Shown here: one piece after another, positions 1-64,000 of the stretch
Numbering within the stretch: position 1 is the first letter of the stretch
How the letters are laid out: every line of letters begins with the position of its first letter
NCBI RefSeq assembly: GCF_004801295.1
Contig: NZ_SSOC01000005.1
Coordinates: 310,001-374,000, forward strand
Length of the DNA: 64,000 nt
DNA from: Pseudothauera nasutitermitis
GTDB lineage: Bacteria > Pseudomonadota > Gammaproteobacteria > Burkholderiales > Rhodocyclaceae
Direction of reading: 5' to 3'
Position numbers and translations under genes: made by a program
The notes under the pieces: generated by a model
What the model saw: the letters and a program-made list of their open reading frames with translations, nothing else
Told to the model about the DNA's origin: nothing
Database searches by the model: none

Positions 1-672
1 CCGCTGATCGGCAAGGTGGCCAAGGGCGGGAGCACGGCTGCACACCCGCCTGCGGCGGAAAAGGGCGGGCTGAAGCGCGCCGTCCGCGAGGCGATCACCG
101 ATCGCAGCTACCTGCTGCTGCACGCCGGCTTCTTCACCTGCGGCTTCCACATCGCCTTCCTGGTCACCCACCTGCCGGGCGAGGTGGACCTGTGCGGCCT
201 GCCGCCCGCGGTGGCGAGCTGGTCGCTGGCCATCATCGGCCTGGCCAACATCTTCGGCAGCCTGTATGCCGGCTCCTGCATCTCGCGCTACCGCAGCCGC
301 AATGTGCTGGCGGTGATGTACGCTTCCCGCGCGGTGCTGGTGGCCCTGTATCTGGTGGCGCCGAAGACGGAATGGACCTTCTACCTGTTCGCCGCCGGCC
401 TGGGCTTCACCTGGCTGGCCACCGTGCCGCCCACCGCCGCGCTGGTCGGCAAGCTGTTCGGCGTGCGCTATCTGGGCACGCTGTTCGGCCTCACCCTGCT
501 GTCGCACCAGATCGGCGGCTTCCTGGGCGCCTGGCTGGGCGGCCTCAGCATCACCGTGACGGGTGACTACACCTGGATGTGGTACGCCGACATCGCCCTG
601 GCGCTGCTGGCCGCCGTGCTCAACCTGCCGATCCGCGAGGCGCCGGTGGCGCGCGCGCCGCAGCCGGCCTGA
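1..672 (+). CDS. MFS transporter, C-terminal part (5' end outside window)
   Basis: The reading frame is open from the first base, so the N-terminal half lies upstream. The visible 223 residues hold about six hydrophobic spans (roughly residues 37-60, 72-94, 102-121, 125-150, 157-181 and 193-211, counted from the window start), as in the second six-helix bundle of a major facilitator. Short basic loops such as SRYRSRN separate helices, in the usual MFS manner. The style of the sequence recalls the CynX/NimT and monocarboxylate/oxalate-formate groups, but the substrate cannot be told from this half. The inner membrane location is inferred from the helices. It ends 32 bases before the thioesterase gene on the same strand, so the two may be co-transcribed. 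Confidence 0.8.
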   Translation, partial: PLIGKVAKGGSTAAHPPAAEKGGLKRAVREAITDRSYLLLHAGFFTCGFHIAFLVTHLPGEVDLCGLPPAVASWSLAIIGLANIFGSLYAGSCISRYRSRNVLAVMYASRAVLVALYLVAPKTEWTFYLFAAGLGFTWLATVPPTAALVGKLFGVRYLGTLFGLTLLSHQIGGFLGAWLGGLSITVTGDYTWMWYADIALALLAAVLNLPIREAPVARAPQPA

Positions 673-704
673 CCAAGACCACCACAACGAGAGGAGACCC
701 CGCC

Positions 705-1136
705 ATGAGCGCTCTGCGCCCCGACTTCGACGCTGCTGCATTCAACGAACGCGCCGGCGAATACCTGCCCGGCTACCTGGGCATCGAAATCCTCCGCCTG
801 GCGGAACGCACGCTGGAAAGCCGCATGCCGGTGAAGCGGCTGCACCTGGCGCCCAACGAGTTCCTGCACGCCGCCAGCGTGGTGGCGCTGGCCGACACCT
901 CCTGCGGCTACGCCACCATCGCGCATCTGCCGGACGGCGCGCAGTCCTTCACCACCATCGAACTGAAGAGCAACCATCTGGGCACGGTGCGCGAAGGCGC
1001 GATCCGCTGCGTGGCCAGCGCCCAGCACCTGGGACGCACCACCCAGGTATGGGACGCGACAGTGAGCGACGAGGCCACCGGACGCACCATCGCACTGTTC
1101 CGCTGCACGCAGATGATCCTGTGGCCGAAGAACTGA
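705..1136 (+). CDS. PaaI/4HBT-family hotdog thioesterase
   Basis: A 143-residue protein of typical hotdog-thioesterase length. A conserved helix (HAASVVALADTSCGYA, about residues 46-61) matches the long hotdog helix of PaaI/YbgC-type enzymes, with the acidic residue in ALAD near the usual active-site position. It is followed by the beta-sheet half ending in RCTQMIL. Such enzymes hydrolyse acyl- or aryl-CoA thioesters in the cytoplasm; the substrate here is unknown. The start was taken at the ATG preceded by GAGGAG at 691-696; an upstream in-frame extension overlaps the transporter gene and has no homology. A strong hairpin terminator follows directly. Confidence 0.8.
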   Translation: MSALRPDFDAAAFNERAGEYLPGYLGIEILRLAERTLESRMPVKRLHLAPNEFLHAASVVALADTSCGYATIAHLPDGAQSFTTIELKSNHLGTVREGAIRCVASAQHLGRTTQVWDATVSDEATGRTIALFRCTQMILWPKN

Positions 1137-1153
1137 GACGGCGCTGAACACGG

Positions 1154-1189
1154 AAGGGGGCGGTTTCCGCACGGGAAACCGCCCCCTTT
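1154..1189. terminator. Bidirectional intrinsic terminator
   Basis: A perfect 15-bp stem (1154-1168 with 1174-1188) and a 5-base loop GCACG. The stem starts with AA and ends with TT, so both directions get a short T run. It lies between the converging thioesterase (plus) and nadA (minus) genes. Confidence 0.85.
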
Positions 1190-1207
1190 CGTTGTGTGCC
1201 TCCGGAT

Positions 1208-2308
1208 TCAGGACACCGCGAGCATGCGCTCCAGCGCCACCTTGGCCAGTTCGGCCTCGTGCGGCGGCACGCGGATGGCGTTGACCACGTTGCCGTCGGC
1301 CAGGTTTTCCAGCGTCCAGGCCAGGTGCTGCGGGTCGATGCGCTGCATGGTGGAGCACATGCACACGGTGGGCGCCATGAACTGGACGACCTTGCCCTGC
1401 GGTTTCAACTCCTCCGCCAGGCGGTTGACCAGATTCAGCTCGGTGCCCACCAGCCAATGCGTGTTGGGCGGCGCGGCGGTGATGGTCTTGAGGATGTACT
1501 CGGTGGAGCCGACGTAGTCGGAATGGATGCACACGTCCAGGTTGCTCTCCGGGTGGGAGATCACGAAGCCGTCCGGGTGCTGCATGCGCCAGCGGCGGAT
1601 GTGGCTTTCCTGGAACATCTGGTGCACCGAGCAGTGGCCCTTCCACAGCAGGATCTTGGCCTTGGCGATCTGCTCCGGGGTGAGGCCGCCGTATTCCAGG
1701 TCCGGGTCCCACACCACCATCTCGTCGAGCGGGATGCCCTTCTTGTAGCCGGTCCACCGGCCCAGGTGCTGGTCAGGGAAGAACAGCACCTTGTCGCGCT
1801 GGGTGAAGGCCCAGTCGAGAATGGTCGGCGCGTTGGTGGAGGTACAGACGATGCCGCCGTGCTCGCCGCAGAAGGCCTTCAGGTCGGCGGCGGAGTTGAT
1901 GTAGGTGACCGGGGTGATGATCTCGTCCGGCCTGCCGAGCACCTCGGTGAGTTCGCGCCAGCAGCGCTCCACCTTGGCGAGGTTGGCCATGTCGGCCATC
2001 GAACAGCCCGCCGCCAGGTCGGGCAGGATGGCGGTCTGTTCGGGCTTGGACATGATGTCCGCCACTTCGGCCATGAAATGCACGCCGCAGAACACGATGA
2101 ACTCGGCATCGGTCTGCGAGGCCAGGCGGGCGAGCTTGAGCGAATCGCCGGTGAGGTCGGCGTGCTGGTAGACGTCCGCGCGCTGGTAATGGTGGCACAG
2201 CAGCACGGCCTTGTTGCCCAGGCGCGCGCGCGCGGCGCGGATGCGTTCCTGCGCCTCGTCGTCGCGCAGGGTGTTGAAGCGGTCGAAGGCGATGGTCGCG
2301 ACTTGCAT
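1208..2308 (-). CDS. nadA: Quinolinate synthase A
   Basis: NadA condenses iminoaspartate with dihydroxyacetone phosphate to quinolinate, the precursor of NAD, using an oxygen-sensitive [4Fe-4S] cluster. The 366-residue protein has the three cysteine regions expected to bind the cluster (FCGVHFM about residue 100, GIVCTST about residue 190, TVCMCSTM about residue 320) and the CHHYQ and SHPES signatures. The ATG at 2306-2308 begins MQVATIAFD; a longer frame runs back into the rhodanese gene but is its shadow. The rhodanese gene lies 44 bases upstream on the same strand, so co-transcription is likely. No nadB or nadC is in the window. Confidence 0.95.
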   Translation of the reverse strand: MQVATIAFDRFNTLRDDEAQERIRAARARLGNKAVLLCHHYQRADVYQHADLTGDSLKLARLASQTDAEFIVFCGVHFMAEVADIMSKPEQTAILPDLAAGCSMADMANLAKVERCWRELTEVLGRPDEIITPVTYINSAADLKAFCGEHGGIVCTSTNAPTILDWAFTQRDKVLFFPDQHLGRWTGYKKGIPLDEMVVWDPDLEYGGLTPEQIAKAKILLWKGHCSVHQMFQESHIRRWRMQHPDGFVISHPESNLDVCIHSDYVGSTEYILKTITAAPPNTHWLVGTELNLVNRLAEELKPQGKVVQFMAPTVCMCSTMQRIDPQHLAWTLENLADGNVVNAIRVPPHEAELAKVALERMLAVS

Positions 2309-2352
2309 GGTTCTCTGGCTCGGTTGGCTCGGTTTGGAGTGGGCGCGGGTCT

Positions 2353-2805
2353 TCAGCCCTGCTGCCAGGGCAGGCCCGCGTGCCGCCAGCCGCCGACGCG
2401 GTTGCGCTGGCCGTTGGCGTCCTTGTCGCCCTCGAAGCCTTCGAGGACGTTGTAGCAGTTGGCATAGCCGGCCTGCACCGCGGCGCTCGCGGCGGCCTTG
2501 GAGCGCACACCGGAGCGGCACAGGAACAGCACCAGCGCTTCCGCATCGACCTGCTGGCGCAGCTGCGCGATGAAATTGGGGTTGGGCTGCATGCCGGGCC
2601 AGGTCTGCCACTCGATTTCCACGGCACCCGGCACGCGGCCCACCCAGTCCCATTCGGCGCGCGTGCGCACGTCGACCAGCCGGGCACCGGGTGCGAGCCG
2701 CCACACTTCCGCGGCTTCGCGCGGGGTCAGGGCGCCCTGGTAGGGCAGGTTCAGGTCGCGCGCGCGCTGGGCGGCAAGCTGCAGCAGGTCGGATAGGCTG
2801 GTCAT
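2353..2805 (-). CDS. Rhodanese-domain sulfurtransferase
   Basis: A single rhodanese domain protein of 150 residues. The active-site loop CRSGVRS (about residues 95-101) carries the Cys that would form a persulfide, and the LVDVRTRAEWDWVGRVPGA segment is the standard entry motif. It probably moves sulfane sulfur in the cytoplasm; no signal peptide is seen. It precedes nadA on the same strand; a link to Fe-S cluster supply for NadA is possible but only inferred from position. Its start ATG lies 66 bases from the divergent cation transporter gene. Confidence 0.85.
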   Translation of the reverse strand: MTSLSDLLQLAAQRARDLNLPYQGALTPREAAEVWRLAPGARLVDVRTRAEWDWVGRVPGAVEIEWQTWPGMQPNPNFIAQLRQQVDAEALVLFLCRSGVRSKAAASAAVQAGYANCYNVLEGFEGDKDANGQRNRVGGWRHAGLPWQQG

Positions 2806-2871
2806 GGTCGCTGTCCGGCTAGAATCGGGCTTTCAAACCCCGAAGTATACCCGCGGGCCGCGTCTCCATAC
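2806..2871. promoter_or_regulatory. Divergent promoter region, -10-like hexamers only
   Basis: This 66-base gap separates two diverging genes. TAGAAT at 2820-2825 reads toward the transporter gene and TATACT (complement of 2844-2849) reads toward the rhodanese gene. Neither has a convincing -35 hexamer at the right distance, so both are tentative. Confidence 0.3.
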
Positions 2872-4035
2872 ATGGCAACCCTTTCCCCTCCCCCGCCCTC
2901 CGCCACGCCGGCACGCGCCGACGCCATCCAGCGCGTCACCCTGGTGGCCATCGTCACCAACGCCTCGCTGGCCGTCGGCCAGGTGCTGATCGGGCTGGCG
3001 GCCAACGCCTTCAGTCTGGTGGCCGATGCCGCGCACACCTTGTCGGATCTGTTCACCGACGTCATGGTGCTGTTCGCCGCGCGGCGCGGCGCCGAACCGG
3101 CGGATCAGGCACACCCCTACGGCCACGGACGCATCGAAACCGCCACCTCGCTCGCGCTCGGGCTGGTGCTGGTCTGCGTGGGCCTGGGCTTCCTGTGGAG
3201 TTCCGGCATCCGCCTGCAGGACATCGACGCGCTGCCGGAAGTGCACGGCGTGGCGCTCGGCATGGCGCTGTTCACCCTGCTGGCCAAGGAACTGCTGTTC
3301 CGCTACACCCTGCGCGCCGCGCGCCGCCTGCGCGCACCCATGCTCGAAGCCAGTGCCTGGCATGCGCGCTCGGACGCCGCTTCCTCTCTGGTGGTGGCGC
3401 TCGGCATCGCCGGCAGTCTGGCCGGCTATCCTTTCCTGGAACCGCTGGCCGCCGCGCTGGTGGGCTTCCTGATCGTACACATGGGCGTGCGCCTGGCCTG
3501 GCGGGCGCTGCGCGAGCTGGTGGATACCGGGCTGCCGGAAGAGGAACTCACCCGCCTGCGCGCGACCATCCTCGCCACGCCCGGGGTGACCGGCCTGCAC
3601 GATCTGCGCACCCGGCGCATGGCGGACAAGGTGCTGTGCGACGCGCACGTGATGGTCGATCCGCGCATCACCGTGTCGGAAGGCCATCGCATCTCCGACG
3701 AGGTGTATGCGCGGGTGCGCGCCGCGCACCCGGACGTGCAGGAGGTGCTGGTGCACATCGACACCGAGGAGGACGGCACGCTGCAGGGCGTGCCGCCCGG
3801 CCGGCTGCCCGCGCGTGCCGAGGTGCTCGCCCAGGTGCGCGACCTGCTGGGCCCCGACGCCCCGGCGCTGCTGCGCGTGCAGATCCATTGTCTGGGCGAG
3901 CGCCTGGAGGTCGAAGTGCTGCTTGCCACGCCCCCCGGCCTGGGCGCGGATGCACTCAAAAGGCGCGTGGACGAACTGCTCCAGCGGACGCCCGCCTACC
4001 GTTCCCTGACGTTTTTCGTGCATTCCGCACCATAA
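2872..4035 (+). CDS. Cation diffusion facilitator (CDF) metal efflux transporter
   Basis: A 387-residue inner-membrane antiporter of the CDF family, which exports divalent metals such as Zn, Fe or Co in exchange for protons. The transport-site motifs are intact: DAAHTLSD in helix 2 (about residue 46) and HARSDAASS in helix 5 (about residue 164). HPYGHGRIET, the conserved family signature, follows helix 2. About six helices occupy residues 20-215. A long cytoplasmic C-terminal region follows, with one standard dimerisation fold and a second, similar-looking stretch (about residues 310-387), longer than in YiiP-size members. Metal choice cannot be read from the motifs alone. Confidence 0.92.
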   Translation: MATLSPPPPSATPARADAIQRVTLVAIVTNASLAVGQVLIGLAANAFSLVADAAHTLSDLFTDVMVLFAARRGAEPADQAHPYGHGRIETATSLALGLVLVCVGLGFLWSSGIRLQDIDALPEVHGVALGMALFTLLAKELLFRYTLRAARRLRAPMLEASAWHARSDAASSLVVALGIAGSLAGYPFLEPLAAALVGFLIVHMGVRLAWRALRELVDTGLPEEELTRLRATILATPGVTGLHDLRTRRMADKVLCDAHVMVDPRITVSEGHRISDEVYARVRAAHPDVQEVLVHIDTEEDGTLQGVPPGRLPARAEVLAQVRDLLGPDAPALLRVQIHCLGERLEVEVLLATPPGLGADALKRRVDELLQRTPAYRSLTFFVHSAP

Positions 4036-4056
4036 GCGGGCATACGGTTTCAAGCG

Positions 4057-4073
4057 CGCACACAAATGGTGCA
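4057..4073. promoter_or_regulatory. NtrC-type binding site upstream of glnA
   Basis: The sequence CGCACACAAATGGTGCA has the core GCAC-N7-GTGC of the NtrC consensus TGCACCA-N3-TGGTGCA, with a perfect right half. It is centred about 97 bases before the expected start of transcription from the sigma-54 promoter, a normal enhancer distance. Confidence 0.7.
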
Positions 4074-4135
4074 TCAAGCCCGCCCGCCCGCGAAAAATCC
4101 CTTATGGCACAATGCCACACGGCCCCGGAAATGCA

Positions 4136-4151
4136 TGGCACGGTTGCTGCT
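4136..4151 (+). promoter_or_regulatory. Sigma-54 (RpoN) promoter of glnA
   Basis: TGGCACGGTTGCTGCT fits the consensus TGGCACG-N4-TTGCW with a single mismatch. The invariant GG and GC are exactly 10 bases apart. Transcription would start near 4162, about 50 bases before the glnA ATG. Confidence 0.8.
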
Positions 4152-4212
4152 TCGTAGCGCCGCAACGGAGTGACCGTTACCCGAATTTCGCCTCATCTCA
4201 CCAGGAGTGAAT

Positions 4213-5622
4213 ATGAACGCTCAAGAAGTCATGAAGCTGATCAAGGAAAACGAAGTGCGTTTCATCGACCTTCGTTTCACCGACACCCGCGGCAAGGAAC
4301 AGCACGTCGGCCTGCCGGTCTCGGCGTTCGAAGAAGAGCACTTCGAGCACGGCCATCCGTTCGACGGTTCGTCCATCGCCGGCTGGAAGGGCATCCAGGC
4401 CTCCGACATGATCCTCATGCCGGACGCCGCCTCCGCCTACATCGACCCGTTCTACGACGAAACCACCCTGGTGCTGACGTGTGACGTGATCGAGCCGTCC
4501 GACGGCAAGGGCTACGACCGCGACCCGCGCTCCATCGCCAAGCGCGCCGAGGCCTACCTGAAGAGCACCGGCATCGGCGACACCGCCTTCTTCGGCCCGG
4601 AACCCGAATTCTTCATCTTCGACGCCGTCGAATGGTCCATCGACATGTCCGGCGTGTACAGCAAGGTGATCTCCGAGGAGGCCGCCTGGTCGACCGCCGA
4701 CAAGTTCGAAGGCGGCAACATGGGCCACCGTCCGAAGGTCAAGGGCGGCTACTTCCCGGTTCCCCCGGTCGACAGCCTCAACGACATCCGCGCCGCCATG
4801 TGTCTGGCGCTGGAAGGCGTGGGCATCCCGGTGGAAGTGCACCACCACGAAGTGGCCAACGCCGGCCAGTGCGAGATCGGCACCAAGTTCAGCACGCTGA
4901 CCAAGCGCGCCGACTGGACCCAGACGCTGAAGTACATCGTGCACAACGTCGCGCACCAGTACGGCAAGACCGCCACCTTCATGCCCAAGCCCATCGTCGG
5001 CGACAACGGCTCCGGCATGCACGTGCACCAGTCGATCTGGAAGGACGGCCAGAACCTGTTCGCCGGCAACGGCTACGCCGGCCTGTCCGAGACCGCGCTG
5101 TACTACATCGGCGGCATCATCAAGCACGCCAAGGCGCTCAACGCCATCACCAACCCGTCGACCAACTCGTACAAGCGTCTGGTGCCGCACTACGAAGCGC
5201 CGATCAAGCTGGCCTACTCCGCGCGCAACCGTTCGGCTTCCATCCGCATCCCCTACGTCGCCAACCCGAAGGGCCGCCGCATCGAGTCGCGCTTCCCGGA
5301 TCCGGCCGCCAACCCCTACCTGTGCTTCGCCGCGCTGCTGATGGCGGGCCTGGACGGCATCCAGAACAAGATCCACCCGGGCGACCCGGCCGACAAGAAC
5401 CTGTACGACCTGCCGCCCGAAGAAGACGCGAAGATCCCGACCGTCTGCTTCAGCCTGGATCAGGCCCTGGCCGAACTGGACAAGGACCGCGAGTTCCTGA
5501 CCCGCGGCGGCGTGTTCTCCAACGACTTCATCGATGCCTTCATCGAACTGAAGACCGAGGAAGTGAACCGCCTGCGCGTGACCACCCACCCGGTGGAGTT
5601 CGATCTGTACTACAGCCTGTAA
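4213..5622 (+). CDS. glnA: Glutamine synthetase type I
   Basis: GlnA makes glutamine from glutamate, ammonia and ATP as a cytoplasmic dodecamer and is the main entry of ammonium into metabolism. The 469-residue length and motifs are those of GSI-beta: DGSSIAGW near residue 50, the metal/ATP region [19 protein letters not shown], and NRSASIRIP. The adenylylation loop [10 protein letters not shown] is present with the target Tyr at residue 398, so activity is expected to be switched by GlnE. The ATG at 4213 was chosen because AGGAG (4203-4207) precedes it; an in-frame GTG two codons earlier overlaps that site. It is driven by the sigma-54 promoter and NtrC site upstream. Confidence 0.98.
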
Positions 5623-5652
5623 TCCGGCATCCCGCCGGTTTCATGACGTTCG

Positions 5653-5682
5653 AAAGGGACGGGCATTGCCCGTCCCTTTTTT
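5653..5682 (+). terminator. Intrinsic terminator after glnA
   Basis: A perfect 12-bp GC-rich stem (5653-5664 with 5668-5679), 3-base loop ATT, then a run of six T (5677-5682). It ends the glnA transcript before the DUF4124 gene. Confidence 0.9.
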
Positions 5683-5768
5683 ATGGAGTCTAATTCCTGC
5701 CAGACCGTGCGGTGAATCGATCGCGCGGATCACCGCCGCAACGTCCAGACTCCATACGGACCCATCCG

Positions 5769-6224
5769 ATGCCTTTCCGACTCTTGCCCCTGCTGTTCGC
5801 CGTGCTGGCCGGCAGCGCGCATGCCCAGGTCTATAAGTGCGTGGACGCCACAGGGCGCGTCACCTACACCAACGACCGGGGCGCCTCGAGCGGCTGTACC
5901 GTGCTTTCGCAGGACCTGCCGATTTCCTCGGTACCCGCGCCCGCCGCCAGCGAACCCGCGGCGAACGATTTCCCGCGCGTCAGCCCCGGCTCGCAGCGCG
6001 AGCGCGACGACCGCCGCCGCGCCATCCTGGAAGAAGAGCTGGCCCAGGAGCAGCGCGCCCTGGAGGAAAGCCAGAGTGCGCTGGCCGAGCAGGAGGCCGT
6101 ACGCCACGGCAACGAGCGCAACTACCAGCGCGTGCTGGACCGCCTGCAGCCCTACAAGGACAAGGTGGAACTGCACCAGCGCAACGTCGACGCCATCCAG
6201 CGCGAGTTGCGCGGCCTCAGATAA
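5769..6224 (+). CDS. DUF4124 periplasmic protein
   Basis: A 151-residue exported protein of unknown role. It starts with a signal peptide (MPFRLLPLLFAVLAGSAHA, cleavage expected after AHA). The short DUF4124 domain follows (QVYKCVDATGRVTYTNDRG), with two cysteines, then a proline/alanine linker and a Glu/Arg/Gln-rich predicted coiled coil (about residues 75-150). The same kind of gene often sits between glnA and ntrB in betaproteobacteria, which supports its reality, but no function can be given. The ATG at 5769 was preferred because an upstream in-frame start would place charged residues before the signal peptide. Confidence 0.8.
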   Translation: MPFRLLPLLFAVLAGSAHAQVYKCVDATGRVTYTNDRGASSGCTVLSQDLPISSVPAPAASEPAANDFPRVSPGSQRERDDRRRAILEEELAQEQRALEESQSALAEQEAVRHGNERNYQRVLDRLQPYKDKVELHQRNVDAIQRELRGLR

Positions 6225-6277
6225 ATGCTCCTGGCGCGTGTCTTGCTAGGAACTTCCGGCCAACCAAGACAGCGCCC

Positions 6278-7348
6278 ATGAGCCGACATACCGCCCCCCT
6301 GGAAATGGCCAGCCCGTTCGCCGGGCTGGACTTGCTCTCTTCCGCCGTCGTACTGGTCGACGGCGAGCTGATCATCCGCTACCTCAACCCCGGCGCGGAG
6401 AACCTGTTCGCCATCAGCCAGCGCAAGCTGGTCGGCCAGCCACTCTCCCGCCTGCTCGGCGAACCGCCCGGCCTGTCGGCGGCGCTGTACAACGCCCTGC
6501 ACAGCAGCTGGAGCTATACCGGGCAGGATCTGCGCATCCAGCGCCCCGGCGGCGAGGCCCTGCACCTGGACTGCACGGTCAGCCCGGTGGAAGCCGATGC
6601 AATCCGCCTGCTGCTGGAATTCCGCCCCATCGACGCCCAGCTGCGTGTGGCGCGCGAAGAGCAGCTGCTCCAGCAGCAGCAGGCCAACCGCGAACTGATC
6701 CGCAACCTGGCGCACGAGATCAAGAATCCGCTGGGCGGCATCCGCGGCTCGGCGCAGCTGCTCGAACGCGAACTGGCGGACCCGCAGCTGCGCGAATACA
6801 CCGAGGTGATCATCGCCGAGGCCGACCGCCTGCAGGACCTGATGAACCGCCTGCTCACCTCGCACTCGATGATGCGTCCGGCCCAGCTCAACATCCACGA
6901 CGTGCTCGAACGCGTGCGCCGGCTGATCCTCGCCGAGTTTCCCGAACTCAGCGTGCGGCGCGACTACGACACCAGCCTGCCGCAGCTCACCGCCGACCGC
7001 GAACAACTCATCCAGGCCATCCTCAACATCGTGCGCAACGCCGCCCAGGCGCTCGACGGGCACGGCGAGATCCGCCTGCGCACGCGGGTGGCCCGCCAGG
7101 TCACGCTGGCCAAGCGCCGCTTCAAGCTGGCATTGGAATTGCAAGTGATCGACAACGGCCCCGGCATCCCGGAAGAAATCTGCGACAAGATCTTCTATCC
7201 GCTGGTTTCGGGGCGGGAAGGTGGAAGCGGCCTGGGCCTTTCGCTGGCGCAGAGCTTCATCGAGCAGCACCAGGGGATGATCGAGGTGGAAAGCCGGCCC
7301 GGGCGCACCTGCTTCACCATCCTGTTGCCAATCACCGAGCGATCCTGA
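6278..7348 (+). CDS. glnL: Nitrogen regulation sensor kinase NtrB
   Basis: NtrB phosphorylates NtrC when nitrogen is short and dephosphorylates it when PII binds. The 356-residue soluble protein has an N-terminal PAS domain (about residues 15-115) with no membrane helix, the H-box NLAHEIKNPLGG (His about residue 144), N-box NIVRNAAQAL, and G-boxes DNGPGIP and GSGLGLSLA. The ATG at 6278 gives a normal NtrB N-terminus. It is followed 42 bases later by ntrC, and the gap holds an NtrC-type palindrome, suggesting that ntrC has its own control point besides read-through from ntrB. Confidence 0.95.
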   Translation: MSRHTAPLEMASPFAGLDLLSSAVVLVDGELIIRYLNPGAENLFAISQRKLVGQPLSRLLGEPPGLSAALYNALHSSWSYTGQDLRIQRPGGEALHLDCTVSPVEADAIRLLLEFRPIDAQLRVAREEQLLQQQQANRELIRNLAHEIKNPLGGIRGSAQLLERELADPQLREYTEVIIAEADRLQDLMNRLLTSHSMMRPAQLNIHDVLERVRRLILAEFPELSVRRDYDTSLPQLTADREQLIQAILNIVRNAAQALDGHGEIRLRTRVARQVTLAKRRFKLALELQVIDNGPGIPEEICDKIFYPLVSGREGGSGLGLSLAQSFIEQHQGMIEVESRPGRTCFTILLPITERS

Positions 7349-7367
7349 CGGTCCTGCCGGAAGCGCT

Positions 7368-7384
7368 CGCACCACAATAGTGCA
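7368..7384. promoter_or_regulatory. NtrC-type binding site just before ntrC
   Basis: CGCACCACAATAGTGCA matches the 14 defined positions of TGCACCA-N3-TGGTGCA at 12. It overlaps the region where the ribosome binding site for ntrC would lie, 6 bases before the ATG at 7391, so bound NtrC could block ntrC expression. This is inference from position. Confidence 0.6.
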
Positions 7385-7390
7385 TGCCTT

Positions 7391-8809
7391 ATGAATACAG
7401 TCTGGATCGTTGACGACGACCGTTCCATCCGCTGGGTGCTGGAAAAGGCGCTCGGCCGGGAGGACATCCCCCAGCGCAGCTTCACCTCGGCCAGCGAGGC
7501 GCTGGCCGCCCTGGACGACGAGCCTCCCCCCAAGGTGCTGGTTTCCGACATCCGCATGCCGGGCGAATCGGGGCTGGACCTGCTGCAGAAGGTCAAGACG
7601 CGCTACCCGCAGCTGCCGGTGATCATCATGACCGCCTACTCCGACCTGGAGAGTGCGGTGGCCGCCTTCCAGGGCGGCGCGTTCGAATACCTGCCCAAGC
7701 CCTTCGACGTGGATCAGGCCGTCGCACTGGTTCGGCGAGCGATCGACCAGAGCGCGCACCAAGTTGGTGCAAACGTGGAGCCCACCTTCGCGCCGGAAAT
7801 CCTCGGCCAGGCGCCCTCCATGCAGGAAGTCTTCCGCGCCATCGGCCGGCTCTCCCAGTCCCATGCCACCGTGCTGATCAACGGCGAATCGGGCACCGGC
7901 AAGGAACTCGTCGCGCGTGCGCTGCACCGCCACAGCCCGCGCCGCGAGGCCCCGTTCATCGCCATCAACACCGCGGCCATCCCGCGCGACCTGCTGGAAT
8001 CCGAACTGTTCGGCCACGAGCGCGGCTCCTTCACCGGCGCCGCCACGCAGCGCCGCGGGCGCTTCGAACAGGCCGAGGGCGGCACCCTGTTCCTCGACGA
8101 AATCGGCGACATGCCCCCCGAACTGCAGACCCGCCTGCTGCGCGTGCTGTCCGACGGGCACTTCTACCGCGTCGGCGGCCACCAGCCGATCAAGGCCAAC
8201 GTGCGGGTCATCGCCGCCACCCACCAGAACCTGGAAGACCGGGTGCGCCAGGGCCTGTTCCGCGAGGATCTGTTCCACCGCCTCAACGTCATCCGCCTGC
8301 GCCTGCCGGCGCTGCGCGAACGCCGCGAGGACATCCCCATCCTGGTGCGCCACTTCCTGCAGAAAAGCGCACAGGACCTCGGCGTGGAGCCCAAGCGCAT
8401 CTCCGAAGTGGCCCTCAAGTACCTGCAGGCCCTGCCCTTCCAGGGCAACGTGCGCCAGCTGGAAAACCTGTGCCACTGGCTCACCGTGATGGCGCCCGGG
8501 CAGACCGTGGAAGTCGCCGACCTGCCGCCCGAGATGCGCGACCAGCCGCAGCAGGAAATCCCGGTGAACTGGACCGACGGTCTGGGCATCGAGGCCGACC
8601 GGCTGATCGCCACCCACCCCGGCGAAGTGTTCGACCGTCTCACCCGCGAATTCGAACGCACGCTGATCCGCCGCGCGCTCACCGCCACCGGCGGACGGCG
8701 CATCGACGCTGCACAACTGCTGGGCATCGGGCGCAACACCATCACCCGCAAGATCCAGGAACTGGGCATGGACGACGAGCGCGGCGGCGGGCACGAAAGC
8801 ATGGACTAA
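7391..8809 (+). CDS. glnG: Nitrogen regulation response regulator NtrC (sigma-54 activator)
   Basis: NtrC activates sigma-54 promoters such as glnA under nitrogen limitation. The 472-residue protein has a receiver domain with phosphoacceptor Asp53 (VSDIRMPG), an AAA+ domain with Walker A GESGTGKE, Walker B GGTLFLDEIGDMP, and a C-terminal Fis-type helix-turn-helix (TGGRRIDAAQLLGIGRNTI). The sigma-54 contact loop reads GSFTGA (residues 212-217) rather than the usual GAFTGA. An NtrC-type palindrome lies inside the gene at codons 122-127. The stop codon TAA is the first part of structured repeat element 1. Confidence 0.96.
   Translation: MNTVWIVDDDRSIRWVLEKALGREDIPQRSFTSASEALAALDDEPPPKVLVSDIRMPGESGLDLLQKVKTRYPQLPVIIMTAYSDLESAVAAFQGGAFEYLPKPFDVDQAVALVRRAIDQSAHQVGANVEPTFAPEILGQAPSMQEVFRAIGRLSQSHATVLINGESGTGKELVARALHRHSPRREAPFIAINTAAIPRDLLESELFGHERGSFTGAATQRRGRFEQAEGGTLFLDEIGDMPPELQTRLLRVLSDGHFYRVGGHQPIKANVRVIAATHQNLEDRVRQGLFREDLFHRLNVIRLRLPALRERREDIPILVRHFLQKSAQDLGVEPKRISEVALKYLQALPFQGNVRQLENLCHWLTVMAPGQTVEVADLPPEMRDQPQQEIPVNWTDGLGIEADRLIATHPGEVFDRLTREFERTLIRRALTATGGRRIDAAQLLGIGRNTITRKIQELGMDDERGGGHESMD
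7755..7771. promoter_or_regulatory. NtrC-type palindrome inside ntrC
   Basis: CGCACCAAGTTGGTGCA matches 13 of the 14 defined positions of the NtrC consensus, closer than the glnA site. It lies in the linker between receiver and AAA+ domains, 387 bases downstream of the site in front of ntrC. Whether it is bound is not known. Confidence 0.55.
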
Positions 8810-9076
8810 GAGTCTGTTCCCGATCTTTTCATGGGGTCCGTTGCCCCGGCAGGCAGGCTGAGGCAAGGCGCAAACCGCAGGCGGGCTGGTGGCCCGGCGA
8901 GGATTTGCAACGCCGCAGCAGCCTGTCTGCCGGGGCAACCGGCAGGGCAGCCGCCCAAAGCGCCCCGCTCTGCGTTGCACGGCTTGCCAAGACACCCGGT
9001 ATTGGCTGCGCCGCGCGCCTTGAGCGGAACACTTTGGGCGGCTGCGGACCCCATGAAAAGATCGGGAACAGGCTCT
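8809..9076. repeat. Nested palindromic repeat, element 1 (268 bp)
   Basis: Outer arms 8809-8840 and 9045-9076 pair at 31 of 32 positions. Inside are two further hairpins: A (8841-8860 with 8919-8938, 19/20 paired) and B (8947-8960 with 9032-9045, perfect; its last base is shared with the outer arm). Loop A holds GGCAAGGCGC (8862) and GCAACGCCGC (8907). Loop B holds GCGTTGC (8972) and GCGCCTTGA (9015), roughly the inverted complement of loop A. The same plan recurs at 52051-52317 with other stem sequences. The element begins on the last base of the ntrC stop codon. It has no convincing coding frame and no transposase. The remaining 127 bases up to 9203 show no clear signal. Confidence 0.85.
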
Positions 9077-9203
9077 CAGGCAACCCGCGCGGGGGCGCAT
9101 GGCCACCCCCGCAGGACATGCGCATCGCCCTCCTCCGGTCTTCCGCAAGAATCTGCCAGAATGCAGGCCGCCGACCCCGGCTCTTGAAGGAACGACCGAC
9201 ACC

Positions 9204-10133
9204 ATGCCCCGCCACGATCCGATCCGGCGCCTCCTGCGCCGCCTGCTCCCCCTCGCCACGGCGCTGCTCGCCGGCCTTGCCGCGCCCCACGCATTTGCCC
9301 AGCCGGTCTGGCATGCCGAGCGCGACGGCATCGAGCTGACCCTGGTCGGCACCTTCCACGTGCTCCACCCCGGCTACGCGGGCCTGCCCGCGCCGCTGCC
9401 CGAACGCCTGGGCCGGGCCGATGCCGTGCTGCTCGAACTGGGGCCGGAGGAAGAAGCCCGCCTCGCCGCCGACCCCACGATCTTCCTGGCGCGCGACGGG
9501 GAGAGCGCGGCCGACAAGCTGTCCGCCGACACCCTCCGGCGGGTACACGCACTGCTCGTCCCCTTCGGCATGCCCGCCGAGGCGGTATCGGCCATGAGTC
9601 CGATGATGCTGGTCGGCATGCTCGGCATCCTGCCCTTCGCCGAAGCCGGCTTCACCATCGGTGACAGTGTGGAAAAGCGCCTGAGCGACGCGGTGGCGCC
9701 GCGCGGCGCGACGGTGGCCGGCCTGGAAAGCGTGGAAATCCAGCTCGCCGCCATCGAACGCTTCACCCCGGCCGAATTCGATGCGTTGATCTCCGCCACC
9801 CTGGACGACCTCGCCAGCGGCCAGGCCCGCGACGACGTCGCGCAGATGTGGGACGCCTACCAGCGCGCCGACCTCGACCACATCGCCCGCATCACGGAGC
9901 GCTCCGTCCAGCGCACCACCGAACTGCAGAGCGCGTTCCGCAAGCTCGCCACCGAGCGCAACACCCCGATCCTCGACCGGCTGGAGGCCTGGCTCGCCGA
10001 GCACCGGCCCGCCCATGCGGTGGTCGGCATCGGCGCCCTGCACTGGACCGGCGAGGACAACCTGATCGACGGACTGCGCGCACGCGGCTTCCGGGTCGAA
10101 CCCCTGCGGCTCCAGACCACGCCGCCCCGGTGA
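9204..10133 (+). CDS. TraB/GumN-family protein
   Basis: A 309-residue protein of the TraB/GumN family, whose bacterial members are poorly characterised and have been proposed to be metal-dependent proteases. A signal peptide is likely (arginine-rich start, hydrophobic LLPLATALLAGLAAPHAFA, cleavage before QPVW), so it should act in the periplasm. The family motifs are visible: GTFHVLHP near residue 55, a glutamate-rich VLLELGPEEE segment, and VVGIGALHW near the C-terminus with the conserved Gly and His. The ATG at 9204 was chosen because it begins the signal peptide. It stands between repeat element 1 and birA. Confidence 0.75.
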   Translation: MPRHDPIRRLLRRLLPLATALLAGLAAPHAFAQPVWHAERDGIELTLVGTFHVLHPGYAGLPAPLPERLGRADAVLLELGPEEEARLAADPTIFLARDGESAADKLSADTLRRVHALLVPFGMPAEAVSAMSPMMLVGMLGILPFAEAGFTIGDSVEKRLSDAVAPRGATVAGLESVEIQLAAIERFTPAEFDALISATLDDLASGQARDDVAQMWDAYQRADLDHIARITERSVQRTTELQSAFRKLATERNTPILDRLEAWLAEHRPAHAVVGIGALHWTGEDNLIDGLRARGFRVEPLRLQTTPPR

Positions 10134-10207
10134 AGCGGATCGCGGCAGCCTGCCCGCGCGCGCCAGCAATCGCAGATAATGCCGGCTTTTCGTCCACACG
10201 CCCTGCG

Positions 10208-11020
10208 ATGACCGGCTCCATCCCCTGTCCAGCGCTCGACCTCGAACGCGTGCTCGCCCTGCTTGGCCACCGCGCCGCGCGCTTCGCGCCGCGCACGGTC
10301 GAAGAATGCACATCGACCAACACCGAACTGGTCGAACGCCCGCCCATCGAAGACGGCCGCATCCACGTGCTGATCGCCGAACGGCAGACCGCCGGACGTG
10401 GCCGGCGCGGACGCAACTGGCATTCCTGGCCGGGCGCCGGGCTCACCTTCTCCACGCTGTGGCGCTTCGCCCCCGGCAGCGCGGTGCCCGCCGGCCTGTC
10501 GCTGGCCGCCGGCCTGGCGCTCGCGCGCGCATTGGAAAAGCTCGACGTCGCCGGCATCCAGCTCAAGTGGCCCAACGACGTGCTGGTGCACGGGCAGAAG
10601 CTCGCCGGCATCCTCGTCGAACTGCTGCCCATGCGCGGCCGCCCGCCCGCGGCGGTGATCGGCATCGGCATCAACCTGCGCCTGCCGGCGCACGCCACGG
10701 TGCCCGACCAGCCCGGCGGCATCACCGATCTCGCCGGCCAGCTCGCCAGCCCGCCCTCGCGCGAGGAACTGCTCGCCCGCGTGCTTGCCGAACTGCACGA
10801 CCTCTTCGAGGTGTACGCCAGCGCGGGCTTCCCCGCCCTGCGCGCGGCCTGGCAGCAGCGCAACGCGTTCGCCGACCTGCCGGTGCGCATCAGCGGCGAA
10901 GGTGTGGAAACGCGCGGCACCTGCATCGGCGTGGATGACGACGGCGCCCTGCTGGTCCGCGGCGAGGACGGCGTGCAGCGCATCCTCTCCGGCGAGGTTT
11001 CCCTGAGGGTGGACCCATGA
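10208..11020 (+). CDS. birA: Biotin--[acetyl-CoA-carboxylase] ligase
   Basis: BirA attaches biotin to the acetyl-CoA carboxylase carrier protein through biotinyl-AMP. The 270-residue protein has the nucleotide/biotin loop GRGRRGRNW (about residue 64) and KWPNDVL (Lys about residue 120), plus the C-terminal SH3-like cap. It lacks the N-terminal DNA-binding helix-turn-helix of E. coli BirA, so it should be a ligase only and not a repressor. Its stop overlaps the coaX start by four bases (ATGA), an arrangement common in betaproteobacteria. Confidence 0.93.
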
Positions 11021-11769
11021 TCCTGCTGCTCGACGCCGGCAACACCCGCATCAAGTGGCGGCTGGTGGCCGCCGCCGCGCCCGCCGACACCACGCTCGCC
11101 GAGGGCGATCTCGAACACGCCGGGGCCGGCGGCCTCGCCGGCGTGGTGCGCGCCCATCCCGGCATCGTGCGCATCGTCGGCAGCAACGTGGCCGGCGCCG
11201 CGCTCGGCGAAGTGCTGCAGAATGCCGTGCGCGGCCTCCTGCCGCCCATCGAATGGCTGCTGCCCGGCGAATCCTGCGCTGGCGTGCGCAACGGCTACCT
11301 CGACCCCGCCCAGCTCGGCGCCGATCGCTGGGCCGCGCTGATCGGCGCGCGCCGGCTGCACACCGGCCCCTGCCTGGTGGTATGCGCCGGCACCGCCACC
11401 ACGCTCAACCTGATGAACGCCGACGGCCTGTTCGAAGGCGGGCTGATCCTGCCCGGCATGGATCTGATGCTGCGCGCGCTGGCCGGCAACACCGCGCAGC
11501 TGCCGCTCGCCGAGGCGGCCTTCACCCCGGTGCCGCGCACCACCGCCGAGGCCATCGTCAGCGGCTGCCTGCACGCCCAGGCCGGCGCGGTGGAGCGCAT
11601 GTTCGAACGCATCGCCGGCCAGCCGGACGCGCTCTGCCTGCTCTCCGGCGGCGGCGCCGGCCAGTTCGCCGATCTGCTGCGCGTCCCCCTGCGCCGGGTG
11701 GACAATCTGGTGCTCGACGGCCTCGCCATCTTCGCGCACAACGGCCCGCAGGCCACGTCGATGGGCTAA
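11017..11769 (+). CDS. coaX: Type III pantothenate kinase
   Basis: CoaX phosphorylates pantothenate, the first step of coenzyme A synthesis. The 250-residue protein has the ASKHA-fold signatures DAGNTRIKW at the N-terminus, [12 protein letters not shown] (about residue 100) and CAGTATTLN (about residue 128). Type III kinases are not feedback-inhibited by CoA and use a monovalent cation. It is translationally coupled to birA. coaE, the last enzyme of the same pathway, lies about 2.2 kb downstream on the same strand. Confidence 0.94.
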
Positions 11770-11835
11770 TATCCATCCCGATTCTCCTGCGGCCCCGGAC
11801 CACGCGCGGCCCGCGCAAGCATCCCGAGACAAACC

Positions 11836-13203
11836 ATGACCGAACCCACGCGCATCCTGCTCGACGAAAACGAGATCCCCACCCACTGGTACAACGTGGT
11901 GGCCGACCTGCCCACCCCGCCGGCCCCGCCGCTGGGCCCCGACGGCAACCCGGCCACGCCCGAGCAGATGGGCGCGATCTTCCCCGGCGCCATCCTCGAA
12001 CAGGAGATGAGCGCCGAACGCTGGATCGCCATCCCCGACGAAGTCCGCCAGATCTACCGCCTGTGGCGCCCCGCGCCGCTGATCCGTGCGGTGCGTCTGG
12101 AACGGATGCTGGGCACCCCGGCGAAGATCTTCTACAAGAACGAAGGCGTCTCGCCCGCCGGCTCGCACAAGCCCAACTCCGCCGTGCCGCAGGCCTTCTA
12201 CAACCGGCAGGCCGGCATCCAGCGCCTGACCACCGAGACCGGCGCCGGCCAGTGGGGCTCGTCGATCGCCTTCGCCGGGCAGATGTTCGGCCTGGAAGTA
12301 CGCGTGTACATGGTCAGGATCAGTTACCAGCAGAAACCCTACCGCCGGCTGATGATGCAGACCTGGGGCGCCGAGGTGTACGCCAGCCCCTCCGAACTCA
12401 CCCAGACCGGCCGCGACGCGCTGGCGCGCGACCCGGACAACCAGGGCTCGCTGGGTCTGGCCATCTCCGAAGCGGTGGAAGAAGCCGCCGGGCGCGCCGA
12501 CACCAACTACACCCTGGGCTCGGTGCTCAACCACGTGCTGCTGCACCAGAGCATCATCGGCCTGGAAGCCAAGAAGCAGTTCGACAAGATCGGCCTGTAC
12601 CCGGACGTGATCTTCGGCCCCTGCGGCGGCGGCTCCAGCTTCGGCGGCATCGCCTTCCCCTTCCTGGCCGACAAGGCGGCCGGCGACAAGCGCGCGCAGA
12701 ACCTGCGCTGCGTGGCGGTGGAGCCGACCTCCTGCCCCACGCTCACCAAGGGCCAGTACGCTTACGACTTCGGCGACGCCTCCGGCTTCACCCCGCTGAT
12801 GAAGATGTACACCCTGGGCCACGACTTCATGCCGCCAGGCATCCACGCCGGCGGCCTGCGCTACCACGGCGATTCTCCGCTGGTCTCGCAGCTCTTCCAC
12901 GAAGGCCTGATCGAAGCGGTGGCAGTGCCGCAGCTCGCCACCTTCGAGGCCGGCGTGCAGTTCGCCCGCGCCGAGGGCATCATCCCGGCGCCGGAATCCT
13001 GCCACGCCATCCGCGCGGCCATCGACGAAGCGCTGCAGTGCAAGGCCAGCGGCGAACCCAGGACCATCCTGTTCAACCTCACCGGCCACGGGCATTTCGA
13101 CATGAGTTCCTACGACCGCTACTTCAGCGGCCAGCTGGAAAACTACGACTACCCCGCCGAGGCGGTGGCGGCCTCGCTCGCCCACCTGCCCAAGGTCGGC
13201 TGA
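11836..13203 (+). CDS. TrpB2-type tryptophan synthase beta-like protein
   Basis: A 455-residue PLP enzyme of the TrpB2 class, longer than canonical TrpB (about 400). It has the PLP lysine motif GSHKPNSA (about residue 110), [11 protein letters not shown] and the phosphate-binding [11 protein letters not shown] loop. Family members can join indole and serine to make tryptophan without TrpA, but the natural role of TrpB2 in proteobacteria is unclear; salvage of free indole has been suggested. No trpA is nearby. It sits between coaX and the SPOR gene, which are usually adjacent, so it looks like an insertion in that cluster. Confidence 0.88.
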
Positions 13204-13230
13204 ACGGCCCGCCGGACGACGCCCCGCGCC

Positions 13231-13983
13231 ATGTCCATCCTGCGCCTGCTGCTGCTCATCCTCGTCCTGCTCAACCTGCTGGCGCTCGCCGCGTCCACCG
13301 GGCTGCTGGGCGAGCGCGAGCGGCGCGGCGAGCCGGAGCGCCTGACCAACCAGCTCCATCCGGAACGCATCCAGCTGCGTTCCGGCGCGGACGCCGGCGA
13401 CCCGGGCACGCCCCGGCCCTCCGCGCCCCCGGCCCCCAGCGCACCGGACACGCCCCCCGCGCCGGCCCCCGAAACGCCGGCAGCCCCCGCCCCGCAGCCC
13501 GTGGCGGCCGAGGCGCCCGCCGTTCCCGCGCCGGTGCCGCAGGCCTGCATGATGTTCTCCGGCCTCGGCGGCGATCTGGCCGACGCCGTGGTCCGCCTGT
13601 TCGACGCCCCCAACTTCTCGGTACGCCGCGAGGCCAGCGAAGCGGTGGCCGGCTGGTGGGTGCGCATTCCGCCCGACGGCACGCGCGAGTATGCCGAGCG
13701 CAAGGCGCGCGAACTGCGCGGCATGGGCGTCACCGACTTCTTCATCGTGCAGGAGCCCGGCCCCAACCAGTACGCCGTTTCGCTGGGCATCTTCAAGACC
13801 GAGGCCGCCGCCAACCAGCACCTGGAACAACTGCGCGCCCAGCGCGTGCGCAGCGCCAGCGTGGGCACGCGCAGCACCACCGTGTATCGCGTCGAAATCC
13901 GCGGCCCGCAGCCGCAGCTCGACGCGCTGCGGCGCTCCGGCAATCTGCCGGGCGCGGCCCTGGCCTCGGACTGCGCGCCGTGA
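13231..13983 (+). CDS. SPOR-domain protein with N-terminal membrane anchor
   Basis: A 250-residue protein with one membrane segment (residues 2-23, [19 protein letters not shown]), a long low-complexity Pro/Ala linker (about residues 55-105) and a SPOR-like domain (about residues 138-220; GWWVRIPP to [21 protein letters not shown]). SPOR domains bind denuded peptidoglycan at the septum, so a periplasmic role in the envelope or division is likely. Downstream coaE and zapD fit a division-related neighbourhood. The TGA stop overlaps the GTG start of coaE. Confidence 0.78.
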
Positions 13984-14588
13984 CCCGGCCGTGGACCGTC
14001 GGCCTCACCGGCGGCATCGGCAGCGGCAAGAGCGCGGTGGCCGAACGCTTCGCCGCGCGCGGCGCGGCCGTGGTCGATACCGACCTCATCGCCCATGCGC
14101 TCACCGCGCCGGACGGCGCCGCCATGCCGGCCCTGCGCGCGGCCTTCGGCGACGGACCGATCGCCGCTGACGGCAGTCTGGACCGTGCCGCCATGCGCGC
14201 GCTGGTGTTCGCCGACCCGGCCGCGCGCGCGCGCCTCGAAGGCATCCTGCATCCGCTGATCCGCAGCGAGAGCGCCCGCCAGTGCGCGGCCGCGCGCACG
14301 CCCTACGTGATGCTGGTGGTTCCCCTGCTGGTGGAAAGCGGCGACTGGCGCACGCGCTGCGACCGCCTGTGCGTGGTCGATTGCCCGGAAGCGCTGCAGA
14401 TCGCCCGCGTGCAGGCGCGCAGCGGCCTCGCCGAGCCGCAGGTGCGCGCCATCATGGCCGCGCAGGCCAGCCGCGCCGAACGCCTGGCCGCCGCCGACGA
14501 CGTCATCGACAACGCCGGCCCCCTGGAAACCCTCGACGCCCAGGTCGACGCCCTGCACGGCCGCTATCTCGGCCTCGCCCGCCGGTGA
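13980..14588 (+). CDS. coaE: Dephospho-CoA kinase
   Basis: CoaE phosphorylates the ribose 3'-OH of dephospho-CoA, the last step of CoA synthesis. The 202-residue protein carries the P-loop GGIGSGKS near residue 10, VVDTDLIAH, and the lid region. The start is the GTG at 13980, overlapping the preceding stop as GTGA; no ATG is available near the P-loop, and the family always starts within about 10 residues of it. In betaproteobacteria coaE commonly lies next to pilD and zapD; here zapD follows but pilD is absent. Confidence 0.93.
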
Positions 14589-14667
14589 TCCCGCCCGATG
14601 ACGCGGCAAACCCTGTGCTATCATCGCGCGGACACCGAAAAACCACCCCATTTGCAGGCATCGCGCG

Positions 14668-15423
14668 GTGATTAGCTACGAGTATCCGCTGAACGAGCGT
14701 GTCCGGACGCTGCTGCGTCTTGAGGATCTCTACCGCAAGATCGCTCACTTCCTGCGCGGCCAGACGCCGCAGGAACATCACGTCGCCCTGCTCACCCTGT
14801 TCGAAGTCCTCGAAGTGGCCAGCCGCGCCGACCTCAAGGTCGACCTGGTGCAGGAACTGGAACGCCAGCGCCAGATCCTCATGAGCTACCGCAACAACCC
14901 GGCGATCTCCGAGGAGGCGCTGTCCGGTGCGCTCTACGAGATCGAGCAGGCCTCGTCCTCGCTGCTCGCCATGGCCGGCAAGATCGGCCAGTACCTGCGC
15001 GAGAACGAGTGGCTGATGGGCATCCGCAGCCGCGCCTCGATCCCCGGCGGGGTCTGCCAGTTCGATCTGCCGTCCTACCATTACTGGCTCAACCGCGACG
15101 CCGAGCACCGCCGCCGCGACCTGGAAGGCTGGCTGGGGCCGATGACGCCGATCCGCGACGGCCTGGACATCGTGCTGCGCCTGCTGCGCGCCAGCGGCCG
15201 CGCCGAACAGCAGCTCGCGCGCTGCGGCACCTACCAGCTCACCATGGGCTCGCGCAGCGCGCAGATGCTGCGCCTGAGCCTGGCCCCCGGCGAAGCCGTG
15301 GTGCCGGAAATCAGCGCCAACAAGTACGCGCTGAACATCCGCTTCGTCATGCCCGAAACCCTCGCACGGCCCCGCCTGGCCGAACGCGACGTGCATTTCG
15401 AACTGACCTTCTGCAGCCTCTGA
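14668..15423 (+). CDS. zapD: Cell division protein ZapD
   Basis: ZapD cross-links FtsZ filaments at the midcell ring. The 251-residue protein matches the family over its whole length, starting YEYPLNERVRTLLRLE and containing the conserved FLRGQ and GVCQFDLPSYHYWL segments. The start is GTG at 14668; this gives the N-terminus typical of ZapD and there is no nearby ATG in frame. It follows coaE after 79 bases. yacG, normally next, is displaced by a two-gene signalling insertion. Confidence 0.94.
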   Translation: MISYEYPLNERVRTLLRLEDLYRKIAHFLRGQTPQEHHVALLTLFEVLEVASRADLKVDLVQELERQRQILMSYRNNPAISEEALSGALYEIEQASSSLLAMAGKIGQYLRENEWLMGIRSRASIPGGVCQFDLPSYHYWLNRDAEHRRRDLEGWLGPMTPIRDGLDIVLRLLRASGRAEQQLARCGTYQLTMGSRSAQMLRLSLAPGEAVVPEISANKYALNIRFVMPETLARPRLAERDVHFELTFCSL

Positions 15424-15530
15424 GCCGCCCACCGGGCGGCCGGCGCGTCCCACGCCGCCGCCGCGCAATACCCCAGTAACCTCAACGTGCTGGAATACCG
15501 CCTCATCGAACTTCGACGAGGATTTGCGGC

Positions 15531-16869
<1,339 letters not shown>

Positions 16870-16877
<8 letters not shown>

Positions 16878-17808
16878 ACCCCGCCCCCCGATCCGCCTGA
16901 TGTTCGTCGACGACGAAAGCCGCATCCTGCGCAGTCTGGCCCTGCAATTCCGCCGCGACTACGAGGTGATCACCCAGAACGATCCGCAGCTGGCGCTGGA
17001 AACCCTGCGCAACGAGCGCATCGACATCCTGGTGAGCGACCAGCGCATGCCCGGCATGAACGGCGCCGAACTGCTCGCCCGCGCACGCACCCTGCAGCCG
17101 GCCAGCGTACGCATCCTGCTCACCGGCTATTCCGACCTGGACGCCGCCGTGCAGGCCCTCAACGACGGTGAGATCTTCCGCTACCTGACCAAGCCCTGGA
17201 ATCCGCAGGAAATGGCGCAGACCATCGCCCAGGCCGCCGAGCAGAGCCGGCTGCAGCGCGCCGCGCCGCCGGCCAACGACGCCTCCGCCAGCGACGCCCC
17301 CACGCGCAACGTCGGCATCCTGCTGCTCGACAGCGACCCGGTGATCGAAGCCCGCGTGCTGGAACTGTGCGCACTGGGCGGCCACCACCTGTACCGCGCC
17401 AGCCGGCTGGACGAGGCGGTCGCCCTGCTCAACCGCGAGCACGTCGACATCCTCATCAGCGACCTGCGCCTCGGCGAACGCGCCCTGTCACCGCTGCTCA
17501 AATCGCTCGCCCAGGCCCGCCCGCAGGCGCTCACCATCGTCACCACGCCCTACCAGGACACCCAGGCGCTGCTCACCCTCATCAACCAGGCGCGCATCTT
17601 CCGCTACGTGCTCAAGCCGGTCAGCGTGAAGCTGTTCGAACGCGCGCTGCACGCCGCCGTCACCCAGAGCCGGCACTGGCAGCTGCAGCCGCACATCGCC
17701 GTGCCGCGCACCCCCGAGGCGCCGCGCGACGAACAGGAACGCGCCACGGTCAACGGCCTGGTCGGCATGCTCGGGCGGCTGCGCGAACGCTTCGCCTCGC
17801 GGCTCTGA
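16870..17808 (+). CDS. Response regulator with two receiver domains
   Basis: A 312-residue protein made of two receiver domains and no recognisable output. The first (about residues 8-125) has Asp in LVSDQRMPGMNG, the LLTGYSD switch and Lys in YLTKPW, as in RpfG-type regulators. The second (about residues 145-265) has Asp in LISDLRLG and LKPVS, but its acidic pocket is weaker (LLLDSDP). The C-terminus has no HD-GYP or DNA-binding domain. It may act as a phosphate relay or sink for the CBS kinase whose gene it overlaps; the start ATG at 16870 was chosen because it precedes the receiver fold directly. Confidence 0.82.
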
Positions 17809-17937
17809 GCCACTGCGCTGCACGCCGGTGGACCGGCGCAGTACGAGCGCGCGGCACGCCTCATGTACCATGTCGGACTCCGGCACGCGGGCGCGCAATG
17901 CCCCGGCCGCCTCACCCACCGCCGACCGGATGAAGAC

Positions 17938-18129
17938 ATGCCCGAACCCAGGACGCCCCGCACGGTGAAGTGCCCCAACTGCGGCAAGGCCATCGAATGG
18001 AAGACGGAAAACCGCTTCCGCCCGTTCTGCTCCGAACGCTGCCGGCAGATCGATCTGGGCGCCTGGGCCTCGGAGAGCTACCGGGTGGCCGCCGAAGCCC
18101 CGCCCGACGACGACGAAGGGCGCAGCTGA
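17938..18129 (+). CDS. yacG: DNA gyrase inhibitor YacG
   Basis: A 63-residue zinc-finger protein. The four zinc ligands appear as CPNCG and CSERC, followed by the family signature [14 protein letters not shown]. In E. coli YacG binds GyrB and blocks gyrase DNA binding. The start at 17938 leaves a normal short N-terminus; the in-frame ATG at 17863 would add 25 residues with no homology. It is separated from zapD by the two-component system and a 129-base gap with no clear signal. Confidence 0.9.
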
Positions 18130-18160
18130 GCGCCACGCCGCGCCCCGCGCGCCGGATGGC

Positions 18161-19105
18161 TCAGCGCGCCGCGCCCCACACCCCGCGAATCGCCGCGATG
18201 CCATGCGCGCCCGCCGCGCGCGCGGCAGCCATGTCCGCCGCACCCAGCCCGCCCAGGGCGAGCACCGGCAGCGGCAATTCCGCCGCCAGCGCGCTGAAGC
18301 CTTCCCAGCCGAGCGCGGGCTGGTCCGGATGCGTGGGCGTCGCGCGCACCGCGCCGAGCACCGCGTAATCCAGCGCCAGCGCCGCCGCACGTTCCAGTTC
18401 GGCGCGGGTGTGGCAGGAAGCGCCCACCCAGGGCAGGTCCGGGCGCGCGCCGAGCGCGGCCAGTTGCGCGGCGGGCAGATGCACCCCGTCGGCGGCGCAG
18501 CGCAGCGCCAGTTCCACATCGCCATTGACCAGCGCCAGCGCGCCCGCAGCCTGCGCACGCCGCACCGCCTCGGCGGCGAACGCGGCCCGCGCGGCGGCGT
18601 CCAGCCCCGGTTCGCGGATCTGCACCAGGCGCAGGCCATCGGCCAGCGCGGCGTCGAGCGCGGCCAGCTGGGCGTCCACACCGATCTCGCCGGCGTGGGT
18701 GATGCCCATGGTGCGCGGCAGGCGCAAGGCCTTCAGGATCGGCCCGTTGGCCGGCAACATCGGCGCCACTTCCAGGTGGTCTGCGCGCTGCCAGGCCAGC
18801 GCGCTATGCACGTGGTCGTTGATTTCGCCCGACCACACCGGCACCTCGAAGAAATGCAGGCGCACGTGGGCGTGCTCATAGTGGTGCTCGCGCATCAGCC
18901 AGGGGTGCAGCACCTGCGCGCGGATGCCGAGCTCCTCGTCCAGTTCGCGCGCCAGCGCGGCGGCCGGGGTTTCGCCGGCTTCCACCTTGCCGCCGGGAAA
19001 CTCCCAGTAGCCCGGGTAGAAGGTGCCCGGCGCACGCTGGCCGAGCAGGAAGCTGCCATCCGGCCGGGTAATCACCCCGGCCGACACGTCCACGACCTTC
19101 TTCAC
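18161..19105 (-). CDS. Nudix hydrolase fused to ThiE-like domain
   Basis: A 314-residue two-domain protein. Residues 1-130 are a MutT-like Nudix domain with a complete Nudix box (GGKVEAGE followed by RELDEELGI), expected to hydrolyse oxidised or damaged nucleoside or thiamine diphosphates. Residues 135-314 resemble thiamine phosphate synthase/TenI, but key residues differ: the usual R-x-K after the first strand reads IREPG, and the ND pair is altered to NGD. The domain may therefore be non-catalytic for TMP synthesis; a separate, standard-looking thiE lies at 24785. The start is GTG at 19105, overlapping-adjacent to the DUF815 gene. Confidence 0.87.
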   Translation of the reverse strand: MKKVVDVSAGVITRPDGSFLLGQRAPGTFYPGYWEFPGGKVEAGETPAAALARELDEELGIRAQVLHPWLMREHHYEHAHVRLHFFEVPVWSGEINDHVHSALAWQRADHLEVAPMLPANGPILKALRLPRTMGITHAGEIGVDAQLAALDAALADGLRLVQIREPGLDAAARAAFAAEAVRRAQAAGALALVNGDVELALRCAADGVHLPAAQLAALGARPDLPWVGASCHTRAELERAAALALDYAVLGAVRATPTHPDQPALGWEGFSALAAELPLPVLALGGLGAADMAAARAAGAHGIAAIRGVWGAAR

Positions 19106-19109
19106 CGCC

Positions 19110-20018
19110 TCACTCCGTCAACCGGCCCGCATGGTCGCGGGCGAACTGCCAGGCCACCCGGCCCGAACGCGAGCCGCGCATCAGCGCCCATTGCAGGGCC
19201 TCCTGGCGGGCCCGCTCGATGGCCTTGGGCTTCAGGCCGAATGCGCGCAGCCAGTGCGCCACGATGGACAGGTACTCGTCCTGGCTGAACGGGTAGAACG
19301 ATACCCACAGGCCGAAACGCTCGGACAGCGAAATCTTCTCCTCGGTGGCCTCGCCCGGATGGATCTCGCCATTGACGTGGCGCGCCTCCAGGTTCTCGGC
19401 GTGGTACTCCGGCATCAGGTGGCGGCGGTTGGAGGTGGCATACACCAGCACGTTGTCCGGCACCGCGGCGACCGAACCGTCCAGCACGCTCTTCAAGGCC
19501 TTGTAGGCGGCCTCGCCTTCCTCGAAGGACAGATCGTCGCAGAACAGGATGAAGCGTTCCGGCCGGCCGTTCAGCAATTCGACGATGTCCGGCAGATCGA
19601 CCAGGTCGGATTTGTCGACCTCGATCAGGCGCAGCCCGCGTCCAGCGTACTCGGCCAGCACGGCCTTCACCAGCGAGGATTTGCCGGTGCCGCGCGCGCC
19701 GGTCAGCAGCACGTTGTTGGCACGCCGGCCGGCGAGGAACTGGCGGGTGTTGTCGTCGATGCGGCGCTTCTGGTCACCGATGTCCTGCAGATCGGCGAGC
19801 CGGATGGTGTGCGGATGGCTCACCGGCTGCAACTCGGCGCGGCCATGGCGGCGGCGCCAGCGGAAGGCGGTGGAGGCCTTCCAGTCGGGCGCCTCGGCAG
19901 GCCCCGGCAGGGTGGCCTCCAGGCGCGCCAGCACGCGTTCGGCACGCTCGATCAGACGCGCGAACTGCGCCATGCCGGCCGCTTCGGCCGGCGCCCCGGG
20001 TTGTTGCGATTTACTCAT
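19110..20018 (-). CDS. DUF815-family P-loop ATPase
   Basis: A 302-residue predicted AAA-type ATPase. It shows Walker A GARGTGKSS (about residue 103), Walker B FILFCDDLSFE, and the arginine-rich C-terminal part of the family (SGRVAWQFARDHAGRL). Proteins of this family are conserved but their substrate is not established. The gene ends 4 bases before the GTG of the Nudix fusion, and its start overlaps the small membrane-protein gene, so the three are probably one operon. Confidence 0.85.
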   Translation of the reverse strand: MSKSQQPGAPAEAAGMAQFARLIERAERVLARLEATLPGPAEAPDWKASTAFRWRRRHGRAELQPVSHPHTIRLADLQDIGDQKRRIDDNTRQFLAGRRANNVLLTGARGTGKSSLVKAVLAEYAGRGLRLIEVDKSDLVDLPDIVELLNGRPERFILFCDDLSFEEGEAAYKALKSVLDGSVAAVPDNVLVYATSNRRHLMPEYHAENLEARHVNGEIHPGEATEEKISLSERFGLWVSFYPFSQDEYLSIVAHWLRAFGLKPKAIERARQEALQWALMRGSRSGRVAWQFARDHAGRLTE

Positions 20019-20127
20019 CTTCTGCCTGCTGATCCTGATCGTCGCGGTGTTTTCTCGGCCAGGTCGCCCACAGGACGATGGACACCAGCGCAAGCGCCAG
20101 ACCCAGCTCCAGAAAAATCACCCACAT
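20011..20127 (-). CDS. Small single-helix membrane protein (38 residues)
   Basis: A 38-codon frame starting at the ATG 20125-20127. It encodes one hydrophobic helix (FLELGLALALVSIVLWATW) followed by a highly charged tail (KHRDDQDQQAEDE), a topology typical of small inner-membrane proteins. GAGAAGGG precedes the ATG on the minus strand as a possible ribosome site. It overlaps the start of the DUF815 ATPase gene by 8 bases. I do not recognise a family; coupling to the ATPase gene suggests a membrane anchor or partner, but this is only inferred. Confidence 0.6.
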   Translation of the reverse strand: MWVIFLELGLALALVSIVLWATWPRKHRDDQDQQAEDE

Positions 20128-20225
20128 TACCCTTCTCCGTGAAACGACGCCGTCCGTGGCCGTGCCTGCGCGCACCGGTATACTGGCGTTTCCGCCCCGA
20201 GTGTAACCCGACGAAGCCCCGTCCG

Positions 20226-21494
20226 ATGACCTTCCTCCCCTCCCGTCCGTCCGGCCTGCCGCTGGCCGCGCTCGCACTGGCCGCCATACTCGCCGGCTGC
20301 GCCACCCAGCCCTCCACGCCGAGCGTTGCGGCGGTAGCCGGTGGCGCCGAGCCGCTGTCCTGCCCCAAGCCCACGCCCTGCCCGGCGTGTCCGGTCTGCC
20401 CCAGCGTCGAACCGCAGCCCCCGGCCACGCCCGCCGCACCCAAGCCCTTGCAGCGCGCCGAATGGAGCGCGCTGGCGGACTGGCGCGCCGACGATCACGC
20501 CGCCGCGTGGCCGGCGCTGCTGGCCTCGTGCGACGCGCTGGCGCGCCGCGATGGCTGGCAGGCGGTCTGCGAGGCGGCCCGCGCACTCGGCCGCCCCCCG
20601 GGCGCGGAGGCCGCGCGGGTGTTCTTCGAACGCCATTTCGTGCCCTGGCAGGCGGTCAACCCGGACGGCAGCGCGGAAGGCCTGGTCACCGGCTATTACG
20701 AGCCGCTGATCCAGGGCAGCCGCGAGCACGGCGCGCGCTACCGCTGGCCCATCCACGGCGTGCCCGGCGACATGCTCATCGTCGATCTCGGCGAGCAGTA
20801 CCCGGAACTCAAGAACATGCGCCTGCGCGGCCGCCTGGAAGGCAACCGGGTGGTGCCCTACTTCTCGCGCGCGGAACTCGAACAGCGCGGCGACGCGCTG
20901 CCCGCGCCGGTGCTGCTGTGGGCGGAGGACGCCATCGACCTGTTCTTCCTGCAGGTGCAGGGCTCCGGCCGCGTGCAGCTGCCGGACGGCAGCCGGGTGC
21001 GCATCGGCTACGCTGACCAGAACGGCCACCCCTACGCCTCCATCGGCCGCTGGCTGGTGGCGCAGGGCGAACTGACGCTGGACAAGGCGTCGATGCAGGG
21101 CATCAAGGACTGGGCGCGGCGCAATCCGCAGCGCCTCTCGGAACTGCTCAACAGCAATCCGAGCTACGTGTTCTTCCGCATCCTGCCGCACGCCGAGGGC
21201 GGGCCGCTGGGCGCACTCGGTGTGCCGCTCACCGACGAGCGCAGCATCGCCATCGATCCGCGCTTCGTGCCGCTCGGCGCACCGGTGTTCCTGTCCACCA
21301 CCTATCCGCTCTCCGAGCGCCCGTTGCACCGCCTGATGATGGCGCAGGACACCGGCGGGGCAATCAAGGGCGCGGTGCGCGCGGACTTCTTCTGGGGCTT
21401 CGGCGCGGAGGCCGGCGCGCGCGCGGGACGCATGCGCCAGCAGGGCCGCATGTGGGTGCTGCTGCCGCACGGCGTCACGCCACCGGCCCCGTAA
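20226..21494 (+). CDS. mltA: Membrane-bound lytic murein transglycosylase A
   Basis: MltA cleaves peptidoglycan glycan strands with formation of 1,6-anhydromuramic acid. The 422-residue protein is a lipoprotein: signal peptide with lipobox LAGC (Cys about residue 23). A cysteine/proline-rich linker follows, then the MltA barrel (LVTGYYEPLIQGS) and the 3D domain with the catalytic-type motif AQDTGGAIKGAVRADFFWG near the end. It is anchored in the outer membrane facing the periplasm. The start ATG at 20226 places the signal peptide correctly. TATACT at 20179-20184 may be its -10. Confidence 0.94.
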   Translation: MTFLPSRPSGLPLAALALAAILAGCATQPSTPSVAAVAGGAEPLSCPKPTPCPACPVCPSVEPQPPATPAAPKPLQRAEWSALADWRADDHAAAWPALLASCDALARRDGWQAVCEAARALGRPPGAEAARVFFERHFVPWQAVNPDGSAEGLVTGYYEPLIQGSREHGARYRWPIHGVPGDMLIVDLGEQYPELKNMRLRGRLEGNRVVPYFSRAELEQRGDALPAPVLLWAEDAIDLFFLQVQGSGRVQLPDGSRVRIGYADQNGHPYASIGRWLVAQGELTLDKASMQGIKDWARRNPQRLSELLNSNPSYVFFRILPHAEGGPLGALGVPLTDERSIAIDPRFVPLGAPVFLSTTYPLSERPLHRLMMAQDTGGAIKGAVRADFFWGFGAEAGARAGRMRQQGRMWVLLPHGVTPPAP

Positions 21495-21498
21495 ACGC

Positions 21499-21526
21499 GG
21501 CAAGGCCCCCATCCGGGGGCCTTGCC
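21499..21526. terminator. Bidirectional terminator between mltA and dsbC
   Basis: A perfect 12-bp stem (21499-21510 with 21515-21526) with loop ATCC lies between converging genes. It has no strong T run, so efficiency is uncertain. Confidence 0.7.
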
Positions 21527-21551
21527 TGTCGGCGGATACCGCCTGAAAAGC

Positions 21552-22271
21552 TCAGCGCGCGGAGGCCGCGGCCAGCAGACGCTCCAGTTCGGCCGGCGGC
21601 AGATAGCCGCCGATGCGCGAACCGTCGGCAAGGAACATCGTCGGCGTGCCGCTGATGCGCAACTGCTGGCCAAAGGCCACGTTGCGGTCGACGACGCTAC
21701 TGTCGCACTCGGCCTGAGCCGGCGTCTTGCCATCGACGATCCAGTCGTTCCACGCCTGCGCGCGATCCTTGGCGCACCAGATGTTGCGCGACTTCTCGAC
21801 GGAATCCGGACTCAGGATCGGGTACAGGAAGGTGTAGATGGTCACGTCGTCCATCTTCGCCAGATCCTTGCCAAGGCGCTTGCAGTAGCCGCAGTTGGGA
21901 TCCTCGAAGCTCACCAGCACGCGCTTGCCGTCGCCCTTCACCTGCTTGATCGCCTGATCGAGCGGCAGGGTGCCGAAGTCGATGGCGGCCAGCTCGTTGA
22001 GGCGCTCGCGGGTCACGTCGCGGCGCAGCTTGGCGTCGATGATGTTGCCGTCGATGATGAAGCCGACCTTGGCGTCGGTATATACCAGTTCGCCGGAGGT
22101 CAGCACCACTTCATACAGGCCACCGTAGGGCGTGGCGGTGACGGATTCGACGACCGGCGAGCCGAGGAAAGTTTCCACGCCGGCCTTCACGGCATCGTTG
22201 GAGGCGTGCGCCAGCGTGCTGGCGAACAGGGCGGCCGCCAGCACGGCGGGACGGAACAAAGCGTGCTGCAT
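21552..22271 (-). CDS. dsbC: Thiol:disulfide interchange protein DsbC
   Basis: A periplasmic disulfide isomerase of 239 residues. A signal peptide (AVLAAALFASTLAHA) is followed by the DsbC N-terminal dimerisation domain and a thioredoxin fold with active site CGYC in DPNCGYCKRL (about residue 130) and the cis-Pro loop SGTPTMF. A second cysteine pair (C in IWCAKD and in AECDSS) matches the structural disulfide of DsbC. It is the last gene of the minus-strand run from thiD and lies 23 bases after the ubiquinone hydroxylase. Confidence 0.93.
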   Translation of the reverse strand: MQHALFRPAVLAAALFASTLAHASNDAVKAGVETFLGSPVVESVTATPYGGLYEVVLTSGELVYTDAKVGFIIDGNIIDAKLRRDVTRERLNELAAIDFGTLPLDQAIKQVKGDGKRVLVSFEDPNCGYCKRLGKDLAKMDDVTIYTFLYPILSPDSVEKSRNIWCAKDRAQAWNDWIVDGKTPAQAECDSSVVDRNVAFGQQLRISGTPTMFLADGSRIGGYLPPAELERLLAAASAR

Positions 22272-22294
22272 CGAATTCTCCGGTAGGTTCTTTT

Positions 22295-23467
22295 CTAGAA
22301 ACGCCCATTCACCGCATAGCGGATCAGCGCATTGCGTACGACTGGCAGGGCATTGGTGAGGTTCAAGCCGAAATTGCGCACGCCGGCCAGCAGGGGGTTG
22401 CGCTGGTTGAACAGGCGGTTCAGCGCATGGGTGGTGTATTGCATGAGCAGCGGCTCCTCGGCGCGCGCGCGGGCGTAGGCGCGCAGCGCGCCCAGTTCGC
22501 CGGGATCGCGCCAGGACGGCAGCGCGCCGAGCACCTCGGCCAGCACGCGGGCATCCTGGAAACCCAGGTTGATGCCGTGCCCGGACAGCGGGTGAATGGC
22601 GTGCGCCGCGTCGCCGACCAGCACCACACGTGGCGCCACGGGCTCATTCACGCGCATCAGGCGCAGCGCGAAGCCGGCGGCCGGGGTGATCAGTTCGAAA
22701 TCGCCCAGCGCGTTGCCGCCGGCCTCGGCGACCCGGGCGCACAGCGCGGGACCGTCGAGCGCGAGCAGTTCGTGCGCATGCCGGTCGGGCGTGGACCACA
22801 CCATGGACATGCGATTGTCCGGCAAGGGCAGCCAGGCCAGGATGCCGTCCTCGCGGAACCACTGGTAGGCGGTATTGCGGTGCGGGCGGGCGCACTGGAA
22901 ATTGGCCACCACGCCCATCTCGTCGTAGGGCGTGAAGCGCGCCTCGATGGCGGCGGTCTGGCGGCGTACCCAGGAGTCGGCACCATCCGCGCCCACCACC
23001 AGGCGGGCGCGCAGCACGCGCCCGTCGTCCAGGGTCAGCACCGCGCCACCGTCCTCCACGCTGAGCGCGCGCGGGGTGGCCGGGCACAGCAGGGTGACGT
23101 TGTGCTGGCGCTTGAGGGTTTCCCACAGCTCCGCCCGCATCAGGCTGGCTTCGAGGATCCACGCCAACTCGCCCAGCCCGCTGTCGTAGGCGGAGAATTC
23201 CAGCCGGCCGCCCGCGTCGCCGTACACCGCCATGTCGTGCACCGGGCAGACGCGGCTGGCGTCCAGATGCTGCCAGACCCCCAGTGCGCGCAGAAACTCG
23301 GCATTCGCCGGGCTGACCGCATACACCCGCGCGTCCCAGCCTTCCGGGCGGCGCGGCGGGCGCGCCTCGACCACGGCGATGGACAGCCGGCTGGCGCGCA
23401 GGGCCACGGCCAGGCTGGCGCCGGCCAGCCCGCCGCCGACGATGACCAGGTCGAAGCGCTCGCTCAC
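22295..23467 (-). CDS. UbiH/UbiF/VisC/COQ6-family FAD hydroxylase
   Basis: A 390-residue flavin monooxygenase expected to hydroxylate the ubiquinone ring precursor. It has the FAD GxGxxG fingerprint VGGGLAGAS at the N-terminus, the DG motif [12 protein letters not shown] (about residue 160) and the second FAD motif [22 protein letters not shown] (about residue 285) that defines the family. Which ring position it modifies (UbiH, UbiI, UbiF or UbiM) cannot be told from sequence by eye. Its ATG overlaps the hemL stop. Confidence 0.88.
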
Positions 23468-24750
23468 GCAGCCAGACCCGCGAACACCTTGCGCGCGGCC
23501 TCCACGGTGGCGTCGATCTCGGCCTCGCCGTGCGCCGCCGAGACGAAGCCGGCCTCGAAAGCCGACGGCGCGAAGTAGTGGCCGGCGTCCAGCATGGCGT
23601 GGAAGAAGCGGTTGAAGCGTTCGCGGTCGGAAGCCATCACGTCGGCGAACGAGGCCGGCACCGCAGCGCTGAAATACACCCCGAACATGCCGCCCACGGC
23701 ATCCGCGCTGAAGGTCACGCCGGCCTCGCGCGCTGCGGCGGCGAGGCCCTCGGTCAACCGGCGGGTGTGCGCGGTGATGCCTTCGTAGAAGCCGGGCTCG
23801 CGGGTCAGGCGCAGCGAGGCCAGTCCGGCGGCCACCGCCACCGGGCTGCCGGACAGCGTGCCGGCCTGGTACACCGCGCCCAGCGGGGCGACCTTTTCCA
23901 TGATGTCGCGGCGTCCGCCGAAGGCGCCCACCGGCATGCCGCCGCCGATCACCTTGCCCAGCGTGGTCAGATCCGGGGTGATGCCGTACAGGCCCTGCGC
24001 GCCCAGCGGGCCGACGCGAAAACCCGTCATCACTTCGTCGAAGATCAGCACCGCGTCATGCTCGGTGCACAGCCGGCGCAGGCCTTCCAGGAAGCCGGGT
24101 GCGGGCTTGATCAGGTTCATGTTGCCGGCCACCGGCTCGACGATGATCGCGGCGATCTCGTGGCCGCGCGCCTGGAACACTTCCTCGACGCCGGCCAGGT
24201 CGTTGTAGTCGAGCACGATGGTGTGCTTGGCGAAGTCCGCCGGCACGCCGCCGGAAGACGGGTTGCCGAAGGTCAGCAGGCCGGAGCCGGCCTTCACCAG
24301 CAGGCTGTCGGCATGGCCGTGGTAGCAGCCTTCGAACTTGACGATGGCGTCGCGCCCGGTGAACCCGCGCGCCAGGCGGATGGCGCTCATCGTGGCCTCG
24401 GTGCCGGAACTGACCAGGCGCACCATGTCGACCGAGGGCAGCAGTTCGCACAGCAGTTCGGCCATGTCCACTTCGGCCTCGGTGGGCGCGCCGAAGGACA
24501 GCCCGCGCGTGGCCGCCTCACGCACCGCCTCGACGATGGCCGGGTGGGCGTGGCCGGCGATCGCCGGGCCCCAGGAGCCGACGTAGTCGATGTAGTCCTT
24601 GCCGTCCGCGTCCCACACCCGCGCGCCCTCCGCGCGGGCCAGGAAGCGCGGCGCCCCGCCCACCGAGCGGAAGGCCCGCACGGGCGAGTTGACCCCGCCG
24701 GGGGTGGTTCGCTGGGCACGCTGGAAGAGGGCTTCGTTTCGGCTGTTCAT
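23464..24750 (-). CDS. hemL: Glutamate-1-semialdehyde 2,1-aminomutase
   Basis: HemL makes 5-aminolevulinate from glutamate-1-semialdehyde in the C5 heme pathway. The 428-residue class-III aminotransferase fold protein shows NSPVRAF at the N-terminus, [16 protein letters not shown], the conserved [10 protein letters not shown] and the PLP lysine in [17 protein letters not shown] (about residue 266). Use of HemL means ALA comes from glutamyl-tRNA, as in most betaproteobacteria. The ubi gene overlaps its stop. Confidence 0.97.
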
Positions 24751-24784
24751 GGTGTTCCGGTCGCTTGGTTGAAGGGGAAAGGCG

Positions 24785-25432
24785 TTATTGTCGCCGCCCG
24801 GCGGAAGCCGGTCCAGCGGCGAACAGGCGGGTGTAGGCGGCTGCGCGCGCGGCCGGGTCGGGGTCGCCGAACACGTCGCTGATCACCGCCAGCAGGCCGG
24901 CGCCAGCCTCCACCAGCACCGGCGCGTTGTCCAGGGTGATGCCGCCGATGGCAGCCACCGCCACGCCCAGTTCGCGGCGCGCGCGCTCCAGCAGTGCCAG
25001 CGGCGCGCGCACGGCGGCAGGCTTGGTGGGCGAGGCGAACATCGCGCCGAAGGCCACGTAATCCGCGCCGGCCCGCGCCCCGGCCTCGGCACGCGCCCAT
25101 TCGTCGTAGCACGACACGCCGATCAAGGCCGCGCGCCCCAGGCGCGCGCGCGCCTCGGCGACGTCGCCGTCATCACGCCCCAGATGCACGCCGTCGGCAC
25201 CGATCGCCAGCGCCAGTTCGAGGCTGTCGTTGATCACCAGCGGCACGCCCGCCGCACGGGTCAGCGCGAGCAGGCGCGCGGCCTGTTCGCGCCGGCGCGC
25301 CGCCGGCAGGGTCTTGTTGCGGTATTGCAGCAGGGCCGGGCGGCCTTGCAGCACGGCCTGCACGCGCGCGGCCAGGCGTTCGTCGTCGTCCTCGTCCGGC
25401 GTGACCAGATAGAGGCCGCGTTCAGGTCTCAT
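24785..25432 (-). CDS. thiE: Thiamine phosphate synthase
   Basis: ThiE joins HMP-PP and thiazole phosphate to give thiamine monophosphate. The 215-residue TIM barrel keeps the usual motifs: LQYRNKTL (with R and K), [51 protein letters not shown] and AIGGITLDN. The start was placed at ATG 25430-25432 ([13 protein letters not shown]); the thiD frame ends 11 bases inside it, so the genes overlap. Compare the degenerate ThiE-like domain in the Nudix fusion at 18161. Confidence 0.93.
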
Positions 25433-26270
25433 CGCCGACACGCTCGCGGGCCCAGAACAGACGGTCCGGCATCGCCGGCCCCATGCCCGGACGGAAGGCG
25501 GCGGCCAGCGCCTGCCAGGTAAATTCCTGCGCCTCACGCGCCGCCTCGGGCACGCTCATGCCGTGCGCCAGGGCCCCGGCCGCGGCGGCCGACAGCGTGG
25601 CGCCCGCGCCGAGGAAGGGCCCCGCAAGACGCTCCCAGGCATCGCTGCGCACCACCCCGCCCGCGCCGAACAGACGGTTGAGCACCTGCGGCCCATGGTC
25701 GCCAAGGCCGGTCAGCAGCACGAACTCGGCGCCCAGATCGAGCAGGCTGCCCACCGCCTCCTCGGGCGCCAGCGCAGCCTCCGCGTCATCCTCGTCGTCG
25801 GCCAGCGCGCCCGCCAGGCGCAGCACCTCGTGGGTGTCGGCAACCAGCAGGGTGACCTGCGGCAGGATCAGTTCGGCCAGCGCCGCCGCCATGTCCTCGG
25901 CCTCGGCCTCGTCGGACGGCCCGCTGGCCAGCGCGGGCTCGAGCACCAGCGGCACGTCCGGATAGTCGGCGAGGATCTCGGCGATCGCGGCGACGTTCTC
26001 CACCCCGCCGCACATGCCCAGCTTGAACGCGCGCACCGGAATGTCCTCGAGCACCACGCGTGCCTGCACGACGAAGGCGTCCGGATCAAGCGCGAACAGA
26101 TCCTCCACGCCGCGCGTGTCGCGCACGCACACGGCGGTCATCACGCCGAGCGGGTGGCAGCCCATGCTGCCCAGGGTGAGGATGTCCGACTGCAGGCCGC
26201 CCGCGCCAGTGGCATCGCCGGCGGACAGGCACAGAACGGCGGGAAGGGGTTCGGTCGGTGATACAGACAT
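25422..26270 (-). CDS. thiD: ThiD-like hydroxymethylpyrimidine (phosphate) kinase
   Basis: A 282-residue PfkB/ribokinase-fold protein related to ThiD, which phosphorylates HMP and HMP-P for thiamine synthesis. The ThiD pattern is visible (GAGGLQSDILTLGSMGCHPLGVMTAVCVRDT) but altered from the usual AGSD-x-GGGAG start. The loop normally GTGCTLSAA reads GAGATLSAA, so the expected catalytic Cys is Ala. The segment DDEDDAEAALAPEE in the middle is unusually acidic. Position directly before thiE supports a thiamine role. The start ATG at 26268-26270 begins MSVSPTEP. Confidence 0.82.
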   Translation of the reverse strand: MSVSPTEPLPAVLCLSAGDATGAGGLQSDILTLGSMGCHPLGVMTAVCVRDTRGVEDLFALDPDAFVVQARVVLEDIPVRAFKLGMCGGVENVAAIAEILADYPDVPLVLEPALASGPSDEAEAEDMAAALAELILPQVTLLVADTHEVLRLAGALADDEDDAEAALAPEEAVGSLLDLGAEFVLLTGLGDHGPQVLNRLFGAGGVVRSDAWERLAGPFLGAGATLSAAAAGALAHGMSVPEAAREAQEFTWQALAAAFRPGMGPAMPDRLFWARERVGDET

Positions 26271-26377
26271 GACGCGGGGACATGACGCAGGAAATGGCGG
26301 ACACCGGGACTCGGCGGGCCGAATGCGGTAAGATTCGGCGCATTCTACCGCCAATCCTCAGCCGAGCACGTCCGCCG

Positions 26378-26557
26378 ATGTCCGACACCGGATACAAGAC
26401 CTACATGTGCCTGATTTGCGGGTTCATCTACGACGAGGCCGCCGGCCTGCCGGCCGACGGCATCCCGCCGGGTACCCGTTGGGAAGACCTGCCGCCGAAC
26501 TGGACCTGTCCGGAATGCCAGGCGCGCAAGGACGACTTCGAGCTGGTCGAGCTATGA
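26378..26557 (+). CDS. Rubredoxin
   Basis: A 59-residue one-iron electron carrier. The two cysteine pairs CLIC and CPEC bind the iron, and the [13 protein letters not shown] block is standard. A divergent 107-base gap separates it from thiD; the gap holds a short inverted repeat (GAATGCG 26321-26327, CGCATTC 26339-26345). In several betaproteobacteria a rubredoxin gene stands in front of pilG, as here. Confidence 0.93.
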
Positions 26558-26643
26558 CGTCAGGGCGGCAAGGCGGCGCGCAATGATGTATGCTTGCGTC
26601 TTTGCCCGGCGGGCGTACGACGATACCGCGAGGACCTGATGCC

Positions 26644-27030
26644 ATGGACCTGACCGGCCTGAAGGTAATGGTGATCGATGACAGCAACACCATCCGGCGC
26701 AGCGCCGAGATCTTTCTCGGCCAGGCCGGCTGTCAGGTCCTGCTCGCCGAGGATGGTTTCGACGCCCTGTCGAAGATCGCCGACCATCACCCTGATGTCA
26801 TCTTCGTCGACATCATGATGCCGCGCCTGGATGGCTACCAGACCTGTGCGCTGATCAAGAAAAACCCCCGCCTGGCCTCCACGCCGGTGATCATGCTGTC
26901 CTCCAAGGACGGCCTGTTCGACCGCGCGCGCGGCCGCATGGTGGGCTCCGACGAATACCTCACCAAGCCCTTCACCAAGGACAGCCTGCTCAAGACGGTG
27001 GCCGAGCATGCACCGAAACGGGCCGGCTGA
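26644..27030 (+). CDS. pilG: Twitching motility response regulator PilG
   Basis: A 128-residue single receiver domain, phosphorylated by the PilL/ChpA kinase to promote pilus extension. The acidic pair IDDSNT, phosphoacceptor Asp in FVDIMMPRLDG, the SSKD switch and Lys in YLTKPF are all present. The ATG at 26644 gives the usual start (MDLTGLKVMVIDD). First gene of the pilGHIJL run. Confidence 0.93.
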   Translation: MDLTGLKVMVIDDSNTIRRSAEIFLGQAGCQVLLAEDGFDALSKIADHHPDVIFVDIMMPRLDGYQTCALIKKNPRLASTPVIMLSSKDGLFDRARGRMVGSDEYLTKPFTKDSLLKTVAEHAPKRAG

Positions 27031-27069
27031 TCCCGCCTCACACCGAACCGAAGACGGAAGGCCAGAACC

Positions 27070-27435
27070 ATGCCGATCAAGAAAATCCTCGTGGTGGACG
27101 ACTCCCCCACCGAACGCCTGGCGCTGAGCGAACTGCTGATCAAGCACGGCTACCAGGTGGTCACCGCCGAAAGCGGCGAAGAAGCCGTGATCAAGAGCAA
27201 GAGCGAGACGCCCGACCTGATCCTGATGGACGTGGTGATGCCGGGCATGAACGGCTACCAGGCCACCCGCACCATCTCGCGCGACGAAGCCACCCGCGCC
27301 ATCCCGATCATCATGTGCACCAGCAAGGGGCTGGAGACCGACCGCATCTGGGGCATGCGCCAGGGCGCCTACGACTACCTGGTCAAGCCGGTCGACCACG
27401 CCGAACTGCTCGGCCGCATCCAGGCACTGGGCTGA
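27070..27435 (+). CDS. pilH: Twitching motility response regulator PilH
   Basis: A 121-residue receiver beginning MPIKKILVVDDSPTERLALSELL, typical of PilH, with Asp in LMDVVMPGMNG and Lys in YLVKPV. In Pseudomonas PilH counteracts PilG, favouring retraction or acting as a phosphate sink. It lies 39 bases after pilG and 4 bases before pilI. Confidence 0.93.
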   Translation: MPIKKILVVDDSPTERLALSELLIKHGYQVVTAESGEEAVIKSKSETPDLILMDVVMPGMNGYQATRTISRDEATRAIPIIMCTSKGLETDRIWGMRQGAYDYLVKPVDHAELLGRIQALG

Positions 27436-27439
27436 TCCC

Positions 27440-27952
27440 ATGGCCAAGCGCATCAGCCTGCGCGAGTTCCAGGAAAGCCTGGTGCGCCGCCTGGCCGAGG
27501 CGCGCGCCGGCGACCGCCGCGCGCTGCTCGGCCTGCGCGTCGGCGAAGAGAACTGGCTGGTCGATCTCACCGACAGCGGCGAGATCCTGCCCGTCCCCCC
27601 GCTCAGTCCGGTGCCGCTGACCCGCCCCTGGTTCAGCGGCGTGGCCAACGTGCGCGGCACCCTGTACGGCGTGGTGGATTTCTCGGCCTTCCACCAGGGC
27701 GCGCCCATCGTGCCGGCCGGCCACGCCCGGCTGCTGCTGATCGGCGCACGCCACAGCATCAACAGCGCGATTCTGGTCTCACGCGCGCTCGGGCTGCGCA
27801 GCCCGGAGGATTTCGAGGCCGACCATGGCGAAGCCGACCCGCGTCCCTGGGTCGCCCAACGCCTGCGCGACACCCAGGACCGCCTGTGGTTCAAGCTGGA
27901 TGCCGCGCGTCTGCTCGCGCACCCGGGCTTCCTCGATGCGGGCACAGAATGA
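27440..27952 (+). CDS. pilI: CheW-like adaptor PilI
   Basis: A 170-residue CheW-domain protein that couples the receptor PilJ to the kinase PilL. It has the CheW-like pattern LLGLRVGEENWLVDLTDSGEILPVPPL and VANVRGTLYGVVDFSAF. The normal position between pilH and pilJ supports the assignment. Confidence 0.9.
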   Translation: MAKRISLREFQESLVRRLAEARAGDRRALLGLRVGEENWLVDLTDSGEILPVPPLSPVPLTRPWFSGVANVRGTLYGVVDFSAFHQGAPIVPAGHARLLLIGARHSINSAILVSRALGLRSPEDFEADHGEADPRPWVAQRLRDTQDRLWFKLDAARLLAHPGFLDAGTE

Positions 27953-28012
27953 ACGGCAAGCGGGCCACGCACGGCCCGCACGGCATGGATACTTTGCGGC
28001 GGAGCACGCGAC

Positions 28013-30145
28013 ATGGCATTGAAGTTTCCCGAACTTTCCTTCGGTAAGAAGAAGTCCTCCCAGGCCGATGCGGCCTCCGAGACCACCATTCTCGACACCC
28101 ACGACCCGGTGCCCGCCGCGCCCAACGCCAAGGGCGCGGGCGAGGCCGCCCGTCCGGTTGCCGAACGCCTGCGCAACCTCGGCATCATGCTCGCCGTGCT
28201 GGTCGCGCTGACCGCCGGCCTGCTGGTGCTGCAGACGCGCGATGCCGGGCACGCCACCACCTACGTGGCCGCCTCCGGTGAAATGCAGATGCTCTCGCAG
28301 CAGATCGCCAAGGCTGCGCAGCTGTCGCTGCAGGGCAACGAACAGGCCTTCGCCGAACTGCGCCAGGCCAGTACCCGCTTCACCAACCTGCTGCGCGCCC
28401 TGACTCAGGGCGGCGAAATCGACGGCAACAGCGTGCCGGCCAGCCCGGACTCCACCCTGCCCGCGCTGCAGGCGCTGACCACCGCGTGGCGCAAGACCGA
28501 GCAGGACACCACGCAGTTGCTGGCGCAGGACAAGAACCTGATCACCCTGAACCAGTCGGTGGACACCATCAACGCGGGCAACGCCGTGCTGCTCGACCTC
28601 TCCGAGCAGGTCGCCTCGCTGAAGCTGCTGTCCGGCGGCCGCTCGCAGGACATCGCCACCGCCAACCGCGCGGTGATGCTGACCCAGCGCATCGCCAAGA
28701 ACGCCAACTCGCTGCTGGTGGCCGACGCCATCGACCCCGAAGTGGCCTTCCTGCTCGGCAAGGACACCAACACCTTCCGCGAACACCTCGCCCTGCTCCA
28801 GCAAACCCCCAGCGACCCCGAAACACGCGCACGCCTGGACGAACTCAACGAGGCCGCGCTCGACACCCTGGACGCGGTCAGCGGCATCCTCGGCAACATC
28901 CAGCTGCTGGTGCAGGCCAAGCAGGCCGGCAGCCGCATCTTCCGCGATTCCGGCCCGCTGCTGGCACGCACCAACGAACTCTCCGAAGCCTACAACCTGG
29001 CCTTCCGCGGCCTCAACCCGACCACCCTGGCGGTGGTCATCTCGGCGCTGGCCGGCATCGCCGTGCTGGTGTTGATGGCCAAGACCTACAACGACGACCT
29101 CGGCGCCCGCCGCGCCGAATCGGAACGCCAGCGCCTGCACGCCGAAGGCGAGCGCAACCAGACCCAGCAGGCCATCCTGCGGCTGATGAACGAAATGGGC
29201 GACCTCGCCGACGGCGACCTCACCATCCGCGCCACGGTGTCCGAGGACATCACCGGCGCCATCGCCGACTCGGTGAACTACACCATCGAGGAACTCTCCG
29301 TGCTGGTGCGCCGCATCAACGACGCCGCCACCCGCGTGACCGCGGCCACCCAGTCCGCCCAGCAGACCTCCAGCGAACTGCTGGCCGCCACCGAGAAGCA
29401 GGCCGAGGAACTGAAGAGCGCCGGCAGCACCGTGGAACAGATGGCCCAGTCGATGACCGAATCCTCCGCCCGCGCGCTGCAGTCCGCGCAGGTCGCCCGC
29501 CGCTCGCTGGATTCCGCGCGCAAGGGCGCGGACGCGGTGGAAAACACCATCCGCGGCATGAACGACATCCGCGAGAAGATCCAGGAAACCTCCAAGCGCA
29601 TCAAGCGCCTGGGCGAATCCTCGCAGGAGATCGGCGAAATCGTCGAACTGATCTCCGACATTACCGAGCAGACCAACGTACTGGCGCTCAACGCTGCCAT
29701 CCAGGCGGCCTCCGCCGGCGAGGCGGGCCGCGGCTTCACCGTGGTCGCGGAAGAAGTGCAGCGCCTGGCCGAACGCTCCGCCGAGGCCACCAAGCAGATC
29801 TCGGCGATCGTGAAGACCATTCAGACCGACACCCAAGACGCCGTGGGCGCCATGGAAAACGCCACCCGCGACGTGGTCGAGGGCGCCCAGCTGTCCGACG
29901 CCGCCGGCCAGGCGCTGTCCGAGATCGGCCAGGTGTCGATGGAAACCGCCCGCCTCATCGAGCAGATCTCCACCGACACCCAGCGCCAGGCCGCCACGGC
30001 AACCAGCGTTGCCCAGGCGATGAAGGGCATTCTCGGCATCACCGAACAGACCACGCGCGGCACGCAGCAGACCGCCGTGTCCATCGGCCAGCTGGCCGAC
30101 CTCGCAGTGGAACTCAAGGGATCGGTGTCGGGCTTCAAGGTCTGA
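28013..30145 (+). CDS. pilJ: Type IV pilus methyl-accepting chemoreceptor PilJ
   Basis: A 710-residue inner-membrane receptor of the Pil-Chp system. Two membrane helices (about residues 60-80 and 338-360) enclose a periplasmic region with two PilJ-type helical bundles ([20 protein letters not shown] and [20 protein letters not shown] look like repeats). A HAMP-like region (about 395-450) and the MCP signalling domain follow, with the hairpin tip [24 protein letters not shown] split here as [16 protein letters not shown] then [15 protein letters not shown]. It senses pilus or surface signals and controls PilL. Confidence 0.93.
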
Positions 30146-30172
30146 CCGGCTCACCAGGCGAGAGACCGACAC

Positions 30173-33100
30173 ATGACGCACGCACCCGGACCGGATCTCG
30201 GCCCGCTCACCTGGGTCAAGGGCGAGATCGACAACGCGCTGGCGCGCGCCGCCGAGGGACTGGAGGAAGCCGCCGGCGCCGCCGAACCAGCGGCCCGCAT
30301 CCAGTTCGCGCAGACTCACCTGCACCAGGCGCGCGGCGCGTTGTCCATCGTCGGCCTCGACGGCCTGACCCAGTTCGCCGACGCGCTCGACCAGCTGTTC
30401 GGCGCCGCCGCGCGCGGCGAAGTGCCCAGCGACGAGGCCTTGTTCAAGGTCGGCCGGCGCGGCCTCGCGGCCATCGCCAACTACCTCGACGAACTCGCCC
30501 ACGGCGCCATCGACCAGCCGTTGCGCCTGGCCGGCCTGTACGGCGAAATCCAGACCCTGCGCGGCCGCGAATACTCGGCCGTGGACCTGTTCTTCCCCGA
30601 CCTCGGCCGGCGCCCGCCCCGGCGCGGCGGTCAGGCCACGGTGCCCGAGGCCGCCCGGCGCGGCCACCTGCGCACCCTGCGCGCGCGCTTCGAGCGCGGC
30701 CTGCTCGGCTGGCTGCGCGTCCCGGCGTCCCCGGAAGGCCCGCAGGCCATGCGCGAGGCCGTGGTGGAAATCGAGCGCGTGCTCGCCGCCACACCCGCAC
30801 GCACGCTGTGGTGGGCCGCCATCGCCCTGTTCGACACCGCAGAGGGGCAACCCCTGCCCCAGGACGACACCGCCCGCCGGCTGTGCGCGCGGCTCGATGC
30901 CCAGTTGCGCCGCACGCTGGGCGGCAGCACCGCAGTGCCCGATCGCCTGCTGCGCGAAGTGCTCCATCGCATCGCCGTCACCCCGGCGGTCACCGCCCAC
31001 CAGCACGCCGTGCGCGAAACCTGGGCGCTCGACACCCTGGTTCCCGAAGCCGGCGCCACGGTCAGCGACGCACCGCTCGGCCCGCTGCTGCAAAACCTGC
31101 ACGGCAAGCTCAACAACGCCAAGGAAACCTGGGACAGCTTCTGCACCGGCAACGCCGCCGCGCTGCAGCGCTTCGAAACCCAGCTCGGCGAACTCGCCCA
31201 GCAGGCCGCACAGCTCGGCCGGCCGCCGTTCTCCCGGCTGCTGGTCGGCCTGGACGGTTTCCTGCAGTGGCTGCGCAAGGATCCGCTGCAACTCAACGAA
31301 GCCCTCTCGCTGGAGATCGCCACCGCCCTGCTGCTCGGCGAATCCGCGCTGGACCGGGGCGGTCCCGACCCCGCCTTCTCCGCCCAGGTCGCCGACACGC
31401 TCAAGCGCATTGCCGCGCTGATGCGCGGCGAAGCGGTGGAAACCGCCGAACTGTCGCCCACCGCCCAGGGTGCCCGGCGCAACCAGGAACGCGACGCGCT
31501 GGCCCAGCTTGCCCGCGAAATCCTGGTCAGCCTGGCGCAGGTCGAACAGACCCTCGACGACTTCTTCCGCAACCACGAGAAGCGTGCCCCGCTGGCCGGC
31601 CTGGCCGGGCCGCTGCACCAGATCGAGGGCGCGCTCAGCCTGCTGGGCGATGAAGAGGCCCTTGCCCTGGTCCACGGCGCCGCGGAGGAAATCGCCGCCT
31701 TCGCCGCGGCCACCGACGAACCCGACGCGGAAGCCACCGCAGCCCTCGCCCATCGTCTTTCCGCGCTGGGTTTCTATATCCAGGCGCTGCAACACGGACC
31801 GGCCTCGCTGGACGCCTTCCTGAACCCGGGCGCGGCCGGGGAAGAGAGCGCAGAGCTCGAAGAGGCCGAGTACCCCCCACCCGAAGCGGCGGACGAAACC
31901 ACGGCGCCGGCCATCGAACCCGCGCCGGCCCCGGCCCGGACGGCAGCACCGGCTGCCGCAGAGCCCCCTCCGGCCGAACCCACCGCGCCACCCGCCGAGG
32001 AAGAACCCGCGCCGCCGGAAGCCGCCCCCGACGAGTTCGATGCCGAGGATCTGCCGCCGCCCCCGCTGGAAATCCCCGCGCCGGCAGCCGAAACCCAACG
32101 CCTGATCGAGGCCAGCGACGCCGAGGTCGACGCCGAGCTGCTGGAAATCTTCATCGAAGAAGCCCAGGAAGTGCTTGCCTCGATCGGCGAGCATCTCGAA
32201 CTGTCGCGCACCGAACCGTCCAACACCGAGTACTTCACCGCCATCCGGCGCGGCTTCCACACCCTCAAGGGCAGTGGCCGCATGGTCGGCCTGCGCGACC
32301 TGGGCGAAAGCGCCTGGGGCATGGAACAGACGCTCAACCGCTGGCTGCAACTCGAATGGACACCCACGCCGGCGCTGCACCACCTTGTCGATGCCGCCCA
32401 CCAAGTATTCTCCGACTGGGTGGCGCAACTGCATGCCGGCGGCGCACACCAGCGCGACACCGCCGCGTTGCTCGCCGAGGCCGAACGCCTGCGCGACAGC
32501 GAACAGCCGATCCACGATCCGTTGCCGATCGCCGATGCCGTCGTGCACAGCGCCGAAACGCCTGCCGAACCCGAGCGTTTCGAGTTCGACCTGTCGCTCT
32601 CGGAAGAAGGCGAAGTCCTGCCGGTGGCGCACACCGACGGCCCCCCGGCGGAGCAGGCGGCGGACGACGCCACCTCCACGGTACTCGGACTGGCCGACTT
32701 CAACGCACCGCCCGACGATACGGTCGAGGAAGCACTGGAGAGCATCGACCTCGAAATCCTCGGGGACGAATTCGACTCCGAAGAGGCGGAAGCGCCCCCC
32801 GCAGCGCCCGTCGACGAACAGGCCCCGCCCCCGCCTGACGCGGAGCAGACCGAAGCGGGGGCGGCTGAAGAGATCGAGCTCCAGCCTCTCGCCCCGATCG
32901 CCGAACAAGCGCCGCCCGCCACCGACACAGCGGAGGCCGAAGCGCCGCTGCTGGAGCACAGCGCCCCGGACGACGCGGACGCGCTCCCCGCCGCCGAAGC
33001 CGGCTCGCCCGCCGACACCTGGCCCGACGACGAGAACGCCGACTTCATCCGCATCGGCGACGCCGAGATCTCGCGCCCACTGTACGACCTCTATCTGGCC

Positions 33101-35815
33101 GAGGCGCGCCACCATCTGAGCACGCTGCATCAGGAAATCGTCCGCCTGCGCGCCAACCCCACGCAGCCGCCGCTCGAGGTGGCGGTGCGTGCCGCGCACA
33201 CGCTGGCGGGCATTTCCGGCACCGCGCGCCTGACACCCCTGCAGGCCCTCGCCCGCGCGCTCGAATACGCCCAGGCGCGCTGCCGCGACAACCAGTTGCC
33301 GCCCAGCGCGGAACAGGTCGCACTGCTGCAGAGCAGCCTGGAAACCCTCGAGGCGATGCTCGTCGAAGTCAGCGCGCGCACCCTGCCGCTGCCCGTGCCG
33401 GAACTCATCGAGCAGCTCGAGACGGTCGGCCGGCGCCCCGCCGAGGACGAAACTCCGCCCCCGCCAGCACTCGGCGGCGACACGCCCGACGCGCTGCTCC
33501 CGCCCCAGGACGAAGCCCCCGCGCGCGAAGCCCCGCCGCCGGTGCATGACGAAATCGATACCCAGCTGCTGCCCATCTTCCTGGAAGAAAGCGGCGACCT
33601 GCTCGGCGAACTGCACGGCGCATTGCGCGCCTGGCGCAACGAGCCGGACAGCGACGAATTCGCCCAGCGCCTCGCCCGCCAGTTGCACACGCTGAAGGGC
33701 AGCGCGCGCATGACCGGGGCGATGAACCTGGGCGAGCACGTCCATCAGATGGAAACCACGCTGGAGGCCGCCCGCCGCGCGGGCAGCGATCCAGCCGCGA
33801 TCATCGACGAGCTCGAAAGCAGCCTGGACCTCGCCGAACAGGCCATCGACGCGCTGGCCAGCGGCGACACCGGCGCCCCGCGGCCCCCGTCCGCCCCCCT
33901 CGCGGCAGCGCCCGGCGACGACGCCCCCCGGCCGGCGGCACCTGCCGCCGAACCCGTCGAAGTCGCCGCCGAACACGAAACCGGCTCGGGCAGCGCCACG
34001 CTGCGCGTGCGCGCCGACGCGGTCGACCACTTCGTCAACCAGGCCGGCGAAATCGGCATCGCGCGCACCCGCATCGAAGGCGAACTGCGCACCCTGCGCC
34101 GCTCGCTGCTCGACCTCACCGAAAACGTCATCCGCCTGCGCAACCAGCTGCGCGAGGTGGAAATCCAGGCCGAAGTGCAGATGCAGTCGCGCATCGCCCA
34201 GGCCGAAAGCCATCACGCGGAGTTCGACCCACTGGAGATGGACCGCTACACCCGGCTGCAGGAACTCACCCGGATGATGGCGGAGAGCGTCAACGACGTC
34301 ACCACGGTGCAGCAGAACCTGCTGAAGAACCTCGACGGCGCCGACGTCGCCCTGCACGGCCAGGCGCGCATGTCGCGCGAACTGCAGCAGGCGCTGATGC
34401 AGGTGCGCATGGTGCCCTTCGAGAACCTCGCCGACCGCCTGCACCGCGTGGTGCGGCAAAGCGCCAAGGACCTCGGCAAGCGCGCCACGCTGGACCTGCG
34501 CGGCGGCCGCATCGAACTCGACCGCGGCGTGCTGGAGCACATGGTCGCGCCGCTCGAACACCTGCTGCGCAACTCCATCGCCCACGGCATCGAGGCGCCC
34601 GCCGCGCGCCGCGAGGCGGGCAAGGCCGAAATCGGCGAGATCACCCTCACCGTGCGCCAGGAAGGCAACGAAATCGCCATCGACCTGGCCGACGACGGCG
34701 CGGGGCTCGATTTCGCCCGCATCGCCGAACGCGCGCGCGCCAACGGCCTGCTGGGCGCCGACGAACAGGCGGACGAGAAGCGCCTGACCAACCTGATCTT
34801 CGTGCCCGGCTTTTCCACCGCCGGCTCGGTGTCCACGCTGTCCGGCCGTGGCGTCGGCATGGACGTGGTGAAGTCCGAGACCGCCGCGCTCGGCGGCCGC
34901 CTCGACGTTTCCAGCCAACCCGGCCAGGGCACGCGCTTCCGCATCTACCTGCCGCTCACCCTCGCGGTCACCCAGGCGCTGCTGGTGCGCGCGGGCAACC
35001 GCAGCTGGGCCGTGCCGTCCAGCATGATCGCCCAGGTGCTCGAGCTGAAGGCCGATGCCCTCGAACGCCTGCGCACCGAAGGCGGCACCGAATGGCAGGA
35101 CGAGCATTACAGCTACCGCTACCTGCCCCGCCTGCTCGGCGACCGTCATACCCAGCCCGAGGTGCAGCGCTTCAACTGGATACTGCTGCTGCGCGCCGGC
35201 GCGCAGACCCTGGCGCTGCACGTGGACGGCCTGCGCGGCAACCAGGAAATCGTCGTCAAGAACGCTGGCCCGCAGGTCGCCCGCCTGGTCGGCGTGTCCG
35301 GCGCCACGGTGCTGGGCGACGGCGAGATCGTGCTGATCCTCAACCCGGTGGCGCTCGCCAGCCGTGGGCTGGGCGCGGGCCAGGACGCCGCCGGAAGCGA
35401 CGGCGCGCTGGCCGCCGCCCCGCTGGCCGCACCGGCCCCCGCGCACATCCCCACCGTCATGGTGGTGGACGACTCGCTCACCGTGCGCAAGATCACCGGC
35501 CGCCTGCTCGAACGCGAGGGCTACCGCGTGATCACCGCCAAGGACGGCGTGGATGCGCTGGAAAAGCTGCTGGAAAGCGTGCCCGATGTGGTGCTCTCCG
35601 ACATCGAGATGCCGCGCATGGACGGCTTCGACCTGGTGCGCAACATCCGCGCCGACGAGCGTACGCGTGCCGTGCCGGTGATCATGATCACCTCCCGCCT
35701 GGCGGACAAGCACCGCCGCTACGCGGAGGAAGTGGGCGCCAATCACTACCTCGGCAAGCCTTACCAGGAAGAGGAACTGCTGGCCCTGCTGGCGGGTTAC
35801 ACCGGCGCACACTGA
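30173..35815 (+). CDS. pilL: Chemosensory hybrid kinase PilL/ChpA
   Basis: An 1880-residue CheA-like kinase that drives PilG and PilH. Three Hpt domains have clear phospho-histidines: HTLKGSGR (residue 696), HTLAGIS (1009) and HTLKGSAR (1172). The N-terminal 600 residues look like two further degenerate Hpt/FimS-like helical domains, followed by very acidic, proline-rich linkers. Then come the CheA dimerisation region, HATPase (LEHLLRNSIAHGIEAP, GRGVGMDVV), a CheW-like domain and a C-terminal receiver with Asp1810 (VLSDIEMPRMDG). Pseudomonas ChpA has more phosphotransfer modules and is longer. pilK and chpB (methylation genes) do not follow. Confidence 0.93.
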   Translation: MTHAPGPDLGPLTWVKGEIDNALARAAEGLEEAAGAAEPAARIQFAQTHLHQARGALSIVGLDGLTQFADALDQLFGAAARGEVPSDEALFKVGRRGLAAIANYLDELAHGAIDQPLRLAGLYGEIQTLRGREYSAVDLFFPDLGRRPPRRGGQATVPEAARRGHLRTLRARFERGLLGWLRVPASPEGPQAMREAVVEIERVLAATPARTLWWAAIALFDTAEGQPLPQDDTARRLCARLDAQLRRTLGGSTAVPDRLLREVLHRIAVTPAVTAHQHAVRETWALDTLVPEAGATVSDAPLGPLLQNLHGKLNNAKETWDSFCTGNAAALQRFETQLGELAQQAAQLGRPPFSRLLVGLDGFLQWLRKDPLQLNEALSLEIATALLLGESALDRGGPDPAFSAQVADTLKRIAALMRGEAVETAELSPTAQGARRNQERDALAQLAREILVSLAQVEQTLDDFFRNHEKRAPLAGLAGPLHQIEGALSLLGDEEALALVHGAAEEIAAFAAATDEPDAEATAALAHRLSALGFYIQALQHGPASLDAFLNPGAAGEESAELEEAEYPPPEAADETTAPAIEPAPAPARTAAPAAAEPPPAEPTAPPAEEEPAPPEAAPDEFDAEDLPPPPLEIPAPAAETQRLIEASDAEVDAELLEIFIEEAQEVLASIGEHLELSRTEPSNTEYFTAIRRGFHTLKGSGRMVGLRDLGESAWGMEQTLNRWLQLEWTPTPALHHLVDAAHQVFSDWVAQLHAGGAHQRDTAALLAEAERLRDSEQPIHDPLPIADAVVHSAETPAEPERFEFDLSLSEEGEVLPVAHTDGPPAEQAADDATSTVLGLADFNAPPDDTVEEALESIDLEILGDEFDSEEAEAPPAAPVDEQAPPPPDAEQTEAGAAEEIELQPLAPIAEQAPPATDTAEAEAPLLEHSAPDDADALPAAEAGSPADTWPDDENADFIRIGDAEISRPLYDLYLAEARHHLSTLHQEIVRLRANPTQPPLEVAVRAAHTLAGISGTARLTPLQALARALEYAQARCRDNQLPPSAEQVALLQSSLETLEAMLVEVSARTLPLPVPELIEQLETVGRRPAEDETPPPPALGGDTPDALLPPQDEAPAREAPPPVHDEIDTQLLPIFLEESGDLLGELHGALRAWRNEPDSDEFAQRLARQLHTLKGSARMTGAMNLGEHVHQMETTLEAARRAGSDPAAIIDELESSLDLAEQAIDALASGDTGAPRPPSAPLAAAPGDDAPRPAAPAAEPVEVAAEHETGSGSATLRVRADAVDHFVNQAGEIGIARTRIEGELRTLRRSLLDLTENVIRLRNQLREVEIQAEVQMQSRIAQAESHHAEFDPLEMDRYTRLQELTRMMAESVNDVTTVQQNLLKNLDGADVALHGQARMSRELQQALMQVRMVPFENLADRLHRVVRQSAKDLGKRATLDLRGGRIELDRGVLEHMVAPLEHLLRNSIAHGIEAPAARREAGKAEIGEITLTVRQEGNEIAIDLADDGAGLDFARIAERARANGLLGADEQADEKRLTNLIFVPGFSTAGSVSTLSGRGVGMDVVKSETAALGGRLDVSSQPGQGTRFRIYLPLTLAVTQALLVRAGNRSWAVPSSMIAQVLELKADALERLRTEGGTEWQDEHYSYRYLPRLLGDRHTQPEVQRFNWILLLRAGAQTLALHVDGLRGNQEIVVKNAGPQVARLVGVSGATVLGDGEIVLILNPVALASRGLGAGQDAAGSDGALAAAPLAAPAPAHIPTVMVVDDSLTVRKITGRLLEREGYRVITAKDGVDALEKLLESVPDVVLSDIEMPRMDGFDLVRNIRADERTRAVPVIMITSRLADKHRRYAEEVGANHYLGKPYQEEELLALLAGYTGAH

Positions 35816-35835
35816 AGCAGCTGCGCCCCCGCGCC

Positions 35836-35858
35836 GATCCGGCATTTCTTGCCGGATC
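35836..35858 (+). terminator. Hairpin after pilL
   Basis: A perfect 9-bp inverted repeat (GATCCGGCA, loop TTTCT, TGCCGGATC) starts 20 bases after the pilL stop. There is no T run, so it may end the transcript only weakly. Confidence 0.45.
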
Positions 35859-35972
35859 GATGCTGCCCATGTCCGCCACCGGACGACGCCCCATCCGGAA
35901 TCCCTGCAAAAACCGTAGATGGCATGAGCATTGCTATAAGGGACATGTCAATCCACCCGCATGGAGAACGAC

Positions 35973-36521
35973 ATGATCATCCAGTCTGGTTACGGCATAC
36001 AGGCCTACGCTTCGTCCATCAGAACCGCCGTGCAGCAGCAGAACAGCGCCGCGCTACAGCTTTCCTCCACGGATTCGTCGAAGAATGCCGAAAGGGTGAC
36101 CCTGTCCAGCCAGGGCAAGGAGCTTGCCGCGAGCGAGAACGGCGCCGCGGCCGCCAGAACGCCCGGCCAGGAATGGATGCTGCAGGCCGCCCGCTCCAGC
36201 CCGCAAACCGCCGCAAAGCTTGCCAGCGACATGGCATACATCCCGAGCGGCATCCTGTACGACATCCGCGACTCGGTCGAAAACGGCGGGCCGATCCGGC
36301 TGGCCGGCTCGGGGCGGGTCGTCGATGACGCCTTCAAGTCCCAATTCGAGAGCGAAGCCGCAGTGATCGATGCGCAGCGGCGCGCGCTATACGAGGCGGA
36401 AACCGCGAAAGGCACGGACCCAGTGCAGATCCTCACCATGATGATCGACTTCACCAACGCGCAATCCCAGAGCTACCTGGAGGGCTCCGGCTGGGGGTAT
36501 CGGGGCAGTTCTGCACCGTGA
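35973..36521 (+). CDS. Hypothetical protein of unknown family
   Basis: A 182-residue protein I do not recognise. It has no signal peptide or membrane helix. Residues 20-60 are rich in Ser, Gln and Ala and include RVTLSSQGKELAAS, reminiscent of short VTLS motifs seen in flagellar and secreted regulators, but not enough to assign. The C-terminal third is helical with an aromatic, glycine-rich tail (SGWGYRGSS). The ATG at 35973 is preferred because GGAG (35963-35966) stands 6 bases before it; the ATG at 35961 has no such site. Base composition is less GC-rich than in neighbouring genes, which may point to acquisition. Confidence 0.6.
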   Translation: MIIQSGYGIQAYASSIRTAVQQQNSAALQLSSTDSSKNAERVTLSSQGKELAASENGAAAARTPGQEWMLQAARSSPQTAAKLASDMAYIPSGILYDIRDSVENGGPIRLAGSGRVVDDAFKSQFESEAAVIDAQRRALYEAETAKGTDPVQILTMMIDFTNAQSQSYLEGSGWGYRGSSAP

Positions 36522-36586
36522 TCCATCGCCCGTGAATCGCGGCGTACCTGTCCAGACGGATCCGGACATAGGCAGCCCCCGTTTGT

Positions 36587-38026
36587 TCACCCTTTCACCG
36601 CCCCAAAACGCGCCAGCGTGCGCGCCCGCGCGGCGGCATGGTCCACCAGCGGTGCCGGATAGTCGTGGCCGATGCGCACGCCGGCGGCGCGCTGCGCGGC
36701 TTCGTCCATCTTCCACGGCGCGTGGATCCAGCGTGCCGGCACGCCGGCCAGTTCCGGCACGTACTTGCGGATGAAGGTGCCGTGCGGGTCGAAACGTTCC
36801 GACTGGGCCAGCGGATTGAAGATGCGGAAATAAGGCTGCGCGTCGCAGCCGGTGGACGCCGCCCATTGCCAGCCGCCGTTGTTGGCCGCCAGGTCGTAAT
36901 CGAGCAGCAGGTCGGCGAAATGGCGCTCGCCGAGGCGCCAGTCCACCCCCAGGTCCTTGCTCAGGAAAGACGCGGTCAGCATGCGCAGGCGGTTGTGCAT
37001 ATAACCGCTACCCGCCAGCTGGCGCATGCCCGCATCGACCAGCGGATAACCGGTGCGCCCGGCCTTCCACGCCGCCAGCAGATCGGGCGCATCGTCCCAG
37101 CGCAGGCGGTCGTACTCCGGACGAAAGCAGTGCGTGAGCACCCGCGGGTGATGCCACAGGATCATCTGGTAGAACTCGCGCCAGATCAGTTCATCCACCC
37201 AGACACGCGCGCCCTCGCCGCCGGTTTCGCGTGCGCGGCGCACCAGTTCGCGCACCGACACGGTACCGAAGCGCAGGTGGGCGGACAGATAGGACACGCC
37301 CTTCACGCCCGGATAGTCGCGCGCCTCGTGATAATGCCCGATGCGCGCGAAGAACCCGTCGGCCAGCGTTCCCCCGGCAGACATGCCGGCCTGCTCCAGT
37401 GGCCCGCCCGCCGGCGGCGGCGCGAACCCCAGCTCGGCCAGCGTGGGCAGGTGCTCGCCGGGTGCCAGCGGCGCCAGGCGGCCGGCATGGGGTTCGACCG
37501 GCCAGGACGGCAAGCCCTCCGCCTCCAGCCTGCGCAGCCAGGCGTTGCGGTAGGGCGTGAACATGCTGAACGGCGTACCGCCCTGCGTCATCACCTCGTC
37601 GCGCTCGAATACCACCTGATCCTTGCAGTCGCCGAAGACGGTGCCCATGCGCGCCAGGGCAGCAGCCACCCGGCCGTCGCGCACGATGGCGTCCGGCTCG
37701 TAGTCGCGGTTGGCGAATACCGCCTCGACGCCCAGCGCAGCGGCCAGCCGGGGGATCTCCTCGTCGGCGCGGCCGTGGCGCACGATCAGCCCGGCGCCGG
37801 TCACCCCGGCAGCCGCGCCCAGCCGCGCCAGCGCGTCGTTCAGTTCGGCCACGCAGCGCAGGATGAAGGCGACCCGGCGGTCGGCGCGGTCCGCCAGGGT
37901 ATCGAGGATCCGCGTATCGAACACGAAGACGCAATGCACGCGCTCGTGCGCGCTCAAGGCGCGCGACAGCGCGGCATGATCGAAACTGCGCAGATCCCTG
38001 CGGAACCAGACGAGGGCGGAGGACAT
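36587..38026 (-). CDS. phrB: Deoxyribodipyrimidine photo-lyase
   Basis: A light-driven repair enzyme that splits cyclobutane pyrimidine dimers using reduced FAD. The 479-residue protein has the N-terminal antenna domain (ALVWFRRDLRSFDH) and the C-terminal FAD domain with WREFYQMILWHHP, YPLVDAGMRQLAGSGYMHNRLRM and NNGGWQWAASTGCDAQPYFRIFNP, including the tryptophans used for electron transfer. The class I length is normal. The start ATG (38024-38026) begins MSSALVWFRRDLR; an upstream in-frame extension has no homology. Confidence 0.95.
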   Translation of the reverse strand: MSSALVWFRRDLRSFDHAALSRALSAHERVHCVFVFDTRILDTLADRADRRVAFILRCVAELNDALARLGAAAGVTGAGLIVRHGRADEEIPRLAAALGVEAVFANRDYEPDAIVRDGRVAAALARMGTVFGDCKDQVVFERDEVMTQGGTPFSMFTPYRNAWLRRLEAEGLPSWPVEPHAGRLAPLAPGEHLPTLAELGFAPPPAGGPLEQAGMSAGGTLADGFFARIGHYHEARDYPGVKGVSYLSAHLRFGTVSVRELVRRARETGGEGARVWVDELIWREFYQMILWHHPRVLTHCFRPEYDRLRWDDAPDLLAAWKAGRTGYPLVDAGMRQLAGSGYMHNRLRMLTASFLSKDLGVDWRLGERHFADLLLDYDLAANNGGWQWAASTGCDAQPYFRIFNPLAQSERFDPHGTFIRKYVPELAGVPARWIHAPWKMDEAAQRAAGVRIGHDYPAPLVDHAAARARTLARFGAVKG

Positions 38027-38115
38027 GAACGAAGTTTTCCGGCGAACACGGCAACGACGGCGGCACGGCTCAGCTTCCTTCCGCCAGCGTGCCGACAAGG
38101 GCGTAAAATGATGCC

Positions 38116-38682
38116 ATGAGCGGCCTGACTTCGAACCTCACCCATCACTTCCTGATCGCCATGCCGGGCATGGCGGATCCCAATTTCGCCCGTACGCTGA
38201 CCTACATCGCCGAGCACACCGACCATGGCGCGCTGGGCGTCATCGTCAATCGCCCCATCGACATGACCCTGGGCGCGCTGTTCGAGCGCATCGAGGTGCC
38301 CCTGGAGGCCGAGGGCTTCGCCAACCAGCCGGTGTATTTCGGCGGCCCGGTGCAGACCGACCGTGGCTTCGTGCTGCACCGCCCGGCGGGCGACTGGCAT
38401 TCCACCCTGAAGGTCGGCGAGGAGGCCGCGCTGACCAGCAGCCGCGACATCCTGCAGGCGCTGGGCAGCCAGGGCCAGCCGGAAGAAGTGCTGGTGGCCC
38501 TGGGCTACGCCGGGTGGACCGCCGGCCAGCTCGAACAGGAGCTCGCCGACAACGCCTGGCTGACCGTGCCGGCCGATCTCGCCATCGTCTTCGACCTGCC
38601 GCCCGAAGAGCGCTTCGCGGCGGCGCTGCAGCGCCTGGGCGTCGATTTCGCCAACCTCAGCGACGTGGCGGGACATGCCTGA
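38116..38682 (+). CDS. yqgE: YqgE/AlgH-family protein (UPF0301)
   Basis: A 188-residue conserved protein. The family pattern is present: [19 protein letters not shown] near the N-terminus and [10 protein letters not shown], then VYFGGPV and [15 protein letters not shown]. The molecular role is not settled. The gene overlaps ruvX by 8 bases, and this order before ruvX-pyrR-pyrB is conserved in many proteobacteria. Confidence 0.92.
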
Positions 38683-39127
38683 GGCTGCGGCCCCCCTGCC
38701 CGCGCGCGGCACCCTGCTGGGATTCGACTTCGGCCTCGCGCGCATCGGCGTGGCCGTCGGCGAACTGGAAACCGGCCAGGCCAGCGCGCTCGCCACCATC
38801 GCCGGGGAAGCCAACCAAGCACGCTTTGCCGCCATCGAAAAGCTGCTCGCCGAATGGCGCCCGGTGGCCCTGGTGGTGGGCATTCCCACCCATCTGGATG
38901 GCAACGCGCACGAACTCACCGCGCGCTGCCGGCGCTTCGCCAACCAGCTCCACGGGCGCTACGGCCTGCCGGTTGCCGAGGTGGATGAACGCCTCAGTTC
39001 GGCCGAGGCCGAGCACGCATTACGCGACGCCGGCGTGCAGCGCTGGCGCGACCGCAAGGCGGCGGTGGATGCCGCCGCCGCCCGCATCCTCCTGCAAAAC
39101 TTCCTGGACGCACGACGCCATGCCTAG
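38675..39127 (+). CDS. ruvX: Holliday junction resolvase-like protein RuvX/YqgF
   Basis: A 150-residue RNase H-fold nuclease. [14 protein letters not shown] (first catalytic Asp), [11 protein letters not shown] and [10 protein letters not shown] with the C-terminal [10 protein letters not shown] match YqgF. In E. coli YqgF takes part in maturation of the 16S rRNA 5' end and is essential. It overlaps both yqgE and pyrR, so translation is probably coupled. Confidence 0.92.
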
Positions 39128-39620
39128 TCTTGACGCAGAAACCCTGTGCGCGCAGCTCATCGAACAGATGCGCCCGCAGATCACCGCCGCCACCGCCCTG
39201 GTCGGCATCCACACCGGCGGCGTATGGCTGGCCGAACGCCTGCACGCCGCGCTCGGCCTCAGCCAGCCGCTGGGCGCCATCGACGTGTCCTTCTACCGCG
39301 ACGACTACGGCTCCAAGGGCCTGCACCCGCAGCCGCAGCGCACCGAGATCCCGTTCAACGTGGAAGGCGCGCACGTGATCATCGTCGATGACGTGCTGTA
39401 CACCGGCCGCACCACACGCGCCGCGCTCAACGAACTGTTCGACTTCGGCCGCCCCGCCAAGGTCGAACTGGCCGTGCTGGTCGACCGCGGCGGACGCGAA
39501 CTGCCGATCGCCGCGCGCTACTGCGCCCACACCCTGCCCCAATCCCTGCCCGCCGCGCAGAGCCTGCAGCTCGAACGCGGCGACGGCGGCGCCCTTGCCC
39601 TGAGGTTGATCGATGCGTGA
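39120..39620 (+). CDS. pyrR: Bifunctional pyr regulator / uracil phosphoribosyltransferase PyrR
   Basis: A 166-residue type I phosphoribosyltransferase. The PRPP loop [13 protein letters not shown] (about residue 90) and the substrate region [13 protein letters not shown] are typical PyrR. In Gram-positive bacteria it binds pyr mRNA; in proteobacteria its regulatory role is less certain. The ATG at 39120 overlaps the end of ruvX by 8 bases; the pyrB start overlaps its 3' end by 8 bases. Confidence 0.92.
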
Positions 39621-40572
39621 CCCCCAACTCAACAAGCGCGGCGAACTGCAGCACCTGCTCACCCTGGACGGCCTGCCGCGCGACATCCTCACCGCCATCC
39701 TGGACACCGCCGCGCCGTTCACCGAGGTGGCCGAACGCGAGGTGAAGAAGCTGCCGCTACTGCGCGGCAAGAGCATCTTCAACCTGTTCTTCGAAAACTC
39801 CACGCGCACCCGCACCACTTTCGAGATCGCCGCCAAGCGCCTGTCTGCCGACGTGGTGAACCTCAACGTGTCCACCAGTTCCACCGCCAAGGGCGAAAGC
39901 CTGCTCGACACGGTGGACAACCTGTGCGCCATGCAGGCCGACATGTTCGTCGTGCGCCACGCCGCCAGCGGCGCGCCGGTGCTGATCGCCCAGCACCTGC
40001 AGGCCACCGGGCGCGAGCACATCCACGTGGTCAATGCCGGCGACGGGCGCCATGCCCACCCCACCCAGGGGCTGCTGGACATGTACACCATCCGCCACTA
40101 CAAGCGCGACTTCACCAACCTGTCGGTGGCCATCGTCGGCGACGTGCTGCACTCGCGCGTGGCGCGCAGCCAGATCGTCGCGCTCAACACCCTGGGCGTG
40201 CCGGACATCCGCGTGATCGGCCCCAAGACCCTGCTGCCCACCGCGCTGGAGGGCCTAGGCGTGCGCGTGTTCCACGACATGCGCGCCGGCCTGAAGGACG
40301 TGGACGTGGTGATGATGCTGCGCCTGCAGAACGAACGCATGAACGGCGCCCTGCTGCCCACCCCGCAGGAGTTCTACAAGGTCTGGGGGCTCACCGCCGA
40401 GAAGCTCGCCCTCGCCAAGCCCGACGCCATCGTCATGCACCCCGGGCCGATGAACCGCGGCGTGGAAATCGACTCCGCGGTGGCCGACGGCGCGCAGGCG
40501 GTGATCCTGCCGCAGGTCACCTTCGGCATCGCCGTACGCATGGCGGTGATGAGCATGCTGGCCGGACAGTAA
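39613..40572 (+). CDS. pyrB: Aspartate carbamoyltransferase catalytic subunit
   Basis: PyrB condenses carbamoyl phosphate and aspartate, the committed step of pyrimidine synthesis. The 319-residue protein has the carbamoyl phosphate motif [13 protein letters not shown] (about residue 57), HPTQGLLD (about residue 150) and [11 protein letters not shown] followed by HPGPMNRG. It lies 13 bases upstream of an inactive-looking dihydroorotase gene, as in Pseudomonas, where both chains form one complex. Confidence 0.96.
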
Positions 40573-40585
40573 GGACAGACCCCCA

Positions 40586-41863
40586 ATGAAGATCCGCATC
40601 GCCAACGGCCGGGTGATCGACCCGGCCAACCAGACCGACGCCGTCACCGACCTGTTCATCGCCGGCGGGCGCATCGTCGCCCACGGCACGGCACCGGACG
40701 GCTTCCAGGCCGAACGCAGCATCGACGCAAGCGGCCTGGTGGTCTGCCCCGGCCTCATCGACGTGGCCGCGCGTCTGCGCGAGCCCGGCTTCGAATACCG
40801 CGCCACGCTGGAATCCGAGATGGAAGCGGCGATGGCCGGCGGCGTCACCAGCCTGGCCATTCCGCCGGACACCGACCCGGCGCTGGACGAACCCGGGCTG
40901 GTGGAAATGCTCTGCTACCGCGCCAAGAAGCTCAACCGCGCGCACATCTACCCGGTGGGCGCGCTCACCATCGGCCTCAAGGGCGAACGCCTGTCGGAGA
41001 TGGCCGAGCTGGTGGAAGCCGGCTGCGTGGCCTTCTCGCAGGCCAACGTGCCCATCGTCGACAACGCCGTGCTGCTGCGCGCGCTGCAGTACGCCGCCAC
41101 CTTCGATTTCCGCGTGTGGCTGCAGCCGCTGGCCCCCTTCCTGTCGCGCGGCGGCTTCGCCCACGACGGCGAGTACGCCGCCCGCCTAGGCCTGCCCGGC
41201 ATCCCGGTGGCGGCCGAGACCGTGGCGCTGTACACCTATCTGCAACTGGCGCAGGCCACCGGCGCGCGCCTGCACATCACCCGCCTGTCCTCGGCGGCCG
41301 GCCTGCGCCTGATCGAGCAGGCGCGCGCCGACGGCATGGACGTGACCTGCGACGTGTCGATCAACCACCTGCACCTGTGCGACCGCGACATCGGCCACTT
41401 CGACGCCAACTGCCACCTGGTGCCGCCGCTGCGCGACGCCCGCGACCGCGACGCACTGCGCACCGCGCTGGCCGACGGGCGCATCAATGCGCTGTGCTCG
41501 GACCACACCCCGGTGGACGACGACGGCAAACAGACCCCGTTCAGCGAATCCGAAACCGGCGCCACCGGCCTGGAACTGCTGCTGCCGCTGACCCTGAAAT
41601 GGGCGCGGGAAACCGGCACCGCGCTGCCGGCGGCGCTGTCGCGCGTCACCGCGGACGCGGCGAAGATCGTCGGCATCACCAAGGCCGGCCATCTGGCGCC
41701 GGGCGCACGCGCGGATATCTGCGTGTTCGATCCGGCCGCCAGTACCCCGGTGAGCCGCCAGACGCTGAAGAGCCAGGGCAAGAACACGCCCTTCCTCGGC
41801 CAGGAACTGCCCGGCCGGGTCGTTCATACCCTGGTGGAAGGTCAGGTGATGTACGGCGGCTGA
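40586..41863 (+). CDS. pyrX: Dihydroorotase-like PyrC' (probably non-catalytic ATCase partner)
   Basis: A 425-residue amidohydrolase-fold protein. The metal motif DxHxHLR of active dihydroorotases is replaced by DVAARLREPG (about residues 59-68), losing both histidines. Later family segments remain (ITRLSSAAGLRLIEQA, CSDHTPVDDDGKQTPF). In Pseudomonas the analogous PyrC' has no dihydroorotase activity but is needed to assemble aspartate carbamoyltransferase. A true pyrC should lie elsewhere in the genome. It ends the yqgE-ruvX-pyrR-pyrB operon. Confidence 0.9.
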   Translation: MKIRIANGRVIDPANQTDAVTDLFIAGGRIVAHGTAPDGFQAERSIDASGLVVCPGLIDVAARLREPGFEYRATLESEMEAAMAGGVTSLAIPPDTDPALDEPGLVEMLCYRAKKLNRAHIYPVGALTIGLKGERLSEMAELVEAGCVAFSQANVPIVDNAVLLRALQYAATFDFRVWLQPLAPFLSRGGFAHDGEYAARLGLPGIPVAAETVALYTYLQLAQATGARLHITRLSSAAGLRLIEQARADGMDVTCDVSINHLHLCDRDIGHFDANCHLVPPLRDARDRDALRTALADGRINALCSDHTPVDDDGKQTPFSESETGATGLELLLPLTLKWARETGTALPAALSRVTADAAKIVGITKAGHLAPGARADICVFDPAASTPVSRQTLKSQGKNTPFLGQELPGRVVHTLVEGQVMYGG

Positions 41864-41884
41864 AGCCGCCACGCAACGCGCCGT

Positions 41885-41900
41885 CCGCCCCGGTGGGCGG
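41885..41900. terminator. Short GC-rich hairpin between converging genes
   Basis: CCGCCC (41885-41890) pairs with GGGCGG (41895-41900) between the converging pyrC' and yggU genes. There is no T run; it may still serve as a stop for both. Confidence 0.35.
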
Positions 41901-41910
41901 CGCGCAGTAT

Positions 41911-42210
41911 TCAGCCGAGACGGCGCAGGCGCAGCAGCGCCTCCTCGTCCAGGCCGTCGATGCGCACGCGCTTGGCGCGGGCACTCTCGCCGCTGACCAG
42001 ACTGACGGCGACGCGCGGCACCTCGCAGAATTCCGCCAGATAGGCACACAGCGCAGCATTGGCCTTGCCGTCGACCGGCGGCGCGGCCAGGCGCAGCTTC
42101 ATCGCCTCGCCATGGGGCCCGGCGAATTCGGTGCGCCGGGCGTTGGGCTGCACGTGCAGGGCCAGCACCACCGCATCGTCGCCCACCTGCTTCAGCCAGG
42201 AATGGCTCAT
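41911..42210 (-). CDS. yggU: DUF167/YggU-family protein
   Basis: A 99-residue small conserved protein. The DUF167 pattern is clear: LHVQPNARRTEFAGPHGEAMKLRLAAPPVDGKANAAL followed by SLVSGESARAKRVRI, written here in two pieces. Its function is unknown. The ATG overlaps the yggT stop, within the yggS-proC-yggT-yggU set. Confidence 0.9.
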   Translation of the reverse strand: MSHSWLKQVGDDAVVLALHVQPNARRTEFAGPHGEAMKLRLAAPPVDGKANAALCAYLAEFCEVPRVAVSLVSGESARAKRVRIDGLDEEALLRLRRLG

Positions 42211-42788
42211 CCGCCGAACAGCAGCGGCGCGAAGGCGCCGCGCAGCCCACCGATCAGCATCAACAGGATCTGCAGCACCAGCAGCAGCGCCAGCGGCGAC
42301 AGGTCCACGTTGGCGACCAGCGGAATCAGCCGGCGGAATGGTCGCAGGAAGGGCTCCGCCAAGCGATGGAACAGCGGCGCGGCCGGCGCGTGCGGGCTCA
42401 CCCAGGACAACACGGCGGAGATGAGCACGATGCCGAACACCAGATAGATGAGCATGCGCACCACGCCCACCAGCCCCCACACCCACAGGCCGAGCAGCAC
42501 GCTGGCGGTATCGCCGCCCAGCGGCATGCCGCGCACGCTCAGTTCGATGAACACCAGCAGGGTCTGCAGCACCCAGGCCGGCAGCAGGCTGGCCAGGTCC
42601 ATGCCGAACAGCCCCGGGATGAAGCGGCGCAGCGGACGCACCAGCCAGTCGGTGGCGGCCAGCACGAACTGGCCGATCTGGTTGTGGAAGGGCACGCGCG
42701 CCCATTGCAGCAGGAAGCGCGCGAGCAGCAGCAGGGTCAGCAGGCCGACCGCGACGTCGAGGATCAACAGCAGGATGTTGCCCAGCAT
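42207..42788 (-). CDS. yggT: YggT-family membrane protein
   Basis: A 193-residue inner-membrane protein with two copies of the YGGT module, each with paired hydrophobic helices. LARFLLQWARVPFHN and a second copy VLSWVSPHAPAAP-LFHRLAEPFLRPFRRLIP show the characteristic pattern. The role is not established; links to osmotic or K+ stress and division have been proposed for the family. It lies 15 bases after proC. Confidence 0.9.
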   Translation of the reverse strand: MLGNILLLILDVAVGLLTLLLLARFLLQWARVPFHNQIGQFVLAATDWLVRPLRRFIPGLFGMDLASLLPAWVLQTLLVFIELSVRGMPLGGDTASVLLGLWVWGLVGVVRMLIYLVFGIVLISAVLSWVSPHAPAAPLFHRLAEPFLRPFRRLIPLVANVDLSPLALLLVLQILLMLIGGLRGAFAPLLFGG

Positions 42789-42803
42789 GGCTCCGTCTCT
42801 CCC

Positions 42804-43622
42804 TCAGTCCTTGCCCAGTTCGGCGCCCAGCTCGCGCCCGCGCGCGGCGGCCGCGCGCGCCGCGGCCACCAGCGCATCGTGCCAGCCGGCGCTCGCCAGG
42901 GTACGCAGCGCAGCCTCGGTGGTGCCGCCCTTGGAGGTCACGCGCTCGCGCAGCACGCTCGCCGGCTCGTCGGCGGCGGCAGCCAGCCTGGCCGCGCCCA
43001 GCGCGGTTTCCACCGCCAGGCGGCGCGCCGTGGCTTCATCGAAGCCGAACTCGCGCCCGGCGGTCTGCAGCGCCTCGATGAAATGGAAGACATAGGCCGG
43101 CCCGCTGCCGGAGATCGCCGTCACCGCATCGATCTGCGCCTCGCTGTCCACCCACACCGTGCCGCCGACCGCCGACAGCACCTGTTCGGCGGCCGCGCGT
43201 CCGGCGGCATCGACCGTGGGATCGGCATACAACCCGGTGATGCCGGCGCCGATCAGTGCCGGGGTGTTGGGCATGGCGCGCACCAGCCGGCGATGCCCGC
43301 CCAGCCAGCGCGACAGGGCATCCAGCCCCAGCCCGGCGGCAATGCTGACCACCAGCTGCGTGCCCAGGCGCCCGACCATCGGCGCCAGCGCGGCCTTCAT
43401 CTGCTGCGGCTTGACCGCCAGCACCAGCACGTCGGCGGCCAGCCATTGTTCATCCGCGCCTTCCACCGCGCGCACGCCGAAACGCTCGGTCAGGCGCGCG
43501 CGGTTGTCGGCCTGCAGGTCGACGACCTGTAGATCGGCGCCGGCAAAACCCTTGTCGGCCAGACCGCCGATCAACGCGGCGGCCATGTTGCCGCCGCCGA
43601 GAAAACTGATTTTCATGCCCAT
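42804..43622 (-). CDS. proC: Pyrroline-5-carboxylate reductase
   Basis: ProC makes proline from pyrroline-5-carboxylate with NAD(P)H. The 272-residue protein has the Rossmann motif FLGGGNMAAALIGGL, VLAVKPQQM, AMPNTPALIGAG and the C-terminal GSGPAYVFHFIEAL and ERVTSKGGTTEAAL signatures. The upstream ATG (43622) was kept because GGAG stands 8 bases before it; a second ATG lies two codons later. It belongs to the conserved yggS-proC-yggT-yggU cluster. Confidence 0.95.
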   Translation of the reverse strand: MGMKISFLGGGNMAAALIGGLADKGFAGADLQVVDLQADNRARLTERFGVRAVEGADEQWLAADVLVLAVKPQQMKAALAPMVGRLGTQLVVSIAAGLGLDALSRWLGGHRRLVRAMPNTPALIGAGITGLYADPTVDAAGRAAAEQVLSAVGGTVWVDSEAQIDAVTAISGSGPAYVFHFIEALQTAGREFGFDEATARRLAVETALGAARLAAAADEPASVLRERVTSKGGTTEAALRTLASAGWHDALVAAARAAAARGRELGAELGKD

Positions 43623-43675
43623 CGTCGTTGCTCCACTAAGGAGTGAGGGTTGAGTGGCGCTGCCGGGAAGGATGC

Positions 43676-44365
43676 TCAGGCCGGGCGCCTCGCGCCGAAG
43701 ATCGCCGTGCCCACGCGCACGATGGTGGCCCCGGCGGCGATCGCCACCTCCAGATCGTGCGACATGCCCATCGACAGGGTATCGAGTTCCAGCCCTTCGC
43801 CGGCCAGGCGCGCGCGCAGCACGCCGAGCACGCCGAAGCGCGCGGCCAGCAGCGCAGCATCATCGGTCGGTTCGGGAATGCACATCAGTCCGCGCAGCCG
43901 CAGGCGCGGCAGCGCGGCCACCGTGTGGGCGAGCGCGACGGCCTCTTCCGGCGCCACACCGCTCTTGCTGTCCTCGCCGCTCACGTTGACCTGGATGCAC
44001 ACGTTGAGCGGCGGCCGATGCACGTCGCGCTGGGCGGACAGGCGCTCGGCGATCTTCAGCCGGTCGATGCTGTGTACCCAGTCGAAGCACTGCGCCACCG
44101 GGCGCGTCTTGTTACTCTGCAGCGGGCCGATGAAGTGCCATTCCAGCCCCAGTCCGGCCAGCTCCTCGGCCTTGGCGCAGCCTTCCTGCACGTAGTTCTC
44201 GCCGAACGCGCGCTGGCCGGCGGCGGCCGCTTCGCGCACGGCCGCCGCCGGCCAGGTCTTGCTCACCGCCAGCAGGGCAACCTCTTCCGCTCCCCGCCCG
44301 CAGGCCCGCGCGGCCGCATGGATGCGTGCGTTCACGGCTTGCAAGTTGGTGGAGATTGATGTCAT
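43676..44365 (-). CDS. yggS: Pyridoxal phosphate homeostasis protein YggS
   Basis: A 229-residue PLP-binding TIM-barrel protein (COG0325). The PLP lysine is in LLAVSKTWPA (about residue 35), with FGENYVQE, WHFIGPLQSNKTRP, MGMSHDLEVAI and RVGTAIFG. YggS controls the free PLP pool and amino-acid balance. The ATG at 44363-44365 begins MTSISTNLQ. It is transcribed away from pilT, an arrangement seen in many beta- and gammaproteobacteria. Confidence 0.94.
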   Translation of the reverse strand: MTSISTNLQAVNARIHAAARACGRGAEEVALLAVSKTWPAAAVREAAAAGQRAFGENYVQEGCAKAEELAGLGLEWHFIGPLQSNKTRPVAQCFDWVHSIDRLKIAERLSAQRDVHRPPLNVCIQVNVSGEDSKSGVAPEEAVALAHTVAALPRLRLRGLMCIPEPTDDAALLAARFGVLGVLRARLAGEGLELDTLSMGMSHDLEVAIAAGATIVRVGTAIFGARRPA

Positions 44366-44402
44366 ATAGCGCCTGCCTTGGCCGCCGGAATGAGGCCGCC
44401 AG

Positions 44403-44411
44403 AGTATAGCA
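44403..44411 (-). promoter_or_regulatory. Extended -10 promoter element for yggS
   Basis: On the minus strand the bases read TGCTATACT, an extended -10 (TGn plus a 5/6 hexamer). Transcription would start near 44397, about 30 bases before the yggS ATG. No -35 is visible in the GC-rich DNA upstream. Confidence 0.45.
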
Positions 44412-44467
44412 CCGGGCCGCGCACGGCCCGGGCCGCCCGCCCCCGCCGCCAGAGCCCCGAGCCGCGC

Positions 44468-45508
44468 ATGGACATCACCGAACTGCTGGCCTTCTCGGTC
44501 AAGAACTCCGCCTCCGACCTCCATCTTTCCGCCGGCCTGCCGCCGATGATCCGCGTGCATGGCGACGTGCGCCGCATCAACCTGCCGCCGATGGAGCACA
44601 AGGACGTACACGCGATGGTGTACGACATCATGAACGACGCCCAGCGCAAGCAGTTCGAGGAAACGCTGGAGTGCGACTTCTCCTTCGCGGTGCCCAACCT
44701 GGCACGCTTCCGGGTCAACGCGTTCAACCAGAACCGCGGCGCGGGCGCGGTGTTCCGTACCATTCCGTCCAAGGTGCTGACCCTCGAACAGCTCAACTGT
44801 CCGAAGATCTTCAAGGAGATCGCCGACCAGCCGCGCGGCATCGTGCTGGTCACCGGGCCGACCGGCTCGGGCAAATCCACCACGCTGGCGGCGATGGTCG
44901 ATTACGTCAATGAAAACGAATACGGTCACATCCTCACCGTCGAGGACCCGATCGAATTCGTGCATGAATCCAAGCGCTGCCTGATCAACCAGCGCGAGGT
45001 ACACCGCGACACCATGTCCTTCTCCAACGCGCTGCGCGCCGCGCTGCGCGAGGATCCGGACGTGATCCTGGTGGGCGAGATGCGCGACCTGGAAACCATC
45101 CGCCTGGCGCTCACCGCCGCCGAGACCGGCCACCTGGTGTTCGGCACCCTGCACACCTCGTCGGCGGCCAAGACCATCGACCGCATCGTGGACGTCTTCC
45201 CGGCGGCCGAGAAGGACATGGTGCGCGCGATGCTCTCCGAATCGCTGCGCGCGGTGATCTCGCAGACCCTGCTGAAGACCAAGGACGGCTCCGGCCGCGT
45301 GGCGGCACACGAGATCATGATCGGCACCCCGGCCATCCGCAACCTGATCCGCGAGAACAAGATCGCCCAGATGTACTCGGCCATCCAGACCGGCCAGAAC
45401 GTCGGCATGCAGACGCTGGACCAGTGTCTGGCCGATCTGGTACGGCGCAACATCGTCTCCGCGGCGGAAGCCAAGGTGCGCGCGCAGAACAAGGACAGCT
45501 TCATGTAA
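44468..45508 (+). CDS. pilT: Type IV pilus retraction ATPase PilT
   Basis: PilT is the hexameric motor that depolymerises pili for twitching and DNA uptake. The 346-residue protein has the N-terminal PAS-like domain (SASDLHLSAGLPPMIRVHG), Walker A GPTGSGKST (about residue 135), the Asp-box ILTVEDPIEFVH, Walker B VILVGEMRD, and the His-box HLVFGTLHTSSA. The ATG at 44468 gives the usual start (MDITELLAFSVKN). pilU follows after a palindromic repeat that starts on the last base of the pilT stop codon. Confidence 0.97.
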   Translation: MDITELLAFSVKNSASDLHLSAGLPPMIRVHGDVRRINLPPMEHKDVHAMVYDIMNDAQRKQFEETLECDFSFAVPNLARFRVNAFNQNRGAGAVFRTIPSKVLTLEQLNCPKIFKEIADQPRGIVLVTGPTGSGKSTTLAAMVDYVNENEYGHILTVEDPIEFVHESKRCLINQREVHRDTMSFSNALRAALREDPDVILVGEMRDLETIRLALTAAETGHLVFGTLHTSSAAKTIDRIVDVFPAAEKDMVRAMLSESLRAVISQTLLKTKDGSGRVAAHEIMIGTPAIRNLIRENKIAQMYSAIQTGQNVGMQTLDQCLADLVRRNIVSAAEAKVRAQNKDSFM

Positions 45509-45563
45509 GAGCCTCCTGTCTACGATTTTTCATGGACCCATGAAAAGATCGCACACAGGCTCT
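45508..45563. repeat. Core-less copy of element 1 outer arms
   Basis: A 28-base left arm (45508-45535) and a 26-base right arm (45538-45563) form an imperfect hairpin with a 2-base centre. The right arm, read on the minus strand, begins AGAGCCTGTG and ends GATCTTTTCATGG, closely matching the outer arms of element 1 (8809-8840). As there, the left arm begins on the last A of a TAA stop codon. It probably acts as a terminator between pilT and pilU. Confidence 0.75.
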
Positions 45564-45634
45564 AAGTCGGCCGGCCGGGAAGCCGGCACGACCCCCGACC
45601 AATCCGCCGGAAACCCCGGCCGGAGGAAGGCACG

Positions 45635-46768
45635 ATGGAACGCGACCAGGCACTCAAATTCATGCACGACCTGCTGCGGCTGATGCTGCAGAAGAAGGGC
45701 TCCGACCTGTTCATCACTTCGGGGTTTCCGCCGGCGATCAAGATCGACGGCAAGATCGTCCCCCAGTCCAACCAAGCGCTCTCGCCGCAGCACACCGCCG
45801 AACTGGCGCGCGCGATCATGAGCGACCGGCAGGCCGCCGAGTTCGAATCCACCAAGGAATGCAACTTCGCCATCTCGCCGGCGGGCATCGGCCGCTTCCG
45901 CGCCAATGCCTACATCCAGCAGGGGCGCGTCGGCCTGGTGCTGCGCACCATCGCCCAGCAGATTCCCACCTTCGACGATCTCGGCCTGCCCGCGGTGCTG
46001 CGCGACATCGCCATGGCCAAGCGCGGGCTGGTGATCTTCGTCGGCGGCACCGGCACCGGCAAGACCACCTCGCTGGCCGCCATGGTGGATTACCGCAACG
46101 AGCACTCCTACGGCCACATCATCACGGTCGAGGATCCCATCGAATACGTGCACACGCACAAGAACTGCATCGTTTCGCAGCGCGAGATCGGCATCGACAC
46201 CGACTCCTGGGAACTGGCGCTGAAGAACACCCTGCGCCAGGCGCCCGACGTGATCCTGATGGGCGAGATCCGCGACCGCGAAACCATGGACTACGCCATC
46301 GCCTTCGCCGAGACCGGCCACCTGTGCCTGGCCACGCTGCACGCCAACAGCGCCAACCAGGCACTCGACCGCATCATCAACTTCTTCCCGGAAGACCGCC
46401 GCCAGCAACTGCTGATGGACCTGTCGCTGAACCTGCGCGCGCTGATCTCGCAGCGCCTGCTGCCGATGAAGGAGCGCAAGGGCCGGGTGCCGGCGGTGGA
46501 AGTGCTGCTCAACTCGCCGCTGATCGCCGACCTGATCTTCAAGGGCGAGGTGCCGGGCATCAAGGACGTGATGAAGCGCTCGCGCGAACTGGGCATGCAG
46601 ACCTTCGACCAGAGCCTGTTCGACCTCTACGAGGCCGACCTGATCACCTACGAGGACGCACTGCGCAACGCCGACTCGATCAACGACCTGCGCCTGCACA
46701 TCAAGCTCAACAGCCAGCACGGCGAGCGCGACCTGCAGTCCGGCATCCAGCACCTGGACATCGTCTGA
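45635..46768 (+). CDS. pilU: PilT-like pilus motor ATPase PilU
   Basis: A 377-residue PilT paralogue that assists retraction under load. Motifs: GSDLFITSGFPPAIKIDGKI, Walker A GGTGTGKTT (about residue 133), the Asp-box TVEDPIEYVH, Walker B VILMGEIRDRE, and HLCLATLHANSANQALDR. The C-terminal part (KDVMKRSRELGMQTFDQSLFDLY) is the PilU-type extension. The ATG at 45635 has GGAGGAAGG just upstream. Confidence 0.96.
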   Translation: MERDQALKFMHDLLRLMLQKKGSDLFITSGFPPAIKIDGKIVPQSNQALSPQHTAELARAIMSDRQAAEFESTKECNFAISPAGIGRFRANAYIQQGRVGLVLRTIAQQIPTFDDLGLPAVLRDIAMAKRGLVIFVGGTGTGKTTSLAAMVDYRNEHSYGHIITVEDPIEYVHTHKNCIVSQREIGIDTDSWELALKNTLRQAPDVILMGEIRDRETMDYAIAFAETGHLCLATLHANSANQALDRIINFFPEDRRQQLLMDLSLNLRALISQRLLPMKERKGRVPAVEVLLNSPLIADLIFKGEVPGIKDVMKRSRELGMQTFDQSLFDLYEADLITYEDALRNADSINDLRLHIKLNSQHGERDLQSGIQHLDIV

Positions 46769-46770
46769 GC

Positions 46771-46799
46771 GCCTGCCCGCGATCTTTGCGCAGGCAGGC
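46771..46799 (+). terminator. Hairpin after pilU, possible decayed repeat
   Basis: GCCTGCC (46771-46777) pairs with GGCAGGC (46793-46799). The left side reads GCCTGCCCGCGATCTTT, resembling the element 1 arm segment GCCTGTTCCCGATCTTTT. It may be a decayed arm now used as a terminator. Confidence 0.4.
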
Positions 46800-46810
46800 T
46801 CCGGGCCGCC

Positions 46811-47974
46811 TCAACCGGCGTCGGGTGCCTCCCCCCGCCGGTTGGAGCCGGCCACCATGCGGTATTCGAACACCCGGCATTCCAGCGCGCCGTTGAACAG
46901 CGGCGTGCGCTTGCTGGCCTTCAGGCCGATCAGCTTGGGCAGCGCCGGGTCGGCCGACAGCAGATAGGCCCGCCAGCCGCTCCAGTTGCGCTTGAGCGCG
47001 TCCCCCAGCCTGGGATACAGCGCGGCCAGTTCCTCCTGCTCGCCGATGCGCACGCCGTACGGCGGATTGGCCACCAGCACGCCTTCCGGCGCGGGCGCCT
47101 GGCGTTCCAGCACGTCGGCGCGGTCGAGGTACACCGCATCCACCAGGCCGGCGGCCTCCAGGTTCACCCGGCTGCGGCGCACCTGCTCGCCGACGATGTC
47201 GGAGCCGTACAGCGCCAGACGGCGCACCGGCTGGCGGCGTGCCTCCGCGTCGCGGCGCAGCGTTGCCCAGACCGCGCGGTCGAACTGGCGCAGGCGCTCG
47301 AAGGCGAACCCGCGCCCCAGGCCCGGCGCGATGTCCAGGGCGATCTGCGCGGCTTCCAGCAGGAAGGTGCCGCTGCCGCACATCGGATCGACCAGCGCCT
47401 CGTCCGGCCGCCAGCCGCTCAGGCGCAGGATGCCGGCGGCCAGGTTCTCCTTCAGCGGCGCCTCCACGGCGGCGCGCTTGAAGCCGCGCCGGTACAGCGG
47501 CTCGCCCGAGGTATCGAGGTACAGCGTGGCGGTGTCGCGGGTCAGGAAGGCATGGATGCGCACCGCCGGATCGGCGGTATCCACGCTGGGCCGCCGCCCG
47601 GCCACGGTGCGGAAGTGGTCGCACACCGCGTCCTTGATGCGCAAGGTGACGAATTCCAGGCTCTTCAGCGGCGACTGCTTGGCGGTCACATAGACCCGCA
47701 GTGTGTCGTCCGGCGTGAACCAGCGCGCCCAGGTCGGCCCATAGGCGAGCCGGTACAGATCCTCTTCGCCACGGTAACGCCCGCCGGCCACGCGCCACAG
47801 CACGCGAGTGGCCAGCCGGCTTTCCAGATTGACCCGGTAGCAGGTCGGCCAGTCGCCGGCAAAGGCCACGCCGCCGGGCACGGCCGCAACGTCGGTGGCG
47901 CCCAGCGTGCTCAGCTCATCGGCCAGCAACGCTTCCAGGCCACGCGGACAAGGGGAGAAAAACTGCTCGGACAT
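46811..47974 (-). CDS. THUMP-domain RNA methyltransferase (RlmL N-terminal type)
   Basis: A 387-residue SAM-dependent methyltransferase. A THUMP RNA-binding domain (about residues 45-160) precedes a Rossmann methyltransferase with DPMCGSGTFLLEAA (about residue 195) and the N2-guanine motif NPPYGVR (about residue 310). This matches the N-terminal half of RlmKL, which methylates G2445 of 23S rRNA; the RlmK half is absent, so it is a stand-alone enzyme. The rRNA target is inferred from the family. The start is ATG 47972-47974 (MSEQFFSPCPRGLE). Confidence 0.9.
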   Translation of the reverse strand: MSEQFFSPCPRGLEALLADELSTLGATDVAAVPGGVAFAGDWPTCYRVNLESRLATRVLWRVAGGRYRGEEDLYRLAYGPTWARWFTPDDTLRVYVTAKQSPLKSLEFVTLRIKDAVCDHFRTVAGRRPSVDTADPAVRIHAFLTRDTATLYLDTSGEPLYRRGFKRAAVEAPLKENLAAGILRLSGWRPDEALVDPMCGSGTFLLEAAQIALDIAPGLGRGFAFERLRQFDRAVWATLRRDAEARRQPVRRLALYGSDIVGEQVRRSRVNLEAAGLVDAVYLDRADVLERQAPAPEGVLVANPPYGVRIGEQEELAALYPRLGDALKRNWSGWRAYLLSADPALPKLIGLKASKRTPLFNGALECRVFEYRMVAGSNRRGEAPDAG

Positions 47975-48068
47975 GGGATTTCCAGTAGGCGCGCCCGCGC
48001 GCAGGCGGAGCGGAACAAGGCGGAAGGAGCCGCTGCGGCCCGCCATTGTAGCGGGCCGGCGGCGCGGG

Positions 48069-48479
48069 TCAGAACGGCTTCAGCACGGCCAGGAAGACCA
48101 CCACGAAGAGCACCAGCACCGGCACTTCGTTGAACACGCGGAACCACACATGGCTCTTCGTGTTGCGCCCGGCGGCGAAATCGCGCAGCAACCTGCCACA
48201 GTACAGGTGATAGCCCACCAGCCCGAGCACCAGCGTGGTCTTGACGTGCAGCCAGCCGCCCTGGAAACCGTAGCCCAGCCACAGCCACAGGCCCAGGCCG
48301 ACCGCCAGGATGCCCAACGGGGTCATGAAGCGGTACAGCTTGTGCTCCATCAGCGTCAGGCGCTCGATGGTGGCCGCGTCCGTGACCATCGCGTGGTTCA
48401 CGAACAGGCGCGGCAGATAGAACAGCCCGGCGAACCAGGCGACCACGAAGATGATGTGCAGGGACTTGACGACCAGCAT
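48069..48479 (-). CDS. hemJ: Protoporphyrinogen oxidase HemJ
   Basis: A 136-residue membrane protein of the HemJ (UPF0093) family, which oxidises protoporphyrinogen IX to protoporphyrin IX in bacteria without HemG or HemY. The signature KSLHIIFVVAWFAGLFYLPR at the N-terminus, with the conserved His, and about four helices are seen. The ATG at 48477-48479 starts just before this helix; an upstream in-frame ATG would add a non-conserved polar stretch. With hemL it indicates the later and earlier ends of heme synthesis in this window. Confidence 0.88.
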   Translation of the reverse strand: MLVVKSLHIIFVVAWFAGLFYLPRLFVNHAMVTDAATIERLTLMEHKLYRFMTPLGILAVGLGLWLWLGYGFQGGWLHVKTTLVLGLVGYHLYCGRLLRDFAAGRNTKSHVWFRVFNEVPVLVLFVVVFLAVLKPF

Positions 48480-48504
48480 GGGGATGGACTCTCCAGGAAA
48501 CGAT

Positions 48505-49395
48505 TCAGGCTGCGGGAAGGCCGGCATCCGCGAGCGCGGCGCGCAGACCGTCGCGCACGCTGGGATGGCGCAGGTGCGTACGCAGTTCCCGCCGGAGGCG
48601 CTGGTTGCTCAACACGCGCGACTCCGACATGAACGACAGGGTGGCCGGTGACAGGCGTTCGGCGATCTGCGCGCGCGGCAGGCGTGGCGGGCGCACCAGC
48701 CCAAAGGTATCGGCGACCAGATCGAAATAGTCGCCCATCTTCATGTGCGTATCGTCCACCGCGTTGTAGGCCCGCCCGCCGCGCGCGCGGAACAGCGCCA
48801 CGCAGGCCAGCCAGGCCAGATCCTCGGCATGGATGTGGTTGGTGTGCACGTCCTCTCCGGCAAGCAGCACCGGATCGCCGCGCCGCAGGCGCTCCAGCGG
48901 CAGACGGTCGGCCGCGTAGATGCCCGGCGCGCGCAGCACGCCCAGGCGCACGCCGTGACGCCGGCCGAAGGCACGCAAACGGTTCTCCGCGTCCACGCGG
49001 CGGCGCGCGCGCGGGGTGCGCGCCTGGCGGGGGTGGGTCTCGTCGATCCGCTGTCCTGCGCAATCGCCATATACCCCGGTCGTACTGATGTACACGATGC
49101 GCTGTGGTATGCTGCGGCGGCGCGCCAGCGCGGCCAGCAGGTGCGCGGTACGCGGATCGGCGAGGCCTTCGCCGGGCGGCGGAGCGAAATGCAGCAGCAT
49201 ATCCGCCATTCCCGCCAGACGCGCCAGGCTGCGTGGCTGGTCGAGGTCGCCGAACAGGGGCCGCGCGCCGAGCGCGCGCAACGTGGCGGCGGTGGAGGGA
49301 TCACGCACCAGGGCGAACACGCGGAAGCGGCGGACCAGCCACGGGATCGCGCGGCGCGCGACGTCGCCGCAGCCGACGATCAGGACGTTCTTCAT
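48505..49395 (-). CDS. NAD-dependent epimerase/dehydratase-family (SDR) protein
   Basis: A 296-residue extended-SDR Rossmann protein. The nucleotide-binding loop reads VLIVGCGDVARRAI (the third glycine of the usual motif is Ala), followed by VYISTTGVYGD, with the Tyr of the catalytic YxxxK pattern not in its usual setting (the position after reads TPRARRRVDAENRLR). It resembles YeeZ-like proteins of unknown substrate. Loss of the YxxxK lysine suggests a binding rather than redox role. It ends 25 bases before hemJ and diverges from the ferredoxin-reductase gene with only 24 bases between them. Confidence 0.78.
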   Translation of the reverse strand: MKNVLIVGCGDVARRAIPWLVRRFRVFALVRDPSTAATLRALGARPLFGDLDQPRSLARLAGMADMLLHFAPPPGEGLADPRTAHLLAALARRRSIPQRIVYISTTGVYGDCAGQRIDETHPRQARTPRARRRVDAENRLRAFGRRHGVRLGVLRAPGIYAADRLPLERLRRGDPVLLAGEDVHTNHIHAEDLAWLACVALFRARGGRAYNAVDDTHMKMGDYFDLVADTFGLVRPPRLPRAQIAERLSPATLSFMSESRVLSNQRLRRELRTHLRHPSVRDGLRAALADAGLPAA

Positions 49396-49419
49396 AGAGT
49401 CAGGATTATCTCACGCAAC

Positions 49420-50436
49420 ATGGCTTTCCAGATTTCCCTGCAACCCGGCGGCCAACACTTCTCCGCCGAACCCGAACAGACGCTTCTCGACGCCGCGCTG
49501 GCCGCCGGCCTGCTGCTCCCGCACGGTTGCCGCAACGGCGCCTGCGGCGCCTGCAAGGGCAAGGTGCTGAGCGGCGAGATCGATCCCGGCGCGCCCGCTT
49601 CCGCAGTGCTGAGCGATGCCGAGCGCGCCGCCGGCGTCACCTTGCTGTGCCGCGCCATGGCACGCTCCGATCTGCAACTGGAGGTGCGCGGCGTGACGCG
49701 GGTAGGCGACTTCCCGGTGAAGAAGCTGCCCTGTCGGGTGCAGCGCCTGGAACGCGCTGCCGACGATGTGATGATCCTCGACCTGCGCCTGCCGGCCAGC
49801 GAGGCGTTCCAGTTCCGCGCCGGGCAGTACATCGATTTCCTGCTCGCCGACGGCGCACGGCGCAGCTTCTCGATCGCCAACGCCCCGCACGATGCCGGAC
49901 ACCTCGAACTGCACGTCCGCAAGGTACCGGGCGGACGCTTCACCACCCAGGTGTTCGAGAGCATGAAGGAGCGCGACATCCTGCGCTTCGAGGGCCCGCT
50001 GGGCAGTTTCTTCCTGCGCGAGGACAGCCGGGCGCCGATCGTGCTGCTGGCCGGCGGCACCGGCTTCGCGCCGCTCAAGTCCATCGTCGAACACGCCGCG
50101 CACCTCGGCATCGCCCGGCCGATGACGCTCTATTGGGGATCGCGTGACCGCGCCGGGCTGTACATGGACGCCCTGGCGCGCGAATGGGAACGCACGCTTC
50201 CCGGCTTCCACTATGTTCCTGTACTCTCCGGGACGGACGCCGATGCCGGATGGGAGGGCCGTCGCGGGCTGGCACACCATGCCGTCATGGAAGATCTGCC
50301 GGACCTTTCCGCCCACGAGGTGTATGCCTGCGGCGCACCGGGCATGATCGACGCGGCGCGCAAGGATTTCATCGAACGCTGCGGCCTGCCCGAGGACGCC
50401 TTCCTGGCCGATTCCTTCACTTTCTCGACCACCTGA
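49420..50436 (+). CDS. Ferredoxin-FAD/NAD(P)H oxidoreductase
   Basis: A 338-residue electron-transfer flavoprotein. The N-terminus is a plant-type [2Fe-2S] ferredoxin domain (CRNGACGACKGKVLSG and a fourth Cys in LLCRAM), then an FAD domain (RSFSIAN) and an NAD domain (LLAGGTGFAPLKS; CGAPGMIDAARKDF). The order is that of CDP-6-deoxy-delta-3,4-glucoseen reductase-like and toluene/phenol oxygenase reductases. In betaproteobacteria a copy like this is often a stand-alone gene with no sugar pathway nearby, so the partner is unknown. The HDOD gene follows 5 bases later. Confidence 0.88.
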   Translation: MAFQISLQPGGQHFSAEPEQTLLDAALAAGLLLPHGCRNGACGACKGKVLSGEIDPGAPASAVLSDAERAAGVTLLCRAMARSDLQLEVRGVTRVGDFPVKKLPCRVQRLERAADDVMILDLRLPASEAFQFRAGQYIDFLLADGARRSFSIANAPHDAGHLELHVRKVPGGRFTTQVFESMKERDILRFEGPLGSFFLREDSRAPIVLLAGGTGFAPLKSIVEHAAHLGIARPMTLYWGSRDRAGLYMDALAREWERTLPGFHYVPVLSGTDADAGWEGRRGLAHHAVMEDLPDLSAHEVYACGAPGMIDAARKDFIERCGLPEDAFLADSFTFSTT

Positions 50437-50441
50437 ACGCC

Positions 50442-51578
50442 ATGAGCCAGACCACCATCCTCACCCGCGAGCCCGTGGTCAACAAGAGCCGCTCGATCAC
50501 CGCCAACCGGCTCATCGCCCATGGCCCGAACGTCGGCGCGGTGGTCGACACCCTCAACGCCCTGGCCGATATCTGGCCCACGCGCCACACGGTGTTCGTC
50601 TGCCTCGGCCGCCTGGTGCCGACTCCCGAGCTGATGGGCTGGAACGCGCCGCCCAACGCCATGGTGGAAATCCCCGCGCAGACCCTGGCCCACCCCCAGA
50701 CCCTGGCCCTGCTGCCGCAACTGCGCGAGGCCGGCATCAGCACCTGCCTGAGCTGGTACACCCCGGAAACCCAGCCGCCGGCCGACGCCGACTGGCGCTT
50801 CACGCTGCTCGACGCACGGCGCAACGCCAAACCCGGCGGCGCCCCCGGACTCAGCCTGGCCTGGGGGCTGGCCGACGTGCCGGCCTTCCGCGAGGCGGTG
50901 GGCGCGGGCTACGACGGTGCCTCCGGCTGGTTCTTCCTGCACGGCAATCCGCCCCCCAAGGCGCTTTCCCCGGCGCACGCGCAGATCGTCCGGCTGCTCA
51001 ACCTGGTGCGCAACAACGCCGACATCAAGGAAATCGAGACGGTACTCAAGCAGGACGTGGCGCTGTCCTACAAGCTGCTGCGCTACATCAACTCCGCCGG
51101 CTTCGGGCTGATGTGCGAAATCCAGTCCTTCCGCCACGCGGTCAGCATTCTCGGCTACGACAACCTCAACAAATGGCTGTCGCTGCTGCTGGTCACCGCC
51201 AGCCGCGACCCCGGCGCCCAGGCCATGATGCAGACCGCGATCGCGCGCGGACGCTTCATGGAGGAAGTCGGTGCCGGTTTCTTCGACAAGTCGCAGCTCG
51301 ACAACCTGTTCATCACCGGCGCCTTCTCGCTGCTCAACGTGCTGCTCGGCACCTCGATGCAGGCCCTGCTCGACGAGATGAACCTGCCTGCCGGCATCAC
51401 CGAGGCCCTGCTCTACGAACAGGGGGAATACGCCCCCTTCCTCAAGCTCGCCGCCCTGTGCGAGAACTTCGACGGCGGCGCGCTCGCGGCCGCGGCCGCC
51501 GAACTGCACGTCACGCCCGAACAACTCAACCGTGCGCACCTCAGCGCACTCACTTTCGCCGACAGCCTGCAGGCCTGA
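50442..51578 (+). CDS. HDOD-domain signalling protein
   Basis: A 378-residue protein. The C-terminal HDOD domain (about residues 175-375) is recognised by SPAHAQIVRLLNLVRNNADIKEIE (written in part) and LLRYINSAGFGL, QSFRHAVSILGYDNLNKWLSLLLV. The N-terminal 170 residues look like a degenerate EAL-type barrel of the YuxH kind (VFVCLGRLVPTPELMGW) without the catalytic EAL residues. Such proteins act in signal networks, often binding c-di-GMP or other partners, without enzyme activity of their own. A strong terminator follows. Confidence 0.8.
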   Translation: MSQTTILTREPVVNKSRSITANRLIAHGPNVGAVVDTLNALADIWPTRHTVFVCLGRLVPTPELMGWNAPPNAMVEIPAQTLAHPQTLALLPQLREAGISTCLSWYTPETQPPADADWRFTLLDARRNAKPGGAPGLSLAWGLADVPAFREAVGAGYDGASGWFFLHGNPPPKALSPAHAQIVRLLNLVRNNADIKEIETVLKQDVALSYKLLRYINSAGFGLMCEIQSFRHAVSILGYDNLNKWLSLLLVTASRDPGAQAMMQTAIARGRFMEEVGAGFFDKSQLDNLFITGAFSLLNVLLGTSMQALLDEMNLPAGITEALLYEQGEYAPFLKLAALCENFDGGALAAAAAELHVTPEQLNRAHLSALTFADSLQA

Positions 51579-51606
51579 AAGGCCGGCCCGCCACACTGCG
51601 CCCACG

Positions 51607-51642
51607 CAACAAAAAACCAGCCCGCGGGCTGGTTTTTTGTTG
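51607..51642. terminator. Strong bidirectional terminator
   Basis: A perfect 36-base palindrome: CCAGCCCG paired with CGGGCTGG, flanked by A6 on the left and T6 on the right. It ends the HDOD transcript and the convergent cytochrome c gene. Confidence 0.93.
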
Positions 51643-51658
51643 TCTTGCGGCGTGCCGC

Positions 51659-51967
51659 TTACTTCTGCGTCAGCACCCACTCGGCCAGCGCCTTGGCGTC
51701 GGCATCATTCACCTGCGGGTTGGGGGGCATCGGGATCTGGCCCCAATTGCCCACGCCACCCTTCTGGATCTTGGTGGCCAGCGTCGCAGCCGCATCGCCC
51801 TGACCGGCGTACTTGGCGGCAACGTCTTTGTAGGCAGGGCCGACAAGCTTCTTGTCCACCGCATGACAGGCCATGCAGTTCTTGGCCTTGGCCAGATCGG
51901 CGGAGGCGAAGGCAGGAGCGGCGGACAGCATACAGGCGCCAACCGCGGCGGCAACGAACAGCTTCAT
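51659..51967 (-). CDS. Small periplasmic cytochrome c (c-551/c5 type)
   Basis: A 102-residue monoheme cytochrome. A signal peptide ([17 protein letters not shown]) precedes the heme-binding CMACH and a distal Met in the IPMPPNPQV loop, as in cytochrome c-551. It carries electrons in the periplasm, for example to nitrite reductase or a terminal oxidase; the partner is not in the window. GAGGA stands 7 bases before the ATG. Upstream lies structured repeat element 2. Confidence 0.93.
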
Positions 51968-52050
51968 GGTGCGTTCCTCTGGGTGAGTGAAATAAAAAGG
52001 TGGGCGGATACTAAACCATGGTGGGCATCTTGCCTACCCGCCCGACCGCT

Positions 52051-52317
52051 AGGGCATATTCACGCTATCCGCGGCGGATCGCGTGGGTCTGTGTGGCTGT
52101 CTGGCAAGGCGCGCGAGGCCGTCAAGGGTGGTTCCCTTGACAACGAGCGCAACGCCGCCAGACGGCCACACAGACCCACCCGAAGGGCCGCCACCCAACC
52201 GGGCGCATCTCGGCGTTGCGGCTCCTTGCAAGGCTGCAGCATTGCCGCGTCGCCGCGCCTTGATCTGCGCCCGGTTGGGTGGCGGCGCGACCGCCGGGGA
52301 TAGCGTGAACATGCCCT
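52051..52317. repeat. Nested palindromic repeat, element 2 (267 bp)
   Basis: Outer arms 52051-52077 and 52291-52317 pair at 25 of 27 positions. Hairpin A pairs 52083-52105 with 52157-52179 (22/23) and holds a further small hairpin (52121-52128 with 52134-52141). Hairpin B pairs 52187-52207 with 52266-52286 (21/21). Loop motifs GGCAAGGCGC (52103), GCAACGCCGC (52149), GCGTTGC (52213) and GCGCCTTGA (52255) lie at the same offsets, within 2 bases, as in element 1, although the stem sequences differ. The flanks 51968-52050 and 52318-52373 show no other clear signal. It lies downstream of queF and upstream of the cytochrome gene. Confidence 0.87.
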
Positions 52318-52373
52318 GGTCCGGTCAAGGACATAACGCACGAATCCATGGGCCGGTTGACAGCCCGGGCGGC

Positions 52374-53231
52374 CTATTGGCGTATTTCCATCGTATTAGC
52401 CGGCGGGGTCTCTCCGGGGGTGGCGCGCCATGGGTTGATGTCCAGCCCGCCGCGCCGCGTGTAGCGCGCCCAGACCAGCAGGCCGCGGGGGTTGCAGCGC
52501 GCCATCAGGTCGCAGAACACACGCTCCACGCATTGCTCGTGGAATTCGTCGTGCCCGCGGAAGGAGACCACGTAGCGCAGCAGGCCGGCGCGATCGATGG
52601 GCGCTCCCCGGTAGCGCACGACCAGCATGCCCCAGTCCGGCTGTCCGGTGACCAGGCAGTTCGACTTGAGCAGGTGGGAATACAGGGTTTCACCGACCTC
52701 TCCGCCCTCCGGCAGGCAATGCAGCAGATCGGGACGCGGCTGGTAGGCATCGATCTCGACGTCCAGGTCATCGATGCACACGCCCTGCGGCACGCCGAAC
52801 ACGCGCGTGGGCGCATTCCCCAGCGGTTCTACGGCCACCCCGACCGGCGCGCCGGCGGCCGCGGACAGATCCTTCTCGATCAATGCGCGCACCGCGTCGG
52901 CGTCCGGATAGCGGCTCTGGTTGAACGCGTTCAGGTAGAGCTTGAGCGACTTGGATTCGATCAGCCGGGGCGAATCGGCCGGCACGGTGAAGCGTGCCAG
53001 GGCCACCACCGGCTTGCCGCGCAGGTTGAGCCAGGACAGCTCGTAGGCATTCCACAGATCCGCGCCGACGAAGGGCGGCGCGGCCGGATCGACGCCGAGC
53101 TCCGCGCGCTTGAGGCGGCGTTCGATGGGAAACAGCAGCTCCGGCGCATAGGTATCGCGGTAGGCGACCGGACGGCCGAGCGGGGAATCCTCCGCGCCAT
53201 GGACGGAAGGAGAGGTGGCGTGCGCGTTCAT
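52374..53231 (-). CDS. queF: NADPH-dependent 7-cyano-7-deazaguanine reductase
   Basis: QueF reduces preQ0 to preQ1 in queuosine synthesis for tRNA. The 285-residue length is that of the two-domain (YqcD) type. The QueF motif ESKSLKLYLNAFNQSR (about residue 93) and the catalytic Cys in LLKSNCLVTGQPDWG (about residue 190) are present, followed by the His/Glu region GHDEFHEQCVE. The ATG at 53229-53231 overlaps the stop of the upstream ATPase gene. Confidence 0.94.
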   Translation of the reverse strand: MNAHATSPSVHGAEDSPLGRPVAYRDTYAPELLFPIERRLKRAELGVDPAAPPFVGADLWNAYELSWLNLRGKPVVALARFTVPADSPRLIESKSLKLYLNAFNQSRYPDADAVRALIEKDLSAAAGAPVGVAVEPLGNAPTRVFGVPQGVCIDDLDVEIDAYQPRPDLLHCLPEGGEVGETLYSHLLKSNCLVTGQPDWGMLVVRYRGAPIDRAGLLRYVVSFRGHDEFHEQCVERVFCDLMARCNPRGLLVWARYTRRGGLDINPWRATPGETPPANTMEIRQ

Positions 53232-53758
53232 GGCGCGCGATTGTATGCGATGGCGCGCCCACGCGCGTGTCCCGGCCGGCCGGCGCTGCCCGGCGGGCCA
53301 TTCACCCAGGCACGCACCCGGTTGCCCGGCGGCAGGAAACGCAGGCGGTCGAAATACAGCGCCGCGGCCAGCGCGATGCCGCGCCCGTTGGGCGCCGTGC
53401 CGCGCGTGGCGGCCAGATCCAGCCAGGGGCGCCAGTCGAAGCCCGCGCCGGCGTCGGCGATCTCGAAGCACCAGCCGCGCCCGCTGCGCCAGGCGCGCAG
53501 GCGCGCGTACCGGCGCCCGCGCGCCGATTCGGCCAGGCGGCGCTCCACCTCGGACGCCCAGGTGCCATTGGCCAGCAGACGGGCCTTGCACGCATGATCG
53601 ATGCCCAGATTGCCATGTTCGACGGCGTTGACCAGCAGTTCCGTCAGGCCGGTCTCCACCGCGACCGATCCGCCGCATAGCGCCGCGCCGCGACGGGCCG
53701 CCTCGCGCGCCTCGGGCAGCGTACGTACGCTCAGGGACAGGGTCAGGGAAACAGGCAT
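53228..53758 (-). CDS. RsbW-like ATP-binding (HATPase_c_2) protein
   Basis: A 176-residue GHKL ATP-binding domain of anti-sigma-factor kinase type. The N-box ELLVNAVEHGNLGI (about residue 43), the G1-like IADAGAGFDW and G2-like NGRGIALAAA are clear. A histidine phospho-acceptor is absent. Such proteins phosphorylate anti-sigma antagonists or sit in partner-switching systems; no STAS or PP2C gene is nearby, so the partner is unknown. It is translationally coupled to queF, which is an odd pairing. A 24-bp palindrome lies about 100 bases upstream. Confidence 0.78.
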   Translation of the reverse strand: MPVSLTLSLSVRTLPEAREAARRGAALCGGSVAVETGLTELLVNAVEHGNLGIDHACKARLLANGTWASEVERRLAESARGRRYARLRAWRSGRGWCFEIADAGAGFDWRPWLDLAATRGTAPNGRGIALAAALYFDRLRFLPPGNRVRAWVNGPPGSAGRPGHARGRAIAYNRAP

Positions 53759-53859
53759 GCGGCACACGCTACCACGCCGGCGGCCCGTGTGGAATGCGCC
53801 CGGCTCCCCGCCGGGCGCGCGCCGATCACGCGGCCAATCCATCCTTGGGGCCACCCGCC

Positions 53860-53883
53860 GGTTGTCAGGAAATCCTGACAACC
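53860..53883. promoter_or_regulatory. 24-bp perfect palindrome, probable operator
   Basis: The arms GGTTGTCAGGA (53860-53870) and its exact complement (53873-53883) flank a 2-base centre AA, and short CCCGCC/GGCGGG arms lie outside. It lies between the divergent ATPase (start 53758) and membrane-protein (start 54015) genes. A second small repeat, ATGATGC-ACA-GCATCAT, is at 53915-53931. The binding protein is not known. Confidence 0.65.
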
Positions 53884-54014
53884 GCTTGGCGGGATCGGCC
53901 GATTCCACCGGCGCATGATGCACAGCATCATTTGCCTCACGACGCTGCCTCCGATGGGCAGTCCGCCGTCCCCACAAAACCTCATAACAACTATGGGATA
54001 TAGGGAGAATCGCC

Positions 54015-54548
54015 ATGAGCACCCAGAACATCCCTGCCACGCCGACACCCGACTGGTTTCGCGGTTCCGCCCCGATCTGGGCCAGTCTCGTGAATCTGGC
54101 CGAGGCCATGATCGCCAAGGAACATATGCGCCGCCGTCGCCTGTACACCGGCCTGCTGAGCACGGCGGGCGTCATCCTGCTGGTCGGCTTCGGCCTGTCG
54201 GGCGCGGTCATGGCGCAGGACACCACGCCGGTTGCCTTTCACCTGCCCACCGCCGTGCTGATGATGATCGTGTTCGTCGTCGTCGGCGGTTTCCAGACCC
54301 TGCGCTACCTGGAGCAGCACGCACTGGATGTGGAGGAAGAGCGCCTGTTCCTCCAGGAAGCCAGCCGCGCGCTGCGCGACGGGCTGATCGACCCTGCGCC
54401 GCATGCCAGTTCCGGCACGCCGGCGGAACGCCTGATCCGTCAGGAAGCCTGGAAGATCCGCAAGGCCGAGGAAAGCGCCCGCCGTCTGGCCCCCGCGCTG
54501 TGGGGCACCGGGTTGACCTCCTCCGGCGCCGGCAATCGCCTGCGCTGA
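54015..54548 (+). CDS. Hypothetical two-helix membrane protein
   Basis: A 177-residue protein with two predicted membrane helices (about residues 45-68, LLSTAGVILLVGFGLSGAVMA, and 78-92, LPTAVLMMIVFVVVGG) and cytoplasmic charged ends. The C-terminal half is helical and rich in Arg/Glu. AGGGAG stands 8 bases before the ATG. I do not recognise a family. The upstream 256-base gap contains the probable operator and looks less GC-rich than its surroundings, so this may be a regulated accessory gene. Confidence 0.7.
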   Translation: MSTQNIPATPTPDWFRGSAPIWASLVNLAEAMIAKEHMRRRRLYTGLLSTAGVILLVGFGLSGAVMAQDTTPVAFHLPTAVLMMIVFVVVGGFQTLRYLEQHALDVEEERLFLQEASRALRDGLIDPAPHASSGTPAERLIRQEAWKIRKAEESARRLAPALWGTGLTSSGAGNRLR

Positions 54549-54553
54549 GTCAG

Positions 54554-54934
54554 TCAGCCACCGCGGGCGCCGGCCAGCGCCCGCGCGGCCATTGCCGCGA
54601 CCACGCCCTCATCCTCGCCCACCGCGGCACCGAGCATGATGCGCATGTCGGGATGGCGCGCGCCCGCGGCGGCGATCAACGCCGGCAGATCGCGCTTGAG
54701 GTGCCCGCCCTGGGCGAGGAACATCGGCACCACGGACACCTCGCGCGCGCCGTCGGCGGCCAGCCGGTCGAGGAGTTCGTCGAGCCGGGGTTCCATGAAT
54801 TCTAGAAAGGCCAGTTCCACCCGCAGCCCGGGCGCTTCGGCCAGTATGCGCTCGCGGGTGCGCCGCATTGGCCCGGCCCATTCCGGATCGCGCGCGCCAT
54901 GGCCGAACAGAATCACCGCATCCGCGACACCCAT
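54554..54934 (-). CDS. CbiX/SirB-like single-domain chelatase homologue
   Basis: A 126-residue protein of the short CbiX/SirB type, which dimerises to form a full chelatase fold for inserting Co or Fe into sirohydrochlorin. The metal-binding His is in ILFGHGARDPEW (about residue 12), and the second half shows VELAFLEFMEP and VVPMFLAQGGHLKRDLP with the second His. No cobalamin or siroheme gene is adjacent, so the metal is not known. The ATG (54932-54934) is preceded by AAGGAGG at 54942-54948 on the minus strand, 7 bases away. Confidence 0.85.
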   Translation of the reverse strand: MGVADAVILFGHGARDPEWAGPMRRTRERILAEAPGLRVELAFLEFMEPRLDELLDRLAADGAREVSVVPMFLAQGGHLKRDLPALIAAAGARHPDMRIMLGAAVGEDEGVVAAMAARALAGARGG

Positions 54935-54936
54935 GC

Positions 54937-55731
54937 TCACCCCTCCTTGCCGCCCGCCGGCTGGGCCAGCAGGCGTTCCACCGCCCGCGCGGCGGCCGCC
55001 AGACCGACGGTGGCGGTCATCATCATGCTCGATCCGTAGCCCGCGCATGCCAGCCCCTGCGGACCTCGCCCCGGCCCACAGGCGGCCGGGGGGCGGCTCA
55101 ACGGCTGGTCCACATAGACCGCCTCCACCCCGAAACGCTTGCGCGGTTCGCGCGGAAAACCGTATTCCTTGCGCAGCAGGGAGCGCAGGCGGGCGAGCAG
55201 CGGATCCTGCACGGTACGCGCCAGATCCTCCACGCGCACCGCGCACGGGTCGGTCTTGCCACCCGCGCCGCCGGTCAGCGTCAGCGGTATGCCACGCGCG
55301 CGGCAGCCCAGCACGATGGCCACCTTGGCGCGCACGTCGTCGATGGCATCGACGACGAAATCGAAATCGCGCAGCAAACCGGCGGCATTCTCCGGCGTGA
55401 CGAAATCCTCCACCATGTCGACGCGCATGCCCGGGTGAATGGCCTTCAGGCGCCCGGCCATGGCCACCACCTTGGCCTGGCCCAGCGTGCCTTCCAGTGC
55501 GTGGGCCTGCCGGTTGATGTTGGATTCGGCGACGTGATCGAGGTCGATCAGCGTGAGCCGCCCGACGCCGCTGCGCGCCAGCGCCTCGGCCGTCCACGAC
55601 CCCACCCCGCCGATGCCGACCACACAGACATGTGCGGCGGACAGACGCCCGAGCGCGCCCTCTCCATACAGGCGGGCGATGCCGCCGAAACGGCGGGCAG
55701 GGTCGATATCGGCGAGAACGGCGGCGGCCAT
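54937..55731 (-). CDS. tcdA: tRNA threonylcarbamoyladenosine dehydratase
   Basis: TcdA (CsdL) cyclises t6A to ct6A at position 37 of ANN-decoding tRNAs using ATP. The 264-residue E1-like protein shows RFGGIARLYGEGA, the nucleotide motif GIGGVGSWTAEALARSG (about residue 38), DLDHVAESNINRQ and the conserved DFVVDAIDDVRAK. The CbiX-like gene starts 2 bases after its stop. Confidence 0.92.
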   Translation of the reverse strand: MAAAVLADIDPARRFGGIARLYGEGALGRLSAAHVCVVGIGGVGSWTAEALARSGVGRLTLIDLDHVAESNINRQAHALEGTLGQAKVVAMAGRLKAIHPGMRVDMVEDFVTPENAAGLLRDFDFVVDAIDDVRAKVAIVLGCRARGIPLTLTGGAGGKTDPCAVRVEDLARTVQDPLLARLRSLLRKEYGFPREPRKRFGVEAVYVDQPLSRPPAACGPGRGPQGLACAGYGSSMMMTATVGLAAAARAVERLLAQPAGGKEG

Positions 55732-55786
55732 CGAAGCTTCCGGGCGGCAAAGGACGGCATTCTACCCGCCCGGCGGGGCGCCGCGC

Positions 55787-56746
55787 TCAGACGGTCTCGA
55801 CCTCGCGCAGGCTGTCCAGCCAGACGCCAAGCCCCTGGGCATTGAGCACCAAGTCGTCGCGCAGCACTTCGAGCGCTTCGTTCTCATCGACGGTCCAGCC
55901 CTGCCGGGCGGCCTCCTCGCGGACGATCTGCTCCAGCCCGGCGAGAATCTCGACGTGTCGCGCCACGCCCTCCCCGCGCGCCGCGCGGGCCACCGCCACC
56001 TGGGTGTCGAGCAGGCGGTGCAGGTCGGCGGCCAGACGCTCCACCTCGGTGACCCGGCTGTAGTGGGTGAGATACATCGCCGTGGGCGAATACGACATCA
56101 GCCGGTCGATGGAGGCGTGCATCGCGTCCGGGTCGAACTGGGTCGGCGTGGTGGTGGGGAACACGAAGGCACGGCCATCCACGTCCAGTTCGCGATAAGA
56201 CAGGCCGAAGGTGTCACCGGTGAAGAAGGCGCGCGCGGTCTCGTCCCAGATGCACAGATGGTGGCGGGCGTGCCCCGGGGTGTCGAGGATGCGCAGGCGG
56301 CGGCCGCCCAGCTGCAGCACCTCGCCGTCGGTGGCCGGGCGGATGCGCTCCGCCGGCACCGGGACGATGCGCCCGTACAGGGCGAAGGCGCGCTCCGCGC
56401 CATACACCGCCGAGGTGCCTTCCCACAGCCGCGAAGGGTCCGCCATGTGGCGCATGCCGCGCGGATGGACCACCAGGCGGGCGTTGGGCAACGCGCACAT
56501 CAGGCTGCCGGCGCCGCCGGCATGGTCCAGATGGATGTGGGTGAGCAGCACCCAGTCGACCGCGTCGGGCGCCACGCCGAGTCCGGCGAGCACCGCCAGC
56601 ACGCGGGGCACCGAAGCGTTGGTACCGGTATCGACGATGGCCGCGCGGCCTTCATGGACGATCAGGTGGATCGCCGCGAGTTGTGGCCGGCCATAGCCGG
56701 AATCCAGGGCATGAATGCCGTCCGGATGGGTGATGACATCCTGCAC
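55787..56746 (-). CDS. MBL-fold metallo-hydrolase
   Basis: A 319-residue metallo-beta-lactamase-fold enzyme. The metal motif THIHLDHAGG (about residue 69), TPGHARHHLCIW (about residue 154) and FTGDTFG (about residue 170) are present; a late His sits in YLTHYSRV. Substrate unknown; the family includes hydroxyacylglutathione hydrolase-like and lactonase-like enzymes. The start is GTG at 56744-56746, chosen because AGGAGG (complement of 56755-56760) lies 8 bases before it and because the next ATG would remove the first beta strand. It diverges from the PatB gene. Confidence 0.87.
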   Translation of the reverse strand: MQDVITHPDGIHALDSGYGRPQLAAIHLIVHEGRAAIVDTGTNASVPRVLAVLAGLGVAPDAVDWVLLTHIHLDHAGGAGSLMCALPNARLVVHPRGMRHMADPSRLWEGTSAVYGAERAFALYGRIVPVPAERIRPATDGEVLQLGGRRLRILDTPGHARHHLCIWDETARAFFTGDTFGLSYRELDVDGRAFVFPTTTPTQFDPDAMHASIDRLMSYSPTAMYLTHYSRVTEVERLAADLHRLLDTQVAVARAARGEGVARHVEILAGLEQIVREEAARQGWTVDENEALEVLRDDLVLNAQGLGVWLDSLREVETV

Positions 56747-56857
56747 GATGGTCTCCTCCTGCACGTTCCGGATGTTTTGGCGCAATTGTATCCGCAGGGC
56801 CGACGGGTCGGACAGCGGCAACACCGGGTTACACTGTGCGCCTCCATGGAGACGCGC

Positions 56858-58009
56858 ATGACACGGTGTCCCGACTTTGACCGCATCATCGACCGAGGTT
56901 CGCTGCCCGGGGAGAAATGGGCACGCTACGCCGGCCGCGACATCCTGCCGCTGTGGGTGGCGGACATGGATTTCGCCGCCCCGGAGGTGGTGCTCGAGGC
57001 ACTGCGCGCGCGCCTCGCCCACGGCGTGCTGGGCTATACCGACCCCTGGCCCTCGCTCGTCGAAGCGGTCATCGACGGCATCGCGCGCGACCACGGCTGG
57101 CGGGTGCAGGCGGACTGGCTGGTCTGGCTGCCCGGCGTGGTCAGCGGGCTCAACCTCGCCTGCCGGGCGACCGGCGAGCCGGGCGACGAAGTGTTCACCG
57201 CCACGCCGGTCTATCCGCCCTTCCTGTCCGCGCCGGAAAACAGCACGCGCCGTCTGGTCAGCCGCCCGCTGGTGCTCGACGGCGGGCGCTGGAGCTGGGA
57301 GCGCGATGCCGTGGAGGCCGCGATCGGCCCGCGCACGCGCCTGTTCCTGTTGTGCAACCCGCACAATCCGGTCGGCCGGGTGTTCGACCGCGACGAACTC
57401 TCCTGGATCGCCGATCTGGCCGAGCGCCACGATCTGGTGATCTGCAGCGATGAAATCCACTGCGGCCTGGTACTCGATGAGCAGCGCGCCCACCTGCCCA
57501 TCGCCGCGCTCGACGCGGCGGTGGCCCGGCGCACGATCACGCTGATGGCGCCCTCGAAGACCTGGAACATTCCCTCGCTGTACTGCGCGCTGGCGATCAT
57601 CCCGGACGCGGGGCTGCGCCGGCGCTTCCGTGCGCAGATGCGCGGCATCGTGCCGCATGTGAATCTGCTCGGCCTGGTGGCCTGCGAGGCGGCCTACCGC
57701 GACGGCGGTCCGTGGCGGGCGGCCCTGCTGGAAAAAATGCGCGCCAACCGCGCACGCGTGGCCGAGGCCGTGGCAGCCATGCCCGGTCTGCACAGCGTGG
57801 CGCCGGAAGCCACCTATCTGAGCTGGATCGACTGCCGCGCGGCCGGCCTGGAGAAGCCGGCTGCATTCTTCGAGGCCGGCGGCGTCGGCCTGTCGGACGG
57901 CGCGCCGTTCGGCGCACCGGGTTTCGTGCGGCTGAACTTCGGCTGCCCGCCGTCCATCCTGGACAGCGCGCTGGCGCGCATGGCGTCGGCACTGCACACA
58001 CGGCGCTGA
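56858..58009 (+). CDS. patB: MalY/PatB-family PLP C-S lyase (aminotransferase-like)
   Basis: A 383-residue fold-type I PLP enzyme, expected to cleave cystathionine or other cysteine S-conjugates. Signatures: LPLWVADMDFAAPEVV near residue 32, LLCNPHNPVGRVF (about residue 168), and the PLP lysine in MAPSKTWNIPSLYCA (about residue 234). The ATG at 56858 has GGAG (56848-56851) 6 bases before it; an ATG four codons earlier overlaps that site. TACACT at 56830-56835 may be the -10. Confidence 0.88.
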   Translation: MTRCPDFDRIIDRGSLPGEKWARYAGRDILPLWVADMDFAAPEVVLEALRARLAHGVLGYTDPWPSLVEAVIDGIARDHGWRVQADWLVWLPGVVSGLNLACRATGEPGDEVFTATPVYPPFLSAPENSTRRLVSRPLVLDGGRWSWERDAVEAAIGPRTRLFLLCNPHNPVGRVFDRDELSWIADLAERHDLVICSDEIHCGLVLDEQRAHLPIAALDAAVARRTITLMAPSKTWNIPSLYCALAIIPDAGLRRRFRAQMRGIVPHVNLLGLVACEAAYRDGGPWRAALLEKMRANRARVAEAVAAMPGLHSVAPEATYLSWIDCRAAGLEKPAAFFEAGGVGLSDGAPFGAPGFVRLNFGCPPSILDSALARMASALHTRR

Positions 58010-58072
58010 AGATTCACCCGATACCCGAAAACGGCCCACGGCTTCCCCGCCGCGGCCGTCGACACATCCCGC

Positions 58073-58903
58073 TCAACGCACGTCGAGCGGCAGGTAACTC
58101 TGGTGGGTGATCCAGCGGTACGCTTCCTCGGCGCTCTGCGCGCCGGCCAGCGCTTCCGCCATGCCGCGCGCCGCCAGCCCGGCGATGCGCGCGAGCACCA
58201 GCCGCCGGCCGGGATCGTCGCGCGGCCCCAGCAGCACCATCACCGCGCGCAGCGGCTGGCCATCCGGCGTGTCATAGTGCAGCGCTTCGTTGAGCACGAC
58301 CACCGCCGCCAGCGCACCGACGCCGGAAACGTATCCACAGGGCACGGCGATCCCGCCGCCGATGGCGCTCGAGACCTCGGCCTCGCTGGCGCGCAGCAGC
58401 CGGGCGAGCGACACCGCATCGGTGCCCGGCAGGCTTTCCGCCAGACGCCCGGCGGCCAGATCGAGCACATCCTCCATGCTCGCACCGCTGAGGCCCAGCA
58501 CGATGCGCTCCGGGGCCAGCAGATCGGCCAGCGCCGCGCCGCGCGGCAACCCGGCGGGCCTGGCCACGGGGAAGCGCTCGTCCAGCATCGCGCGCACCTC
58601 CGCCAGTTGCGCGGCATTCAGATTGCGGTGGGCAATTTCCAGGAACAGGGAACCGGCATCCGGCACCCGCTCCACATAATCGACGACCAGCGGGCTGATG
58701 CGCTGGGCGAGGTCCATCAGCAGCGTGGCCGGCACCTCCAGTTCCTTGGCCACATCGGCCAGGCGCGCGGGGGTGGGCGCGGCGTCGAGGCCCTTTTCGA
58801 CACGGCTGAGGTAGGCGCTCGACACCCTCAGCCGGCGCGCCAGATCGCGCAGGCTGAGGCCCGAATCGATACGCAGCAGGCGGAGCGTGGCACCGAAATG
58901 CAT
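58073..58903 (-). CDS. XRE regulator fused to EIIA-Ntr-like domain lacking the phospho-His
   Basis: A 276-residue protein. Residues about 5-65 are an XRE helix-turn-helix (LRLLRIDSGLSLRDLARRL, then VSSAYLSRVEKGL). Residues about 125-270 resemble the PTS EIIA-Ntr fold (AIGGGIAVPCGY, TPDGQPLRAVMVLLGP, QSAEEAYRWIT). In EIIA-Ntr the motif is IPHG with the phosphorylated His; here it reads VPCG, Cys189. Phosphorylation by the PTS is therefore unlikely; a thiol or ligand sensor is possible. The gene lies 17 bases after the antiporter gene on the same strand, so it is probably its regulator. Confidence 0.82.
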   Translation of the reverse strand: MHFGATLRLLRIDSGLSLRDLARRLRVSSAYLSRVEKGLDAAPTPARLADVAKELEVPATLLMDLAQRISPLVVDYVERVPDAGSLFLEIAHRNLNAAQLAEVRAMLDERFPVARPAGLPRGAALADLLAPERIVLGLSGASMEDVLDLAAGRLAESLPGTDAVSLARLLRASEAEVSSAIGGGIAVPCGYVSGVGALAAVVVLNEALHYDTPDGQPLRAVMVLLGPRDDPGRRLVLARIAGLAARGMAEALAGAQSAEEAYRWITHQSYLPLDVR

Positions 58904-58920
58904 GGGACTGGGAAACAGCT

Positions 58921-61044
58921 TCAGAGGGTTTGAGCGGCGGGCGGCTGGGGTACGGCTTCCTGCGCGGCGTCGGCGGCGGCGGGCGCCCCGGCGATCACCA
59001 GGAGCGATGCGGGCGACTCCGCCAGCATGTGCCGGCGCAGACCGAAGCGGCCGCCCGAGAGCCCCCACACGTCATGCTTGCCGATGACCACCAGATCATA
59101 CCCGAGACGCGACTCGGCAAGCGCCGCAGTGGCCGGCGAAGGATGCACAACGGCCTTCACCTCGGCCTCCGGCCCCGCCAGTTCGAGCAACTCGGCCGGC
59201 ACCTCGGCATCGGCCGCCCGTCTGGGCGGCCGGATGTACAGCAGACTCAGCCTGGCGTTGGGCGCGCTGCACAGCCGGGCTGCCAGGCGGACAGCCTCCC
59301 GGTCGCCCGGGTCTCCGGCGCAGGCCACCAGCACCCGTTGGATGCGCTCCAGGCCATGATCGATCAGCACGCCCACCGTGCCGGGCGCCTGTTCGATCAC
59401 TTCGCTGACGGTACCGTCCAGGCTGCTTTCCAGCAGCAAGGGCTTGTGCGCCCCCAGCAGCACCATGGAGGCGCGCTTGGCGCGCGCGGTGCGGCAGATG
59501 TCCGCGGCCGGCTCGGACGACACGAAGCTCAGCGGACGCACGTCCAGGTTCTGCTTGCCCATGCGCCGCAGGAAGGGGCCCAGCGGTCCATCCTCGGTAT
59601 CCGTATCCTTGCGCAGCATGGCGGATGGACTGTCGCTGGGCTCGCGCAGGTGCAGCGCGTAGATGTGCGCGTTCTGGCGGGCCAGCAGGGTACCGGCCAG
59701 CGTGGCCAGCGCCACGCCACGGTCGCTGTTCGAGATGCACACCATGGCGGTGACCGGGGCGGGCGCCTCTTCCTCCGCGGCGCGTCCATCCCTCAGGCGG
59801 TCGCGCGCCAGTTCCCGGTCCGGATATACCAGGGCCAGGATGGGGGTGGTGGCCACCGTGGTCACCAGGGCCATGATCACCATCATGGTGAACACCGTCG
59901 GCGAGATCACCCCGAGATCCAGGCCGATGTTGAGCACGATCAGTTCCATCAGCCCGCGGGTGTTCATCAGGATGCCCAGCGCGCTTGCCTCCCGCCAGCG
60001 CATGCCGGTGAGACGCGCCGCCAGCGTGCTGCCGCCGAACTTGCCGAGCGAGGCCACGCCGATCAGCGCGAGCGCCACCATCCAGTCCTGCGTGCTGTTC
60101 AGCAAACCGATCTCGGTGCGCAGCCCGCTGTAGGCGAAGAACAGCGGCAGCAGCAACAGTACCGCCACCGTCTCGAGTTTCTCGATCAGCATTTCGGCCA
60201 GACGGCCGCTCTTCGGCAGGATGGCGCCGAACAGGAAGGCGCCGAACAGCGCATGGATGCCGATCATCTCGGTCACCGTGCTGGAAATGAACAACAGCAG
60301 CAGCACCAGCACGACCAATGCGGACGTGAGCCCCTCGCGGCTCGCCACCCGTTCGCCCAGGCGCTCCAGGAAGGGGCGCATGAGCTTGAGCATCACGGTG
60401 ATGAACACCAGGGCCATCAAGGTCGTCCACAGCGCCTGCTGCAGCCCCTGCGCACGCGCCACGGCAACCACGAAGGCCAGGATGCACCAGGCGGTGACAT
60501 CGTCGACCGCCGCGCACGCCATGGTGATCGCCCCGACGCGGGAACCGAGCAGATGGCGCTCTGACAGGATGCGGGCGAGCACCGGAAAGGCGGTGATGCT
60601 CATCGCCACCCCGAGGAACAGCACGAAGGACAGGTAGGACACGCCCTCTTCGGCGTAGCCTTCATACAGCCACCAGCCCGCCACCGCGCCCAGCGCGAAC
60701 GGCACGACGATGCTGGTGTGGCTGATGATCACCGAGGAGCGCGCATGCCCCTTGAGCAGGCGGGCATCGAATTCCAGGCCGACCAGGAACATGAACAGCA
60801 CCAGGCCGACCTGGGCGAGCATCTGCAACACCGGCATGGATTGCGCGGGAAACAGGGCGACCGCCGCCTCCGGCCACAGCCAGCCCAGCAGCGAGGGGCC
60901 GAGGACGATGCCGGCGAGCACCTCGGCGATCACCAGCGGCTGGCCGAGGCGGCGCGTGATCATCCCGAGTGCCCGCGAAACGACCAGTACCGAGGAGATC
61001 TGCGCGAGCAGCAAGGTCAGGGCGTTGAATTCGAAATGCGGCAC
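58921..61044 (-). CDS. Kef/CPA2-type cation:proton antiporter with C-terminal Usp domains
   Basis: A 707-residue inner-membrane protein. The N-terminal 390 residues are a CPA2 exchanger with about 12 helices, the GLEFD motif (LFLVGLEFDARLL) and the VDDVTAW pair. Two universal-stress-like domains follow (about 440-570 and 575-690; VLVACAGDPGDREAVRLAA and the ATP-type loop VVIGKHDVWGLSGG). It probably moves Na+ or K+ against protons with nucleotide gating. The start is GTG 61044 with AAGGAA (61053-61058 complement) upstream; an in-frame ATG at 61119 overlaps the promoter -10 and cannot be used by that transcript. Confidence 0.88.
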   Translation of the reverse strand: MPHFEFNALTLLLAQISSVLVVSRALGMITRRLGQPLVIAEVLAGIVLGPSLLGWLWPEAAVALFPAQSMPVLQMLAQVGLVLFMFLVGLEFDARLLKGHARSSVIISHTSIVVPFALGAVAGWWLYEGYAEEGVSYLSFVLFLGVAMSITAFPVLARILSERHLLGSRVGAITMACAAVDDVTAWCILAFVVAVARAQGLQQALWTTLMALVFITVMLKLMRPFLERLGERVASREGLTSALVVLVLLLLFISSTVTEMIGIHALFGAFLFGAILPKSGRLAEMLIEKLETVAVLLLLPLFFAYSGLRTEIGLLNSTQDWMVALALIGVASLGKFGGSTLAARLTGMRWREASALGILMNTRGLMELIVLNIGLDLGVISPTVFTMMVIMALVTTVATTPILALVYPDRELARDRLRDGRAAEEEAPAPVTAMVCISNSDRGVALATLAGTLLARQNAHIYALHLREPSDSPSAMLRKDTDTEDGPLGPFLRRMGKQNLDVRPLSFVSSEPAADICRTARAKRASMVLLGAHKPLLLESSLDGTVSEVIEQAPGTVGVLIDHGLERIQRVLVACAGDPGDREAVRLAARLCSAPNARLSLLYIRPPRRAADAEVPAELLELAGPEAEVKAVVHPSPATAALAESRLGYDLVVIGKHDVWGLSGGRFGLRRHMLAESPASLLVIAGAPAAADAAQEAVPQPPAAQTL

Positions 61045-61102
61045 GATGAGGTTTCCTTCCCGGCACGAAAACGAGGCGTTTTCCCTGCCGGACCAAAATG
61101 TA

Positions 61103-61121
61103 AAGTGATAACTTATCACTT
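61103..61121. promoter_or_regulatory. 19-bp perfect palindrome overlapping the antiporter promoter
   Basis: AAGTGATAACTTATCACTT is an exact inverted repeat with one central base, in a short AT-rich patch. It covers the -10 of the promoter below, so a bound protein would repress the antiporter gene. The co-transcribed XRE regulator is the likely binder, by inference. Confidence 0.75.
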
Positions 61122-61141
61122 ACCGGCAGTGCGCTTGTCAA
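61112..61141 (-). promoter_or_regulatory. Sigma-70 promoter of the antiporter operon
   Basis: On the minus strand, TTGACA (complement of 61136-61141) is a perfect -35, followed by an 18-base spacer and GATAAG (complement of 61112-61117, 4/6). Transcription would start near 61105, about 60 bases before the GTG start codon. Confidence 0.65.
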
Positions 61142-61271
61142 GCCTTTCTCGCGCTCTCCACCCCCTGCCGTCACCCGCGCCGGGCCGGCGAACTCCGCTG
61201 CCGCTCAAGACACCCGGCCACGATGGAATGCGCCGGATCCGCGGATCAGACGAAGGGGGAAAATACCGCCA

Positions 61272-63767
61272 TCACGTCCTGCCCGGCGCCAGGAAGCGCT
61301 CGCGGAACGCATCCGCGGGCAACGGCGGACTGCACAGATACCCCTGGAAGACGCCGCACCCCAGTTCGTGCAGCAGCCCGAGCTGGGCTTCGGTTTCCAC
61401 GCCCTCGGCCTGCACCGAGATGTCCAGCGCACGCGCCACCGCGACGATGGCGGCGGCAATGGCGAGATCGTTGCGATCGTCGGCCAGGTCCTTGACGAAG
61501 CTGCGGTCGATCTTCAGCTTGTCGATGGAAAAGCGCTTCAGGTAGGCCAGCGAGGAGTAACCGGTGCCGAAGTCGTCGATGGCCAGGCCGACGCCGAGCG
61601 CCTTCAGGGCGGAGAGCAGGGTTTCGGCCTGATCGCCGTGCTCCATCAGGCTGCTCTCGGTGATTTCCAGTTCCAGCCGGTGCGCCGGCAGGGCGGTCTC
61701 GGCGAGCACGTCGCGCAGCAGGGTTTCCATGTCGCTGCGGCGGATCTGCTCCACCGACAGGTTCACCGCCACCGAACCGGCCGGGTAGCCGGCATCGAGC
61801 CACTCGCGCAACTGGGCGCAGGCGGTGCGCAGCACCCACTCGCCGAGCGGCACGATGAGCCCGGTTTCCTCGGCGATCGGGATGAAGTCGGCGGGCGACA
61901 CCATGGGTTCGCCCGGCGGCAGCCAGCGCACCAGCGCCTCGGCACCGAGCAGGCGGCCGTCGGCCACTGCCTTGACCGGCTGGTAGTACAGCACGAACTC
62001 GCCGTTGGCCAGCGCCCGACGCAGGCGGGTTTCCAGTTCCAGCCGGCGGCTGGCCGAGCGGGTCAGGTCTTCGGTGTAGAAGCCGTAGGTGTTGCGCCCC
62101 TGCGATTTGGCGCGGTACATCGCCGCGTCGGCGTTGCGCACCAGCGCGAGGTGGTCGTCGCCGTCGTCGGGATACAGGCTGATGCCCACGCTGGCGTGGA
62201 TGAACACTTCCGGCCCGCTGGACAGCGCGAAGGGCTCCGCCAGCACGCCGATCAGGTCATTGGCGACCACCGCAGCGTCCTCGGGCACTTCGAGGTCTTC
62301 CAGCAGCACCATGAATTCGTCGCCGCCCAGGCGGCCCAGGGTGTCTTCCTCGCGCAGCCGGCAGCGCAAACGGCCGGCCACCTCGCGCAGCAGCTCATCC
62401 CCCACCGAATGGCCGAGGCTGTCATTCACCGTCTTGAAGCGGTCCAGGTCGAGGAACAGCACCGCCAGGCGCTGCCCCTTGCGCTGCGCCACCTCCACCG
62501 CATGCTCGAGCCGGGAGATCACCAGCAGGCGGTTGGGCAGGCCGGTGAGCGGGTCGTGGTGCGCGAGGTGGGCCAGGCGCTCTTCGGTACTCTTCAGCTT
62601 GCTCAGATCGGTGAACACGCCGACGTAGTGCGTGCGCGCGCCGTTCTCGTCGCACACCGCGCTGAGGGTCAGCCACTCGGGATACAGTTCGCCGCACTTG
62701 CGCCGGTTCCACAGCTCGCCCTGCCAGTGCCCGGCCTCGGACAGCTCCGCCCACATGGCCTGGTAGAAGCCCCGGTCGTGCCGGCCGGATTGCAGGAAGC
62801 GCGGATTCTGCCCGATCACCTCTTCCTGGCTGTAGCCGGTGACCGCCGAGAATGCACGGTTGACCGAAACGATGTTGGCGTCGAGATCGGTGATCACCAC
62901 GCCGTCGTGGGTGCTGTCGACCACCGCCGCGTGCAGGCGCAGCTTGTCGACGGCGTCGCGCAACGCGATGCGCTCGCGGGCCAGTTCGGCCTGGCGGAAG
63001 ACCTTGTCGACCACCACCGGCAACTCGTGCAGATAGCCGGCGTGCTTGACGAGGTATTCGGAAACGCCCAGGCGCAGGGCCTGCGCGGCCACCTCCTCGC
63101 TGCCCTGGCCGGTGATCAGCACGATGGGCAGGTCCAGCCCGCGCTCCTGGCGCAACAGTTTGGTGAGATCCAGCGCGTCCATGCCGGCCAGCTGGTAGTC
63201 GAGCAGCAGCACGTCGTAGCGGCCCGCGCCTTCCGGACCGGCCAGGCGTTCGAGCACGGCGGCGGCACCATCCACCACTTCCAGACGCAGGTGCGGGGCG
63301 GTGGTGGCGAGATGGCGGCGGGTCAGCTCGATGTCGAAGCGGTGATGCTCGGCATACAGCACGCGCACCGGGCGGTGGCGGCTCAGGCGCTCCTGCCGGG
63401 CACGCGCGAGCGCCGCGTTGAGCGTGCTGGACAGGCGGCGCAGACTGCCGGATTCCTTGACCAGATAGTCGTCGGCGCCGCCCTTCAGCGCGGCCACCGC
63501 GGCGTTCTGGTCCCCCGAGCCGGTGAGCAGCACGAAGGCCACCGGCAGACTGCGCTCGCGCACCCAGTTGAGCAGTTCCAGGCCGGAACCGTCGGGCAGG
63601 CGCAGGTCGGCCAGCACCACGTCGGGCAGCTCGCCACCGGCCAGTTTCTCCACTCCCTCGGCCAGACTGGCAGCGAGTTCCAGCCGGGCGTCGGGCAATT
63701 CGCGCGCGAACGTGCGTGCGAGCAGATCGGCGTCGGTAGGATTGTCTTCGACGTACAGCGCCTTCAT
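61272..63767 (-). CDS. REC-REC-PAS-GGDEF-EAL signalling protein
   Basis: An 831-residue cytoplasmic protein that can both make and break c-di-GMP. Two receivers come first (Asp in VLADLRLPDGSG, about residue 55, and in LLLDYQLAGMDA, about residue 190), then a PAS domain (about 280-400; DGVVITDLDANIVSVNRAFS), a GGDEF domain with an intact GGDEF in LGRLGGDEFMVLL (about 495) and an EAL domain with EALVRW (about 605) and DDFGTGYSSLAYLKRF. Both catalytic motifs look intact. It follows a single-receiver gene by 10 bases, the common operon form. Confidence 0.92.
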   Translation of the reverse strand: MKALYVEDNPTDADLLARTFARELPDARLELAASLAEGVEKLAGGELPDVVLADLRLPDGSGLELLNWVRERSLPVAFVLLTGSGDQNAAVAALKGGADDYLVKESGSLRRLSSTLNAALARARQERLSRHRPVRVLYAEHHRFDIELTRRHLATTAPHLRLEVVDGAAAVLERLAGPEGAGRYDVLLLDYQLAGMDALDLTKLLRQERGLDLPIVLITGQGSEEVAAQALRLGVSEYLVKHAGYLHELPVVVDKVFRQAELARERIALRDAVDKLRLHAAVVDSTHDGVVITDLDANIVSVNRAFSAVTGYSQEEVIGQNPRFLQSGRHDRGFYQAMWAELSEAGHWQGELWNRRKCGELYPEWLTLSAVCDENGARTHYVGVFTDLSKLKSTEERLAHLAHHDPLTGLPNRLLVISRLEHAVEVAQRKGQRLAVLFLDLDRFKTVNDSLGHSVGDELLREVAGRLRCRLREEDTLGRLGGDEFMVLLEDLEVPEDAAVVANDLIGVLAEPFALSSGPEVFIHASVGISLYPDDGDDHLALVRNADAAMYRAKSQGRNTYGFYTEDLTRSASRRLELETRLRRALANGEFVLYYQPVKAVADGRLLGAEALVRWLPPGEPMVSPADFIPIAEETGLIVPLGEWVLRTACAQLREWLDAGYPAGSVAVNLSVEQIRRSDMETLLRDVLAETALPAHRLELEITESSLMEHGDQAETLLSALKALGVGLAIDDFGTGYSSLAYLKRFSIDKLKIDRSFVKDLADDRNDLAIAAAIVAVARALDISVQAEGVETEAQLGLLHELGCGVFQGYLCSPPLPADAFRERFLAPGRT

Positions 63768-63777
63768 CGCACCCTCT

Positions 63778-64000
63778 TCAGTTGCGTGGCGGTACGTTGA
63801 GCGCGCACCAGTACAGTTCGATCTGCCCGGCGACCTGGATGAACTTGTCGAAGCCGACCGGTTTGAGGATGTAGGAGTTGGCGCCCAGCTGATACGCGGT
63901 GTCGATGTCCGCGTCCTCGCTGGAGGTGGTCAGCACGACCACCGGCACGCCCCGGCTGACCGGATTCTCGCGGTACTGGCGCAGCACTTCCAGGCCATGC
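63778..64000 (-). CDS. Response regulator, C-terminal part (5' end outside window)
   Basis: About 73 C-terminal codons of a receiver domain are visible. GLEVLRQYRENPVSRGVP and VVVLTTSSEDADIDTAYQLGANSYILKPVGFDKF contain the Thr/Ser switch and conserved Lys (split here to show the two halves). It resembles Rcp1/Rrp-type regulators that partner phytochrome- or bacteriophytochrome-like kinases. Its 5' part lies beyond the window. The downstream GGDEF/EAL gene is probably in the same operon. Confidence 0.85.
   Translation of the reverse strand, partial: HGLEVLRQYRENPVSRGVPVVVLTTSSEDADIDTAYQLGANSYILKPVGFDKFIQVAGQIELYWCALNVPPRN

Follow-up and report, generated by a model that had tools for sequence, protein, structure and literature searches.

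Probable MITEs in Pseudothauera nasutitermitis carry a covarying double-hairpin module found in many Pseudomonadota

Introduction

Short elements that lack a transposase gene, target TA, and occur as dispersed copies with internally deleted derivatives are familiar as IS5-family (IS427-type) MITEs. The elements studied here share these traits, and for one group of terminal repeats their inverted ends equal those of an autonomous IS. They differ in their interior, which neither of the two ISs examined contains, and in that a covarying double-hairpin module spans unlike terminal repeats in many Pseudomonadota. REP/REPIN and TIRYT repeats, as far as the available passages of PMC3733652 describe them, are likewise palindromic and repeated and form paired hairpins of opposite polarity; our elements differ from that description in being ~250 bp long and TA-bounded, with variable stems around a conserved core and no association with Y1 found. 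The Coxiella repeats QMITE1/QMITE2 (PMC5896051) and the Pseudomonas fluorescens R-family repeats (PMC2718517) are also MITE-like and have strong predicted folding; the available portions of those papers mention neither a core shared between genera nor stems that covary, and on this basis we provisionally set them apart. No description of the present family was found in the titles, abstract openings, and passages searched, which included parts of PMC3733652, PMC10969869, PMC5896051, and PMC2718517.

We read the two segments reported here as MITEs that would be moved in trans by IS5-type transposases and that carry a conserved two-hairpin module, a reading to which we assign a probability of about 0.8. 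Its MITE part is well supported.

Results

Architecture of the two elements

The window, i.e., the whole 64-kb stretch of DNA analyzed, holds two elements with the parts listed below. Bit scores come from model R1, a covariance model of one hairpin; its E-values are rough, and the genome survey described later used stricter filters.

8807..9078, no strand: element 1 whole, including boundary dinucleotides; the left TA falls within the upstream ORF's stop codon, the right is now CA
8809..8840, no strand: element 1, left outer (terminal) inverted arm
8842..8937, + strand: element 1, hairpin A, with core CAAGGCGC...GCAACGCC on the + strand; 74.4 bits
8939..8947, no strand: element 1, junction CCGGCAGGG, a degenerate form of CCCNNNGGG
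8948..9044, - strand: element 1, hairpin B, with the same core on the - strand; 82.7 bits
9045..9076, no strand: element 1, right outer arm
52050..52318, no strand: element 2 whole, including boundary dinucleotides; left TA, right now TG
52050..52082, no strand: element 2, left outer arm, TAGGGCATATTCACGCTATCC...
52083..52179, + strand: element 2, hairpin A; 93.1 bits
52179..52187, no strand: element 2, junction CCCGAAGGG
52189..52284, - strand: element 2, hairpin B; 78.4 bits
52285..52318, no strand: element 2, right outer arm

The plan and length proposed in the initial annotation stood, and its boundaries shifted slightly. Element 1 starts from the TA inside the stop codon TAA (8807-8809) of ORF 7391-8809, and CA occupies 9077-9078 just 3' of its right arm; element 2 starts from the TA at 52050-52051 and has TG at right-end bases 52317-52318. 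In neither copy is the right-hand TA still intact. Re-measurement reproduced the offsets claimed for the four cores (element 1/element 2): GGCAAGGCGC at 53/52, GCAACGCCGC at 98/98, GCGTTGC at 163/162, and GCGCCTTGA at 206/204. The fourth core is the reverse complement of the first and the third that of the second, so that the four cores are really two and the element, as far as its cores go, reads alike on both strands.

The predicted fold bore out the proposed arrangement of outer arms around two hairpins. An outer stem encloses two hairpins of opposite polarity separated by a short junction of the CCCNNNGGG type, and folding z-scores were -13.5 for element 1 and -16.5 for element 2, none of 200 shuffles of each folding equally well. 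Scanning the window with model R1 returned exactly four hairpins, those of elements 1 and 2, and the pattern GGCAAGGCGC-N20..50-GCAACGCC matched twice in the 64 kb versus 0.01 matches expected from shuffles. The window also holds a very long open frame on the + strand (30173-35815, 1880 aa).

Fetched loci yielded 104 distinct four-core elements. CCCNNNGGG lies near the middle in 90, taking the form CCCTTCGGG or CCCGAAGGG in 62; element 1 is among the 14 without it. Ends could be set by script in 59 of the 104, some of them at inner TA sites, and 50 of these 59 have one of the 12 most frequent lengths, which lie at 241-272 bp and are far below IS size. Longer variants of ~323 bp between terminal repeats occur at two loci of one genome (L179 and L189 of G064), with extra core-like copies at one end.

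In an alignment of 41 hairpins (alignment A1), a near-invariant frame consists of CAAGGCGC on the left and GCAACGCCG on the right; the cores are partly unpaired and the stems between them variable. The hairpin has a variable stem of ~22 bp and, flanking GGC/GCC, AA and AAC bulges; a second variable stem, of 5 bp, leads through an internal loop to an apical stem that varies as well. The core may resemble the enterobacterial REP stem and attC sites.

Pairing is kept while stem sequence varies

The suggestion that these elements form a family in which pairing is kept while sequence varies was supported by alignment A1, in which 88.9% of cells pair versus 53.3% when shuffled and 37-41% when slid. 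The structure scored was one that we specified. To arrive at the 41 hairpins, 19 of 60 units were dropped by hand without a written criterion, and those 60 had themselves ranked highest by pairing score among 76 already filtered on stem pairing; because units were thus preselected, the outer-stem pairing figure is biased upward. The two inner helices played no part in sequence choice, and pair at 83.3% and 82.0%. A covariance test of the stems pointed the same way: 609 cells changed on both sides versus 201.5 in shuffles, with a covariation score of 0.854 versus 0.192. The number of pairs with two-sided change (35/41 versus 34.4 in shuffles) is uninformative alone.

Selection on the cores alone, with no stem filter, gave 84 nonredundant units whose mean Watson-Crick fraction was 0.73, against 0.30 (maximum 0.33) with arms swapped, in a pool that includes loci fetched with model R1, which itself rewards pairing. 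Sixty-one of these units reach 60% pairing; the other 23 fall below 60% in a fixed register.

Strand asymmetry and probable arm-to-arm copying

In the 61 well-paired core-only units, non-canonical pairs near the core are distributed unequally between strands. At positions 1-4 the CAAGGCGC strand has GA/AG 45 times and CT/TC 0 times, and at positions 5-9 it has GT 49 times versus AC 6 times; at positions 10-22 the difference is not significant (GT 19 versus AC 13). A stem-filtered unit set gave a small nonredundant G-T excess at positions ≥10 (12 versus 7). One-sided changes between near copies show the same preference at positions 5-9 (GT 32 versus AC 3, p 4e-7), no wobble bias at positions 10-15 (GT 9 versus AC 10), a bias again at positions 16-22 (25 versus 8, p 0.005), and the reverse direction at positions 1-4 (GT 0 versus AC 4). 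The CAAGGCGC strand is predicted to be more stable than its complement in 48 of the 61 units with RNA parameters and in 52 with DNA parameters. Because every element has one such hairpin per strand, strand-biased mutation should cancel, and we therefore attribute the proximal bias to selection acting on a single strand that folds. That core-near non-Watson-Crick pairs favor one strand suggests that this is RNA or ssDNA.

Near copies also bear on another explanation, namely that these are ordinary MITEs whose functionless stems are matched only via intrastrand template switching between the arms of long DNA palindromes. Coincident two-sided changes number 86, versus 19.7 expected were the sides independent, and 44 of 82 Watson-Crick-to-Watson-Crick changes are of the transversion type, which cannot pass via a G-T step; the lack of wobble bias at positions 10-15 is a further point in its favor. 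The coincident and transversion-type changes speak against a purely selective reading, and arm-to-arm copying probably contributes to kept pairing. Such copying should, however, erase the unpaired AA/AAC and the G-A mismatches, which instead stay conserved or strand-biased, and even the closest pairs have 70 one-sided versus 20 two-sided changes. We consider it unlikely that arm copying is the whole explanation.

Ends, target sites, and empty sites

The elements have inverted, TA-bounded ends. Among the 59 elements with script-set ends, 86 of 118 ends start TAG. The clearest series comes from genome G687, in which near-identical copies are dispersed at TA: the 18 fetched copies of one 262-263 bp family have TA on the left in 16 cases and on the right in 17, and at the three exceptions a TAGGGC-type end abuts. 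TAGGGC-type ends and the 263-bp element are nested within each other at TA at four loci (L307, L311, L314, L323); at L323 the copy interrupts a TAGGGCCTGTTAACACTAA end and is flanked by TA left and right, i.e., a TA duplication at a nested insertion. At L308 a different element type, alike in hairpin core and with another terminal repeat (TTAACCCGGCGAC...), directly adjoins the first.

A comparison of orthologous sites, proposed with the initial annotation, proved informative for element 2. Its matched flanks are separated by a gap of 67 bp in relative G001 versus 326 in the window, and by 77 versus 335 bp in G004; taken from coordinates, the gap is 64 versus 332 in G005, 75 versus 332 in G002, and 165 versus 445 in G003. 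In all five same-genus relatives the gap is thus shorter by 257-280 bp, about one element, as judged by length and not to the base.

Insertion sites lie preferentially at gene ends. Using a crude gene finder, we could classify 57 of 67 sites, of which 22 are convergent, 27 tandem, and 8 divergent; by the same crude calls the median distance is -1 bp for 71 gene tails and 22 bp for 43 heads, so that tails are nearer. A stop-codon test gave a modest result, with 33 of 118 ends coinciding with an in-frame stop that closes a frame of ≥100 open codons, versus 13 and 22 when the frame was shifted. The pattern is consistent with insertions at TA being tolerated close to gene ends, and it puts many copies where read-through transcription would include them. 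The gene-end bias would also suit a chromosomal regulatory RNA or terminator family that is kept by the host and not mobile. This we regard as highly improbable, given that element 2 is missing by gap length from all five relatives and showed no syntenic conservation across species, that G687 carries near-identical dispersed copies at TA, and that some element ends equal the ends of ISs.

IS5-type transposases as candidate mobilizers

The shared ends involve one group of terminal repeats, TAGGGCC/TAGGGCG, for which an autonomous IS and the elements have ends in common. Between two pairs of TA-bounded inverted ends, spaced 828 and 819 bp, lie ISs: L199 encodes DUF4096 and DDE_Tnp_1 domains and L200 a DUF4096 domain, a second L200 stretch giving no domain match. 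These two-frame ISs are of the kind labeled IS427-type. In a protein search, 13 of 185 genomes of the class had a relative of the L199 protein, and an inverted TAGG-type pair of at least 16 nt is present at 13 of 30 loci similar to it, including TAGGGCCTGTTAACACTAA, TAGGGCGTGTTAACACTAAT, and TAGGGCGTGTTCACAGTAA. The IS ends TAGGGCCTGTTAACACTAA and TAGGGCGTGTTCACAGTAA also terminate double-hairpin elements (L073, L135).

Of 11 genomes with such a transposase, five have the hairpin, with 86 matches in G687 and 146 in G725 among the best 150 candidates scored in each; the other six gave no hairpin match. In the draft genome of the window itself, no IS427-type ORF A or transposase was found. In genome G082, a single contig rich in copies, the terminal repeat forms no IS-sized pair even with 1 mismatch allowed, and none was seen in G043. 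The IS that is co-resident in G687 has a terminal repeat different from that of the 263-bp family, for which the fetched stretches contain no matching IS. Because of the negatives in the window's own genome, G082, and G687, the mobilizer link is limited to the TAGGGCC/TAGGGCG group and does not extend to most repeat types or to the window copies.

The interior of many MITEs, although not of all, derives from a parent IS. Here, model R1 found the hairpin in neither L199 nor L200, so that the interior is no mere deletion remnant of these ISs.

The elements might alternatively be REP/REPIN-like repeats, moved by a Y1 (RAYT) transposase that recognizes the hairpins as ssDNA. The opposite polarity of the hairpin pair, with one readable per strand, and the strand-biased non-canonical pairs would suit such a system, and Y1_Tnp genes are present in 8 of 10 genomes tested. 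The hairpin nevertheless occurs at none of 14 Y1 loci (43,274 bases, E up to 0.01), neither the window's own genome nor G397 has a Y1_Tnp match, and TA-bounded ends together with DDE-type ISs having equal ends point elsewhere. A Y1-driven origin thus seems very doubtful, and a RAYT/Y1 partner was rejected on the absence of the hairpin from those 14 loci.

Distribution of the family

Further copies of the elements exist at several scales. A core search at set spacing, as proposed in the initial annotation, found the strict three-core pattern in 2 of 61 genomes, the window's own and one of 60 relatives, and an exact scan of named genome contigs found at least 120 stretches elsewhere, mainly in Beta- and Gammaproteobacteria with a few records named otherwise. 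A looser core pattern gave 17 matches in the window's genome that, by reading, amount to 8 full elements (the window's two included), 2 shortened ones (L007, L012), and 1 single-hairpin element; L005, L016, and L017 are probably chance matches. The single-hairpin element (L006, ~1483-1571) scores 58.2 bits with model R1 and has a different terminal repeat, TAGTGTCGCGACACCCATCGGAT. The same genome has an 86-bp derivative and five 47-bp outer hairpins alone (L018, L020, L027, L031, L035), stand-alone near-perfect palindromes that consist solely of two terminal repeats, e.g., TAGGGCGTGTTCACGCGATCCGCCGCGGATCGCGTGAACACGCCCTA; model R1 lists further places in it.

Across a sample of Pseudomonadota, model R1 matched 78 of 249 genomes, about a third, at E up to 1e-5, with at least 16 matches in each of 7 genomes. 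A terminal-repeat pattern at up to 1 mismatch occurs in 51 of 300 genomes, some by chance, as a reversed control also matches. Rfam gave no match above the gathering threshold in the window and 20 further loci; a lax search (E up to 10) of the two window elements returned 8 and 9 matches, mostly to microRNA precursors (best E 0.013), all well below gathering. In a plasmid collection, blastn found 2 Variovorax records for a Variovorax copy and none for element 2, a result that does not show absence from plasmids because the stems diverge; of two terminal-repeat probes, one gave 3 weak plasmid matches and the other none. The double-hairpin family is apparently large, widespread, and unnamed.

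Discussion

Our reading of these segments as MITEs with a conserved interior goes beyond the initial annotation in three respects: mobility with IS5-type ends, the reverse-complement relationship of the hairpin partners, and the one-strand bias of core-near non-canonical pairs. In the mechanism we envisage, an IS5/IS427-type transposase would act on the ends and place the element at TA sites, many of them close to the 3' ends of genes, where the insertion may do little harm. The interior is a conserved module of two opposite-polarity hairpins that is common to unlike terminal repeats, and the strand reading CAAGGCGC...GCAACGCCG would be the folding, active one. With one such hairpin on each strand, the module should work in either insertion orientation.

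Function of the module is the part of this reading that reaches furthest from the data. Folded RNA in the read-through 3' ends of transcripts is the likeliest acting form, at close to even odds. An ssDNA structure at replication or transposition comes second and is possible, if clearly less probable. The main null, that pairing arises chiefly as a side effect of copying between palindrome arms, seems unlikely. A tentative proposal, somewhat short of an even bet, is that the double hairpin acts as a portable, non-coding device that is independent of any single transposase, occurs with many unlike terminal repeats, and has spread through Pseudomonadota. Its strand-specific fold, with G-A pairs and AA/AAC bulges, would be present once per strand and be recognized as RNA or ssDNA by a host or element protein, giving the element or the host mRNA a selectable property.

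The hairpin occurs in about a third of the Pseudomonadota genomes sampled, yet has no Rfam match. The persistence of its structure through sequence change is unusually clear-cut, and the element that carries it looks selfish. With this family one can test whether a functional RNA or ssDNA fold resides in bacterial MITEs or whether they are empty shells.
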